Shown here: piece by piece, positions 1 through 50,918 of the stretch
Position numbering within the stretch: position 1 is the first letter of the stretch
How the letters are laid out: every line of letters starts with the position of its first letter
From: Candidatus Mediterraneibacter intestinavium
GTDB lineage: Bacteria > Bacillota > Clostridia > Lachnospirales > Lachnospiraceae
Reading direction: 5' to 3'
DNA length: 50,918 nucleotides
Assembly (NCBI GenBank): GCA_019119205.1
Contig: DWXK01000069.1
Coordinates: 1-50,918, forward strand
Position numbers and translations under genes: made by a program
The notes under the pieces: generated by a model
Database searches by the model: none
Told to the model about the DNA's origin: nothing
The model's input: only the letters and a program-made list of their open reading frames with translations

Positions 1-225
1 TTCAATACTTTACCATCAGGTGCATCTCATTTTCCAGCCTCTACATATTAGGAGACAAAGGACTCTACGGCATTGTTCGGAAAAACCCGTTGAACTCGTC
101 GTAGAGCTGTGCCGCAAGCGTCTTATTGTGGGTGCTTATAAGAGTTGGCTTATTTAATTGCTGGATGACATTCGCCATTGCAAAAGTTTTTCCGCCCCCG
201 TGACGCCAAGGAATGTTTTTTCCAT
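1..225 (-). pseudogene. uvrB: Degraded uvrB fragment (excinuclease ABC subunit B, Walker A region)
   Basis: Read on the minus strand, this stretch encodes recognisable UvrB N-terminal sequence only when frames are joined: LGVTG, then [18 protein letters not shown], then a stretch with [13 protein letters not shown], then NNAVESFVS. Intact UvrB reads LGVTGSGKTF...[34 protein letters not shown]. One base is missing in the Ser codon of the P-loop (about position 197). Another is missing in the Pro codon before NNAVE (about position 71). A stop replaces the first Tyr of the YYDYYQ motif. The usual N-terminal 30 or so residues are not visible upstream. The fragment runs to the window edge, so its true left limit is unknown. 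It cannot make UvrB; a working copy should exist elsewhere, since uvrC here is intact. The match rests on motif recognition and the orientation is certain. Confidence 0.8.
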
Positions 226-312
226 TATAGCAAACGGCACATAAAAAGTATAGGGGTTTTCGAATGTTTGTTCGCTTTTCATCTCTACCTCATTTCTCCC
301 CAGTCAGAAACA

Positions 313-353
313 CCCGGGGCAGATCCTGCTTTACACACACGATCTGCCCCGGG
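313..353 (-). terminator. Terminator hairpin behind the eutP operon
   Basis: A perfect 13-bp stem (313-325 with 341-353, CCCGGGGCAGATC and its complement) has a 15-nt loop. It lies about 80 bases past the eutP stop codon. On the minus strand it is followed by TGTTTCT and on the plus strand by CTTCCTTTTATAT, so it could stop transcription from either side. It most likely ends the microcompartment operon. Confidence 0.65.
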
Positions 354-433
354 GCTTCCTTTTATATATTTATATCTTTTTCAATTTTATATAAAGAGAT
401 TTCCAAGCAGGGAGCATCCTGCCTGTTTTTTCC

Positions 434-961
434 TCATTCTTCTTCCGGATACTCCACACCCTCCGGAAGCGGATCCCATTCGTTGAGTCCGAGTCTCTGT
501 TTGAATTTCGCCTGTTCCAGCGTCAGATGCGGCGGATCCTCCGCAAGGTAGTCCATCAGTTCATCAACACCTTCGCGGGTCACATTATTTACCATGAAGA
601 TGCGCTCACATCCTGCATTGACCAGCCACTGTCTGACCATCGGGATGTTTGCGTACGGTGAATCGATCTTCGTGATGATACCGATCAGCGGGCGCTGGAT
701 AAAAGCTCTGCTGCTGTCACCAAAGAGATTAAACGGCTCATCTGCAGCCTGGACGATCGCCACCACATCAGCTTCAAAAGAAAAGCATGCAAGTCCCACA
801 CTGAAACGTTTGGATTCCGCATACTCTCCCGGTGAATCGATCGTATCTTCCTTGGAATAGGTATATTGCGTCTTTACATAGTGAAGTTCTTCTCCTTTCA
901 ACGCCTGTGTTAAAGAAGTTTTTCCAGCTTCACTCCTGCCCATCAGAAACATTTTTTTCAT
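434..961 (-). CDS. eutP: EutP/PduV-family small GTPase
   Basis: This is a 175-residue P-loop protein of the EutP/PduV family, Ras-like GTPases found in ethanolamine and propanediol microcompartment operons. Their exact job is unsettled: PduV is reported to associate with the outside of the compartment, and some EutP proteins show acetate-kinase-like activity. Visible motifs are the Walker A GRSEAGKT (8-15), a switch-II-like DSPGEY (42-47) and the guanine-specificity motif TKID (97-100). Length is typical for the family, with a short acidic tail. It is the last gene of a three-gene minus-strand operon, 22 bases behind a PduU/EutS-type shell gene. No ethanolamine or diol enzymes are present in the window. 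The start is the only ATG fitting the family N-terminus (MKKMFLMGRS). Confidence 0.9.
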   Translation of the reverse strand: MKKMFLMGRSEAGKTSLTQALKGEELHYVKTQYTYSKEDTIDSPGEYAESKRFSVGLACFSFEADVVAIVQAADEPFNLFGDSSRAFIQRPLIGIITKIDSPYANIPMVRQWLVNAGCERIFMVNNVTREGVDELMDYLAEDPPHLTLEQAKFKQRLGLNEWDPLPEGVEYPEEE

Positions 962-983
962 CTTATACCCTGCCTATGTATTT

Positions 984-1412
984 TCAGCTCCTGTGAATCT
1001 CACAGGTCTTGAATCCCAGTACCTGGTCGAAAAACCGCACCACTTCTTCCACTGCAGTCTGTACCTCAGCCAGTCCTCCCGTAAGGATTAAAGATCCGCA
1101 GAAACGGTCCATAAACCCGATCTCAACATGTGCGCTTTTCACCGCCACATCTGCAGCGACCACAACCGACTCCCAGGGCGTAAACCGGATCAGACCGATC
1201 GACTCTCCCGTATGGTCTTCTCCTTCATGAACACCGATATGTAACGCCAGATTCTGATATATACGTGCATCAGAAGGATTTATGACATGCGCAAGGCAGA
1301 CCTCTTTTCCCGGAACACGCACACGTGTCATACGCAGCTTTTTCCCTTTCAGATTCCGGTAATCGTCATGGAACAGTTTTTCCAGAAATTCTTCCTTCGT
1401 CATTTTCGCCAT
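984..1412 (-). CDS. Permuted BMC shell protein, PduU/EutS type (longer paralog)
   Basis: This 142-residue protein belongs to the circularly permuted BMC-domain shell proteins (EutS, PduU), which form hexameric tiles of bacterial microcompartments and often carry a small beta-barrel over the pore. The family pattern is clear: an N-terminal strand ending in PGKEVCLAHVI, then the shell core with ESIGLIRFTPWES, VVAADVAVKSAHVEIGFMDRF and SLILTGGLAEVQTAV. Compared with its neighbour at 1424-1789 it has about 20 extra N-terminal residues (MAKMTKEEFLEKLF...) that form an amphipathic-looking helix; in other systems such a helix can be an encapsulation or interaction peptide, which is inference here. 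It starts 11 bases behind the neighbouring shell gene and precedes eutP. The specific symbol (eutS or pduU) cannot be decided from sequence alone. Confidence 0.88.
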   Translation of the reverse strand: MAKMTKEEFLEKLFHDDYRNLKGKKLRMTRVRVPGKEVCLAHVINPSDARIYQNLALHIGVHEGEDHTGESIGLIRFTPWESVVVAADVAVKSAHVEIGFMDRFCGSLILTGGLAEVQTAVEEVVRFFDQVLGFKTCEIHRS

Positions 1413-1423
1413 GACAGCACTTC

Positions 1424-1789
1424 CTATCTTTTTGTAATGTTGCAGACTACATATCCAAGTGTATCACGGAAATAATCTACGATTTCCGTCAACGCAGAAG
1501 TAACATCTGAAATCTCTCCCGTGACGATCAGAGTTCCTGTAAAACGGTCCGCAAACCCCAGATAGACATTACCGCTCTTCACTGCGATATCAGATGCGAT
1601 CACCGCCGACTCCGGCGGAGTCATGTTCATGATCCCGATAGCCGATGCACTGTAATCCACCTGAGGGTTCAGTCCCAGTTTCTGATATATGATCGGAGCC
1701 GGGCCTCCCATTACATGTGCAAATGTGATCTCTTTTCCGGCTACTGTTTCCTGTACGATCCTAATCTGTTCTCCATGATCAACTGCCAT
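1424..1789 (-). CDS. eutS: Permuted BMC shell protein, EutS type
   Basis: This 121-residue permuted BMC-domain shell protein is close in length to EutS. Conserved pieces include TVAGKEITFAHVMGG, SAIGIMNMTPPES, AVIASDIAVKSGNVYLGFADRF and GTLIVTGEISDV, which match the EutS/PduU core. It would assemble as a hexameric shell tile. It is the first gene of the operon that continues into the second shell gene and eutP, and a strong promoter lies about 70 bases upstream. A GGGGGAT purine-rich site sits just ahead of the ATG. Having two permuted shell paralogs but no ordinary BMC-H, BMC-P or pathway enzyme suggests a satellite locus that serves a microcompartment encoded elsewhere. Confidence 0.88.
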   Translation of the reverse strand: MAVDHGEQIRIVQETVAGKEITFAHVMGGPAPIIYQKLGLNPQVDYSASAIGIMNMTPPESAVIASDIAVKSGNVYLGFADRFTGTLIVTGEISDVTSALTEIVDYFRDTLGYVVCNITKR

Positions 1790-1856
1790 ATGCCGATCCC
1801 CCGTTTCCAGAAATTTCCATTGTATCTGTTGTACAAAACAAACTCATCCTGTAAAA

Positions 1857-1885
1857 ATCATACTATCAATTATAACTTATGTCAA
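1857..1885 (-). promoter_or_regulatory. Sigma-A promoter of the eutS-pduU-eutP operon
   Basis: On the minus strand TTGACA (1880-1885) and TATGAT (1857-1862) are separated by exactly 17 bases. The predicted start leaves a short leader of about 60 bases before the shell gene. I see no EutV-type antiterminator hairpin in that leader. Confidence 0.8.
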
Positions 1886-1976
1886 CCCTAAATCCAACAT
1901 TATTCCAACATTTTAAAGGCTGAATTCAACAAAATCGGTCATCATTTCAACAAAAAACCACATTTTCTACAAATAA

Positions 1977-2004
1977 GCCCGATCCCTTTGCAAAAGGATC
2001 AGGC
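1977..2004 (-). terminator. Rho-independent-like terminator of the SSB-like gene
   Basis: A GC-rich stem (1977-1985 with 1996-2004, GCCTGATCC/GGATCGGGC with one G-T pair) has a short loop and is followed on the minus strand by TTATTTG. It lies about 35 bases past the stop of the gene at 2041-2670. Confidence 0.65.
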
Positions 2005-2040
2005 CCATATTTAAATATATGATCTAAAGCAGTCTTTTCT

Positions 2041-2670
2041 TCACTCTTCCAGACACTCCAGTTTGCTCACAGAAACTTCGTATGCCGTTCTCGTCTCTGT
2101 CTCTGTCTCTGAAAGTTTCTTCACATAATCCCTGCTCTGTATCCTGCCCAGGATACGTACATGTTCTCCCACCTCAAATCCCGACGCATATCTGGCATTC
2201 CTGCCCCAGCAGATACATGGTATGTAGTCCGATTTTCCGTACGGACGGTTCACAGCCAGCAACAGATCTGCGATCTCCCTTCCCAGAGGGGTCTTGCGAT
2301 AGACCGGTCTTTTACACATATAGCCTTCCAGAAGGATATGATTCGTCTTCGCCCCATCCGGCTCCTCGTCGATAAATTCAATCTCCCTCGCAAACACAGA
2401 CAGTACCAGCCGGTTTTTCTGTTCCTCATGACGGTTGTACGATCGGAACTGTCCCGACACCATGATGCATGCTCCTCTGTGATCCTGCGTCACATCGACC
2501 AGGCGTTCTGATACCATGACCGGAATCCTGTCGCTGGAACTGCTCAGCCGCTTGACACGGATATCCACCATATAAAAGCCCTCTCCAAAAACCTCATGGC
2601 TGTAGATAAATTCCGACACCACCTCACCAATGACCGTCACCTGATTGTTCTCAATGATCTTATCTGACAT
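2041..2670 (-). CDS. Single-stranded-DNA-binding-like protein with two OB-fold regions
   Basis: A 209-residue protein resembling the two-domain SSB-like proteins of Clostridia. The first half (about 7-105) has the OB pattern NQVTVIGEVVSEF... HEVFGEGFYMVDIRVKR...DRIPVMVSERL...GACIMVSGQFRSY. A second OB-like half (about 112-205) contains NHILLEGYMCKRPVYRKTPLGREIADLLLAVNR, YIPCICWGRNAR and HVRILGRIQSRDY, which is the classic SSB signature. Such proteins are expected to bind single-stranded DNA in the cytoplasm; the role of this paralog beside the housekeeping ssb is unknown. There is no acidic SSB C-terminal tip of the DDDIPF kind; the protein ends KLECLEE. It has a GGAAGGGAG ribosome site and its own terminator, so it is probably monocistronic. 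Confidence 0.8.
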   Translation of the reverse strand: MSDKIIENNQVTVIGEVVSEFIYSHEVFGEGFYMVDIRVKRLSSSSDRIPVMVSERLVDVTQDHRGACIMVSGQFRSYNRHEEQKNRLVLSVFAREIEFIDEEPDGAKTNHILLEGYMCKRPVYRKTPLGREIADLLLAVNRPYGKSDYIPCICWGRNARYASGFEVGEHVRILGRIQSRDYVKKLSETETETRTAYEVSVSKLECLEE

Positions 2671-2741
2671 AATTTGTAGTTCTCCCTTCCTCTTTTCGGT
2701 ATTTTCGAGTCACTACTAAATGTATGAGATAAGCCTGACGT

Positions 2742-2969
2742 TTAGAACCTGTTTTCCCGCAAACCGTTCGACCCGTTACTACAATTTCTGATATGAAAGA
2801 GGAAACCCATGCCGGCGCCAAACAGCATCCAGAATACCGGACCTGTCGCAACAGTGCTGTTATTGACGATCCCTGTGATCTGAAATGCGATGATCCCGAA
2901 CGGCCCCATCATGCCCGCCGCCTCTGACTGGGGGATAATAAAATGATAATTCCCCATGTTTTTCAACAT
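2742..2969 (-). pseudogene. Small membrane-protein remnant, possibly the end of an O-antigen ligase-like protein
   Basis: A 75-codon open frame on the minus strand lies between the SSB-like gene and the divergent regulatory operon. Its middle (GPFGIIAFQITGIVNNST followed by ATGPVFWMLFGAGMGF) is hydrophobic and resembles the final transmembrane part of O-antigen ligase/polymerase-like membrane proteins, which often end in APVFW.LLG.G. The remainder is polar and unrelated. No ribosome site precedes the first ATG. I read it as a leftover C-terminal fragment rather than a working gene. It could also be a real small membrane protein. Confidence 0.35.
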
Positions 2970-3001
2970 AATATTGTATAAAAGTAATATTTTATTTTAT
3001 T

Positions 3002-3011
3002 ATTACGTAAT
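3002..3011. promoter_or_regulatory. Palindrome upstream of the XRE regulator, possible operator
   Basis: ATTACGTAAT is a perfect 10-bp palindrome in a very AT-rich stretch. It is about 115 bases ahead of the XRE start and next to a TATACT hexamer (3015-3020). XRE regulators commonly bind such short palindromes near their own promoter. No biochemical signal beyond this is visible. Confidence 0.3.
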
Positions 3012-3124
3012 TTGTATACTAAAAAACACGTTTTATGGACGTTAAAATAAATATCATCTATATAAAAGAGGCAGTCCCGGCGCAGCCTTCTGCCGTCTTG
3101 ATGTTCAACAGAGGAGATGTTCTT

Positions 3125-3484
3125 ATGGGCGAAAATGATATACTGGAGAAGATCAGAACATATATGAAACTGCAGAACTGGACGCTGTACCGGCTTGCCA
3201 AGGAATCCGAGATTCCTTACACTTCACTTCACAGCATGTTTGAGAAAAATACACAGCCTACGCTTCCCACACTGAGGAAGATATGCAGCGGGCTTGGTAT
3301 CAGCCTGAGTGATTTTTTTGCCGATGACCTGCATCCGGTCTCTCCAAACAAATATACGGAAGATGAACTTGAACTTCTGGAGATGTACCGTCATCTTTCT
3401 GCCAAAGACAAGAAACTCCTGCTGACACTATGCCGCCGTCTTCCGCCCCTTTGCAGAGACGGAAAAGACGACAAAAACATCTGA
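3125..3484 (+). CDS. XRE-family helix-turn-helix regulator
   Basis: A 119-residue DNA-binding protein. The N-terminal half is a Cro/C1-type five-helix domain (about 5-65): ILEKIRTYMKLQNWTLYRLA, then ESEIPYTSLHSMFEKN and PTLPTLRKICSGLGISLSDFF. The C-terminal part (ELELLEMYRHLSAKDKKLLLTL) is a short helix pair typical of small XRE regulators. The start at 3125 is preferred because GAGGAGATG lies 8-10 bases upstream; the frame is open back to 3035 without a ribosome site. The gene ends 24 bases before the 7-TM kinase-like gene and is co-directional with it and the LytTR regulator, so it is probably the first gene of that operon and may control it. Confidence 0.88.
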   Translation: MGENDILEKIRTYMKLQNWTLYRLAKESEIPYTSLHSMFEKNTQPTLPTLRKICSGLGISLSDFFADDLHPVSPNKYTEDELELLEMYRHLSAKDKKLLLTLCRRLPPLCRDGKDDKNI

Positions 3485-3508
3485 GATTTTGCCAAGGGGG
3501 GGATAAAA

Positions 3509-4396
3509 ATGTATCGGGTTTTCTGTCTTATCTTGATCGAGATCGTGCTTTTCGGATCCTCTTATCTTTCATGCGGGATCTTCCTTGAATCCAGAAATTT
3601 TAAAAGGGGACAGCGTGCATCCATGCTGTTTCTCCTTTTTCTGTGCCTGATTGCCTTCGGCTGGGTCTTTCCAGATCTGCTGTATGATAAAGTTGCTTTT
3701 TTCACTCCGATCCTTCTCGTCCTTCCATGCGGGATCTTTTATCTCGGAAGTTTTCTTGAAAAACTGTCCGTGATCCTGATTCTCTATCTCGCTTCGCTCG
3801 GCGCGGATGTAGCTGCCGCTACAGCGTCATTTTATATCGAGTATTTCATAAAGGGGGAGACGGTATCCGGTAATCTGCTTCCGTCAGCGCCGGTGCACAC
3901 GCTTTTTACATATATTGTTCTTCTGTCCACAGCCCTGCTGTCCATACATTTTTTCATCTTCCCGAATATCAGGCGCTATATGACCGTATTCCGCAGGAAA
4001 TTATTTTTCCGGCTGACACTCCCGTTCATCCTGATATACATTGCTTCTAACCTCTTTCTTTCCTTAATAAATGTATCTTCAGTACCACTTTTTTTCACTG
4101 CTGCCGCAGGATTTGCTGTCATTATCGCTGTCCTGGTGAAACTGGCGCTCCGCAGCGTCCGTTTCTTTATGAAAAAAGGACAGGAACGGGACCTACTTCT
4201 TATCGAGCAGGAACAGTTCGATCAGCAGAGAGCTTCCTCCGAGATGCTGTATGACGAATACAAAAGACTCCGGCGCATCAGCCACGATATTTCCGGGCAC
4301 TATCTTTCACTCTCCAGTCTGATGGACAATGAAAAGTGGCAGGAGACAGAAAACTACATACAAAAACTTTTTGAAAAAAAGGAGTCTTCAACATGA
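3509..4396 (+). CDS. 7-TM sensor protein with intact His phospho-acceptor helix but no ATPase domain
   Basis: A 295-residue membrane protein built like the front half of an AgrC/ComD-type sensor kinase. Roughly seven hydrophobic segments occupy residues 3-214. A charged helix and a dimerisation/phospho-acceptor motif RRISHDISGHYLS follow, with the acceptor His at residue 259 (codon 4283-4285). It then has the family helix DNEKWQETENYIQKL and stops at residue 295. The N-, G1- and G2-box GHKL ATPase domain that normally follows is missing. This is not a frameshift: the next gene begins with its own membrane segments and overlaps by 4 bases (ATGA). The ribosome site is AAGGGGGG. Alone it could not autophosphorylate, so I infer it is the phospho-acceptor and sensing half of a two-protein kinase with the next gene product. 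Confidence 0.82.
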   Translation: MYRVFCLILIEIVLFGSSYLSCGIFLESRNFKRGQRASMLFLLFLCLIAFGWVFPDLLYDKVAFFTPILLVLPCGIFYLGSFLEKLSVILILYLASLGADVAAATASFYIEYFIKGETVSGNLLPSAPVHTLFTYIVLLSTALLSIHFFIFPNIRRYMTVFRRKLFFRLTLPFILIYIASNLFLSLINVSSVPLFFTAAAGFAVIIAVLVKLALRSVRFFMKKGQERDLLLIEQEQFDQQRASSEMLYDEYKRLRRISHDISGHYLSLSSLMDNEKWQETENYIQKLFEKKESST

Positions 4397-5241
4397 AATA
4401 TCGTGTGATATTCCTGATCGATCTTCTCATTTTCCCAATAACAGCCTGCCTCCTCGTGTCTGTTTTTATATCCGCAGACGGAGATAAGATCCCTTACCTC
4501 GCTCTGAATGGGATCTTAACCTTTTCCATCCTCCTTTCACTGGTCCTGTTCTATCTTGCACTCGGCTGGACCGTATCATCGCTGGAAGCTGAAAAGAAAA
4601 GGGAACTGTTAGAGCAGCATCGCGAGATCCTGCGCATACGCGACAGAGAGATCAAAGAACTGAGCAGCAGGTCCTCTGACAAACTACAGGATTTTTATGT
4701 CCACCTTGCCCGTCTGGAAAGTCATATCAGCAGAAAGGAATACCCAGAAGCAAAAGCATACATAGAACAGCTTTCCAGACAATACCTCCCCGGAAATCCA
4801 TCCCGTTTCTGTTTCGATCCCTTTCTGAACACCCTTTTGTCAGTCAAGGCGGAAGAAGCAGAGAAAAACCATATTCAGACAGACTTCCAGATCTTTCTCC
4901 CTCCGGTAAACAGCTTCGGCCGTCTGGATCCGCCGGAATTGTCAAGCATTCTTTTAAACCTACTGGATAACGGGATTGAAGGATGTCAGGATTCCGGATC
5001 TGCTCAGCCATTCCTCCGGCTGGAACTTTCCTGCAGATCCGGTATCCTGCGGATCCGCATGGAAAACAGTAAGAATCCTGCTGTTACTTTCACCGGAACA
5101 ACCACAAAGTCCAACAGAAGTTTTCACGGATTTGGTCTGAAGATCATTGAACAGATTGTGAAAGACCACCGTGGAGAGTGCATATGGCGTGACAAGGGCA
5201 CCTGCTTTGAATCACAGCTGATACTCAACACAAATGTTTAA
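4393..5241 (+). CDS. 2-TM GHKL ATPase-domain kinase with Gln at the phospho-His position
   Basis: This 282-residue protein has two membrane segments (about 5-27 and 36-60), a cytoplasmic helix, a DHp-like region and a GHKL ATPase domain. The N box is ILLNLLDNGIEGC (186-198) and the G box HGFGLKIIEQI (245-255). Aligned without gaps to its upstream neighbour, KLQDFYVHLARLESHI places Gln99 exactly where the acceptor His should be; in both proteins the aromatic residue of the following (W/Y)-x-E-x-x-x-Y-I helix is 18 residues further on. So the ATPase half looks intact and the acceptor is lost. The gene overlaps the upstream gene by 4 bases, which couples translation, and is followed 21 bases later by the response regulator. 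A second His (104) matches the non-catalytic second His of the HDxxxH motif. Confidence 0.85.
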   Translation: MKYRVIFLIDLLIFPITACLLVSVFISADGDKIPYLALNGILTFSILLSLVLFYLALGWTVSSLEAEKKRELLEQHREILRIRDREIKELSSRSSDKLQDFYVHLARLESHISRKEYPEAKAYIEQLSRQYLPGNPSRFCFDPFLNTLLSVKAEEAEKNHIQTDFQIFLPPVNSFGRLDPPELSSILLNLLDNGIEGCQDSGSAQPFLRLELSCRSGILRIRMENSKNPAVTFTGTTTKSNRSFHGFGLKIIEQIVKDHRGECIWRDKGTCFESQLILNTNV

Positions 5242-5262
5242 CTGTAAAGGAGTATGATAAAT

Positions 5263-5964
5263 ATGATCCATACAGCAATACTTGAAGATAATCCGGTCCA
5301 CAGAGACAGGCTTAAAAAAATTCTCGAAGATATCTATGGAAATGCTTTCTCTGTTTCGCTTTTTTCGTCTGGAGAGGAATTTATCCGCGCACTGAGATCT
5401 TTCAATCCTCAGTTTGATATCGCCTTTATCGACATTGAACTCGGTCAGGATTCCGGGATAAAAGTCTCCGAACAGGCTAACACAGTCTGTCCACGTATGC
5501 AGATCATCTATACCAGCCAGTATCTGGATTATGTCAGTCCGGTCTATGACACTGTACATACATATTTCATCTACAAACCTGAACTGGAAACCTATCTTCA
5601 GCCGGCGGTCGAGAAGGCACTCCGGACACTGAAAAAAATTGACGAGCGTATCCTGACTGTCTCATGGAATCGGGAAGATTTTCATATTCGCGAAAAAGAT
5701 ATCATCTATATGGAACGCACCCTGCGCACCACCACTATCTATACTGCAAGCAGTCAGTTCCTTACTTCAAAAAAACTTTCAGATATCATCACTGACCTGG
5801 GTGAGAATTTTGTCATGTGCCAGAGAAGTTTTATCGTGAACCTGGAATATGTGTCAGCATACCACACTTCACAGCTTTTCCTGTCCAACGGGAAGACGGT
5901 TCCGGTGAGCCGTTCCCATTTTAAAGAGGTACGTGAACGGGTAGAGCAATTCCTCTTTCAGTGA
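5263..5964 (+). CDS. LytTR-family response regulator (AgrA/ComE type)
   Basis: A 233-residue response regulator. The receiver domain (1 to about 118) has the acidic pair E8-D9, phospho-acceptor D57 in FIDIELG, T84 and K105, all the residues needed for phosphorylation. The C-terminal LytTR DNA-binding domain (about 130-232) includes KDIIYMERTLRTTTIYT, FVMCQRSFIVNLEYVS and LSNGKTVPVSRSHFKEV. The start at 5263 is chosen because AAAGGAG ends at 5252, ten bases ahead; the ATG at 5254 is only one base from that site. As the last gene of the cassette it is the expected partner of the two half-kinases. Related regulators bind paired direct repeats. No AgrB/AgrD peptide genes are nearby, so the signal is unknown. 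Confidence 0.9.
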   Translation: MIHTAILEDNPVHRDRLKKILEDIYGNAFSVSLFSSGEEFIRALRSFNPQFDIAFIDIELGQDSGIKVSEQANTVCPRMQIIYTSQYLDYVSPVYDTVHTYFIYKPELETYLQPAVEKALRTLKKIDERILTVSWNREDFHIREKDIIYMERTLRTTTIYTASSQFLTSKKLSDIITDLGENFVMCQRSFIVNLEYVSAYHTSQLFLSNGKTVPVSRSHFKEVRERVEQFLFQ

Positions 5965-6010
5965 ATGCTTTGCACCTTTTTCGATAGACTCTTTCAATAA
6001 ATGCTTTGCA
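5953..6010. repeat. 22-bp direct repeat pair behind the LytTR gene, possible regulator sites
   Basis: Two copies of CTCTTTCAnnnAATGCTTTGCA occur at 5953-5974 and 5989-6010, differing in 2-3 bases, with starts 36 bases apart. The first overlaps the stop codon of the LytTR gene and the second lies about 100 bases before typA. LytTR regulators bind directly repeated sites, so these could be operators. They could also be a chance duplication. Confidence 0.45.
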
Positions 6011-6106
6011 ATACCCCTTGTAAATTCAAGATTTTATGATAAAATAAGGGAGTTGTATTGATTTAACAGAAACATATTATAATAAGGAAAGAGTGTTGAA
6101 GTACTT

Positions 6107-7933
6107 ATGAAGACAAAACGTGAAGATGTAAGAAATATCGCTATCATCGCCCATGTCGATCACGGAAAGACGACACTGGTGGATGAGCTTTTGAAACAGA
6201 GCGGTGTGTTCCGCGAAAATCAGGAAGTCGCAGAAAGGGTCATGGACTCCAACGATATCGAGCGTGAACGCGGGATCACTATCCTCTCAAAAAACACCGC
6301 CGTCCATTATAACGGCGTCAAGATCAACATTATCGACACCCCCGGCCATGCGGATTTCGGCGGCGAGGTGGAGCGTGTCCTCAAGATGGTGAACGGCGTC
6401 ATTCTCGTTGTCGATGCATTTGAGGGTGCCATGCCGCAGACAAAGTTCGTTCTCCGCAAAGCCCTTGAACTCGATCTTCCGGTCATCGTCTGCATCAACA
6501 AGATTGACCGCCCCGAAGCGCGTCCTGACGAAGTGATCGATGAAGTCCTGGAGCTTTTCATTGACCTTGGAGCTTCCGACGATCAGCTGGAGTGTCCCTT
6601 TGTATACGCTTCGGCAAAGGCAGGCGTAGCTGTGCTGGATCTCTCTGACGACGAAAAAGATATGAAACCTCTGTTCGAGACGATCCTGAAATACATCCCT
6701 GCTCCGGAAGGAGACCCTGAAGCGCCCACTCAGATCCTGATCAGTACGATCGATTATAATGAATACGTAGGTCGTATCGGGATCGGGAAGGTAGACAACG
6801 GTACGATCGCAGTAAATCAGGAGATGGTCCTTGTCAACCATCATGATCCTGACAAGCAGCAGAAGGTGAAGATCAGCAAACTCTACGAATTTGACGGACT
6901 GGAAAGGATTGAGGTCAAAGAGGCGACTATCGGCTCTATCGTTGCGGTCTCCGGCATCGCCGATATTTCCATCGGTGACACGCTCTGTTCCCCGGAAAAT
7001 CCGGAGCCGATCCCATTCCAGAAGATCTCCGAGCCGACGATCTCCATGCAGTTCATCGTCAACGACAGTCCGTTTGCCGGTCAGGAAGGAAAATATGTGA
7101 CTTCCCGTCATCTCCGTGAAAGACTGTTCCGTGAACTGAACACCGATGTCAGCCTGCGGGTGGAAGAGACAGACAATACAGACAGCTTTAAGGTATCCGG
7201 ACGTGGAGAACTCCATCTCTCTGTTCTCATTGAGAACATGCGCCGTGAAGGATATGAATTCGCTGTCAGCAAAGCCGAAGTCCTTTATAAGACAGATGAG
7301 TCCGGCAAAAAACTTGAGCCCATGGAAGCTGCTTATATCGATGTCCCGGACGAATTCACCGGCGTCGTGATCGAGAAACTCGGTCAGAGGAAAGGCGAAC
7401 TGAGGAACATGCATCCCTCTAACGGCGGATACACACGACTTGAATTTTCCATCCCGTCCAGAGGGCTCATCGGATACCGGGGCGAATTCCTGACAGACAC
7501 CAAAGGAAACGGGATCCTGAACACAAGTTTCGACGGATATGCTCCTTACAAGGGAGATATCCAGTACCGCAAACAGGGCTCTCTGATCGCATTCGAGACA
7601 GGGGAATCCGTGACTTACGGACTTTACAGCGCTCAGGAGAGAGGCACGCTCTTCATCGGGCCGGGAGAAAAAGTCTACTCCGGAATGGTCATCGGGCAGA
7701 ACGGAAAGGCAGAGGACATCGAACTGAATGTCTGCAAGACAAAACACCTTACCAACACCCGTTCTTCCAGTGCCGATGAAGCGCTCCGGCTCACACCGCC
7801 GCGTATCCTCAGCCTGGAACAGGCTCTCGACTTTATCGACACAGACGAGCTTCTGGAAGTAACACCGAAATCTCTGCGCATCCGCAAGAAGATCCTTGAC
7901 TCCAGAATGCGGAAACGAAGCAATATGAAATAA
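6107..7933 (+). CDS. typA: Translational GTPase TypA/BipA
   Basis: This 608-residue ribosome-associated GTPase is related to EF-G and LepA and helps 50S assembly and stress or cold adaptation. Motifs: P-loop AHVDHGKTT (15-23), switch I with RERGITILSKN, DTPGHADFGGEVERV, and NKID. It then has domain II, an EF-G-like domain and the BipA-specific C-terminus with NGGYTRLEFSIPSRGLIGYR and NVCKTKHLTNTRSSS. Full length for the family. Start chosen at MKTKREDVRNIAIIAHVDHG. A TATAAT hexamer (about 6077-6082) precedes it, so it probably has its own promoter after the regulatory cassette. No defects are seen. Confidence 0.97.
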   Translation: MKTKREDVRNIAIIAHVDHGKTTLVDELLKQSGVFRENQEVAERVMDSNDIERERGITILSKNTAVHYNGVKINIIDTPGHADFGGEVERVLKMVNGVILVVDAFEGAMPQTKFVLRKALELDLPVIVCINKIDRPEARPDEVIDEVLELFIDLGASDDQLECPFVYASAKAGVAVLDLSDDEKDMKPLFETILKYIPAPEGDPEAPTQILISTIDYNEYVGRIGIGKVDNGTIAVNQEMVLVNHHDPDKQQKVKISKLYEFDGLERIEVKEATIGSIVAVSGIADISIGDTLCSPENPEPIPFQKISEPTISMQFIVNDSPFAGQEGKYVTSRHLRERLFRELNTDVSLRVEETDNTDSFKVSGRGELHLSVLIENMRREGYEFAVSKAEVLYKTDESGKKLEPMEAAYIDVPDEFTGVVIEKLGQRKGELRNMHPSNGGYTRLEFSIPSRGLIGYRGEFLTDTKGNGILNTSFDGYAPYKGDIQYRKQGSLIAFETGESVTYGLYSAQERGTLFIGPGEKVYSGMVIGQNGKAEDIELNVCKTKHLTNTRSSSADEALRLTPPRILSLEQALDFIDTDELLEVTPKSLRIRKKILDSRMRKRSNMK

Positions 7934-8037
7934 GATTTATTCTATACATTCATGCTGTTCCATGATATAATATGTCCATAATACAGGTGGTTTTTGACAC
8001 TCTTCCTGTATAATATGAACAAAAGGAGTTGAACAGC

Positions 8038-8595
8038 ATGAATTTTATTATCAGTGGAAAAAACATCGAGGTAACTTCAGGCTTAAAAGATGCTATTGAA
8101 CAGAAGTTGGGAAAACTTGAAAGGTATTTCACTCCTGAAACAGAGATTATCGTAACGCTCAGTGTGGAAAAGGAGCGCCAGAAGATCGAGGTGACGATCC
8201 CGGTAAAAGGCAGCCTCATCCGCTCCGAGCAGACAAGCAGTGACATGTATGTATCTATTGACCTTGTGGAGGAAGTCATCGAGCGTCAGCTTCGGAAATA
8301 TAAAAACAAACTGATCGCCAGAAGCCAGGGACACCCCACTTCATTCTCCACAGAGAACAGTTTTAAGAAAGAATTCTTTGAATCCGAGGAAGAATCTCCC
8401 GAGGATGACGAGATCCGCATCGTCCGCACAAAAAAATTCGGCATCAAACCGATGTATCCGGAAGATGCATGCATCCAGATGGAACTCCTTGGACACAGCT
8501 TCTTCGTCTTCTCCAATGCTGAGACCGATGAAGTAAACGTAGTCTACAAAAGAAAAGACGGCTCCTTCGGACTGATCGAACCGGAATTTTCATAA
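8038..8595 (+). CDS. hpf: Ribosome hibernation-promoting factor, long form
   Basis: A 185-residue long-form HPF/YfiA protein. The N-terminal S30AE domain (1 to about 100, MNFIISGKNIEVTSGLKDAI...IVTLSVEKERQKIEVTIPVKG) binds the 30S decoding region. A linker of about 25 residues leads to the C-terminal dimerisation domain (about 125-185, KKFGIKPMYPEDACIQMELL...VYKRKDGSFGLIEPE) that joins two 70S ribosomes into inactive 100S dimers. The ATG at 8038 is used because AAGGAG (8023-8028) lies 9 bases upstream; an in-frame TTG at 8029 touches the ribosome site. It is downstream of typA on the same strand with a 100-base gap containing two TATAAT-like hexamers, so separate stationary-phase transcription is plausible. 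Confidence 0.95.
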   Translation: MNFIISGKNIEVTSGLKDAIEQKLGKLERYFTPETEIIVTLSVEKERQKIEVTIPVKGSLIRSEQTSSDMYVSIDLVEEVIERQLRKYKNKLIARSQGHPTSFSTENSFKKEFFESEEESPEDDEIRIVRTKKFGIKPMYPEDACIQMELLGHSFFVFSNAETDEVNVVYKRKDGSFGLIEPEFS

Positions 8596-8599
8596 ACCA

Positions 8600-8786
8600 G
8601 TCCACTCATGAGGCAAGATAGGCGAGCAGCGCCATTGCAAGCGCGCTTGCAAATGACGCTGTTTGACTAGCTTGACATATGGCGGACGCCATGAGCCCGG
8701 AGGCGCTGCATCGCAGTGTCTTCGGGCTTCCGCATGAGTGGACGGCCCCTCTCCGGCAGGATAGGCGGGCTGCGCTGTCGCAGCAC
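8600..8786. repeat. Structured intergenic repeat between hpf and yigZ
   Basis: The gap between two convergent genes is filled with nested inverted repeats. An outer stem GTCCACTCATG (8600-8610) pairs with 8733-8743. Inside are a palindrome TTGCAAGCGCGCTTGCAA (8634-8651) flanked by CAGCG/CGCTG, and a long hairpin around 8689-8736 with AGCCCG/CGGGCT and CTGC/GCAG. The block ATAGGCGAGCAGCGC near 8618 recurs in altered form at 8761 (ATAGGCGGGCTGCGC). The segment AGGCGAG..GCGCCATTGCAA (8620-8640) recurs at 31812-31832. No T-tract follows, so this is not a simple terminator. It may be a dispersed repeat or a structured RNA. Confidence 0.55.
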
Positions 8787-9413
8787 TCACCTCTTCTCAA
8801 ACCAGCACTCTTCCACCGTCTCGATCACCGCCTGCCCGTTGGTCCCTTCCATAACTTCTTTTCTCAGTTCTTCCACCTCATCTTCCGACACAAGAAGTTC
8901 CAGTTCTACCTTATCGGTGTAGGAGCACTCTTCCGGCGACAGATTTCTCTTTCCAAGACAGTACTGTATCTTCCCCCAGTCACCGTATTCTATGATCATG
9001 TGAAGTTTAACTCCGTAAATTCTGGTAATAATCTTACTGTCTCCGATCCCTGCCAGCGCAGCAGCCGTATATGCGCGCACCAGACCGCCAGTCCCCAGCA
9101 GAGTCCCGCCGAAATACCGTGTCACGACCACGAGCACATCTGTGAGTCCCTTCCCGCGTATCACTTCAAGTATGGGTTTTCCTGCTGTGCCTGCCGGTTC
9201 ACCATCGTCACTCATACGTTCTGTGGGCGGATTTCCGCCCAATACATACGCCCAGCAGTTATGCCGTGCATCCCAGTGCTTTTTTCTGGTCTCTTCCAGG
9301 CGCTGAAATGCCTCTTCCTCCGAGGTGACAGGAAAGACATTTGCGATAAAGTGGGATTTCTTTTCAACGATCTCTCCCTGCCCTCCTGTATATACTGTAT
9401 TATAAGACTTCAT
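8787..9413 (-). CDS. YigZ/IMPACT-family protein (UPF0029)
   Basis: A 208-residue protein of the YigZ family, related to eukaryotic IMPACT. Bacterial members are implicated in translation-related nucleic-acid binding, but their exact role is not established. The N-terminal UPF0029 domain (about 15-125) shows KKSHFIANVFPV, ARHNCWAYVLG, RMSDDGEPAGTAGKPILEVI and VVVTRYFGGTLLGTGGLVRAY. The smaller C-terminal DUF1949 domain (about 140-205) follows. GGGAGGGAT lies ahead of the ATG. It is a single gene, convergent with hpf and divergent from the PBP gene. Nothing unusual in the protein. Confidence 0.92.
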   Translation of the reverse strand: MKSYNTVYTGGQGEIVEKKSHFIANVFPVTSEEEAFQRLEETRKKHWDARHNCWAYVLGGNPPTERMSDDGEPAGTAGKPILEVIRGKGLTDVLVVVTRYFGGTLLGTGGLVRAYTAAALAGIGDSKIITRIYGVKLHMIIEYGDWGKIQYCLGKRNLSPEECSYTDKVELELLVSEDEVEELRKEVMEGTNGQAVIETVEECWFEKR

Positions 9414-9524
9414 GTCATCCCTCCCAAATACTGACTGTTCTTACTATAACTACAGGAAGAGGAAACTGCAATATATTCTTAAGATTTCCTTGTAAAATGT
9501 GAAGTTTTTATTTTCTTCTTTATT

Positions 9525-9547
9525 TAGAATAGTAAATTTGCTATAAT
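9525..9547 (+). promoter_or_regulatory. Extended -10 promoter of the class A PBP gene
   Basis: TTTGCTATAAT ends at 9547, giving a TATAAT preceded by TGC, an extended -10. The matching -35 region (TTTATT, 9519-9524) is poor. The ribosome site follows 14 bases later, so the leader is very short. Confidence 0.5.
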
Positions 9548-9575
9548 CAAAAGAGTGTAAAGGAGGATGTTATTC

Positions 9576-12113
9576 GTGAATTACGGAAAAAACAATCTTT
9601 CGCGAAGAAAGAAAAAGATCTCTTCCAAGAAGAAGATGCAGAAAAAGCGGGTTGGAGTCCGTCTGTTCAAAGCGGTCATAGTCAGCCTGCTGCTTTTATG
9701 CGTCATCGGCGTTGCCGGTGCCGGAGTATTTGCTTATCAGATCATACAAAACACCCCGGAAGTGACCGCAGAGGATATCATGCCTCAGGGCTACACGAGT
9801 TTTATCGTAGATCAGAACGGCAATCAGATCGAACGTCTCAATGACTCCAGTTCGAACCGTGTTTACCGTACCTATGATCAGATTCCGGAATATATGGCGC
9901 ACGCCTTCGTCGCTATTGAGGACGAGCGTTTCTATGAGCACAACGGGATCGACCTTCAGGGTATTATCCGCGCAGGTGTTATAGGCATCACAAACGGCTT
10001 CAATTTCACGGAAGGTGCAAGTACGCTCACACAGCAGCTCATCAAGAACAATGTATTCCCTGATTTTGTCAATGAGGAGACGCTCTTTGACCGAGTAGAG
10101 CGTAAGCTTCAGGAGCAGTATCTCGCTCTCCAGATCGAAAAGGACCTGAGCAAAGAGGAGATCCTGGAAGCATACATGAATACGATCAACCTCGGCCAGG
10201 GGTGCCTGGGAGTTCAGGCTGCATCGACACGTTATTTCAATAAAAACGTTTCAGACCTTACGCTCTCTGAGTGTGCAGTGATCGCAGCCATCACACAGAA
10301 TCCTACCAGATATGACCCGGTAAAAAATCCGGACGACAACGCAGAAAGGCGTCAGAGAGTCCTTGATAACATGCTGGAACAGGGCTATATCTCGCAGCAG
10401 GAGTACGATGAGGCCGTCGCAGACAATGTCTATGACCGTATCCTTGAGACTGCTGCCGCGACGACAAACGATGAGCCTTACTCCTATTTTGTTGATGCTC
10501 TGATCGAGCAGCTCGTAAATGATCTGATGACCGAGAAAGGGTATTCAGAGGCACAGGCATACAACCTGATCTACAGCGGCGGTCTGACCATCACAGCAAC
10601 TCAGGATTCTGAGATCCAGAAGATCTGTGACGAAGAGGTTGCTGATGTGGGAGATTATCTGAGCGTGACAGAATACGGCCTTGAATACGCCCTCACCATC
10701 CATCGCGAGGACGGTACAGCAGAAAACTACAGCCAGGAACAGCTGGCTTCCTACATCCGCGATAAATATGACGATGATTATCCACTTGTCTTCAGCTCTG
10801 AAGATGCTGCAAACGAGATGATCGCCGAGTACAAGAGCACTCTGAACATTGGGGAAAATGATACTGTAGATGAAAATATCAATCTCACACTCCAGCCTCA
10901 GGTTTCCGTTGTTCTCATGGACCAGTATACCGGTCAGGTAAAAGCGATCGTCGGTGGCCGCGGAGAGAAAAAGACCAGCCTTTCTCTGAACCGCGCAACA
11001 GGTTCTACGAGACAGCCCGGTTCCTGTTTTAAGATCCTTTCAACTTATGCTCCTGCATTGAATGAATGCGGCATGAACCTGTCCAGTCCTATCGTGGATG
11101 AATATTATGAATATAAGACCGGGCAGGAGGTCAGAAACTGGGATCTTACACACGTCGGTACTACAAATATGCGCTATGCAATCGAGCATTCGATCAATGT
11201 ATGTGCAGTCCGCACTCTGACTGAAGTTGTAGGTGAAGAAAAAGGGTTTGAATATCTTGAAAACTTTGGTATTACAACTCTTACAGACGAAGACAGGACC
11301 TCACAGGCAAAAGCTCTTGGTGGTATCACAAACGGTGTATACAATATCGAACTTACAGCTGCCTATGCTGCGATCGCAAACGGCGGAACTTACACAGAGC
11401 CGATCCTCTACACCCAGGTTCTGGATCACGACGGAAATGTCCTTCTGGATAATTCCACACCAGACACTCATGAAGTTATCAAAGAGTCCACAGCATATCT
11501 TCTCACAAATGCGATGGAAGATGTGATCAACCAGGGAACGGGTACATCGGCAAGACTGGACAACATGCATGCTGCCGGAAAAACCGGTACGACTAACAGC
11601 AGTACAGACCTCTGGCTTGCAGCATATACACCTTACTATACTGCATCTGTTTGGGGCGGCTATGACAGCAATAAGCCTATGGAAAACCTCAGCCAGTCCT
11701 GGCATTCCAGACTGTGGAAAGCGATCATGGACAAAGTTCACGAGGGTCTTGAGGACAAAGAATTTGAAGTGCCTTCTTCTGTCGTAGAGGCTTCCATTTG
11801 TTCAGAGACCGGTCTCCTCGCAGTTTCAAGCTGTCCATCTTACACGGATTATTTTGCAGAGGAAAACGTGCCTACCCAGAGTTGTTCCGGACATTACGTT
11901 GAGCCGGAACCGGAAGAAGAGGCTGTCGAGGAAACACCGGAGGAAGGGACTACAGAAGAAGTTCCCGCTGAAGGTGCCACAGATCCGAACGGCGGAACCG
12001 TGGAAACTCCTTCTACCGAACAGCCGGTGACTCCGGAAACTCCTGCGGAGCCGCCCGTGGAGGAGACACCACCTGCAGAGACACCGACTGATCCTGCTGC
12101 TCCCGCACAATAG
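9576..12113 (+). CDS. Class A penicillin-binding protein (transglycosylase/transpeptidase), PBP1A-like
   Basis: This 845-residue bifunctional peptidoglycan synthase has a Lys/Arg-rich cytoplasmic head (8-34), one membrane anchor (about 35-56) and an outside GT51 domain with the catalytic-Glu motif IEDERFYEHNGID (Glu115) and GASTLTQQL. The transpeptidase domain follows with Ser483 in GSCFK, SIN (539-541) and KTG (669-671). The last 70 residues are a Pro/Glu/Thr-rich tail of low complexity, presumably wall-spanning. The GTG at 9576 is preferred because AGGAGG ends 9 bases upstream; the ATG at 9567 abuts that site. It polymerises glycan strands and cross-links stem peptides at the outer face of the membrane. 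It is monocistronic, ending before a strong terminator. Confidence 0.95.
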   Translation: MNYGKNNLSRRKKKISSKKKMQKKRVGVRLFKAVIVSLLLLCVIGVAGAGVFAYQIIQNTPEVTAEDIMPQGYTSFIVDQNGNQIERLNDSSSNRVYRTYDQIPEYMAHAFVAIEDERFYEHNGIDLQGIIRAGVIGITNGFNFTEGASTLTQQLIKNNVFPDFVNEETLFDRVERKLQEQYLALQIEKDLSKEEILEAYMNTINLGQGCLGVQAASTRYFNKNVSDLTLSECAVIAAITQNPTRYDPVKNPDDNAERRQRVLDNMLEQGYISQQEYDEAVADNVYDRILETAAATTNDEPYSYFVDALIEQLVNDLMTEKGYSEAQAYNLIYSGGLTITATQDSEIQKICDEEVADVGDYLSVTEYGLEYALTIHREDGTAENYSQEQLASYIRDKYDDDYPLVFSSEDAANEMIAEYKSTLNIGENDTVDENINLTLQPQVSVVLMDQYTGQVKAIVGGRGEKKTSLSLNRATGSTRQPGSCFKILSTYAPALNECGMNLSSPIVDEYYEYKTGQEVRNWDLTHVGTTNMRYAIEHSINVCAVRTLTEVVGEEKGFEYLENFGITTLTDEDRTSQAKALGGITNGVYNIELTAAYAAIANGGTYTEPILYTQVLDHDGNVLLDNSTPDTHEVIKESTAYLLTNAMEDVINQGTGTSARLDNMHAAGKTGTTNSSTDLWLAAYTPYYTASVWGGYDSNKPMENLSQSWHSRLWKAIMDKVHEGLEDKEFEVPSSVVEASICSETGLLAVSSCPSYTDYFAEENVPTQSCSGHYVEPEPEEEAVEETPEEGTTEEVPAEGATDPNGGTVETPSTEQPVTPETPAEPPVEETPPAETPTDPAAPAQ

Positions 12114-12146
12114 GAATTTCAGCTTTATATCTAAATAACAGTTCAA

Positions 12147-12202
12147 AGGGAGTGCCGCTCCTTCATTGAAGAATAATGTTCAATGAAGGAGCGGCACTCC
12201 CT
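12147..12202. terminator. Bidirectional terminator between the PBP and glucokinase genes
   Basis: A perfect 24-bp stem (12147-12170 with 12179-12202) has an 8-nt loop between two convergent genes. The core is AGGGAGTGCCGCTCC and its complement. No long T-tract follows on either side, but the stability and location make termination for both genes the likely role. Confidence 0.8.
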
Positions 12203-12285
12203 GTTATACTCTTCTGTCCTTTGACAGGTTGACCTCCATTTTCTATTTACGCTTTCCTTTTACTCTTTCTGCTTTGCGCTCTCAT

Positions 12286-13224
12286 TTACGCTTTGTCGAT
12301 CACCAGTTTTGCGGCGCCGCAGATACCTGCGTCATTTCCCAGTGTTGCAAGTGTAAAACGGACATTCTGGTTCGCAAAAAAGGCACGCTCCATATACGGC
12401 TTCTGTATGTACGAGATCAGGACTTCTCCTGCTTTAGAAACACCTCCGCCGATCACAAACACCGCAGGGTCTGTCACTGCCGCCAGATTAGCAAGGGCAT
12501 GTCCCAGGTAGGTCCCAAATTCCGCTGCGATCTTTTTTGCGATCTCATCCCCCTCTTTCACTGCGTCAAACACATCTTTTGCTGTGACGTCTTCTTTGTT
12601 CAGACATGTCGGACGGAGATCCTGTCCCAGCTTTTTCTTTGCAAGTCGCACAATGCCTGTCGCTGATGCATACTGCTCCAGGCATCCCCGGTTTCCGCAT
12701 CCGCATTTATCTGTCTCCTCATAGTTCACACAGAGGTGTCCGATCTCTCCACCTGCTCCGTTCTGACCGACAAGCATCTTTCCGTCAATGATGACTCCGC
12801 CGCCTACTCCGGTCCCCAGCGTCACCATGATCATATTCTTTTCTCCGGCGCCGCCGCCTTTCCACATTTCTCCAAGCGCCGCAACGTTCGCATCATTTCC
12901 TATCTCTGCGCGCAGTCCGGTCAGTTCTTCCAGTTCTTTTTTGACTTCCTTATAATTCCATCCAAGATTGGCGCTGCCGTTCACGACTCCATCTGCAGTG
13001 ACCGGGGCCGGGACCCCTGCGCCGATTCCAAGGATATCTTCCTTATCAAGTTCATGTTCCCCGAGTTTCTTTTCAATAGACGCAGCGATATTGGGAAGGA
13101 TCGCCTTTCCTTCATCTGAGGTATCCGTAGTGATCTCCCATTTGTCAATGATCGCTCCGCTCTCTTCGAACAGTCCCATCTTCACTGTAGTGCCTCCGAT
13201 ATCCACCCCAAAACAACACTTCAT
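12286..13224 (-). CDS. glk: ROK-family glucokinase
   Basis: A 312-residue ATP-dependent sugar kinase of the ROK family, expected to phosphorylate free glucose in the cytoplasm. Motifs are the N-terminal phosphate loop GVDIGGTTVKMG (6-17), the catalytic region EIGNDANVAALGE, ATP-binding GTGVGGG, and the ROK zinc site with EIGHLCV and CGCGNRGCLEQYAS. Length is as expected and there is no HTH, so it is a kinase and not a ROK repressor. It lies 32 bases behind hprK on the same strand with AGGAGGGC ahead of its ATG. It would take the glucose released by the maltodextrin enzymes further along this window into glycolysis. Confidence 0.93.
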   Translation of the reverse strand: MKCCFGVDIGGTTVKMGLFEESGAIIDKWEITTDTSDEGKAILPNIAASIEKKLGEHELDKEDILGIGAGVPAPVTADGVVNGSANLGWNYKEVKKELEELTGLRAEIGNDANVAALGEMWKGGGAGEKNMIMVTLGTGVGGGVIIDGKMLVGQNGAGGEIGHLCVNYEETDKCGCGNRGCLEQYASATGIVRLAKKKLGQDLRPTCLNKEDVTAKDVFDAVKEGDEIAKKIAAEFGTYLGHALANLAAVTDPAVFVIGGGVSKAGEVLISYIQKPYMERAFFANQNVRFTLATLGNDAGICGAAKLVIDKA

Positions 13225-13256
13225 TTCTTTTGCCCTCCTGATATTCAGATCATTTT

Positions 13257-14189
13257 TTATTTACTTCTTTTTGCAAGATTTTCCTGAACTCTCTTGTAAA
13301 GTTCCTGAGCTGCATTGTAGCCCATCTGTTTCTGTCTGTGGTTGACAGCTGCCGACTCAGTGATAATAGCAAGATTTCTTCCCGGCCGGATCGGGATCCT
13401 GTGACATACGACTTTGTTTCCCAGGAATTCTGTGTATTCCTCCTCCAGGCCCAGACGGTCATACTCTTTGTCTCTGCTCCAGTCTTCGAGTGTGATGACA
13501 AGGTCGATATTCTGCGTATCTCTGACGCTCTGTACACCGAACATGGACCTGACGTCCACAATGCCGATCCCCCGCAGTTCGATAAAGTGCTTTGTGATAT
13601 CCGGAGCCGATCCTACAAGAGTCTCGTCGCTCACTTTCCTGATCTCCACCACGTCATCCGTAACAAGGCGGTGTCCTCTCTTGATCAGTTCCAGCGCAGC
13701 CTCGCTCTTTCCGATCCCGCTCTCTCCCATGATCAGTACCCCTACGCCATAAACGTCCACAAGCACGCCATGGATCGAGATGCACGGCGCCAGCTTCACA
13801 TTCATCCATCGGATGATCTCCGCCGTAAAATCAGAAGTCTGCTTTGTAGTCTTAAATACCGGAACGCCATATTTTACCGCTTTCTCGATAAAACCATCTA
13901 CAGGGTCCATATCCCTGCAAAGTACAACACAGGGAATGGGATGCTGCAGCAGCTTGTCAAAGATCTCTTCTCTGCGCTCTTCTGTGAGTGTCTGCACATA
14001 AGTATGCTCAACATTTCCTATGATCTGTACCCGGGTTGAATCAAAGTGATCAAAGAAACCGGCAAGCTGCAGTGCCGGACGGTTGACATCCGGTACATGA
14101 ACTTCCTTCTCTGTCATCTCCACCTCCGGAGTAAGGTTCTTCAGATCCATCTTTTCTACGATCTCACTTAATCTAATGCCATGTCCCAT
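13257..14189 (-). CDS. hprK: HPr kinase/phosphorylase
   Basis: This 310-residue bifunctional enzyme phosphorylates and dephosphorylates Ser46 of HPr and so sets carbon catabolite repression through CcpA. The N-terminal MurF-like domain covers about 1-130. The catalytic domain has His140 in SIHGVLVDVYG, the P-loop GESGIGKS (155-162), TDDVVEI (177-183) and the HprK signature with RGIGIVDVRSMFG (206-218). Full length. AAGGAG precedes the ATG. It sits between uvrC (upstream) and glucokinase (downstream), a common clostridial neighbourhood, and is probably co-transcribed with both. Confidence 0.97.
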   Translation of the reverse strand: MGHGIRLSEIVEKMDLKNLTPEVEMTEKEVHVPDVNRPALQLAGFFDHFDSTRVQIIGNVEHTYVQTLTEERREEIFDKLLQHPIPCVVLCRDMDPVDGFIEKAVKYGVPVFKTTKQTSDFTAEIIRWMNVKLAPCISIHGVLVDVYGVGVLIMGESGIGKSEAALELIKRGHRLVTDDVVEIRKVSDETLVGSAPDITKHFIELRGIGIVDVRSMFGVQSVRDTQNIDLVITLEDWSRDKEYDRLGLEEEYTEFLGNKVVCHRIPIRPGRNLAIITESAAVNHRQKQMGYNAAQELYKRVQENLAKRSK

Positions 14190-14227
14190 ATATTTTCTCC
14201 TTTTCGCTGTTTGTGTATATCATATCA

Positions 14228-16081
14228 CTAATGAAAAAACTTGTACACCGATTCCGCCGCTTTTTCATTCATAGACGGGATTTTTGCGAGTTCCTCCACT
14301 GTTGCTTCCCGTATCGCATCCAGACTGAGATACTGTCTCATCAGAGCCTTCCTCCTTGCCGGACCGATTCCCTCGATATCATCCAGGATCGAGTGGACCT
14401 GTCCTTTTCCTCTCAGCTGCCGGTGATACTCGATCGCAAACCGATGGGCTTCATCCTGTATCCTCGTGATCAGGCGGAACGCCTCTGAAGATTTATCGAT
14501 CGGGATCTCTTCATTGTGGTAGTAGAGTCCTCTCGTGCGGTGGTGATCGTCTTTCACCATGCCGCAGACCGGGATATCCAGGTACAGTTCTTCCAGTACC
14601 TGGAGTGCGATGTTCACCTGACCCTTTCCTCCGTCCATCAGGATCAGATCCGGAAATGCGGTGAATTTTCCCATCTCTGTATTTTCCTGCCGTTCTCTCA
14701 GACCGTGTGTAAAGCGCCTTGTAAGGACTTCTCTCATGCTTCCGTAATCGTCGGCTCCTTTGATTCCCTTGATCTTAAACTTGCGGTAATCATTTCTCTT
14801 TGGTCTTCCCCTCTCATAGACTACCATGGATCCCACAGACTCAAAACCGTTTGTGTTGGAGATATCATATGCCTCCATCCGGGTGATCCCGTCCAGGTCA
14901 AGAAGAGCTGCGATCTCTTTCACTGCTCCGATCGTCCTTCCCTCTTCCCGCTTCAGCCGTTCTTTGTCCTTTGTAAGGACCAGTCTGGCATTCTCCGCTG
15001 CCAATTCCACCAATTTTTCTTTTGTCCCTTTTTTCGGGATACGAAGAGTCACCTTCTGACCGCGCTTTGCTGTGAGCCACGCCTCCAGCAGTTCTCTCTC
15101 TTCCACATCCTCCTGGAGCATCAGTTCACCGGGAATGAACGGGGTGCCGGCGTAATACTGCTTGATAAAGTTGTCCAGGATGCTGCTCTTCTCTTCCCCT
15201 TTTGAGATCCGAAGATAAAAATGGTCTCTTCCGATCAACCTGCCTCCCCGGATAAAGAATACCTGTACCACTGCATCTTCTTCCTCTGACGCCACAGCGA
15301 GCACATCCCGGTCCTCGCCGCTGGAATCCGTGATCTTCTGTTTCTGCGCCACTTTTTTTACGCTGCCGATCAGTTCGCGGTACTCAATGGCACGCTCAAA
15401 TTCCAGCTTCTCGGAAGCATCGTTCATCTTCTCTTCCAGGTCTTTGAGTACAGCGTCATAGTTTCCGTTAAGGAAACGGATCACCTCATTGATCAGTTTT
15501 CCATACTCTTCCCGGGAGATATATCCCTGGCATGGCGCATCGCACTGCTTGATGTGATAGTTCAGGCAGGGTCTCTCCTTCCCTATGTCCCTCGGAAGGC
15601 TGCGGCTGCAGCTCCTGACATGGAACAGTTTGTGGATCAGGTCTATGGTGTCACGCACAGCCTGTGAGCTGGTAAACGGGCCGAAATATTTTGCCTTATC
15701 CCTGAGCATCTTTCTAGAAAGGATCACTCTGGGGAAAGGTTCGTTAGTCGTCACCTTGATAAAAGGATAGGTCTTGTCATCCATGAGCATGGTATTATAT
15801 TTCGGACGGTGTTCCTTGATCAGATTGCACTCCAGGACCAGCGCCTCCAGCTCCGAATCCGTCACAATGTACTCAAAACGCCGGATATGAGTCACCATCT
15901 GCTCGATCTTGACTCCTTTATTCCTGCTGCTCTGGAAATACTGCCTGACCCGGTTTTTCAGGCTGATCGCCTTTCCAACGTAGATGATATTATCTTTTTC
16001 ATCATGCATGAGATAAACCCCCGGTCTGCCCGGGAGTTTTTTTAATTCTTCCTGTATATCAAAATTATTATTCGTTTCCAT
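14228..16081 (-). CDS. uvrC: UvrABC excision nuclease subunit C
   Basis: This 617-residue subunit makes the two incisions of nucleotide-excision repair. It has an N-terminal GIY-YIG nuclease domain ([29 protein letters not shown]), a UVR motif region (near [24 protein letters not shown]), a central UvrC/RNase-H-like domain ([24 protein letters not shown]) and a C-terminal helix-hairpin-helix ([13 protein letters not shown]...[16 protein letters not shown]). [18 protein letters not shown] fits the family N-terminus, so the ATG at 16081 is taken. The frame is open to a TTG at 16117, but that lies inside a promoter and terminator. No ribosome site precedes the ATG, and the promoter would start transcription almost at it. 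Confidence 0.95.
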
Positions 16082-16088
16082 GGTTAAC

Positions 16089-16117
16089 ATTATACTGTTT
16101 TGCACGAAAAAGGACAA
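16089..16117 (-). promoter_or_regulatory. uvrC promoter overlapping the upstream terminator
   Basis: TTGTCC (16112-16117) and TATAAT (16089-16094) are spaced by 17 bases on the minus strand. The -35 lies in the 3' arm of the araD terminator and its T-run falls in the spacer. The predicted start at about 16082 is within two bases of the uvrC ATG. Confidence 0.65.
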
Positions 16118-16135
16118 GGGAAAAATCCCCTGTCC
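16107..16135 (-). terminator. Rho-independent terminator of the ulaE-araD unit
   Basis: On the minus strand GGACAGGGGA and TCCCTTGTCC pair with one mismatch around a 4-nt loop (16112-16121 with 16126-16135), followed by TTTTTCG. It lies 30 bases past the araD stop codon. Confidence 0.8.
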
Positions 16136-16164
16136 TCTGTATTCGGGAACACTGTTGTGCCCTC

Positions 16165-16860
16165 CTATTTTTGTCCGTAATATGCATTTGCTCCGTGTTT
16201 TCTATAATAATGCTTGTCCTGGAGTTCCTGCGGAGCAGGCTTCACCTCCGGGTTTATGATCTCGCTGCGTGCAGCCATCTTTGCCACTTCCTCAGTGACG
16301 ACCGCATTATGCACGGCCTCGTGCGCATCCTTACCCCATGTAAATACTCCATGATTTTTGCAAAGCACTGCCGGGACTGCGATATAATCCTTATTTCTCA
16401 ATTCAAACTCGTCTGCGATCAGAACACCTGTGTTTTTCTCATACGCTTCCTCGATCTCATCCTTTGTCAGATTTCTGACGCAGGGGATCTCTCCATATAT
16501 ATAGTCCGCGTGAGTTGTCCCATAGCATGGGATATCCCGTCCTGCCTGTGCCCAGCTCGTTGCCCAGGAAGAATGTGTATGTACGATTCCTCCCACCTTC
16601 GGGAACCTGTTGTACAGTACAACATGGGTCGGAGTATCTGAAGACGGATTATAATGTCCCTCTACTTTATTTCCCTCCAGGTCCACAACTACCATATCAT
16701 CCGGTGTCAGCTTGTCATACTCCACTCCGCTCGGTTTGATGACAAACAGCCCGCTCTCCCGGTCGATCCCGCTGACATTTCCCCAAGTAAATGTGACCAG
16801 CCCGTACTTCGGAAGCAGCATATTTGCCTCATAGACTTCTTTTTTTAACTGCTCTAACAT
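16165..16860 (-). CDS. araD: L-ribulose-5-phosphate 4-epimerase
   Basis: A 231-residue class II aldolase-fold epimerase that converts L-ribulose 5-phosphate to D-xylulose 5-phosphate. Zinc ligands are visible as His94 and His96 ([13 protein letters not shown]) and His170 (CKNHGVFTW). Catalytic Asp119 (THADY) and the C-terminal Tyr-containing NAYYGQK agree with the E. coli AraD family. UlaF and SgbE are close relatives with the same reaction, and the upstream UlaE-type 3-epimerase makes an ascorbate- or xylulose-type role (ulaF/sgbE) as likely as arabinose. An AGGAGG site precedes the ATG. It is 90 bases behind ulaE and ends with a terminator. Confidence 0.93.
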
Positions 16861-16950
16861 TCCTGTTTCCTCCTGCTTATTTTTTTATCTCTTTCAAAAA
16901 GTATACAACTTTTTCCAGACTCAATCCAGCCTTTTCCGATTCCCCGGGAG

Positions 16951-17793
16951 TTAGCTGAGCCGATCCAGTATTGCTGTCATCTTTGATACGGCAAAGTCCA
17001 GATCTTTTTCCCACTCCGGGTTCCCTGTATACCAGAACTCTGTCACATACCGGCGTACTCCCAGATCCCAAGCTTTCCGGATCCCGGACTCAAAATCCAC
17101 ATGTCCGGTCCCAAAAGGAATCTCGCGGAATTTTCCAGGCACAGTCTCTTTCAGGTGCATCGCCACGAGACGTCCCTTTCCCGTCTCAAGGTCATCAAGC
17201 ACATTTTTGCCATAAGACACGGCTGCATTTGTAATGTTCCCGAGATCCGGATACACATTGAGATAAACCGAGTCCACTTTATTCACATAGTTCATGGCTT
17301 TCTCCACGGTATTCATAAACTCTGTCTCCATAGTCTCGAATCCCATAAGGATCCCTTTTGCAGCTGCCATCTCCACAGCCTTTTTCAGATTTTCAAGAAA
17401 ATATGTCCGGGTTGTCTCATTTCCTTCCTCATAGTATACATCGTAGCCTGCAAGCTGGATGATACGCACTCCCAGATCTTCTGCAAGACAGACCGCCTTC
17501 TCCATGATCTCCATTCCCCGGGCTCTTGTGGCATCATCGCTGCTTCCCAGAGGATATTTTCTGTGCCCGCTTAAGCACATCGTCCGGATTGGGATTCCGG
17601 TCTCATACATCAGGGACTGAAGTTCAAACCTTTCCTCGCTGCTCATATCCAGACGGCTCAGCTTTTCCTCTGTCTCATCAATGCTGATCTCGATAAAATC
17701 ATACCCTGCTTTTTTCGCCGCCAGCATCTTTTCCCTCCAGTCCAATGTGCCGGGCATTGCCTTTTCATACAAACCGATCGTGTATGCTTTCAT
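16951..17793 (-). CDS. ulaE: L-ribulose-5-phosphate 3-epimerase (UlaE/SgbU type)
   Basis: A 280-residue TIM-barrel enzyme of the xylose-isomerase-like family, expected to convert L-xylulose 5-phosphate to L-ribulose 5-phosphate. The sequence begins IGLYEKAMPGTLDWREKML, with DFIEISIDETEEKLSRLDM, TMCLSGHRKYPLGS and GFETMETEFMNTV typical of UlaE/SgbU. Metal-site acids are spread as in the family (Glu in GFETM, Asp in YPDLGN, His in AMHLKET, Glu in TEFWY). AAAGGAG precedes the ATG. With araD it gives two of the three shared steps of the L-ascorbate/L-xylulose route. The UlaABC PTS, UlaD decarboxylase and UlaG lactonase are not in the window. Confidence 0.92.
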   Translation of the reverse strand: MKAYTIGLYEKAMPGTLDWREKMLAAKKAGYDFIEISIDETEEKLSRLDMSSEERFELQSLMYETGIPIRTMCLSGHRKYPLGSSDDATRARGMEIMEKAVCLAEDLGVRIIQLAGYDVYYEEGNETTRTYFLENLKKAVEMAAAKGILMGFETMETEFMNTVEKAMNYVNKVDSVYLNVYPDLGNITNAAVSYGKNVLDDLETGKGRLVAMHLKETVPGKFREIPFGTGHVDFESGIRKAWDLGVRRYVTEFWYTGNPEWEKDLDFAVSKMTAILDRLS

Positions 17794-17984
17794 CTCTCAT
17801 AATCTCCTTTTCTTCTCGGCATTCTCTTCTGTCCTGCCTGAGACATTTTCTTAATGATACCATTTTCTGCCTGCTTTGTCTCTATTTCCTCCAAAAACTC
17901 TTACTTTCCTTTTCCAATATCAAAGAAAGGACGGAAACAGCACATTCTGCGGCGCTTCAAAACGTTCCCTTTCTTTTATTACAT

Positions 17985-18014
17985 GAAAAAACTCTGCGAG
18001 ATCCATCCCAGAGT
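17985..18014 (-). terminator. Rho-independent terminator of ftsH
   Basis: ACTCTG (18009-18014) pairs with CAGAGT (17991-17996) on the minus strand around partly paired bases, followed by TTTTTTC. It lies 34 bases past the ftsH stop. Confidence 0.7.
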
Positions 18015-18047
18015 CTTTTCCTGTTACATATATCCTGTTTTGTAAAC

Positions 18048-20249
18048 TCAGTCTTCTGACCCAGAGACTGTCGTCTGTTCTGCGTCATCTGCAGAACTCT
18101 CCGCATCAGCTGCTGCCGTGCTGTCTTCAGGACTCACGTCTCCCTGTGACAAGGGTGATGATACCGGCTTCATAGCGATCCGCTCTGCTTTATCCTCTCC
18201 ATCTTTCGTATCCTCCTCCTGCTCCGGGATTCCCTTCACCTCGCGGAAGATCTTCATAAATTCTTTTCCTGTGATCGTTTCTTTCTCGATCAAGAACGCC
18301 GCGATCTTGTCAAGCGCTTCTCTGTTCTCTGCAAGGAGCCGCTTCGCCTCCGCATAAGCCGCTTTCAGCATCCGCATGACTTCCTCATCGATCTCGCTGG
18401 CTGTCGCCTCGCCACAGTTCATCACAGCGCGTCCGTCCAGATAGCGGTTCTGGATCGACTCAAGACCCATCAGCCCAAACCGTTCGGACATTCCGTACTG
18501 AGTGATCATCGCTCTTGCGATCTTTGTCGCCTGCTCGATATCGTTTGCCGCGCCTGTCGTCACAGTATCAAATACAAGTTCCTCTGCTGCCCGTCCGCCC
18601 AGGGCAACAACGATCATCGCTTCCAGTTCCTTCTTCGTATTTAAGAACTTCTCTTCTTCCGGCGTCTGCATCACGTAGCCCAGAGCTCCCATCGTCCGGG
18701 GCACGATCGTGATCTTCTGCACCGGCTCCGTATTCTTCTGGAGAGCGGTCACCAGGGCATGCCCCACTTCATGATAGGAGACGATCCGTCGTTCTTCGCT
18801 GTTCATGATGCGGTCCTTCTTTTCTTTTCCGACAAGGACGACCTCTACAGCTTCAAACAGATCCTGCTGGCTAACCACCTGTCTGCCATGCTTCACGGCA
18901 TTGATCGCCGCCTCATTGATCATGTTGGCAAGATCCGATCCCACAGCTCCTGATGTTGCCAGGGCGATCGCTTCCAGATCCACGCTTTCATCCATCCTGA
19001 CATCTTTCGCATGTACTTTCAGTATATCGATACGTCCTTTCAGATCCGGTTTATCCACAATGATCCTCCGGTCAAACCGTCCCGGCCGCAGAAGCGCCGG
19101 GTCCAGGATCTCCGGACGGTTTGTGGCCGCAAGGATCAGAAGTCCTTTGTTCGTATCGAATCCGTCCATCTCCGCAAGGAGCTGGTTCAGTGTCTGCTCA
19201 CGCTCGTCATTTCCGCCCAGAGCGGTGTCACGGGTCTTTCCGATAGCGTCGATCTCATCGATAAATACGATGCAGGGTGCCTGCTGCTGCGCCTGTTTGA
19301 ACAGATCGCGCACACGGGAGGCTCCCACACCAACATACATCTCCACAAATGCAGATCCTGACAGGGAGAAGAATGGGACTTTTGCTTCTCCTGCCACTGC
19401 TTTTGCGAGGAGCGTCTTACCGGTTCCCGGAGGTCCGACGAGAAGGGCTCCTTTCGGGAGTTTTGCGCCGATCCCGGAATATTTCTGGGGATTGTGGAGG
19501 AAATCCACCACTTCCTGAAGCGATTCCTTCGCCTCATCCTCCCCCGCCACATCCTGAAATGTGACTCCGGTCTCTTTCTCCATATACATCTTGGCATTGC
19601 TCTTCCCAATGCCCATCATGCCGCCGCCTTTTGTCATCTTCCTCATCAGGAAGTTGAACAGGACGACAAGAAGTACGATCGGAAGGATCACAGTAACGAC
19701 GATCTCAAAGATCAGAGAGCCTGCAGTGTCCGGCACTTCCGCGCTGAATGTGACCCCTGCATCTTCCAATCTCTTCGCAAGCGTATCGTCGCTCACCACC
19801 CCTGTATAATAATCCGGTTCTCTCTGCTGTCCGCTGCTCTGGCGTGTCTGCTCCTCGATCTGGCTGATCAGGTCGTTCATATCCGAAGCCTGATCTGTGC
19901 TGCTGTCTGTATTTCCGCTTTCCGAGATCTGACTCCCCGAAGCGCTGCTGTCAGAGCCTGCATTTCCGGTGTTCCCGTTTTCAGCGTCACTGTCAGAGGT
20001 GCCCGTGCTCCCGTCATCTTCCTTCAGAGTGATATAGATACGGGTGCTGCCAAGTGTGACCTCATCCACTTTTCCATCATCAACAAGTTCCAGAAATTTA
20101 TCATAACTGATCTCTTCCGGGCTGGATCCCTGCATAAGAGAATAAAGCCCCATGACAACAAAAGTGATCAGCAGGGTCGTTGCGAGGATGATCCCCCAGC
20201 CCTGCCGATTGTTGTCGGGGCCGTTGCCTTTATTGTTCTGATTGTCCAT
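18048..20249 (-). CDS. ftsH: ATP-dependent zinc metalloprotease FtsH
   Basis: A 733-residue membrane-anchored AAA+ protease that degrades misfolded membrane proteins and short-lived regulators. It has a first membrane helix (about 18-38), an extracytoplasmic loop, a second helix (about 179-202), and the AAA module with Walker A GPPGTGKT (272-279), Walker [12 protein letters not shown] and an SRH arginine region. The zinc site HEVGH is at 493-497. Residues about 77-145 of the loop form a Ser/Gly/Asp/Thr-rich low-complexity insert ([16 protein letters not shown]...) that most FtsH proteins lack. The start at 20249 (MDNQNNKG) has AGGAGG upstream; the frame stays open further up through the promoter. 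Single gene with own promoter and terminator. Confidence 0.96.
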
Positions 20250-20277
20250 CCTTTGCCTCCTAAAATCAACTATTTCC

Positions 20278-20306
20278 ATTATAAAGACAGCGTTTCCATA
20301 AATCAA
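20278..20306 (-). promoter_or_regulatory. ftsH promoter
   Basis: TTGATT (20301-20306) and TATAAT (20278-20283) are 17 bases apart on the minus strand. The predicted transcript starts about 20 bases before the chosen ftsH ATG, which supports that start. Confidence 0.75.
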
Positions 20307-20325
20307 TAAAAAGATTATGAAAATA

Positions 20326-20355
20326 TTGTAAAACCAGCGCCTTTTATAGTATACT
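20326..20355 (+). promoter_or_regulatory. Promoter of the DUF1846 gene
   Basis: TTGTAA (20326-20331) and TATACT (20350-20355) have an 18-base spacer, divergent from the ftsH promoter. A start near 20362 leaves about 28 bases of leader before the ATG at 20391. Confidence 0.6.
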
Positions 20356-20390
20356 GGATAAGTAATATGTCAAAAAACGGGGGACAGAAA

Positions 20391-21872
20391 ATGAGAATTG
20401 GTTTTGATAATGAAAAATATCTGAAAATGCAGTCTGAACACATCCGCAACCGGATCAGCCAGTTCGACAACAAGCTTTATCTCGAGTTCGGAGGGAAGCT
20501 TTTTGACGACTACCACGCTTCCCGGGTGCTTCCGGGATTTGCTCCGGACAGCAAGCTTCGCCTCTTAAAAGAACTGAGCAGCCAGGCAGAGATCGTGATC
20601 GCCATCAGCGCGAAAGATATCGAAAAGAACAAGATCCGGGGAGATCTTGGCATAACCTATGACTCTGACGTGCTCCGTCTGATCGAGACATACAGGGAGC
20701 AGGGGCTCTATGTAGGCAGTGTTGTGATCACCCAGTTTTCCGGTCAGGAGAGCGCCACTCTCTTCAAGAACAGGCTGGAAAGCCTGGATATCCCTGTATA
20801 TCTCCACTACAATATACCCGGGTATCCGTCAAATATCCCGCTCATCATCAGCGATGAAGGCTACGGCAAAAATGATTACATCATCACTTCCCGTCCGCTC
20901 GTGATCGTCACGGCTCCGGGACCGGGAAGCGGAAAGATGGCGACCTGCCTGTCTCAGCTTTATCACGAGCATAAACGGGGCGTCCATGCCGGCTATGCAA
21001 AATTCGAGACGTTCCCGATCTGGAACCTGCCGCTCAAACACCCGGTGAACCTTGCGTACGAAGCCGCGACAGCAGACCTGAACGATGTCAATATGATCGA
21101 CCCCTTCCATCTGGAAGCTTACGGAGAGACAACCGTAAACTACAACCGGGATGTGGAGATCTTCCCGGTCCTCAATACGATCTTTGAAAAGATCTATGGC
21201 GAAAGTCCTTACAAATCCCCAACAGATATGGGAGTCAATATGGCGGGAAAATGTATCTGCGATGACGAGGCGTGCCGTGAGGCTTCCTGCCAGGAGATCA
21301 TCCGCCGCTACTACGCTGCATTGAACTCACTGCTCAAAGGGGATTCCACAGACAAGGAAGCTCAGAAGATCGAACTGCTCATGAATATGGCAGGGATCAC
21401 CGTCGCGGACCGGAAAGTTGCCGTGAAAGCTCTGGAACGGTCAAAGGAGACAAATGGCCCCGCTGCAGCGCTCGAACTCGAAGACGGGAGGATCATCACC
21501 GGAAAGACCAGCAACCTGCTGGGAGCATCCGCAGCGCTCATTCTGAACGTACTGAAGGAACTTGCCGGTCTCGACCACGAGCTGCACATCATCTCTCCCG
21601 AGTCCATCGAGCCGATCCAAAAACTGAAGGTGGATTACCTGAAGAGCAAAAATCCGCGACTCCACACAGACGAAGTTCTGATCGCGCTGTCTGCCAGTGC
21701 TGCGAACAGTGCAGATGCAAGGCTGGCGCTCTCTCAGCTGCCCAAGCTTGACGGCTGCCAGGCGCATACCTCTGTGATGCTCTCGGATGTAGATATCAAG
21801 ATCTTCAAAAAACTGGGAGTCCAGCTCACCTGCGAAGCAGTGTATGAACACGACCATTTATATCATCAGTAA
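20391..21872 (+). CDS. DUF1846 domain protein of unknown function
   Basis: A 493-residue soluble protein matching the DUF1846 family of Firmicutes, for which structures exist but no proven reaction. Recognisable stretches include MRIGFDNEKYLKMQSEHI, RVLPGFAPDSKLRLL, GLYVGSVVITQFSGQ, VIVTAPGPGSGKMATCLSQL and FETFPIWNLPLKHPVNLAYE. The APGPGSGK stretch (about 171-178) looks like a nucleotide or phosphate loop, which agrees with an NTP-dependent role, but I infer that only from pattern. The ATG at 20391 has GGGGGAC upstream; an earlier in-frame ATG (20367) has no ribosome site and falls at the predicted transcript start. It precedes pyrG on the same strand, with a terminator-like leader between them. 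Confidence 0.88.
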   Translation: MRIGFDNEKYLKMQSEHIRNRISQFDNKLYLEFGGKLFDDYHASRVLPGFAPDSKLRLLKELSSQAEIVIAISAKDIEKNKIRGDLGITYDSDVLRLIETYREQGLYVGSVVITQFSGQESATLFKNRLESLDIPVYLHYNIPGYPSNIPLIISDEGYGKNDYIITSRPLVIVTAPGPGSGKMATCLSQLYHEHKRGVHAGYAKFETFPIWNLPLKHPVNLAYEAATADLNDVNMIDPFHLEAYGETTVNYNRDVEIFPVLNTIFEKIYGESPYKSPTDMGVNMAGKCICDDEACREASCQEIIRRYYAALNSLLKGDSTDKEAQKIELLMNMAGITVADRKVAVKALERSKETNGPAAALELEDGRIITGKTSNLLGASAALILNVLKELAGLDHELHIISPESIEPIQKLKVDYLKSKNPRLHTDEVLIALSASAANSADARLALSQLPKLDGCQAHTSVMLSDVDIKIFKKLGVQLTCEAVYEHDHLYHQ

Positions 21873-21912
21873 AATAATTTAAAAAAACTCTGTATTTTTC
21901 CTGAAAACAGGT

Positions 21913-22089
21913 GTATACTGAGAAAGTATTTTTTTAGAACAGTTCAGCCATATACATTTGGATCCGTGCTGCAAAGGCGCAGCACAAAGTCTATGGCTGG
22001 ACTGTACTCTTTTTTACAGCGAGTTGCAGTCCGGTCTGCTCTATGTGCAAAACCGGACTGCCGCAGAGAAAAGTCTTTGGACTTTTCCG
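21913..22089 (+). promoter_or_regulatory. Structured pyrG leader with terminator and possible antiterminator
   Basis: After a TATACT hexamer (21913-21918) comes a long hairpin: CAGTTCAGCCATA (21940-21952) pairs with TATGGCTGGACTG (21992-22004) with one mismatch, enclosing a perfect 7-bp hairpin (21966-21972 with 21979-21985). It is followed by TACTCTTTTTT, an intrinsic terminator. Its 3' arm (21999-22009, GGACTGTACTC) can instead pair with GAGTTGCAGTCC (22021-22032). That segment also pairs with 22052-22060 (CAGTCCGGT/ACCGGACTG). A third small hairpin is at 22068-22087. These mutually exclusive pairs suggest attenuation of pyrG. The terminator could simply end the DUF1846 transcript, but I find no promoter between 22016 and 22130. 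Confidence 0.55.
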
Positions 22090-22129
22090 TCAAAGTCGAC
22101 CAGTCACACAAAAAGCAGGAGGAAAAGCA

Positions 22130-23740
22130 ATGGCAGTAAAATATGTATTTGTTACAGGCGGCGTCGTATCCGGTCTCGGGAAGGGGATCACCGCCGCATC
22201 ACTGGGACGTCTTCTGAAAGCGCGTGGTTACACTGTTACCATGCAGAAATTCGACCCTTATATCAATATCGATCCCGGAACCATGAACCCGGTCCAGCAC
22301 GGAGAGGTCTTCGTCACGGACGATGGCGCCGAGACGGATCTGGACCTTGGGCACTATGAAAGGTTTATTGATGAGAGCCTTACCAAAAATTCCAATGTCA
22401 CCACAGGAAAGATCTACTGGTCTGTCCTTCAGAAAGAACGCCGCGGCGACTTTGGCGGGGGCACCGTACAGGTCATCCCTCATATCACCAACGAGATCAA
22501 GAGCCGTTTCTACCGGAATCCGGCGACAGAAGGGACCGAGATCGCGATCATCGAGGTGGGCGGTACTGTAGGTGATATCGAGAGCCAACCGTTCCTCGAA
22601 TCCATCCGCCAGTTCCAGCATGAGAAAGGCCGTGAGAATGTGATCCTGATCCATGTCACGCTGATCCCGTATCTGCGTGCCTCACAGGAAATGAAGACAA
22701 AACCCACGCAGGCAAGCGTCAAGGAACTGCAGGGAATGGGGATCCAGCCGGACATCATCGTCTGCCGCTCCGAGCATCCTCTGGATCAGGGAATGAAGGA
22801 CAAGATCTCGCTGTTCTGCAATCTCCCTGCAGAGCACGTGCTCCAGAATCTGGATGTGGAATACCTTTATGAAGCGCCGCTCGCAATGGAAAAAGAAAGG
22901 CTGGCTCAGGTAGTATGTGAATGCCTCCATCTGGACTGCCCGGAACCGGATCTGAAAGACTGGACGGAAATGGTTGACAAGCTGCGCCATCCCACCCAGG
23001 AAGTAACTGTAGCCCTTGTCGGAAAATATATCCAGCTCCACGACGCTTACATCAGCGTTGTAGAGGCGTTAAAACACGGCGGGATCTACAGCCACACCAC
23101 AGTAAACATCAAATGGGTAGATTCAGAGACGGTCACTGCGGAAAATGCAGGAAAGATCTTCTCCGGAGTAAGCGGGATCCTGGTTCCCGGAGGCTTCGGT
23201 CACCGTGGGATCGAAGGCAAGATCGAGGCGATCAGATATGCCCGTACCCACAATATCCCTTTCCTCGGCCTCTGCCTCGGAATGCAGCTTGCCATCGTAG
23301 AATTTGCCCGGGATGTAGTCGGTTACAATGACGCTCACAGCATGGAACTTGACCCGGCTACCACTCATCCGGTCATCCACATCATGGAAGACCAGATCGG
23401 CGTGGAAGACATCGGAGGTACGCTGAGGCTTGGAGCATACCCCTGTATCCTCAAAGAGAACTCCCTTGCCAGCCGTCTGTACGGCACCAGGGAGATCAGC
23501 GAACGCCACCGCCACCGCTATGAGGTGAACAACGATTACAGGGAAGTCCTCGAAGAAAACGGGATGTCTCTCTGCGGTCTGTCCCCGGACAGCCGGATCG
23601 TGGAGATGATCGAGATCCCGTCTCATCCCTGGTTCATCGCGACGCAGGCACATCCGGAACTGAAGTCCAGACCGAACCGTCCGCATCCGCTGTTCAAAGG
23701 TTTTGTGGAGGCAGCGCTCAAGAAGCAGAACGAGAAATAG
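22130..23740 (+). CDS. pyrG: CTP synthase
   Basis: This 536-residue enzyme converts UTP, ATP and glutamine to CTP. The N-terminal synthetase domain starts [20 protein letters not shown] and contains [13 protein letters not shown] and [22 protein letters not shown]. The C-terminal glutamine amidotransferase domain has oxyanion-hole GGFGHRG, the nucleophile Cys in GLCLGMQLA and a His/Glu pair in HPEL. Full length, no defects. The start at 22130 follows an AGGAGG site; the frame is open 87 bases further up but that part is the structured leader. Bacillus pyrG is controlled by reiterative G addition at a GGGC start plus a leader terminator. Here a leader terminator is visible but no GGGC start, so the trigger may differ. 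Confidence 0.97.
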
Positions 23741-23864
23741 AGTTTTGTCAGACAAATAAGTTTTATCCACAAATAAATTGCATATCCGAAAAAGCCGCAG
23801 ACCAGACAGGTGCTGCGTCACAGTGCAGGCTTCACTCTACCTCATCCCCTGGACTGTCTGTAAC

Positions 23865-23909
23865 AAAAAATGAAATGCTCGTTCATTGGAACTTGCATTT
23901 CATTTTTTT
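23865..23909. terminator. Bidirectional terminator between pyrG and the GntP permease gene
   Basis: AAAAAATGAAATGC (23865-23878) pairs with GCATTTCATTTTTTT (23895-23909) around a 16-nt loop, with A- and T-rich flanks on both sides. It lies between convergent genes. The rest of the 339-base gap (23741-24079) shows no gene that I can support. Confidence 0.8.
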
Positions 23910-24079
23910 AACAGGCAGAACCAGGTGTATTCGGAACGTTCCGCTTATCGCACTGTTCACGCAGCACCCGCCCGGTCTGCTTGTTTATTCCGGTAATCAC
24001 TTTTCCTTCGTGCCAGAAGTCTTACCTGTCCGAAAATCTTTATTGTCTCCGAAAAACTTCCGACAAGGGCAAATTTTAT

Positions 24080-25351
24080 CTATAAGACTATGTACAATAT
24101 TACTGAGACTATCGTGCTTGTCAGACCTACGCATGCCTCAAACGGAATCAGTTTCATTCTTTCGTTTATCGTCATGCCGGCAGCACCACCCGTCGCATGG
24201 AAAAATGATCCGTGAGGGAGAGAATCTATCACGGTAGCTCCCGCATGCACCATGGCCCCTGCAGAGAGTGCCGGAACTCCGGCTTCTGTCAGTATTCCTG
24301 CAAAAGTCTGAGAGGCAATCGTTGAGCCGGCAGTTGTAGAAGCTGCTGCCCCGGCCATCAGTATTCCCGCACACGGCGCCAGCAGAAATACCGGCAGATT
24401 TGCCGCTTCCAGGACTCTGATCACATCATATTGGAGGGCAGACGTCTGGATGATTCCGGCTATTGTTCCGGTCCCGATCAAAAGAACAGATACCCCTATC
24501 ACCTTTTCCAGACCGAATTCTGCATACTCTCTGATAAATTTGATATGTCCGCACGCCAGAGCACATACGATTCCTCCTGCCGGAAGCGCGATCAGAGGAT
24601 CAATCTCTATCGAAGCGACAGAGCGGAGTCCAAGAAGTATGATGACGACCGCTGGGCCTGCGATTGCCTGCAAAAATGACGGAAGCTCCTTGTTCTCCGT
24701 AAAATCAGAATCTTTTCCTGATGCTTCCGATACGTTTACCCTGCTTCTTTTTGCAAGAAATGTTGCAAGTATTATAGTCATAATAAGAGCACAGGCTGCG
24801 GGAATGGCATTCTTTGCCATAAGCGATGTGAGATTTACCTCAAATGCTTCTGCTACTGCAATTGTATTTGGATTCGGAGAGATTATATTTCCCGCCTTTC
24901 CACCGCCTATCATTGCAAGGAGCAGTGAAGCCCTGTTGTATCCTGCCCGCTGTCCTATGGACAGTGCGATTGGAGCGACTGTAATTACGGAAATATCGAT
25001 AAAGACTCCCACAGCACAGATAAGCATAGTTGCCAGAGCCACCGAAAACAGCGCCCTTTTGGCTCCGAGTTTTTCAACGATTACCTCGGCTATTTTTTCT
25101 GCGGAACCGGTTTTGATCAACACTCCTGCAAGTATTCCAGAAGTCATGATCCTGAGAACAGATGAAATCATGCTCTCACCTCCCGTAACCATTGCCGAAA
25201 CCGTGGTCACAAGGTCTCCTCCACTTCCTATAATGCCGCCAATCAGTGCTCCCAGAATAAGACTGTATGCCGGCTGTACCTTTTTTATGATCAGAATGAT
25301 GGATACTGCCAATCCAAGCAGTGCTCCCAGTGTTGAGAAATCGTAATTCAT
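24080..25351 (-). CDS. GntP-family permease, probably glycerate/sugar-acid uptake
   Basis: A 423-residue inner-membrane transporter of the gluconate permease (GntP) family with about 12 hydrophobic segments. Family signatures include YSLILGALIGGIIG, ILAGVLIKTGSAEKIAEVIVEKLG, GVFIDISVITVAPIAL, KAGNIISPNPNTIAVAEAFE and GAAASTTAGSTIASQ near the end. GntP proteins import gluconate and related hydroxy acids by proton symport. Because the gene is 13 bases behind glycerate kinase, D-glycerate or a close relative is the most probable substrate. AGGAGG precedes the ATG. Expected control is by the divergent CdaR-type activator. Confidence 0.9.
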   Translation of the reverse strand: MNYDFSTLGALLGLAVSIILIIKKVQPAYSLILGALIGGIIGSGGDLVTTVSAMVTGGESMISSVLRIMTSGILAGVLIKTGSAEKIAEVIVEKLGAKRALFSVALATMLICAVGVFIDISVITVAPIALSIGQRAGYNRASLLLAMIGGGKAGNIISPNPNTIAVAEAFEVNLTSLMAKNAIPAACALIMTIILATFLAKRSRVNVSEASGKDSDFTENKELPSFLQAIAGPAVVIILLGLRSVASIEIDPLIALPAGGIVCALACGHIKFIREYAEFGLEKVIGVSVLLIGTGTIAGIIQTSALQYDVIRVLEAANLPVFLLAPCAGILMAGAAASTTAGSTIASQTFAGILTEAGVPALSAGAMVHAGATVIDSLPHGSFFHATGGAAGMTINERMKLIPFEACVGLTSTIVSVILYIVL

Positions 25352-25364
25352 CTATCTATTCCTC

Positions 25365-26501
25365 CTATTTCAGTGTAAACAGACGGTATACCTGTTCTGC
25401 CGTATCTGCCATATTCGCTTCTGCGTTTTCTCTCTTCATCGCCTCTTCCAGAGAGACTGCACCCTGTACAATTGAAAAATACGCCGTGATCCCCTCGCTG
25501 TTGCATGCCTTTGCATCTCTTGTCACGCCACCTGCAAAAGCCACTACGGGTTTCCCGTATCTTTTTGCAAGCCTTGCCACTCCCACCGGAGCTTTTCCCA
25601 TGGCGGTCTGTCCGTCGAGCCTTCCCTCACCGGTGATGATCAGGTCGGCCTCTTTAATGTACTTTTCCATCCCGGTTTCTTCCAGGACAATATCGATCCC
25701 GGACTCCAGCGAAGCGTTTGTAAAGGTCAGGAACGCAAATCCAAGTCCACCGGCTGCCCCAGTTCCTTCTCTCTCCGGATCGGCGCCGGGATATTTTTCT
25801 TCTGCCATGGCAGCATAATGTCCAAGCCACTGATCCATCTGTGCGATCGTAGACGGTGTCGCCCCTTTTTGGGGCCCGAAAACCGCGCTGCATCCGTTCT
25901 CACCGCAAAGGACATTCGTCACATCACATGCAATACGGAATCTGCATTCCTCCAGTTCCGGGATTACAAATTCATCTGTAATCATCTCCAATTCCCTCAG
26001 ACCTGCTGCTCCATACGGTATCTGGTATCCTTTCCTGTCAAGGAAACCATACCCCAACGCCTGGAGCATCCCAACACCCCCGTCATTCGTGGCGCTTCCT
26101 CCGATTCCTACAATGAACTTCCTGCATCCCTGCGTGATCGCGTCACGGATCACCTCGCCAACACCGTATGTCGTAGTGTAAAGCGGGTTCCTTTTTTCCT
26201 CCGGAACAAGTACAAGACCTGCCGCTCCTGCCATCTCGATTACCGCAGTTCCCGTCTCTTCGATCACTCCGTATCTACAGTTGACCGGATCACCCAGAGG
26301 GCCTGTCACTTGTATTTCCCTGATTTTCCCATTCATATTACTGATCAGGGCCTCAACCGTTCCTTCCCCTCCGTCCGCCAACGCCTTTACTGACACATCC
26401 GCCGACGGATTGGCACGGAGGATCCCCACTGAGGCCGCTTTTCCAGCTTCCAGGGAGGTCATGCTTCCCTTAAATGAATCAATTAATATCAGTACTTTCA
26501 T
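25365..26501 (-). CDS. Glycerate kinase (GarK/GlxK family, glycerate 2-kinase)
   Basis: A 378-residue type-1 glycerate kinase, which phosphorylates D-glycerate with ATP, normally at the 2-hydroxyl, feeding glycolysis. Family landmarks are the start MKVLILIDSFKGSMTS, ALADGGEGTVEAL, FIVGIGGSATNDGGVGMLQALGY, ITGEGRLDGQTAMGKAPVGVA and VVAFAGGV. Length is normal. AAAGGAGG precedes the ATG. It forms a two-gene operon with the GntP permease and is divergent from cdaR, the same layout as sugar-diacid/glycerate loci of other bacteria. No tartronate semialdehyde reductase or glucarate dehydratase is nearby, so this module handles glycerate itself. Confidence 0.93.
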   Translation of the reverse strand: MKVLILIDSFKGSMTSLEAGKAASVGILRANPSADVSVKALADGGEGTVEALISNMNGKIREIQVTGPLGDPVNCRYGVIEETGTAVIEMAGAAGLVLVPEEKRNPLYTTTYGVGEVIRDAITQGCRKFIVGIGGSATNDGGVGMLQALGYGFLDRKGYQIPYGAAGLRELEMITDEFVIPELEECRFRIACDVTNVLCGENGCSAVFGPQKGATPSTIAQMDQWLGHYAAMAEEKYPGADPEREGTGAAGGLGFAFLTFTNASLESGIDIVLEETGMEKYIKEADLIITGEGRLDGQTAMGKAPVGVARLAKRYGKPVVAFAGGVTRDAKACNSEGITAYFSIVQGAVSLEEAMKRENAEANMADTAEQVYRLFTLK

Positions 26502-26597
26502 TTTTTTCCTCCTTTATTTTCTATGAACAATATATCAGATAACAGCCTTTTTACACATGTTCTATATAACTAAAATTTATTTATTTTATATAGTATA

Positions 26598-26626
26598 TTG
26601 TTACTTATAACATATTCGATTATAAT
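26598..26626 (+). promoter_or_regulatory. cdaR promoter
   Basis: TTGTTA (26598-26603) and TATAAT (26621-26626) are 17 bases apart in an AT-rich gap (26502-26674) between cdaR and the divergent glycerate kinase gene. A regulator site is expected here but no clear palindrome stands out. Confidence 0.7.
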
Positions 26627-26674
26627 TTAGATATATCATTTTATTTCTCAGAAGAAAACAGGAGGATAATTTCA

Positions 26675-27775
26675 GTGATCACTTCAGTTGACAGTACGCT
26701 TGCACAGCAGATCGTAAGTACAGTAAAAGATGTCTGTGGATATGATATTAATTTCATCAGTGAAAACGGTGTGATCTTTGCCAGCACGAATCCTGCGCGG
26801 ATCGACACCTTCCATGAAATCGGAAAAAGAGCTGCTTCTTCCGGAAACACGATTGAGGTAAACGAGAACGACAGCTTTACCGGCACACAGCAGGGGATCA
26901 ATATGCCTGTTTATCATAACGGGAGGCTTCTCGCTGTCATCGGGATTACCGGAATTCCTGATGAAGTCAGAAAATACGCCTATCTGGCCGAGCGGATCAC
27001 AAAGCTTCTGATCCGCGAGCAGGAACTCAACGCATTCAGCCGCAGCCAGGCGGACAAGAAGAATTTCATTGTCACAACACTTATGCGGGAAGAGAAGCAG
27101 TATCCCGGTTATCTTACTGATTGTCTGAAAGAATTTGGAGTCAATCCGGAAACGCGGAAGCGTTTCCTTGTGATACAGATTAATCCCAGATATAATCTGA
27201 TGAATCTCTCGCTTCTGGAACAGAAAATCGGACAGATGTTCGCGCAGGCTGGCACAGATCTGTTTACATTCAGCTATCCACGGGAATTTCTTGCCGTTAT
27301 CGAAGACACAGAGTACAGAAAAAATGCATTTATCCTGCAGACATTCTCGCGAAAGAATCCGGAGATCGTCAAAATCGCGGCGGGTAAATCCTGTTCCCTC
27401 TTCCAGCTTCACATGTCATATGCTTCCGCCAGAACGGCATTAAAAAGCCTTGACAGGACAGAGTACAGTTTTGTCTCTTTCGATGACCTCACTCTGGAGA
27501 TCATCATTTCTTCCATTGATGAAAATAACAGGAACGAATTTCTCAGGAAAACAATAAGTCTGCTTTCTGAGGAAGAGTTAAAAATAATAGAAGCATATTT
27601 TTCCGAGGATATGTCCCTTGCAAATACATCCAGGAAGCTTTACATCCACAAAAATACGCTTCAGTATAAATTAAATCATATTTACGAAAAAAGTGGTCTT
27701 AATCCCCGCCGTTTCCAGGACGCTGTTCTTCTGTACCTGGCTCTCAGGATTCGGAATCCACAGGATATTTCTTAA
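26675..27775 (+). CDS. cdaR: CdaR/PucR-type sugar-diacid regulator
   Basis: A 366-residue activator of the CdaR (sugar diacid recognition) family. The N-terminal putative ligand domain (about 1-135) carries LAQQIVSTVKDVCGYDINFI, GVIFASTNPARIDTFHEIG and QGINMPVYHNGRLLAVIGITG. The C-terminal PucR-type helix-turn-helix (about 300-360) shows AYFSEDMSLANTSRKLYIHKNTL followed by QYKLNHIYEKSGLNPR. In E. coli CdaR activates glucarate, galactarate and glycerate genes. The divergent position beside glycerate kinase and GntP permease fits the same role. It starts at GTG with AGGAGG 9 bases upstream. Its end overlaps the end of the convergent PAP2 gene by 4 bases. Confidence 0.9.
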   Translation: MITSVDSTLAQQIVSTVKDVCGYDINFISENGVIFASTNPARIDTFHEIGKRAASSGNTIEVNENDSFTGTQQGINMPVYHNGRLLAVIGITGIPDEVRKYAYLAERITKLLIREQELNAFSRSQADKKNFIVTTLMREEKQYPGYLTDCLKEFGVNPETRKRFLVIQINPRYNLMNLSLLEQKIGQMFAQAGTDLFTFSYPREFLAVIEDTEYRKNAFILQTFSRKNPEIVKIAAGKSCSLFQLHMSYASARTALKSLDRTEYSFVSFDDLTLEIIISSIDENNRNEFLRKTISLLSEEELKIIEAYFSEDMSLANTSRKLYIHKNTLQYKLNHIYEKSGLNPRRFQDAVLLYLALRIRNPQDIS

Positions 27776-28341
27776 TCAGCTGCCTGCTTCTCTTCTTTCC
27801 TTCCTTTCCTGTTCCGAAGAATTTCCTGAAGTTTCCAGCCGGTCCAGCCTGCGAAGATGCCCACCACCGCTCCGCCCAGCACATCGCTGGGATAATGGAC
27901 TCCGACATACAGCCGGGACAGTGAGATGAGAACGGCAAGAACGATACAGGCGACGCCCCATTTTCGGGGAAGCGTGTGATATAGCGCGCAGGCAGCCGCA
28001 AGGGACGCACAGGTATGCCCCGACGGGAAGGAAAAATCATGCTGGCGCTCTATGAGCAGGATCAGTTCTGTGATCGTATCATAAGGCCGTATCCGTGCTA
28101 CGATATTTTTGATAGCTACATTTGTAATAAGAGCTCCGATCCCCATGGCGAACAGCGCAGATATGCCTGCTCTCCTCGTCCGCTTCGGGATGAGCAGTAT
28201 CAACGCAAGAATGATCCAGAATATTCCTCCGTCCCCCAGATGGGTGATCGTCGACCAGAATCCGTTCATCCAGTCCTGTCGGATATATTCCTGGATAAAG
28301 AGCAGGATACTCTCATCAATCTCCTGAATTATTTCAAACAT
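27772..28341 (-). CDS. PAP2-family membrane phosphatase
   Basis: A 189-residue membrane protein with the three PAP2 phosphatase motifs: KNIVARIRP (78-86), PSGH (106-109) and SRLYVGVHYPSD (142-153). All catalytic residues are present, including both His and the Asp. About five membrane helices are visible. Such enzymes dephosphorylate lipid phosphates such as undecaprenyl pyrophosphate or phosphatidic acid at the outer membrane face. An undecaprenyl-diphosphatase (bacitracin-resistance type) role is possible but not shown. It lies 87 bases downstream of the dihydrouridine synthase gene on the same strand. The C-terminus is rich in Lys, Arg and Glu. Confidence 0.92.
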   Translation of the reverse strand: MFEIIQEIDESILLFIQEYIRQDWMNGFWSTITHLGDGGIFWIILALILLIPKRTRRAGISALFAMGIGALITNVAIKNIVARIRPYDTITELILLIERQHDFSFPSGHTCASLAAACALYHTLPRKWGVACIVLAVLISLSRLYVGVHYPSDVLGGAVVGIFAGWTGWKLQEILRNRKGRKEEKQAAD

Positions 28342-28428
28342 GACTCTGTCTTCTCTCCTCTCTTCTGTTTACTGCGGGAAACGTACCTCTGAATTCTTTC
28401 TGAAGACTATGTGCAGCCTTCACAACGC

Positions 28429-29394
28429 TCATACAATACCTTCTTCTGTGCACCTGAAATCTGAGAGATCCCTGCTCTCAAAAAATTCGTCGATCACCTT
28501 CTCATATACGGCGCATTTCTCACATTTCCTGATCTTTTTTGCGTACTTTTTATAATCTGAGAACAGCGGTGCCATATAAGACCACATCTCTTTCATTTTA
28601 TAGAGAATGGTCCGGTCTCCCGACATTTCTCTGCAGTACCCCGCATAGACAAGATCATGGAATCTTCGGAGTTCTTCCTTGTCCGCTTTTTCCCCTCCTC
28701 GGATCTCCCGGGCTAGGGCCGGGTCCGCGAGGACTCCCCGTCCTGTCATGATACATTCTGCTCCCGGAAATTTCTCGCGGAACCTGTGATAATCCTCTGT
28801 GGAAAAGATATCTCCGTTATAGCATACCGGATTCCTGCTCTTTCCAAGCGCCGCTTTGAACACCTCCAGATTCGGGGTATTTTTATAGAAGTCTTTCTGT
28901 ACCCTCGGATGGATGATCAGTTCTTCCATGGGATATCTGTTGAAGATTTCCAGAAGATCCGGAAACTCATCCCCATCTTCCATCCCGATCCTTGTCTTGA
29001 TCGATATCTTCAGTCTGCACTCCTGAAAAATAATGTCCAGGAACTTCTCAAGCCGCTCCGGATATGCAAGAAATCCTGCACCTCTTCCTTTGGTCACAAC
29101 GGTTCGGGACGGACACCCAAGATTAAGGTTCACTTCTTTGTATCCATACTCCTCCAGCTTCTCCGCCGTCCGCAGGAAATCCTCCGGACTGTTTGTCAGG
29201 ATCTGGGGCACTGTGTACGCCCCCTCGTTGTTGGCGGGCAGGATATCCTTTTTCTCCCTGGAACTGAAGTGTCCTTTCTGGTTCGGACTGATAAAGGGCA
29301 CAAAATATTTGTCGAACCCGCCGAAACACTCCCTGAGCGCGCTCCGGTAGATCCATCCGGTGATCCCCTCCAGCGGGGCAAGATATATCTTCAT
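28429..29394 (-). CDS. tRNA-dihydrouridine synthase family flavoenzyme
   Basis: A 321-residue Dus-family TIM-barrel enzyme that reduces uridines in tRNA with FMN and NADPH. It has the N-terminal APLEGITGWIYR, the catalytic-Cys loop in NLNLGCPSRTVVTKGRGAGFL, the substrate region LKISIKTRIGMEDGDEF, LIIHPRVQKDFY, NGDIFSTEDY and MTGRGVLADP. The length and divergent details place it outside typical DusB; the exact tRNA position cannot be told. The start at 29394 is chosen because AGGAGA sits 8-9 bases upstream and MKIYLAPLEG is the family N-terminus; the frame is open a further 150 bases without a ribosome site. It is divergent from the ABC exporter gene. Confidence 0.9.
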   Translation of the reverse strand: MKIYLAPLEGITGWIYRSALRECFGGFDKYFVPFISPNQKGHFSSREKKDILPANNEGAYTVPQILTNSPEDFLRTAEKLEEYGYKEVNLNLGCPSRTVVTKGRGAGFLAYPERLEKFLDIIFQECRLKISIKTRIGMEDGDEFPDLLEIFNRYPMEELIIHPRVQKDFYKNTPNLEVFKAALGKSRNPVCYNGDIFSTEDYHRFREKFPGAECIMTGRGVLADPALAREIRGGEKADKEELRRFHDLVYAGYCREMSGDRTILYKMKEMWSYMAPLFSDYKKYAKKIRKCEKCAVYEKVIDEFFESRDLSDFRCTEEGIV

Positions 29395-29521
29395 TATATA
29401 TGTCTCCTGTACATCAATATAGTAAACGCTGTAAAAAACATACAGAATCATTCCCGCCTTGTCAAGAGAAAACCGTTGTGCTAAGATGGTTTTGGTTTTT
29501 AAACATATGAGGAGGATCATC

Positions 29522-31243
29522 ATGCAGACGATCAGAAAATTCATTCATTATTACGCACCGTATAAAGCGGTCTTTTTCATTGACCTGCTGTGCGCCACGT
29601 TTATCAGTCTTGCCGACCTGGCATACCCTCAGATCCTGCGCACGGCGACAAATACATTGTTCACAAAAGACAGCAGCACCATCTTAAAAGCGCTCCCGCT
29701 CATCGCAGCAGGACTCCTTGTGATGTATGCCATCCAGAGCCTGTGCAAATATTATGTCAGCTATCAGGGACATATGATGGGCGCGCATATGGAACGCGAC
29801 ATGCGCCAGAAGCTCTTTGACCACTATGAAAAGCTGTCCTTTTCCTACTATAGCAGGAACAACTCCGGACAGATGATGAGCAAGCTCGTATCCGATCTGT
29901 TTGATATCGCGGAGTTTGCACACCATGGACCGGAAAACCTCTTTATCTCCGTGGTAAAGATCATCGGCTCTTTCATCTTCCTGTTCCTGATCAACTGGCG
30001 GCTGGCCCTGCCTCTGGTGGCGCTGGTCATCTGCATGTTTCTCTTTTCTTTCCGCCAGAACGGACGGATGCAGGAGACTTTTATGGAGAACCGCCGGAAG
30101 ATCGGCGATGTGAACGCAAGCCTGCAGGATACCCTTGCCGGGATCCGCGTAGTCCAGTCTTTTGCGAACGAGGACATTGAAAGAGAAAAGTTCAAAAAGA
30201 GCAACCATGCTTTCCTTGTCTCCAAGGATAATAACTACAAATGTATGGGAAGTTTCATGGGATGGAACCTGTTCTTCCAGGGGATGATGTATCTGGTGAC
30301 TCTGGTATACGGCGGCTATCTCATCGCCCGGGGGCTCATGGCTCCGGCGGACCTCGCCATGTATGCCCTTTACATCGGGATCTTCATCAGCCCGATCCAG
30401 ATCCTGGTGGAACTGATCGAGACGATCCAGAAAGGGCTCTCCGGCTTCCGCCGTTTCCTGGATGTGCTGGAGACCGAACCTGATATCGAGGACGCTCCGG
30501 ATGCCAGAGATCTTACAAACGTACACGGGAGAGTCTGCTACGAGGATGTCTCTTTCCATTACAGTGATGACGACACTCCGGTCCTCTCCAACGTTTCTTT
30601 CGAGATCCCGGCTGGAAGATCCGTTGCCCTGGTCGGGCCTTCCGGAAGCGGAAAGACAACGATCTGTTCTCTTCTGCCCCGTTTTTATGATGTGACGGGT
30701 GGAAGAATCACCATAGACGGGCAGGACGTCCGGACGCTGAAACTGAAGAGCCTGCGAAAACAGATCGGTATGGTACAGCAGGACGTCTATCTGTTCAGCG
30801 GAACGATCCGCGAAAATATCGCTTACGGCAGACCGGGCGCTTCCATGGAGGAGATCATCGAGGCAGCAAAACGTGCCAATATCCACGAGTTCATCGAGGA
30901 ACTCCCTGACGGATACGACACCTTTGTGGGCGAGCGGGGCACCCGTCTTTCCGGAGGGCAGAAACAGCGTATCTCCATCGCCCGCGTGTTCCTGAAAAAT
31001 CCGCCCATCCTGATCCTGGACGAGGCTACCAGCGCGCTGGACAATGAAAGTGAGCGCTGGATACAGAAGAGCCTGGAAGAACTCTCCAAAGACCGTACCA
31101 CCATCACGATCGCCCATCGTCTTTCCACTATACGGAATGCTGATGAGATCATCGTCATCACAGAGGATGGGATCGCAGAGCGCGGAACACATGAGAGCCT
31201 GCTGGAAAAAGGCGGGATCTACGCGCGGTACTACAATATGTGA
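29522..31243 (+). CDS. ABC exporter, fused permease and ATPase (MsbA/LmrA-like)
   Basis: A 573-residue half-transporter. The N-terminal six-helix ABC type-1 membrane domain (about 15-310) is followed by the ATPase with Walker A GPSGSGKT (372-379), Q-loop MVQQDVYLFSG, signature LSGGQKQR (475-482), Walker B ILILDE (495-500) and the switch-region AHRLS. All catalytic residues are present. It should work as a homodimer that exports lipids, drugs or peptides; no substrate can be read from the sequence. AGGAGG precedes the ATG at 29522; the open frame extends 63 bases further without a ribosome site. It appears monocistronic, and its stop codon is immediately followed by a long inverted-repeat element. 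Confidence 0.93.
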   Translation: MQTIRKFIHYYAPYKAVFFIDLLCATFISLADLAYPQILRTATNTLFTKDSSTILKALPLIAAGLLVMYAIQSLCKYYVSYQGHMMGAHMERDMRQKLFDHYEKLSFSYYSRNNSGQMMSKLVSDLFDIAEFAHHGPENLFISVVKIIGSFIFLFLINWRLALPLVALVICMFLFSFRQNGRMQETFMENRRKIGDVNASLQDTLAGIRVVQSFANEDIEREKFKKSNHAFLVSKDNNYKCMGSFMGWNLFFQGMMYLVTLVYGGYLIARGLMAPADLAMYALYIGIFISPIQILVELIETIQKGLSGFRRFLDVLETEPDIEDAPDARDLTNVHGRVCYEDVSFHYSDDDTPVLSNVSFEIPAGRSVALVGPSGSGKTTICSLLPRFYDVTGGRITIDGQDVRTLKLKSLRKQIGMVQQDVYLFSGTIRENIAYGRPGASMEEIIEAAKRANIHEFIEELPDGYDTFVGERGTRLSGGQKQRISIARVFLKNPPILILDEATSALDNESERWIQKSLEELSKDRTTITIAHRLSTIRNADEIIVITEDGIAERGTHESLLEKGGIYARYYNM

Positions 31244-31434
31244 CCGGATCCGGCGGGGTGGGGAGAAGTCCGCGGGGAAAGGATATGCCGCCTGCGGACA
31301 CGCTCCCGCTCGGAAAACAACACAGCGGTACTAGGCACGCAAAGAACGCGTGCCAAGGACCGGTGTTGTTTTAACGGTCCTTAGGCAGCATATCTTCTCC
31401 CCGCTGGGCTGATCCCTCACTCCGACGGATCCGG
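31244..31434. repeat. 191-bp long imperfect inverted repeat directly behind the ABC exporter gene
   Basis: The element begins on the first base after the stop codon with CCGGATCCG (31244-31252) and ends with CGGATCCGG (31426-31434). Much of the two arms is complementary: GCGGGGAAAGGATATGCCGCC on the left (about 31271-31291) against GGCAGCATATCTTCTCCCCGC on the right (about 31384-31404). Further in, AAAACAACAC (31314-31323) pairs with 31363-31372, and at the tip GGCACGC (31334-31340) pairs with 31348-31354. Mismatches are scattered, and many leave pairing possible. It is GC-rich and codes for nothing I can recognise. It may be a palindromic insertion element (MITE-like) or one large RNA hairpin. 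Confidence 0.7.
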
Positions 31435-31482
31435 GGTCGGACGGGAGGGGCGCGCCCGGTGGGCGCTGCTCCCTGGCTCGTC

Positions 31483-31502
31483 CCCCGCTGCTTTCAGCGG
31501 GG
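31483..31502. repeat. Short GC-rich hairpin
   Basis: CCCCGCTG (31483-31490) pairs perfectly with CAGCGGGG across a CTTT loop. It sits in the gene-free GC-rich stretch between the long inverted repeat and the terminator at 31528. No T-tract follows. Confidence 0.45.
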
Positions 31503-31527
31503 AATACTAAGGACTTCCCAATAGGAT

Positions 31528-31585
31528 AAAAAGAGAGGGCTTCCTGCGGACAGATGGACTGTCTGGCTGGAAGCCCTCTCTTTTT
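31528..31585. terminator. Strong bidirectional terminator
   Basis: A perfect 17-bp stem (31528-31544 with 31569-31585, AAAAAGAGAGGGCTTCC and its complement) with A5 and T5 ends. The loop has a further GACAG/CTGTC pairing. It lies between the convergent ABC exporter and thrS-deacetylase transcripts and suits termination in both directions. It is, however, 284 bases from the exporter stop and 400 bases from the deacetylase stop. Confidence 0.75.
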
Positions 31586-31760
31586 CTGTATTGCTGCCAC
31601 CTTTTGCAGAAAATATCGGTGCAGTCGGTAATCTTTCCGGGTCCGCCGCAGGGACTGCCGGACGGAGTACAGCAGAAAACCACGGGGACGGTTTCGGGAA
31701 CCTTTCGCAGGGACATCGCAGACGGAGCAGATGACTTTGAAGGGATCCGAAGAAATAGTT

Positions 31761-31862
31761 GGAGCCCTGTGTTCTGGCGTTGAACATTGCAGTGGCGATT
31801 GTCTGAGCCGAAGGCGAGTTGCGCCATTGCAATGTTCGTTTTTAGCCGGAGCACAGAGCTCC
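31761..31862. repeat. 102-bp imperfect hairpin sharing sequence with the 8.6-kb repeat
   Basis: The outer arms (31761-31778 with 31845-31862) match at 15 of 18 positions, and the inner arms (31782-31797 with 31822-31837, GAACATTGCAGTGGCG) at 15 of 16. The segment AGGCGAGTTGCGCCATTGCAA (31812-31832) matches 8620-8640 at 19 of 21 bases. The flanking sequence (31586-31760 and 31863-31988) holds no gene or hairpin I can support. A dispersed intergenic repeat or structured RNA is likely. Confidence 0.6.
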
Positions 31863-31988
31863 TAGTATTTCACGGATACCGGAACGGAATCTGAGCCGTC
31901 TACGGTGTCTCCGCGAATACGTTTTCCAAAATCATTCCCCGCGGTTTTCGGACGTTACCCCGCCCTCAGCCCTGCGCCGGATCCGTCA

Positions 31989-33032
31989 TCACTCCACCAG
32001 CGCGATAAAGCTCTCCAGTGACTGTCCCAGACTCATCCTGACCCTGGGGAGCAGAAGCGGATCATCTCCCGGTTCCGCCCTTCGGTTCTCCGTGGTCACC
32101 GCGCAGGTAAACCCTGCGTCCTGCACTGCTGTGCGGCAGTCATCGGTATAGTCTCCGTAGGGGTAGGCAAACGCATCGCCGTGGCCACAGATCTCAATGG
32201 ACTTTTTCAGATCCGTCACAGCGTCGTCATGGCTCATTGCCGTAAAGATCCCACCGTGACCAATGTTTCCGCCGGCACGGTGCATATTGTCCGAATGGGA
32301 CTGGAAGGTCACATGATCGCTCTGATACTCTCTGACCTTATTTTCCCCCTCTTTGCTTGTAATAAGGAAGGAGGTTGCCGGTACCTGATATTTCTCAAAC
32401 ACCGGGATTCCCAGGTCAAGAAAACTTTTCGCTCCGTCGTCAAAGGTCAGGACGACACTCTTCTCAGGAAGGAGCAGATCTCCCTCTACATACTGCCGCA
32501 CTTCCTCCCATGTTGGGAAGTAGTAGTCATTTTCTACGAGATACTTTATTTCCTCTTCCAGTGCGTGAACCTCGATATAATTATTGTTCAGGTCATCCGG
32601 AGGATCCGCCTCATCATAAACGTAATGGTACATACAGATCGCCAGTCCATTTGTCTTGTGATGTTCCTCTGTGGCTGTATTTTTTGCTGTCTGTGTCTCT
32701 TTTGTCTGATCATCTTCTGACTGTGCATCTCCGGACGAAATATCCTCGTCGCCGCCGTTCCCCTGCGGCGTTTCTATAGTGATGTCCTTCGCAGTATTCT
32801 CCGCGCCCTCATCCTCGGCACCGCTTCTCAAAAAGGTCCGCACGGCAGCAGTGATCCCTGCTCCCAGAAGAAATACAAGAGTCAGAAGAATGCACAGCAC
32901 AGCGATTCTGACGATTCTCTTTCTCCTTCTTCGGCGTCTCGCCCCGGCACTTCTGCACCGTCGCTCCGCAGTATTCCTGTGCCGGCGCTCCTGCGGCCGC
33001 CGGCGGATGTTTTTCTTTCCCCTCTCCTCCAT
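31989..33032 (-). CDS. Membrane-anchored polysaccharide deacetylase (NodB family)
   Basis: A 347-residue protein with an unusually Arg-rich cytoplasmic head (about 9-41, nearly half Arg), one membrane helix (about 41-63) and an acidic Ser/Thr/Asp-rich linker (about 70-125). The carbohydrate esterase family 4 domain follows with ICMYHYV, the catalytic/metal motif TFDDG (196-200) and the metal-binding His pair in HSDNMHR (246-252). Later motifs include AYPYGDYTDDC and LPRVRM. It should remove acetyl groups from peptidoglycan or another cell-surface glycan outside the membrane. It lies 31 bases behind thrS on the same strand, so may share its transcript. AGAGG precedes the ATG. Confidence 0.9.
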   Translation of the reverse strand: MEERGKKNIRRRPQERRHRNTAERRCRSAGARRRRRRKRIVRIAVLCILLTLVFLLGAGITAAVRTFLRSGAEDEGAENTAKDITIETPQGNGGDEDISSGDAQSEDDQTKETQTAKNTATEEHHKTNGLAICMYHYVYDEADPPDDLNNNYIEVHALEEEIKYLVENDYYFPTWEEVRQYVEGDLLLPEKSVVLTFDDGAKSFLDLGIPVFEKYQVPATSFLITSKEGENKVREYQSDHVTFQSHSDNMHRAGGNIGHGGIFTAMSHDDAVTDLKKSIEICGHGDAFAYPYGDYTDDCRTAVQDAGFTCAVTTENRRAEPGDDPLLLPRVRMSLGQSLESFIALVE

Positions 33033-33063
33033 TACGATACCTCTGTTTTATTTTCCTTTTTTG

Positions 33064-34989
33064 TCAGTCTTTTTTAGTCGTCTCTCTCAGGATTCTCGCA
33101 GCGATCTCCTCTTTGATCTGCGAGATGAACTCATCCAGTCCCTTCTGTCCCTCATCTCCTGCGAAACGGCTTCTGACGGAAACTTTATCCTCTTCCTCTT
33201 CCTTTGCTCCGACAACGAGCATATAAGGGATCTTCTTCATCTGTGCCTCACGGATCTTGTATCCGATCTTCTCTGCACGGCTGTCGATCTCCGCACGAAT
33301 CCCCGCCTCACTGAGCGCATCCAGGACTTTCTGCCCATACTCCATATGTTTATCAGAGATCGGGAGAACCTTCACCTGTACCGGAGCAAGCCAGGTCGGG
33401 AATGCGCCGGCGAAGTGCTCGATCAGGATGCCGATGAATCTCTCGATGGATCCGAATACGACCCTGTGGATCATGATCGGTCTGTGCTTTTCTCCGTCCG
33501 CTCCGGTATACTCCAGATTAAAGCGCAGCGGAAGCTGGAAGTCAAGCTGGATCGTACCGCACTGCCATGTCCTTCCAATGGAATCCTCCAGATGGAAGTC
33601 GATCTTCGGTCCGTAGAACGCGCCGTCCCCTTCATTTACCACATAGGGAAGACCGATATCCTCAAGTGCGCTCCTCAGCGCGTCTGTCGCCATCTCCCAG
33701 TCCTCGTCGCTTCCCATGCTGTCCTCAGGGCGTGTGGAGAGTTCCACATGATATTTAAATCCAAACAGGCTGTACACCTCATCGATCAGTTTTACAACAC
33801 CCTTGATCTCATCTTTGATCTGCTCAGGCATCATAAAGATGTGGGCGTCGTCCTGTGTAAAGCAGCGGACTCTCATCAGGCCGTGGAGCTGACCGGATTT
33901 CTCGTGGCGGTGCACCAGACCAAGTTCGCCCATGCGGATCGGAAGATCACGATAAGAGCGGGGTTCTGACTCGTATACAAGTATTCCGCCCGGGCAGTTC
34001 ATCGGTTTGATCGCGAAATCTTCCTCGTCGATCACCGTGGTGTACATATTCTCTTTGTAATGATCCCAGTGACCGGAAGTCTCCCAGAGATGGCGGCTCA
34101 GCATGATCGGTGTGTTGATCTCTACGTATCCGGCTCTTCTGTGGATCTCTCTCCAATAATCAAGAAGAGTATTCTTAAGCACCATTCCGTTTGGCAGGAA
34201 GAACGGGAATCCAGGTCCCTCCTCGCGCATCATGAACAGTCCCAGTTCTCTTCCGAGTTTTCTGTGGTCTCGCTTCTTCGCTTCCTCCATCATGGCAAGG
34301 TACTCGTCAAGTTCCGCCTTCTTCGGGAACGCGGTACCATAGATCCTCTGGAGCATCTTATTCTTCTCACTGCCCCTCCAGTAAGCGCCCGCAAGGCTGG
34401 TCAGCTTGAATGCCTTCACCGGCTTTGTAGTCATAAGATGCGGTCCTGCACAGAGGTCTGTGAACTCTCCCTGTGAGTAGAAGCTGATGGTCTCGTCCTC
34501 CGGAAGATCCTCGATCAGTTCCACCTTATACGGTTCATCCTTCTCCTTAAAATAGTCGATCGCTTCATTCCTCGGCATAGTGTACTGTTTGATCTCCAGG
34601 TTCTCCTTGACGATCTTCTTCATCTCCGCCTCGATCTTTTCCAGGTCCTCTGTGGTGAGAGGAGTCTCTCTGTCCACGTCATAGTAGAATCCGTCTGCGA
34701 TAGACGGCCCGATGGCAAGCTTTGCATCCGGGTACAGCCTCTTGATCGCCTGCGCCATGATATGGGACGCTGTATGGCGGAACGCACCCTTTCCTTTTTC
34801 ATCGTTAAACGTCAGGATATTGAGCTCGCAGTCCTTATCCACGACAGTCCTCAGGTCCACGATCTCTCCGTCAATCTCTCCGGAAGTCGCCACTCTGGCA
34901 AGTCCTTCGCTGATATCTTTTGCGATATCGTACACACTCATGGGCTGATCATACTCTTTGAAAGAGCCGTCTTTTAATGTGATCTTCAT
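33064..34989 (-). CDS. thrS: Threonyl-tRNA synthetase
   Basis: This 641-residue class II synthetase charges tRNA-Thr. Domains in order are a TGS domain (1 to about 60, MKITLKDGSFKEYDQPMSVY), the SAD editing domain with HTASHIMAQAI and DLCAGPH, the catalytic core (LFMMREEGPGFPFFLPNGMVL, HRHEKSGQLHGLMRVR, IQLDFQLPLRFNLEY) and the C-terminal anticodon-binding domain (VKVLPISDKHMEYGQKV). Length and motifs are normal. The ATG follows AGAAAGGAAGAG. Expression is controlled by a T-box leader and a strong promoter upstream (35137-35445), which turn the gene on when uncharged tRNA-Thr accumulates. Confidence 0.97.
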   Translation of the reverse strand: MKITLKDGSFKEYDQPMSVYDIAKDISEGLARVATSGEIDGEIVDLRTVVDKDCELNILTFNDEKGKGAFRHTASHIMAQAIKRLYPDAKLAIGPSIADGFYYDVDRETPLTTEDLEKIEAEMKKIVKENLEIKQYTMPRNEAIDYFKEKDEPYKVELIEDLPEDETISFYSQGEFTDLCAGPHLMTTKPVKAFKLTSLAGAYWRGSEKNKMLQRIYGTAFPKKAELDEYLAMMEEAKKRDHRKLGRELGLFMMREEGPGFPFFLPNGMVLKNTLLDYWREIHRRAGYVEINTPIMLSRHLWETSGHWDHYKENMYTTVIDEEDFAIKPMNCPGGILVYESEPRSYRDLPIRMGELGLVHRHEKSGQLHGLMRVRCFTQDDAHIFMMPEQIKDEIKGVVKLIDEVYSLFGFKYHVELSTRPEDSMGSDEDWEMATDALRSALEDIGLPYVVNEGDGAFYGPKIDFHLEDSIGRTWQCGTIQLDFQLPLRFNLEYTGADGEKHRPIMIHRVVFGSIERFIGILIEHFAGAFPTWLAPVQVKVLPISDKHMEYGQKVLDALSEAGIRAEIDSRAEKIGYKIREAQMKKIPYMLVVGAKEEEEDKVSVRSRFAGDEGQKGLDEFISQIKEEIAARILRETTKKD

Positions 34990-35136
34990 GTTCTTCTCTT
35001 CCTTTCTCTCTGAATCTCTGTTTCATCTCTGTCCGTGCACACTTTCCCTGCCATTCCGGTACTCTCGCATGGACCGCACATTGACGGCTGTCCATCCATC
35101 TGCTGCACACAAGAATGCGATCCGGGCGTATCGCCC

Positions 35137-35410
35137 AAAAAAGGCATCCCTTTCGGAATGCCTCTTATGTCTGAATCTATAGTCGCACGGAAACACTCCC
35201 TGCAGGGACGGATAATGATCCGCGGTCCCACCCTGCTTGTCTTCCATGGAAAACCATCTTAATTCATGTGATGATAACGGAATCACCGTGCCGTATTAAG
35301 GCCGCTCCGAGGTGGTCTTCAGTCAGCCGCACAACAGAAACCTCACAGCACACGATTTCCTCTCTGAGATGCGCAGACAGCCTACTGTCCTCATCAACGC
35401 TTTGTCTACA
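35137..35410 (-). promoter_or_regulatory. T-box riboswitch leader of thrS
   Basis: On the minus strand the conserved T-box AGGGTGGGACCGCGG is at 35220-35234. It is followed by an intrinsic terminator AAGAGGCATTCC...GGATGCCTTTTTT (35137-35165). Stem I features lie near the 5' end, including GATGAGGACAGTAG and a GAGAG run. A specifier-loop candidate GAAG-ACC-A puts the threonine codon ACC at 35314-35316. The leader spans about 270 bases and regulates the downstream threonyl-tRNA synthetase by sensing uncharged tRNA-Thr. Confidence 0.92.
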
Positions 35411-35416
35411 CCGGTT

Positions 35417-35445
35417 ATTCTACCGCACCCGGTCAGACGTGTCAA
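35417..35445 (-). promoter_or_regulatory. thrS promoter
   Basis: TTGACA (35440-35445) and TAGAAT (35417-35422) are separated by 17 bases on the minus strand, directly ahead of the T-box leader. It begins 14 bases after the lysR stop codon. Confidence 0.85.
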
Positions 35446-35458
35446 GCCGGAAAATCGC

Positions 35459-36172
35459 TCACTCCTGCTCTTTCTTCCACTTCCGGATAAACCGAATAAA
35501 AAGCTTCTGGGAATCGGTCAGGATCACATTCTTCGGATAGATCAGAGAAATGGGGAAGTGAGGCGCGTCCTGCAGAGGGATCATGCGGACTCCGCTCCCT
35601 TTCTGAGGGAACACAAACTCCTCGTCTTTTAATTCCTCCAGCCGGATACTCTCCCGTCCCGCCAGAGGATGGGAGTCATACACCACCGCGCAGAGATAGT
35701 CGTCATACAGAGTGATGAAATTATATTTCGATGTGTCTGTGATCAGAAGCGACCGCAGGATAGCAAAATCAAACTCCTCCAGATGGGCCAGGATCTGATC
35801 CGCTGTCTGTTCATCCAGGACCAGATCGATATCCGGATACTGTTCCATGAAAGCGGACATGACTTTCGCAAAATGGTAAGGAGAGAGCACGGTCATGCTC
35901 CCGATGCGGATCTCCTTTTTAAAGTGGATATCCTCCAGCATCTTTTCATACAAGTCCAGCGCCTCATCCGCATACTTCAGAAAGATTTCTCCCTCCTCAT
36001 TCAGTTCAAACTTTCTCGTATTCCTCCGGATCAGGGTGACGTTCAGTTCCTTTTCCAGCTTGCGGATCTGCTTCGAGAGCGCGCTCTGGCTCAGATTGCA
36101 GGCGAACCCCGCTTCCGTAAAATTTTTCACCCGGCATAATTCGGTGTAATACTTAAGCTGTTCTATATTCAC
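35459..36172 (-). CDS. LysR-family regulator with a shortened effector domain
   Basis: A 237-residue LysR-type regulator; the family norm is about 290-300. The winged helix-turn-helix (1-60) is intact: LKYYTELCRVKNFTEAGFAC, then NLSQSALSKQIRKLEKELNV. The effector domain starts normally (RIGSMTVLSPYHFAKVMSAF) and proceeds to FVFPQKGSG (residues 186-194). The sequence then continues VRMIPLQDAPHFPISLIYPKN, which is the usual end of the domain. About 60 residues that normally separate those pieces (much of subdomain II) are missing without a frameshift. It starts at GTG with AAGGGGG upstream. DNA binding is probably retained, but ligand response is doubtful. It ends just before the thrS promoter and follows the frameshifted ATPase gene by 15 bases. 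Confidence 0.85.
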   Translation of the reverse strand: MNIEQLKYYTELCRVKNFTEAGFACNLSQSALSKQIRKLEKELNVTLIRRNTRKFELNEEGEIFLKYADEALDLYEKMLEDIHFKKEIRIGSMTVLSPYHFAKVMSAFMEQYPDIDLVLDEQTADQILAHLEEFDFAILRSLLITDTSKYNFITLYDDYLCAVVYDSHPLAGRESIRLEELKDEEFVFPQKGSGVRMIPLQDAPHFPISLIYPKNVILTDSQKLFIRFIRKWKKEQE

Positions 36173-36187
36173 GCAGATACCCCCTTC

Positions 36188-37595
36188 TCAGTTCCTGCCG
36201 TCTTTGTATTTCTCCATATCTGCAAACCCGATCAGCCTAATCCGGTCGCTCTCCTTCGCTTTCTCTCTTATAGCCCCCGTAAATCCGCTTTTTGAAAACA
36301 GATAATACCACTTTTCTCTCTGATGGAACATCTCCCCGCAATATCTCAATTTCTCCAGGACATCGACATCAGTCTTCTCATTCCGCCATTTGCACTCTCC
36401 CAACAGCATATGTTCACCGCAGGTCCCGAGAATATCGATCTCGACCTGGCTCTTTATTCTCGGATCGGTTCCCCACCATCTGCCTACACTTCCATAGAAA
36501 AATGGTGCATTCTCTATCACATCCGGTCTGTACAGATGTTGGATACAGATTTCCTCGAATACGCTCCCCATAAAATCAGCAAGCTGTCCCTTTACTTTAT
36601 TCTCATAGATCCATTTTCCCAGGCCTCTCTCTATAACTGCTGATATCCGGCGCGACAAACCTGTACCAGAAACGGAACATATTATCATCAAGACGATAGA
36701 TCGTCTTTCTTGATTTCTCGTTTTCCATATATGGCACTTCTTTTTTTATAAGTCCCAATGATATCAAAGCCTTCAGATGGTTTGCACATGCGGAAGTTTC
36801 TTCGCCCACTGTTGTCGCGATCTCGTTAAGCCTGCTCTTCCCCTTTGCCACTGCGCTGATCACAGCATGGTATGCCGCATAATTTTTCATTTCCTGTTTC
36901 AAGAGATTAGAAGGCTCTTCAAACAGCCGGCCGGAGCTTGTAAAGAAAAGTTCCACAATATTCTCATCCACAGTCAGCTCCGGACGCACCCGGCTCAGAT
37001 ATTCCGGAATTCCTCCGGTTACGCCGTATATCAATGCTTTCTCCTCCGCTATATACCCCGGGAAGAACTGTTCCGCCTCAAAATAAGTAAAAGGCCGAAG
37101 CCGGAACTGCCCTGTCCCTCTTCCATACAGAGGACTTTTATATCCCAGTACCTGATTTTCCATAAAACTCATAGAAGAGCCGCATAAGATCAGCATAAGC
37201 GGACTGTCCTTCCAGTACTGGTCAATATACGCCTGTATCAGCGATGAGACAGCCTTTTCACTGGCCGCAAGATACGGGTATTCATCGATCACCAGTATCA
37301 GCCGCTCCTGAAGATGCTGCCCTATATACCGAAACAACTGGTCAAAACTCTGAAAAGGCGGCATTTCAAGCCCGGGAGACAGCACTTCAAAGACTGCTCT
37401 GGAAAAGCTTTCCAGATTGTCTTTTGAAGTGGATTCTGATGCCATATAATAAATCGCTTTTTTCCCTTTACAGAACTCTGTAATAAGTGTTGTCTTTCCA
37501 ATGCGGCGGCGCCCGTATACTACTGCGAATTCAAATCCGCCGCTTTTATACATCTGATCCAGCTTTTTCATCTCTTCTTTTCTGCCGATAAACAT
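36188..37595 (-). pseudogene. Frameshifted ATPase with DUF234 domain (archaeal-type P-loop ATPase family)
   Basis: Two overlapping frames together make one gene of this family. The first (to 36603) has MFIGRKEEMKKL, the P-loop GRRRIGKTTL, Walker B LILVIDEYPYL, GSSMSFM, and a winged-helix part (KSRLNEIATTVGEETSACAN) up to FRFWYRFVAPDIS. It then runs into junk and stops. The second frame resumes AVIERGLGKWIYENKVKGQL, GSVFEEICIQHL and a nuclease-like DUF234 tail with EIDILG and LGECKW. Joining them near 36650-36660 needs a single +1 shift and gives about 468 residues, the normal family length. I see no slippery site, so a mutation or sequencing error is more likely than programmed shifting. GGAGGCGG precedes the ATG at 37595. 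Family function is not established. Confidence 0.82.
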
Positions 37596-37625
37596 AAAAC
37601 CGCCTCCACAACAGCTCATTTTCAA

Positions 37626-37649
37626 ATTACTAAACTTAACTTTAGTAAT
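37626..37649. promoter_or_regulatory. Palindrome in the 5' UTR of the ATPase gene, possible operator
   Basis: ATTACTAAA (37626-37634) and TTTAGTAAT (37641-37649) form a perfect 9-bp inverted repeat with a 6-base spacer. It lies between the promoter (37662-37690) and the start codon (37595). The encoded ATPase carries a winged-helix segment, so self-regulation is possible. Confidence 0.5.
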
Positions 37650-37661
37650 TTATCATAAACT

Positions 37662-37690
37662 ATTATGAAGGCGATTTTCTTTTCTGTCAA
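37662..37690 (-). promoter_or_regulatory. Promoter of the ATPase/DUF234 gene
   Basis: TTGACA (37685-37690) and CATAAT (37662-37667) have a 17-base spacer on the minus strand. It lies immediately behind the stop of the gamma-carbonic-anhydrase gene. Confidence 0.7.
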
Positions 37691-37697
37691 GTCTGTC

Positions 37698-38210
37698 TCA
37701 CTTCTGCATGCAGTAACCTTCCGCTCTCATATCCTTCCCGACCTTTACATACTCCAGACTGTTTTCATACAGTTTTTTTCTCTCTTCTTCTGTGAGCTGC
37801 CGCTTCACCTTTGCCGGGTTTCCCACGGCCAGGCTGCCGTCCGGGATCACCTGATTCTCCAGCACCAGGCTGCCCGCGCCGATCAGGCATTCCTTCCCGA
37901 TCTTTGCCCCGTTGAGCACCACCGCCCCCATTCCGATCAGGCTGCCATCGCCTACGGTACACCCGTGGATCACAGCATTATGCCCGACCGTGACATAGTC
38001 TCCCAGTGTTGTAGGGAATCCCCTGTCTGCATGGACCGTACAGTTGTCCTGGATATTGCTGGAGTTTCCGATCACGATCTTCTCCGCATCGCCCCGCAGG
38101 ACAGCATAAAAGAGGACGGTAGAATTTTCTCCCACTGTCACATCCCCGATCACAGTAGAATCCCTCACGATATTTGCCGAATCCGCCGTTTTCACTCTTC
38201 CTCTGTACAT
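37698..38210 (-). CDS. Gamma-carbonic-anhydrase-like hexapeptide protein
   Basis: A 170-residue left-handed beta-helix protein of the gamma-carbonic anhydrase/YrdA-type family. Hexapeptide repeats are visible as IVRDSTVIGDVTVGENSTV, IGNSSNIQDNCTV and GDGSLIGMGAVVLNG. The three zinc ligands are His60 (TVHAD), His77 and His82 (VGHNAVIHGC). Trimers bind metal between subunits, though many bacterial members show little carbonic anhydrase activity. A C-terminal helix follows (TEEERKKLYENSLEYVKVG). It is three bases behind the oligo-1,6-glucosidase gene and closes the maltodextrin enzyme operon; AGGGAG precedes its ATG. Why it is in a starch operon is not obvious. Confidence 0.9.
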   Translation of the reverse strand: MYRGRVKTADSANIVRDSTVIGDVTVGENSTVLFYAVLRGDAEKIVIGNSSNIQDNCTVHADRGFPTTLGDYVTVGHNAVIHGCTVGDGSLIGMGAVVLNGAKIGKECLIGAGSLVLENQVIPDGSLAVGNPAKVKRQLTEEERKKLYENSLEYVKVGKDMRAEGYCMQK

Positions 38211-38213
38211 AGG

Positions 38214-39854
38214 TCAGTCTCCCTGCCTGCTTCTCAGAAGCATAAACGCCTCATAGGGTTTCATTTCTTCTGTCACATCTGCATTATAATTATGGATCAG
38301 AATCTGCGCGCCCTTCCACTCTCCGGTCAGAGGACACGACGCCGGCTTTCCGGTGAAGTTGACGCACACCAGCATCTCGCTCTCCTCTGTTGTCCTGGTA
38401 TACGCAAAGATCTGCTCATCCTCCTCCATGAGGAGTTCGAACTTCCCGTCAATGAAGACCGGATATTCTTTCCTCAGGCGGGTCAGTGTACGGTAATAGC
38501 TGTATACAGACTCCGGATCCCGGCGCTCCGCCTCTGCATTGATCTCCGTGTAGTTCGGGTTCACCTCGATCCACGGCGTCCCTTCCGTAAATCCGGCATT
38601 TTTCTCTGCGTTCCACTGCATAGGCGTGCGGGCGTTGTCCCGGCTCTTCGCACAGATGGACTCCATCACGTCTTCCGGACGGTACCCCTTTTCCACACGT
38701 TCCCGGTAAAGGTTGAGGGTCTCGATGTCCTCATAATGGCTGATGTCATCGAACCTTACATTGGTCATCCCCAGTTCCTCCCCCTGGTAGATGTAGGGCG
38801 TTCCCTGCATGCCGTGGAGCATGGTCGCCAGCATCTTCGCCGACTCCTTTCTGTACTTCCCGTCGTCCCCCCAGCGGGACACGATCCTCGGGAGGTCATG
38901 GTTGTCCAGGAACAGGCTGTTCCAACCGGTGCCGTACAGTTCTGTCTGCCATTTCGCCATGCACTGCTTCATCTTTACGAAGGGCAGCGGCGCAAGATCC
39001 CACTTCTCCTTCCCCGGCTGCTGGTCCATGACCATATGCTCAAACTGGAACACCATGGAGAACTCGCTCCCGTTGGGGTTGCTGTACAGCTTCGCGTTCT
39101 CCGTGTTGGCGCCCCACGCCTCGCCCACAGTGATCAGGTCTCCCTTCTGGAATGTCTCCCTGCTCATCTCCTGCAGGAACTCATGCAGCCTGGGGCCGTT
39201 GTTGGTGATCTTCTTATCCGGCTCCTTAGCGATCTGGTCGATCACATCCAGGCGGAACCCGCCCACACCTTTGTCCATCCACCAGAGGATCATATCATAG
39301 ATCTCCCTGCGGACTTTCGGGTTCTCCCAGTTTAAATCCGGCTGTTTCACAGAAAACTGATGGAAATAATACTGTTTCAGTTCCGGCACCCACTCCCAGG
39401 CAGGTCCGCCGAACGTTGCCTTCATATCATTGGGGAGTTCTCCCTCCACGCCGTCTCTCCATACATAATAGTCGTGATACGGGTTATCCTTCCCCTTCTT
39501 TGCCTCCAGGAACCACCTGTGCTCGTCCGAAGTGTGGTTCAGCACCAGATCCATGATGATCCGGATGTTCCGCTTCTTCGCCTCCGCGATCAGCTCCTCC
39601 ATATCAGAGAGCGTCCCGAACATGGGGTCGATGTCCTGATAATCGGAGATATCGTATCCGTTGTCGTCCTGGGGCGAGCAGTACATCGGGGAGATCCACA
39701 CCGCGTCGATCCCCAGGTCCGCAAGGTAATCCAGTCTGCTTATGATCCCCCGGATATCTCCGATCCCGTCGCCGTTTGAATCCTGAAAACTCTTCGGGTA
39801 GATCTGGTAGACCACCGCATTTTTCCACCAGGGCTGTTTCTTCTTTTCTGTCAT
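38214..39854 (-). CDS. malL: GH13 oligo-1,6-glucosidase / alpha-glucosidase
   Basis: A 546-residue cytoplasmic glycoside hydrolase of family 13, subfamily 31. The catalytic triad is Asp203 (GGFRLDVID), Glu245 (TVGEAWG) and Asp320 (LDNHD). The subfamily motif QPDLNW is at 171-176. The residue after the catalytic Asp is Val204; Val at this place goes with alpha-1,6 (isomaltase-like) specificity, whereas Thr marks maltases, so isomaltose and panose are likely substrates. It starts 3 bases behind the neopullulanase-type gene and ends 3 bases before the carbonic-anhydrase-like gene. It should split branched and linear short products to glucose for glucokinase. No signal peptide. Confidence 0.94.
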   Translation of the reverse strand: MTEKKKQPWWKNAVVYQIYPKSFQDSNGDGIGDIRGIISRLDYLADLGIDAVWISPMYCSPQDDNGYDISDYQDIDPMFGTLSDMEELIAEAKKRNIRIIMDLVLNHTSDEHRWFLEAKKGKDNPYHDYYVWRDGVEGELPNDMKATFGGPAWEWVPELKQYYFHQFSVKQPDLNWENPKVRREIYDMILWWMDKGVGGFRLDVIDQIAKEPDKKITNNGPRLHEFLQEMSRETFQKGDLITVGEAWGANTENAKLYSNPNGSEFSMVFQFEHMVMDQQPGKEKWDLAPLPFVKMKQCMAKWQTELYGTGWNSLFLDNHDLPRIVSRWGDDGKYRKESAKMLATMLHGMQGTPYIYQGEELGMTNVRFDDISHYEDIETLNLYRERVEKGYRPEDVMESICAKSRDNARTPMQWNAEKNAGFTEGTPWIEVNPNYTEINAEAERRDPESVYSYYRTLTRLRKEYPVFIDGKFELLMEEDEQIFAYTRTTEESEMLVCVNFTGKPASCPLTGEWKGAQILIHNYNADVTEEMKPYEAFMLLRSRQGD

Positions 39855-39857
39855 GTA

Positions 39858-41609
39858 TCATATCCTCCTTATCAGTGTGCCGTTTTTCTCAAGTATCCCG
39901 TTCAGATAATTCCGCGCAAACAGAACTTCTCCTGTCCCTTTGACCTCCACCGGTTCTTCTGAACAGTTCAGCAGGACCTCCGTTTTCCGCTCTGCTTCAT
40001 CCAGCTTGATATATTCTACGCATCTGGGATTCTCATAGTTCCCCGGGAAATGGAAATGAAGGCTTCGGAACGTCTCCTCTTCCTTTCTCAGACGGATCAG
40101 TTTTTTCATCTGTCCGATGCGTTCCCGATTTTCTTCCGTTCCGATCTTATCCCAGGGCATGCACCTCCTGCAGTCCGGGTCGAACCCGCCCTCCATGGCG
40201 ATCTCCGTCCCGTAATAGATACAGGGGCTTCCCGGGAGAGTAAAGAGCACGGCAAGCTGCTGGTAGAACTTATCGAGATCATGGAAACGGTTCATCAGCC
40301 GTTCCGTGTCGTGGGAGTCCAGAAGATTGAAAAGGACGTTGTTGTTCTGCTGCATATACATAGTATAACAGCGATTCACCATGTATTCAAACTCTTCTTT
40401 TCTCATTGTCTGATCCAGAAAGAAATCGTGGATGCCGCTCATCAGAGGATAGTTCATCACCGAGTCGTACTCATCTCCGGCGAGCCACTGGCTGGCGTCA
40501 TGCCAGATCTCGCCCAGCAGGTAGATATCCGGTTTGATCTTTTTCAGATGCTCCCTCATCCGTTTCAGGAACCGGTGGGAGACCTCGTTTCCCACGTCAA
40601 AGCGGATCCCGTCGATGTCGTATTTCCGGATCCAGTCCTCACACACCCGGCAGAAGTACTGGATCACTTCCTCGTTGTTTGTATTGAGTTTGGGCATCCA
40701 GTCTGCGAAGGCAAAGGAATAGAACCTTCCGTCCCGGGTGTCCCCTGTCTTCCGGATCTCGGACCAGTCCTGCACCATGAACCATTCCGCATAGGTGGAC
40801 GCTCTCCCTTTTTCCTGTACATCCAGCCAGGGCGCGAATTTCCTCCCGCAGTGGTTGAACACAGCGTCCACCATGATGCGGATCCCCCTGTCGTGGGCCT
40901 CGGAGACGAGCCGCCTCATGATCCCGTCGTCCCCAAAGGAAGGATCGATCTTCGTGTAGTCCGCAGTGTCATATTTATGGTTCGTCTCCGCCTCCATGAT
41001 GGGGTTCAGATAAATCCCGGTGATCCCCAGATCCTGGAGGTAGGGAAGTTTCTTCCGGATCCCTTCCAGATCGCCGCCGTACTTCTCACTGTTCGTCACT
41101 TTTCCCGTCTGCCAGGGAAGGATATCCGGATCCTTCCTCTCCGGCGTACCATTGAAGAACCGGTCCGGAAAGATCTGATACCAGACTGTGCTGTTGACCC
41201 ATTCCGGCGTCCGGTTCACGTCCGCCGGGTTCATCCAGGGAACCGTAAAGCACTGGAGCATCCTCCCGTCCATATTGATCTGCTCCTCTGTCAGGAAACC
41301 GTCCTCAAAATAATACCAGGTTTCCTTTTCTGTGTGAAGTTCGAAATAGTATTTACATCTCTTATAGGGCGGGATCAGCGTGGTAGTCCACCAGAGCTGA
41401 TGGGGAAGACGTTTCTTATAGACGATCTCCTCCCGTTTTCCCGTCCATTTTTCATTTCCTCCCAGGATCCCCGCCTCGAAGGGATCCCCGTGATGGATGA
41501 ACACCCGTTTTACGTCATACCCGGTCTTCAGGTTGATGACCAGACGTTCTTCATCCAGTGGATAACTCATCTGTTCCGACGTTTTGTGATATACTCCTGC
41601 AAATTCCAT
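39858..41609 (-). CDS. GH13_20 neopullulanase/cyclomaltodextrinase-type enzyme
   Basis: A 583-residue intracellular amylolytic enzyme. An N-terminal CBM34-like domain (1 to about 125; RLVINLKTGYDVKRVFIHHGDPF) is followed by the GH13 barrel starting at VWYQIFPDRFFNG. The catalytic triad is Asp338 (GIRFDVGNE), Glu367 (LLGEIWHD) and Asp434 (LLDSHDTERL). The motif MPKLN (305-309) marks subfamily GH13_20 (neopullulanase, cyclomaltodextrinase, maltogenic amylase). It should hydrolyse imported maltodextrins or cyclodextrins to maltose and panose. No signal peptide. It lies 27 bases behind the debranching-enzyme gene and 3 bases ahead of the oligo-1,6-glucosidase gene. Confidence 0.93.
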   Translation of the reverse strand: MEFAGVYHKTSEQMSYPLDEERLVINLKTGYDVKRVFIHHGDPFEAGILGGNEKWTGKREEIVYKKRLPHQLWWTTTLIPPYKRCKYYFELHTEKETWYYFEDGFLTEEQINMDGRMLQCFTVPWMNPADVNRTPEWVNSTVWYQIFPDRFFNGTPERKDPDILPWQTGKVTNSEKYGGDLEGIRKKLPYLQDLGITGIYLNPIMEAETNHKYDTADYTKIDPSFGDDGIMRRLVSEAHDRGIRIMVDAVFNHCGRKFAPWLDVQEKGRASTYAEWFMVQDWSEIRKTGDTRDGRFYSFAFADWMPKLNTNNEEVIQYFCRVCEDWIRKYDIDGIRFDVGNEVSHRFLKRMREHLKKIKPDIYLLGEIWHDASQWLAGDEYDSVMNYPLMSGIHDFFLDQTMRKEEFEYMVNRCYTMYMQQNNNVLFNLLDSHDTERLMNRFHDLDKFYQQLAVLFTLPGSPCIYYGTEIAMEGGFDPDCRRCMPWDKIGTEENRERIGQMKKLIRLRKEEETFRSLHFHFPGNYENPRCVEYIKLDEAERKTEVLLNCSEEPVEVKGTGEVLFARNYLNGILEKNGTLIRRI

Positions 41610-41636
41610 AGACAGATTTCCTCCTTATTTCGATAC

Positions 41637-43694
41637 TTATTCCGACACTTTCTCCAGATGCTCATATACTCTGAGGATTTCTCCCACGCTCCATGCCTGT
41701 GCAAAACATCCCTTTGACGAAACCGGGTTCTCCCCGTCGTAGATCTCCGGAAGCTGTCCGATACAGCCCTCCCGGAGGGCGCTCTCCAGCACCTGCATCT
41801 GATCTCTTACGTACTCTTCTGCCCTTTTTCTTTCCTCTCCGTTCCTGCCATTTACTTTCAGATATGCCAGATAGTAAGCTCCAAGGGGGTATGCCCAGAC
41901 CGTCCCCTGGTGATAGGCCAGATCCCGCTCCAGCACCTCTCCGCCGTAGGAAGGCCGGAACTGAGGATCATCCTGAGAAAGGGTGCGCAGTCCGTAAGGG
42001 GTATAGAGTTTCTCAAAGACCGTGTCCACCACCTGCCGTTCCCGCTCCGGATCCAGCATGGTAAAAGGCATGGAGATTGCCCAGATCTGGTTGCACCGGA
42101 TCTGGGTGTCCGCGTCGGTCCCGGAGATCACATCCTTCAGGCAGTGTTTCTCCTCCATCCAGAATGCTTCCGCAAATGATCCCCTCACCTTTTCAGCCAG
42201 TCTCTCATACTCTGCTCCGTCCCCGCCTCTCTTCCGGGAGAATGCCGCCATGATACACAGGGCATTGTACCAGTAGGCGTTCACCTCCACCGGTTTTCCG
42301 TGACGGGGCGTGGGAAGGATCTCCCCCACCCGGACGTCCATCCAGGTGACCTGATCCAGACCCTCTCCCGCCATGATCAGTCCGTCCTCGTCCATGTGGA
42401 TCCCGAACCGTGTCCCCTTTCTGTAGCCTTCCAGGATCCGCTCCATGACCGGATACATCTCTTCCACAAACGCCAGGTCCTCCGTGGCGTCATAGTACAG
42501 CCAGACACAGTTGATGAACAGAAGCGCCGCGTCCACAGTGTTGTACATGGGTTCCTCCCCGCCCTCCGGGAACAGATTGGGCATCAGAGCATCCTTCTCG
42601 TACCGGGCGAAGGTCCGGAGTATGGATCTCGCCTCATCGTATCTACGAGTAGACAGGCAGACTCCGGGAAGGGCGATCATGGTATCTCTTCCCCAGTCCT
42701 CAAAGAAAGGAAATCCCGCCAGGATCGTATCTCCTCCGGTAGATTCTCTCTTCGCGATAAACTGTGACGCGCTCTTTGCCAGACAGACCGCCATATCTGA
42801 AGAAAATCCTGCCCTCTCCTCCAGTTCTTTCCGGCAGGCCTTCTGTTCTTCAATGATCTGCCAGGCGGTCATCTCCCGCCATGACATCCGGACGCCCGCT
42901 CTGCTGCGGGTATGGATATCCGGATTTCCGGCTTCCGCACGAAAGCCTGTACTGTGTGGCATGGGCTCCCGGGCACCTGCCCCGCAGACGGAAAACACAA
43001 TCCCAAGTTCCCGGTATTCCCCCGCTTTCACGCCGGCGGAGATCCGGCATCCCGCCTTTGCCTTTCCTGTACTGCGCCTGCCGTCGCATGCATCATAACT
43101 GTAAAAGTATGTTTCCTCCTTCTCCGTGATCTTTTCCGCCTCTCCGTCTGTCCGGATCGAAAGCGTCAGCCCGCCGCTTTCGATCCGGTCTGCCTCAAAC
43201 CGGAGAACCTGCCGTTCTTCCATATCACTTCCCTTAGGTACAAACTGGACAAAGGGCGTGACTGTAAAACGGATATCCTTTCCCGACCTGTTCCGCACCC
43301 GGTATATGACTGCCGCCGTGTTCTCCCCCTGCCTCATGGCAGCTTCTTTCTCGATCTCGATCCCGTTTACAAGGAACCTCCATATGGGCGTATCCTCATA
43401 GGAAAAACTGCTGAGATACCGGTACCCTTCCTCTCTGGTCCCGTCCGCGAACTCCTGGCTGGAGAGAGGATATTCTTTTCCGTCCGCCTCGACTCTCTCT
43501 GCCAGCCGGTGGATCACATTGTACCGGTTGTTGGGCGCTTTCATGCACGCCATCAGAAAGGCGTGGTCATTACGTGTCGCCGATCCGGTCATGGTCATGG
43601 AAGAGAATCCTCCCAGTCCGTTGGTCATCAGATAACAGTTCTCCTGACCTCTCTCAAACGTCTTCCAATCCTGTTTTCCGTAGACCCATTTCAT
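41637..43694 (-). CDS. Glycogen debranching-type enzyme, amylo-alpha-1,6-glucosidase (GH133)
   Basis: A 685-residue protein with an N-terminal glycogen-debranching domain (1 to about 220, YLMTNGLGGFSSMTMTG, RNDHAFLMACM). The C-terminal (alpha/alpha)6 GDE domain has DTILAGFPFFEDWGRDTMIALPG, NLFPEGGEEPMYNTVDAALLF, GLDQVTWMDVRVGEILPTPRHGKPVEVNA (given here only in part as motif) and QLPEIYDGENP. Such enzymes remove alpha-1,6-linked glucose stubs from limit dextrins. No signal peptide, so it acts in the cytoplasm. Its start overlaps the pullulanase stop by 4 bases (ATGA), indicating translational coupling. It probably works together with pullulanase on glycogen-like branches. Confidence 0.92.
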   Translation of the reverse strand: MKWVYGKQDWKTFERGQENCYLMTNGLGGFSSMTMTGSATRNDHAFLMACMKAPNNRYNVIHRLAERVEADGKEYPLSSQEFADGTREEGYRYLSSFSYEDTPIWRFLVNGIEIEKEAAMRQGENTAAVIYRVRNRSGKDIRFTVTPFVQFVPKGSDMEERQVLRFEADRIESGGLTLSIRTDGEAEKITEKEETYFYSYDACDGRRSTGKAKAGCRISAGVKAGEYRELGIVFSVCGAGAREPMPHSTGFRAEAGNPDIHTRSRAGVRMSWREMTAWQIIEEQKACRKELEERAGFSSDMAVCLAKSASQFIAKRESTGGDTILAGFPFFEDWGRDTMIALPGVCLSTRRYDEARSILRTFARYEKDALMPNLFPEGGEEPMYNTVDAALLFINCVWLYYDATEDLAFVEEMYPVMERILEGYRKGTRFGIHMDEDGLIMAGEGLDQVTWMDVRVGEILPTPRHGKPVEVNAYWYNALCIMAAFSRKRGGDGAEYERLAEKVRGSFAEAFWMEEKHCLKDVISGTDADTQIRCNQIWAISMPFTMLDPERERQVVDTVFEKLYTPYGLRTLSQDDPQFRPSYGGEVLERDLAYHQGTVWAYPLGAYYLAYLKVNGRNGEERKRAEEYVRDQMQVLESALREGCIGQLPEIYDGENPVSSKGCFAQAWSVGEILRVYEHLEKVSE

Positions 43695-45697
43695 ACTGCC
43701 ATTCTCCTTCCTGGTTCACTTTCTTTTTCTCCCAGAGCGTCCCGGACACAACCAAGTACCGTCACACTCTGAGGTTCCACACAGATGCTCCCCGTCACCG
43801 GGACCTGTGCCTTCCAGAGCATGCTGCTGTATGCGTCGCACAGAAGTTCCCATCCCTCTCCCGGCAGAGAGACTTCTTCCGGCTTTCCCGTACTGTTGTA
43901 AACGACCATCAGGGTCTGCCATCTTGTCTCATGCTCCTGCTCTCTGTTGTCCATCAGATAGGAGACAACACCGCCCTCTCTCTTTTTCCCAAAGATCCTC
44001 TGGGCCGCTTTCTCTGATTTATCGCACAGGCCCGGGAGCTGCCTTCTCAGGGCAATGAGGCCTTTATAATACTCCACAAGTGTGCGTTCCTCCCATGCCT
44101 TCCGCCAGTCCAGACGGTTCAGTGAGATGGGCGCGTTGAAGGAATTGTCATGTCCCTCCTTTGTGCGTGCGAACTCTTCTCCGGAGAGAAGGAACAGGGT
44201 TCCCTGGCAGGTCATATAAAGCGCCGCCGCCATCCGGTTCAGCCGCATCAGATCCTCCCCTGGCGCGGTCTCAGCCAGTTTATCCCAGAGCGTCTGATTG
44301 TCATGGGCAGAGACATAGGTGATGATCTGAGAGGGGGCTTTCGCTCGGATCCCCTCCCCTTTCTTTCCAACACGCTCTCCCCCCTCCAGGCACCAGGCGC
44401 CGGCACTGCTGAGGATTTCCTCCTCCATGCCCTCTCCGCCGTTGATAAATCCGGGCAGCTTTGTCTTTAAGGCAGATCCCTTGACTGCATCCCGGGTGTT
44501 ATCACAGAACATTCCCACATTTTCATCCAGAAGGCGGACGTTTTTCTTCAATGCGGGGACTGCGTCCCCCTCCATCGCCGTCACACCCGCAGACCATGGT
44601 TCTCCAAAGATCAGCTTTACGCCCTTCCCGTACCGCCGATCCAGCTCACTCCGTATCCGGTTCATCAGACCCACATCCAGAAGCCCCATCAGGTCAAAGC
44701 GGAAGCCATCGATATGATATTCTTCTGTCCAGTACAGTACGGACTCCAGGATGAACTTCGCGCACATCTCCCGTTCGCTTGCCACATCATTCCCGCAGGC
44801 GGAACCGTTTGAGATCCTTCCGTCGCCGAACACCCGGTAATAGTACCAGGGCGCCGTCCTCTGGAACCAGGAATCCAGGGAATAGGTATGATTGTACACC
44901 ACATCCATGATGACGCCAAACCCCTGGGAATGAAGAGACTGCACCATCTCCTTCATCTCCCGGATCCGTACTTCTCCGTGAGCCGGGTCTGTGGAGTAAG
45001 ATCCCTCGGGCACATTATAGTTCACCGGATCGTATCCCCAGTTGAACTCCGTGTCCTCCCCTGCCTCATTGACAGAGCCGTAATCGTATGCGGGCATGAT
45101 CTGGATATAGGTCACCCCAAGATCCCTGAGATATGGGATACCGGTAGGATGTATGCCGTCCCCGTCAAGGGTGGTGTCCGTACAGGTGAACGCCTTGTAT
45201 TTTCCCCGGTATTCCTCCGGGAAACCTCCGGAAGGATCCCAGGAAAATTCCTTGACGTGGAGTTCATAGATGATCCGCTCTGTTCCTTCTTCCGGAGCCC
45301 TGTCCTCCTCCCATCCGTCAGGATCCGTGCGTCTCAGGTTTACAGCCATGCTCCGTACTCCGTTGACGCCGCAGGCCCTCGCATAAGGGTCCGCCGAACG
45401 GATCGTCTCCCCATCGATCTCAAGGGTGTAGTCATAATAGACTCCGTGGAGTTCCTGCTCTGTCTCCCAGCCCCAGACTCCCTTCTCCCTCTTTTCCATA
45501 GGGATCTTCCTGAAAGCTTCCCCGCCCTCCCCTTCCCCGTACAGATTGAGGGTTACGCTCCGGGCGGAAGGGCTCCAAAGGCGGAAGGACGTGCCTTCCG
45601 GCGTACACGGTGCGCCAAGGTCGTCTCCTTCATAAATATAATTGTCCTTAAATTCTTTTGTCGAATAATATTTTTTCCATTCTAATGCTGTCTTCAT
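43691..45697 (-). CDS. pulA: Type I pullulanase (GH13_14)
   Basis: A 668-residue debranching enzyme that hydrolyses alpha-1,6 links in pullulan and branched maltodextrins. A CBM48-like domain (about 25-120, GTSFRLWSPSARSVTLNLYG) precedes the barrel. The type I hallmark YNVPEGSYS is at 227-235. The catalytic triad is Asp335 (GFRFDLMG), Glu366 (FGEPWSA) and Asp466 (SAHDNQTLW). There is no signal peptide, so the substrate must be imported. It is the first gene of the enzyme operon, has its own extended -10 promoter behind the malG terminator, and overlaps the GH133 gene by 4 bases. Confidence 0.95.
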   Translation of the reverse strand: MKTALEWKKYYSTKEFKDNYIYEGDDLGAPCTPEGTSFRLWSPSARSVTLNLYGEGEGGEAFRKIPMEKREKGVWGWETEQELHGVYYDYTLEIDGETIRSADPYARACGVNGVRSMAVNLRRTDPDGWEEDRAPEEGTERIIYELHVKEFSWDPSGGFPEEYRGKYKAFTCTDTTLDGDGIHPTGIPYLRDLGVTYIQIMPAYDYGSVNEAGEDTEFNWGYDPVNYNVPEGSYSTDPAHGEVRIREMKEMVQSLHSQGFGVIMDVVYNHTYSLDSWFQRTAPWYYYRVFGDGRISNGSACGNDVASEREMCAKFILESVLYWTEEYHIDGFRFDLMGLLDVGLMNRIRSELDRRYGKGVKLIFGEPWSAGVTAMEGDAVPALKKNVRLLDENVGMFCDNTRDAVKGSALKTKLPGFINGGEGMEEEILSSAGAWCLEGGERVGKKGEGIRAKAPSQIITYVSAHDNQTLWDKLAETAPGEDLMRLNRMAAALYMTCQGTLFLLSGEEFARTKEGHDNSFNAPISLNRLDWRKAWEERTLVEYYKGLIALRRQLPGLCDKSEKAAQRIFGKKREGGVVSYLMDNREQEHETRWQTLMVVYNSTGKPEEVSLPGEGWELLCDAYSSMLWKAQVPVTGSICVEPQSVTVLGCVRDALGEKESEPGRRMAV

Positions 45698-45726
45698 ATT
45701 TATCTGCCTTTCCTCAATGTATGATA

Positions 45727-45735
45727 ATTGTACCA
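45727..45735 (-). promoter_or_regulatory. Extended -10 promoter of the pulA operon
   Basis: TGGTACAAT on the minus strand is an extended -10 (TG-n-TACAAT), about 30 bases ahead of the pulA start. The -35 region would lie inside the malG terminator hairpin and matches consensus poorly (CTGTAT). Confidence 0.55.
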
Positions 45736-45772
45736 GAAAAGCTGCAAATACAGTTTATATTTGCAGCTTTTC
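45736..45772 (-). terminator. Terminator behind malG
   Basis: A perfect 15-bp stem (45736-45750 with 45758-45772, GAAAAGCTGCAAATA and its complement) with a 7-nt loop. It stands at the end of the malEFG transcript and before pulA. The A/T-rich stem ends (AAAAG/CTTTT) are typical of terminators. Between it and the malG stop (45783-45902), GTGCAGG and CCTGCAC plus an inner GCACCG/CGGTGT hairpin make a structured 3' region without a gene. Confidence 0.75.
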
Positions 45773-45902
45773 ATTCTATAGAGCATGCCGTCAGGCATCC
45801 CCGTATCTGTTAAGGTGCAGGCCTCAGGATGACACCGTAGGCTCCGGTGCCAAAGCAGTCTGGCTTTTGGAGGACTCCTGCACGCCTTCACCCAAACATT
45901 CT

Positions 45903-46778
45903 TTAACCTTTTACAGCCCCTGAAAGTCCGTCCACATAATATCTCTGCATGTACAGGAAGAGCGCCGCGATCGGGATCGAGATCAGCACTGCTCCTGCCG
46001 CAAAGCATGTATACCAGTTGTCGATGTACTCTTTCTCCAGCATTTTCCAAAGTCCTATGGCAATGGTATACTGGTCTGAATTTGCCCGGCAGATCACCTT
46101 CGCAAAGATAAAATCCAGCCATGGTGCCATAAAAGAAGTCAGAGTCGTATAGATGACGATCGGCTTGCTCAGAGGCAGCGTCATCTTTGTAAATATCTGC
46201 CACTTTGTACATCCGTCCAGAAGCGCAGCCTCGTCGATAGAAAAGGGGATTGTGTCGAAAAATCCTTTCGCGATCTGGAATCCCAGCCCTGCGCCTCCCG
46301 AATAGACCAGGATCAATGCCAGCTTGATCAGGTTCCCCTCCGTCATCCCGAGTGCTTTCAGTATAAAGTAGACAGCGATCATGGACATGAATCCCGGGAA
46401 AAGCCCGAGGATCATCGCCATATTCATGTATGGCTTCCTGAGCTTAAAACGCAGCCTGGACAGGCAGTAGGATACTGCCAGTACATAGAATGTCGCCAGG
46501 ATACAAGAGCAGACGGCGATGAACAGTGTATTCATGAACATCTGCGGGAAGTCCAGGATCGTGGTATCCGTAAACAGTTTTACATAATTGTCTATCGTAT
46601 AAGACTTCGGCAGGAAGGTTGACACATAAGATCCTTTCTCCGCGCGGAAGCTGGTCAGTATGACCCATACGATCGGAAATACCCAGATCACAGCAAGAAC
46701 CGCCAGGACAGTATGTACGATCGTATTGTTAATGAAACGTTTTCTCTTTGCAGAATGCATTTTCTGTTGTCCAGCCAT
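45903..46778 (-). CDS. malG: Maltodextrin ABC transporter permease, MalG type
   Basis: A 291-residue inner-membrane permease with six hydrophobic segments. The EAA loop that docks the ATPase is EAALLDGCTKWQIFTKMTLPL (about 199-219, shown in part). The C-terminus (YYVDGLSGAVKG) matches MalG/GanQ-type subunits. The N-terminus is basic (KMHSAKRKRF). It pairs with the MalF-type subunit, whose stop codon lies 2 bases upstream. No ATPase gene is in the operon, so a shared MsmX/MsmK-type ATPase encoded elsewhere is expected. Confidence 0.93.
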   Translation of the reverse strand: MAGQQKMHSAKRKRFINNTIVHTVLAVLAVIWVFPIVWVILTSFRAEKGSYVSTFLPKSYTIDNYVKLFTDTTILDFPQMFMNTLFIAVCSCILATFYVLAVSYCLSRLRFKLRKPYMNMAMILGLFPGFMSMIAVYFILKALGMTEGNLIKLALILVYSGGAGLGFQIAKGFFDTIPFSIDEAALLDGCTKWQIFTKMTLPLSKPIVIYTTLTSFMAPWLDFIFAKVICRANSDQYTIAIGLWKMLEKEYIDNWYTCFAAGAVLISIPIAALFLYMQRYYVDGLSGAVKG

Positions 46779-46780
46779 GC

Positions 46781-48160
46781 TTAAAACCCTCCTTCTTCTT
46801 TGTACGACTTACTGTTCCGGTAAGTGACCAGAGCGCCCGCCGCAAGGATCACAAAGGTAAGGATACCGATAACGGCGCCGATATTATAGCACTGTTTGTC
46901 AATGGTCAGCTTGTACAGCCATGTGACGAGCAGGTCTGTCTTTCCTGCCGTGGACGAAAGATCCGTGACCGGGTCGCCTCCTGACAGAAGATAAATGACG
47001 TTAAAGTTATTTACATTTCCTGTAAATGTAGTGATCAGGTACGGCGTGGTCACATACAGCATATAGGGCAGAGTGATCTTAAAGAAGATCTGCACTGAGT
47101 TCGCGCCGTCCACTTTTGCCGCTTCATAGAGCTCTTCCGGGATGTTCTGAAGGACTCCGGTAAGCTGGAGCAGAGTATACGGAACACCGACCCATATGTT
47201 GATGATAATGACTGTCACCCTTGCCCAGGTCGGGTCTGTAAAGAATGGAAGGCTTGCGTCAGCCGCGATCAGCCCTAGATTTCTCAGGAGCACATTGATC
47301 GCGCCCTCCGGCTGGAGCATGGTCCTCATGATCAGCAGGGATACGAACATCGGCACCGCGCAGGAGAGCACGAAGCAGAATCTCCAGAACCCTTTCGCCC
47401 TGGTTCCTTTCCTGTTGATCAGAAGCGAGACGATCATACCGAAAATATAGTTGGAAAACGTCGCGAAGAACGCCCATACCAGAGTCCACCCAAGAACAGA
47501 CCAGAAGGTGCTCCCCAGGATACTGGTAGAGTCAAACAGCGCGGCAAAATTCTCAAGCCCCACCCAGTCAAAGAGCATCAGATGCCCATTGATCTTACTG
47601 TAATTGGTAAACGCCATGCAGATCATAAAGATCAGCGGCAGGATCGTAAATGCCCCGATAAAGAACATCGGAGGAGTCATAAGAAGCCTGTGCAGGTTCT
47701 CATGGAGCAGCGTTTTTAAGTCCTCAAAGAAATTGTTGATATGTTTCCCTTCCTTTGCAAGGCACTCTGCCTTATATGCGCTTTTAAGCGCCCCGCGCCA
47801 CGCACATACCATAAGGAAAGTAAGGAGCACCGTCGCCACGCCGTAAAGCAGGATCAGGATAGACTGGTCGCCCTGCGTATATACATAAATCTGCTGTGTC
47901 TCATCCCAGATCTCTTTTTGGGGCACGCTGCCAAGCGAAGGGAGCATCGACAGGAATCCCAATCCGTTTACTGCCATAAATACGACATATGCGACCTCCA
48001 CCGCCATATAGATCAGACCTTTTGCGATCTGTCCGTGCACCATATTTCCCAGCCCCATGAGTACCATGGAAAGCTTTGTCTCAAGCCCGCCTTTCTTAAC
48101 CGCGTTCGCGCATGTATAAGGCGTCGGAAACTCATTGACTCTTTTCTTTATTATTCCCAT
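46781..48160 (-). CDS. malF: Maltodextrin ABC transporter permease, MalF type
   Basis: A 459-residue permease with a long N-terminal part (about 1-150) holding extra hydrophobic segments before the conserved core, as in MalF/MdxF proteins. The EAA motif reads EELYEAAKVDGANSVQIFFK. Segments such as FTILPLIFMICMAFTNYSK and INIWVGVPYTLLQLTGVLQN match the family. The ATG at 48160 (MGIIKKRV) is chosen because GAGG lies about 9 bases upstream; in-frame ATGs up to 48190 overlap the malE end. It forms the channel with MalG for maltose or maltooligosaccharides delivered by the binding protein. Confidence 0.92.
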   Translation of the reverse strand: MGIIKKRVNEFPTPYTCANAVKKGGLETKLSMVLMGLGNMVHGQIAKGLIYMAVEVAYVVFMAVNGLGFLSMLPSLGSVPQKEIWDETQQIYVYTQGDQSILILLYGVATVLLTFLMVCAWRGALKSAYKAECLAKEGKHINNFFEDLKTLLHENLHRLLMTPPMFFIGAFTILPLIFMICMAFTNYSKINGHLMLFDWVGLENFAALFDSTSILGSTFWSVLGWTLVWAFFATFSNYIFGMIVSLLINRKGTRAKGFWRFCFVLSCAVPMFVSLLIMRTMLQPEGAINVLLRNLGLIAADASLPFFTDPTWARVTVIIINIWVGVPYTLLQLTGVLQNIPEELYEAAKVDGANSVQIFFKITLPYMLYVTTPYLITTFTGNVNNFNVIYLLSGGDPVTDLSSTAGKTDLLVTWLYKLTIDKQCYNIGAVIGILTFVILAAGALVTYRNSKSYKEEGGF

Positions 48161-48176
48161 CCTCATCACCTCATTC

Positions 48177-49412
48177 TCAGATTCCATCACTGTTCATCGT
48201 CTCGTTCATCTGTTCGGTCTGTTCCGCAGAATTTTCATGGGTGATCGATCCGTTCCGGATCCCTTTCCCCATATTTTCCACCGGGGTCCAGCAGTTCGCC
48301 ATCTCAGCTATGTTCGGCTGCAGGATCGAGGTGTGGTTGAACGTCTCATTGATCGCAGCGACCACTTCATCCGAGAGGATCTCCTGGTCTGCCAGAAGCG
48401 CCGTATGCGTAGGCACCACACTCTCCAGTTCATAATGCAGCCTTTGGGAATATTCGTTCCCGAGGAAGATCGCAAGTTCTACTGCGGGAAGCATATATTT
48501 ACTCTGTGCATTGACTCCCACAGCTTTGGTTCCGGCATAGGAATACATCTGCTTCTCCTCTCCGTCCAGCGTATAGGTCGGAAGCGCCGCCACGCCCATA
48601 TTATCTCCCAGCGCTTCTCTTACCGCAGTGGCATCCCATGAGCCGGAAAACATAGCGTTGATGCTGCCGTCGCGAAGGCCTGCGATCCCGGAACCCAGGT
48701 CATCGATACGGAAATTCGGGTTTGCCTCCAGTTCGATCAGATAATCCGTAACTTCCTGTGCCTTCTCACCTCCGAAATCCGCCCCCTTGGACGCATCCGT
48801 ACCGTCTCCAAACAGTGTGCAGCCATTTCCGAAATAGAACGCCGGCAGATACCAGGAATTCACAAACGGAAAGGATACCACTCCTTTTTCCAGCATAGTA
48901 TCCAGGTTCTTCACGTCTTCTTCCGAAAACACGCTCTTATCATAGAACATGAACCATGTGTTGATCGCGAAAGGGACGCCGTAGACTTCCCCGTCCTTCA
49001 TTACGGAAGCCAGGGAGGTCTCCGAGTTTGTATTCTCAATCTCTTCCCTGTATTTGCCTCCGAATTTTACCAGGGCGTTGGCATCCGTCATAGTCGTCAG
49101 GTTGTCGTTCGCGTAGAGGAATACGTCCGCGCTCGCTTCCGGATCCTGTGCTACCTGCCCGGCGGCACTTGCTTCATCTGCCACTCCGTAGACAAATGTG
49201 ATGTCCCATTCCGGGTGTTCCTCTGCAAATGCGTTACAGCATGTCTGCAGCCATTCTCCCGCATCCTTTGACTGATCCCCCTGCGGCGACCAGACCATCA
49301 GACGGACTGACTCAGCGCCATCTTCTTTGCTCCCGCAGCCGGTCAGCCCTGTCACTGCCATCCCGCAGGTCATAAGCGCCGCCAGCAGCACCGCAACTGC
49401 TCTTTTTCTCAT
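48177..49412 (-). CDS. malE: Maltodextrin-binding lipoprotein, MalE type
   Basis: An extracellular solute-binding protein of about 411 residues, cluster 1 (MalE-like). The N-terminus is a lipoprotein signal: basic start, hydrophobic core, lipobox LTGC with Cys26 as the lipid-modified residue. The mature part has VRLMVWSPQGDQSK, VFLYANDNLTTM, YGVPFAINTWFMFYDKSVF and a C-terminal region with FNHTSILQPNIAEMANCW. It captures maltooligosaccharides outside the membrane for MalFG; the substrate is inferred from the linked pullulanase and glucosidase genes. The ATG at 49412 is preferred since AGAGG is 9 bases upstream; the ATG at 49421 touches that site. It is the first gene of malEFG. Confidence 0.92.
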   Translation of the reverse strand: MRKRAVAVLLAALMTCGMAVTGLTGCGSKEDGAESVRLMVWSPQGDQSKDAGEWLQTCCNAFAEEHPEWDITFVYGVADEASAAGQVAQDPEASADVFLYANDNLTTMTDANALVKFGGKYREEIENTNSETSLASVMKDGEVYGVPFAINTWFMFYDKSVFSEEDVKNLDTMLEKGVVSFPFVNSWYLPAFYFGNGCTLFGDGTDASKGADFGGEKAQEVTDYLIELEANPNFRIDDLGSGIAGLRDGSINAMFSGSWDATAVREALGDNMGVAALPTYTLDGEEKQMYSYAGTKAVGVNAQSKYMLPAVELAIFLGNEYSQRLHYELESVVPTHTALLADQEILSDEVVAAINETFNHTSILQPNIAEMANCWTPVENMGKGIRNGSITHENSAEQTEQMNETMNSDGI

Positions 49413-49437
49413 TTCCTTCATCCTCTGTTCTGAAAAA

Positions 49438-49458
49438 GTTTCGTATTGTTTCGGTAAT
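49438..49458 (-). promoter_or_regulatory. Tandem operator-like sites at the malE transcription start
   Basis: GTTTCG occurs twice (49438-49443 and 49448-49453), 10 bases apart, directly downstream of the malE -10. A related perfect-ended site GTTTACGAAAC is at 49582-49592, about 130 bases away on the lacI side. The spacing and the neighbouring LacI-family gene suggest repressor sites, possibly with looping. Confidence 0.45.
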
Positions 49459-49462
49459 TCAT

Positions 49463-49491
49463 ATCATAGACCTTCTTTTTAGATCCGTCAA
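49463..49491 (-). promoter_or_regulatory. malE promoter
   Basis: TTGACG (49486-49491) and TATGAT (49463-49468) are 17 bases apart on the minus strand. The predicted start near 49456 lies within the operator-like repeat. Confidence 0.8.
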
Positions 49492-49617
49492 TCCTATTTT
49501 CCTTTTTTTTATCACGATTTATCGCTTTTGCATAGTTTTTCACCTTATTTTTTGTGCATTTTTCCGCCATGCTTTTTGCGCGTTTACGAAACTTTTCTAA
49601 ACACATATGTGTCATCA

Positions 49618-49646
49618 TTGATTTTCAAAAGCTTTTTTTATATAAT
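49618..49646 (+). promoter_or_regulatory. Promoter of the LacI-family regulator gene
   Basis: TTGATT (49618-49623) and TATAAT (49641-49646) have a 17-base spacer. The site GTTTACGAAAC (49582-49592) and a palindrome ACACATATGTGT (49601-49612) lie just upstream. Confidence 0.75.
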
Positions 49647-49695
49647 GATTTCAATTGATTGTTTCTGGCAGTTTTGCAGAGAGGAATGTAAGAAA

Positions 49696-50766
49696 ATGAC
49701 GACGATTCAAGATATTGCCGATAAGCTCGGCATTTCCAAGGGGACTGTCTCCAAAGCCCTGAATGACGCGCCCGATATCAGCGAAACATTACAAAAACAA
49801 ATTCTGGAAACCGCAGTGGAACTCGGGTACACAAAGCTGCGCCGCTACAAGAATTCCGCGAAACGCATCTGTATCCTTATACAAAAGGACTTTATCCAAT
49901 ACACAGAGCCCCATCATTTTGGCTATGATATCGTAATGGGATTCCGGCAGATGGCAGAGCCCGCCGGATTTGAAGTGGAAATCGTTCCGGTGAACGCCGG
50001 TTCTCAGAGAGAGACTTCCTATGAAGTCTTTATGCTGCGCGGCAATTATGTCTGCGCCTTTGCCCTTGGTTTTTCCCTCAACGATCCCTGGATGAAAGAT
50101 TTTCAGTCCAGCCGTACTCCTGCCGTACTCTATGATAATCAGGTCTGCGGGAATCCTTCCACCGCTTACGTCGGCATCGACAACGATGAAGGCATGGATC
50201 TCGCCACTGCTCACCTGAAGGAACTTGGCCACAAAAGGATCGGATATCTCAGCAGTGCCCTGGAGTCACATATCATGCAGGTCCGCTACAACGCTTTTTT
50301 TAAGGCGCTGAAACGCCACGGGCTGGACGATGACCCTGCGCTCGCTGGATGCTCCTTTTTCCTGTCCGAATGTATGGATCAGCATCTCCCCCGCCTTCTC
50401 GGTATGGGGGTGACCGCCATTGTCTGCGGCCAGGACACGATCGCCAGCGCTGCGCTGACCCAGTGCCAGCAGCTTGGTTATAAGATCCCGCAGGATTTAA
50501 GTATCGTCGGATTCGACGATCTCCCCATCTGTCCCTACACTTCCCCTCCGCTCACTACCATACGGCAGGACCGGATCAATATCGGAAAATGCGGCTACTA
50601 CGCGGCAACCAGCCTTCTCAACGGAGTTTCCATCGGGACGGTCCTTCTGCACGCCCAGCTCATCGTCAGGAACTCTTCCAGTTCCCCTCACGGGGATCCA
50701 GGGAATCCCGGACTTAACAGGCAAGTCCTGGCGCATGACCCGGATCGGGGCAATACTGTACTCTGA
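49696..50766 (+). CDS. LacI-family transcriptional regulator of the maltodextrin locus
   Basis: A 356-residue regulator. The N-terminal LacI helix-turn-helix is TIQDIADKLGISKGTVSKAL (3-22) with the hinge-adjacent LETAVELGYTKLRR. The periplasmic-binding-like sensor domain follows (about 60-325), with GIDNDEGMDLATAHLKELGH, RIGYLSS and LSIVGFDDLPICPYTSPPLTTI. About 25 residues after LIVRNSSS form a Pro/Gly/Asp-rich extension beyond the usual end. The ATG at 49696 is chosen because GAGAGG is upstream and the HTH begins directly. It is divergent from malEFG and probably represses it until maltose or maltodextrin binds. Confidence 0.9.
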   Translation: MTTIQDIADKLGISKGTVSKALNDAPDISETLQKQILETAVELGYTKLRRYKNSAKRICILIQKDFIQYTEPHHFGYDIVMGFRQMAEPAGFEVEIVPVNAGSQRETSYEVFMLRGNYVCAFALGFSLNDPWMKDFQSSRTPAVLYDNQVCGNPSTAYVGIDNDEGMDLATAHLKELGHKRIGYLSSALESHIMQVRYNAFFKALKRHGLDDDPALAGCSFFLSECMDQHLPRLLGMGVTAIVCGQDTIASAALTQCQQLGYKIPQDLSIVGFDDLPICPYTSPPLTTIRQDRINIGKCGYYAATSLLNGVSIGTVLLHAQLIVRNSSSSPHGDPGNPGLNRQVLAHDPDRGNTVL

Positions 50767-50833
50767 CCGTTCCGGCTTCCTGCGAGGAAAGGGGCTGTCG
50801 GTTAATACCGAATTTTAATCCCTGACATGCAAG

Positions 50834-50897
50834 GAAGAGACAATCCCAGAGAATTCGGACTTTTTAAGAATTGAATTCTCTGCTGGACTGTCTCTTC
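50834..50897 (+). terminator. Terminator of the LacI-family gene
   Basis: GAAGAGACAATCC and AGAGAATTC on the left pair with GAATTCTCT and GGACTGTCTCTTC on the right (outer ends 50834-50840 with 50891-50897). ATTTTTATC follows. It lies about 70 bases past the stop codon. Confidence 0.75.
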
Positions 50898-50918
50898 ATT
50901 TTTATCCCTCTTATTTTA

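Follow-up and report, generated by a model that had tools for sequence, protein, structure and literature searches.

A membrane receptor without an ATPase domain and a kinase without an acceptor histidine probably form one AgrC-type sensor kinase in Lachnospiraceae

Two adjacent genes of Candidatus Mediterraneibacter intestinavium, here called A and B, appear to encode complementary halves of a histidine kinase. We consider it probable that their products form a heterodimer acting as one AgrC-type (GHKL/HATPase_c_5) kinase, with B phosphorylating A in trans and A passing the phosphate to the regulator encoded beside them. Sensor kinases are usually regarded as pairs of identical chains, each complete with acceptor and catalytic part; A and B look like a natural version of the point-mutant experiment, each chain being without what the other keeps. 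We favor the heterodimer because of the complementary losses, their association across genomes, a natural A-B fusion, a common helical register, the helix positions in AlphaFold2 models, the fold match of B to AgrC, the selection acting on such genes, and the precedent of FasB/FasC. The window, that is, the whole stretch of DNA analyzed (50,918 nucleotides of contig DWXK01000069.1), carries the following features of this locus:

3509..4396, plus strand: gene A, 295 aa; a receptor with seven transmembrane segments (TMs), a linker helix and a complete two-helix DHp, without an ATPase domain
4283..4285, plus strand: codon of His259 of A, the predicted phospho-acceptor (from sequence and alignments)
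4393..4396, plus strand: ATGA stop/start overlap of A with B (from sequence)
4393..5241, plus strand: gene B, 282 aa; two TMs, a linker helix, a pseudo-DHp and a GHKL (HATPase_c_5) catalytic domain
4687..4689, plus strand: codon of Gln99 of B, at the acceptor position of the pseudo-DHp (from sequence)
4936..5226, plus strand: ATPase domain of B, residues 182-278 (Pfam PF14501, HATPase_c_5, 4.7e-13)
5254..5964 (alternative ATG at 5263), plus strand: LytTR response regulator, the putative partner of A and B (Pfam)

The hydropathy scan gave seven TMs for A and two for B. In A, His259 lies within SHDISGH, with 36 residues from it to the C terminus, and a Pfam search at E 1 returned no match, ATPase domains included. 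B scores 49.4 bits against HATPase_c_5 (cut-off 22), with an N box (NLLDN) at residues 189-193 and a G box (HGFGLKIIEQI) at residues 245-255; only GHKL ATPase domains were matched in it by Pfam, and no CheA-specific domain. The next aromatic landmark stands 18 residues downstream of the acceptor position in both proteins (W277 in A and Y117 in B). The regulator that follows matches Response_reg (PF00072, 1.8e-9) and LytTR (PF04397, 1.6e-18) and retains E11/D12, D60, S88 and K108, which we take to be its phosphorylation-site residues. A first-pass annotation, made from the letters alone, had already described the two topologies, His259, Gln99, the GHKL boxes, the aromatic spacing, the ATGA overlap, the open reading frames with their lengths and the regulator with its phosphorylation residues, and all of this held.

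The losses recur in the relatives of both proteins. In 16 aligned loci, the acceptor His, within an HD box followed by a second His at +5, is present in all 20 A proteins, none of which has an ATPase domain, and His259 is invariant across the A-protein alignments. The acceptor His is absent from all 17 aligned B proteins, whose acceptor column reads Q, Q, E, A, Q, N, Q, L, T, F, K, E, I, Q, K, K, K; three of them have a His at most four residues away. The first-pass annotation had proposed to examine whether His in A and Gln in B are conserved together: the His of A is, and the column of B varies and is never His. B proteins outside the alignment, inspected by eye with the exact column less sure, also have no His at the acceptor place; that of G730 has one three residues upstream. 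Of the 12 catalytic columns printed for B, eight (N189, N193, N225, T237, K239, H245, G246, and G248) are invariant in 17/17 proteins and presumably, by the GHKL fold, form the ATP site, while the other four vary.

By comparing 17 A with 15 B sequences in a profile-profile alignment, we found that TM7, linker and DHp of A align on TM2, linker and pseudo-DHp of B over 100 columns (probability 95, E 3.7e-8), with H259 opposite Q99 and the interior gaps confined to the linker upstream; this reproduces the register that the first-pass annotation had set by eye. Here the per-column hydrophobic fraction of A correlates with that of B at 0.71 (14 matched pairs), and in 16 shifted registers (1 to 8 either way) the correlation does not exceed 0.20, which rules out a chance match of register. 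Column identity averages 0.37 for A against 0.20 for B, and the A-invariant Tyr(-8), His0, Asp1, His5, and Tyr24 are unconserved in B. The hydrophobic correlation and the column identities together suggest that B retains the core of the helical bundle and has lost its phosphotransfer face. AlphaFold2 models, built as single chains with 15 and 17 sequences, have mean pLDDT values of 83.8 (A) and 80.4 (B). That of A shows a single helix 192-273 followed by a helix 277-294, that of B a long helix 33-113. Counted from where the long helix begins, the acceptor position comes after 67 residues in A and 66 in B, and 14 residues remain from it to the helix end in each protein. The best fold matches of the B model in the PDB are the AgrC cytoplasmic kinase chimeras 6e52 and 6e95 (E about 1e-9); the B sequence finds nothing stronger than E 0.06 there, and the A model finds no match at E 0.001 or better.

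In an association sample of 72 loci, kinases without an acceptor His sit beside ATPase-less acceptor proteins. The sample consisted of four loci that head the hit lists but were known beforehand to be split (the window, G105, G270, and G243) and 68 regions from those lists, chosen before their acceptors were inspected and mostly by rank; the rank order was broken by passing over G179:C13, G093, G557, G022, and G667 and by taking in G379 from further down. The first four of the skipped rows, checked later, each have the His and no A-type neighbor. Of 76 frames with a catalytic domain, 75 were classed, and the one left over (L182) carries an HD box. In the raw table, an A-type neighbor accompanied eight and was missing from one of the kinases without the His, and accompanied two and was missing from 64 of those with it (Fisher p 2e-8). 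Two hand corrections were made: L191 has R-H-N and counts as a His kinase, and the neighbor in L195 is not A-type but a permease, as we take it to be by its sequence. After correction, an ATPase-less neighbor with an HD/HE acceptor stands beside 8/8 kinases without the His versus 1/67 with it, the p value above being that of the uncorrected table. These eight kinases span seven loci, of which the four named above were known before and three of those were in the search profile; the blind part of the test is 4/4 in three loci (G111, two kinases in G241, and G730). A second set of 13 loci, picked for short frames or an A-like match and hence not blind, gave an A-type neighbor for 5/5 kinases without and 0/8 with the His.

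The kinase partner is not always short. In G111 it is full length (439 aa) and lies between two A genes, and in G241 the neighbor of two full-length Gln kinases is a 148-aa acceptor protein containing RHEFTNQ. The sole His kinase with an A-type neighbor is in G394 (L159 2963-5161), where an intact His kinase is followed by an ATPase-less acceptor protein; an A-type protein therefore does not always imply a partner without the His. This locus may be an intermediate in which the ATPase domain of A is already gone and the His of its partner is still present. Separately, G505 has a 284-aa kinase that keeps its His between a 159-aa membrane protein and, by eye, an AgrB-like protein (L143 3416-5381), perhaps another kind of sensor/kinase split.

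Among 58 genomes of the window's genus, relatives of B (37-41% identity) and of A (31-32%) co-occur in G327, G305, and G348; the other matches are weaker and mostly full-length kinases, and none is a close relative of A or B in single-gene form. A profile search with A over 61 relatives returned only the window locus and G348 at E 1e-12. In these three genomes and in the window the set is flanked by an ssb-type gene (SSB by Pfam in the window) and by what we take to be a typA-type gene; G105, of another genus, has the same A, B and regulator at a different place, and the four-base ATGA overlap occurs in 5/5 loci compared (these four and G105). Scanning named genomes with a regulator profile gave 13 loci, and in 13/13 A and B stand beside the regulator homolog and are split. 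They include G348, G305 (Candidatus Mediterraneibacter excrementigallinarum), G327, G105, and G243 (Anaerostipes sp. MSJ-23), and the other eight come from seven Blautia genomes, among them B. wexlerae, B. massiliensis, An249, and MSJ-9. When 64 Blautia-group genomes were searched with the fused A-B protein described below, 12 matched, of which 11 have A and B and one (G909) has a full-length His kinase.

With the window, G327, G305, G348, G105, the Anaerostipes locus, eight Blautia loci and four more of the Blautia group (L251-L254), the core comprises 18 loci, and nine distant split pairs (G270, G119, G223, G183, G449, G303, G111, G241, and G730) bring the total to 27, a recurrence that is not what chance would give. 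A adjoins B in 18/18 core loci regardless of gene order; the orders found are A-B-RR, RR-A-B, RR-B-A, A-RR-B, and B-A-RR-A (RR, response regulator), and the flanking genes vary from locus to locus. Neither a separate A with an ATPase domain nor a B with an acceptor His, either of which would have refuted the reading of the first-pass annotation, occurs in these 18 loci, with 17 B proteins aligned and the rest judged by eye. The arrangement extends well beyond a local pair; it is conserved and, as judged by these sequence tests, functional. In G303, of the window's genus, L152 3089-5601 holds a second, divergent RR-B-A split system (E 6e-10 to the B of the window).

One natural fusion joins the halves. 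The sole example comes from one metagenome assembly, that of an uncultured Blautia (CAMBAL010000011.1), where a 653-aa A-B fusion frame (L122 8518-10479) lies downstream of a separate A-B pair. The frame begins like A (RKWNHDVENH) and, past a linker, goes on as B, including the TM region, the pseudo-DHp and the ATPase domain (HATPase_c_5, 6e-19). It is 55% identical to the neighboring A and 57% to the neighboring B. The gene numbers are often uneven, with more receptors than kinases: counted over the fetched stretches rather than whole genomes, A genes outnumber B genes in 8/27 loci (G327, G105, An249, Candidatus Blautia intestinigallinarum, G270, G223, G449, and G111), and B genes outnumber A genes in one (G241). 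G105 has one A copy with an internal stop, and Candidatus Blautia intestinigallinarum, where the A:B ratio is 3:2, has one that lacks the HD box; without these two defective copies, the excess of A is found in 6/27 loci. In loci with two A genes, linker and DHp are more alike (0.52-0.96) than the sensors (0.35-0.75) in all seven loci with comparable copies. A single kinase shared by receptors for different signals would produce such a pattern, though the difference may be usual among ordinary kinase paralogs too. An A-type copy with its membrane part kept and the HD stretch missing lies at L118 7549-8313.

In the mechanism that we propose, A would be the receptor and phospho-acceptor subunit and B the ATP-binding catalytic subunit, anchored in the membrane beside A. 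TM7, linker and DHp of A and TM2, linker and pseudo-DHp of B, homologous and of matching length, would pack into a parallel heterodimeric four-helix bundle. On a signal, presumably a ligand sensed by A, the ATPase domain of B would phosphorylate His259 of A in trans, and the Asp of the neighboring LytTR regulator would receive the phosphate from the DHp of A. The acceptor His of B would be useless in such a split arrangement and would have been lost, and the ATPase domain of A likewise; the heterodimer may be obligate, as the first-pass annotation had suggested. With sensing and catalysis on different subunits, a single B could serve several A receptors.

Split kinases as such are already known, and A and B fit their general pattern of an acceptor without an ATPase and an ATPase without an acceptor; what stands out here is the unexpected breadth of the family, the natural fusion and the uneven ratio of receptors to kinases. 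The sole close case among split or heterodimeric kinases and AgrC in trans, in a literature search that covered subscription journals thinly, is FasB/FasC of group A Streptococcus (S. pyogenes), whose ComE-like regulator we take to be of the LytTR family. As described in 2025, FasB and FasC form a functional heterodimer in which FasC needs only its TMs and DHp and FasB only its DHp and ATPase domain, so that FasC 1-286 and FasB 216-448 suffice and His246 of FasC is required (PMC12675982). The comparison is one of architecture, based on that published description: in both cases two adjacent sensor-kinase-like membrane proteins go with such a regulator, the same trio as in our 13 regulator-profile loci, but FasB and FasC each keep six TMs, a DHp and a HATPase, and the DHp of FasB still has His residues (PMC12675982), whereas A has no HATPase and B has two TMs and no acceptor His. 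Unlike in FasB/FasC, the domains themselves are gone from A and B, so the complementarity of the window's pair is fixed in sequence. The accessible sections of the Fas report mention neither multiple receptors per kinase nor an A-B fusion (PMC12675982). The first-pass annotation named no family with this arrangement, and no description of the A/B family was found in the literature searched, but FasB/FasC is a precedent for the idea.

Other relatives in function are more distant. AgrC of Staphylococcus and related GHKL receptor kinases share with A and B a polytopic receptor, an HD-type acceptor box, a HATPase_c_5-type domain and a LytTR regulator. AgrC autophosphorylates in trans, as the first-pass annotation had noted, and is a single-polypeptide homodimer according to PMC10482373, whereas here the sensor and HD box are in A and the ATPase in B. 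CheA3 and CheA4 of Rhodobacter sphaeroides divide acceptor and catalysis between two proteins, neither of which autophosphorylates alone, and a SMART count gives 1556 of 42417 HisKA proteins without HATPase (PMC3591291). These are chemotaxis CheA proteins of a different domain class, however, with a P1 acceptor and with CheA3 lacking the dimerization and catalytic domains (PMC3591291), whereas A and B are both membrane proteins with homologous DHp-type helices. Hik36 and Hik43 of Synechocystis split a CheA over two genes with two-hybrid support (PMC7656254), and differ from A/B in their CheA-type domains and in genes that lie apart (slr0073 and slr0322). ChrS, a truncated pseudokinase that modulates its relative HrrS, illustrates another use of an ATPase-less kinase (PMC9491836).

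The data that fit the heterodimer also fit an arrangement in which B homodimers, formed through the pseudo-DHp, phosphorylate A homodimers distinct from them, within a complex that is transient or of higher order, in the manner of CheA4 on CheA3; the chemistry would be the same and the quaternary structure different. Such an assembly would agree with the hydrophobic bundle core retained in the pseudo-DHp of B, with the uneven A:B ratio in 9/27 loci, and with the CheA3/CheA4 pair, which works with its two parts on separate proteins (PMC3591291). But the matching helix lengths, the register and the fusion favor a joint bundle, compatible though they are with homodimers, and in the two-hybrid assay FasB paired with FasC while neither protein paired with itself (PMC12675982); we regard separate homodimers as rather unlikely. 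It is also conceivable that A is charged mainly by another, intact kinase, with B an accessory ATPase or phosphatase that tunes A, and the genome does encode full-length His kinases whose catalytic domain is related (e.g., G000:C93:47769-48554). This seems very improbable against the eight invariant ATP-site residues of B, its adjacency to A in every core locus and the existence of the fusion.

As to selection, dN/dS values (NG86) among B. wexlerae, G916, and Blautia MSJ-9 were 0.17-0.23 for A, 0.12-0.22 for B, and 0.10-0.15 for the regulator. A and B are thus under purifying selection, as measured in these three Blautia-group species. That A and B are decaying pieces of a broken kinase gene can be rejected: single A copies are defective in G105 and Candidatus Blautia intestinigallinarum, but intact split pairs at about 30% (A) and 40% (B) identity exist in other species, dN/dS in Blautia is 0.12-0.23, and one gene cut in two could not give both proteins, since their DHp-type regions overlap in homology.

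Returning to the heterodimer of A and B, only one phosphorylation per dimer would be possible, which would make the pair a natural system for studying trans phosphorylation, asymmetry and stoichiometry in AgrC-type kinases. It also suggests how gut commensals, Blautia wexlerae and B. massiliensis for example, could multiply their sensors without duplicating the kinase. We put forward more tentatively, with somewhat less than even confidence, that AgrC-type receptors of Lachnospiraceae have split more than once into swappable modules, in which several ATPase-less receptors dock on one catalytic subunit and compete for it or are exchanged, gene order is free and the halves can fuse again. If true, such several-receptors/one-kinase logic would be closer to chemoreceptor/CheA or cytokine-receptor signaling than to a classic two-component system. 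Automatic annotation would probably label the halves as an unrelated "hypothetical protein" and a "GHKL domain protein."

A tree of 97 catalytic domains places 19 core B domains in one supported set (97). Over all rows it has eight state changes versus a shuffled mean of 25.3, of which the well-supported branches force only at least two; the tree is a quick one in which many forks are undecided and long branches (G119 and G730) are unsure, so it gives no fixed count of origins. A single origin of all His-less kinases was rejected.

Around the locus, a Cro/C1-type HTH gene (3035-3484) ends 25 bases 5' of A and may be cotranscribed with it; no such gene was seen directly 5' of A in the frame listings of G327, G305, G348, and G105. 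Nearby on the minus strand, window positions 434-1789 encode a PduV/EutP GTPase and two BMC-domain shell proteins by Pfam, possibly part of a microcompartment operon.
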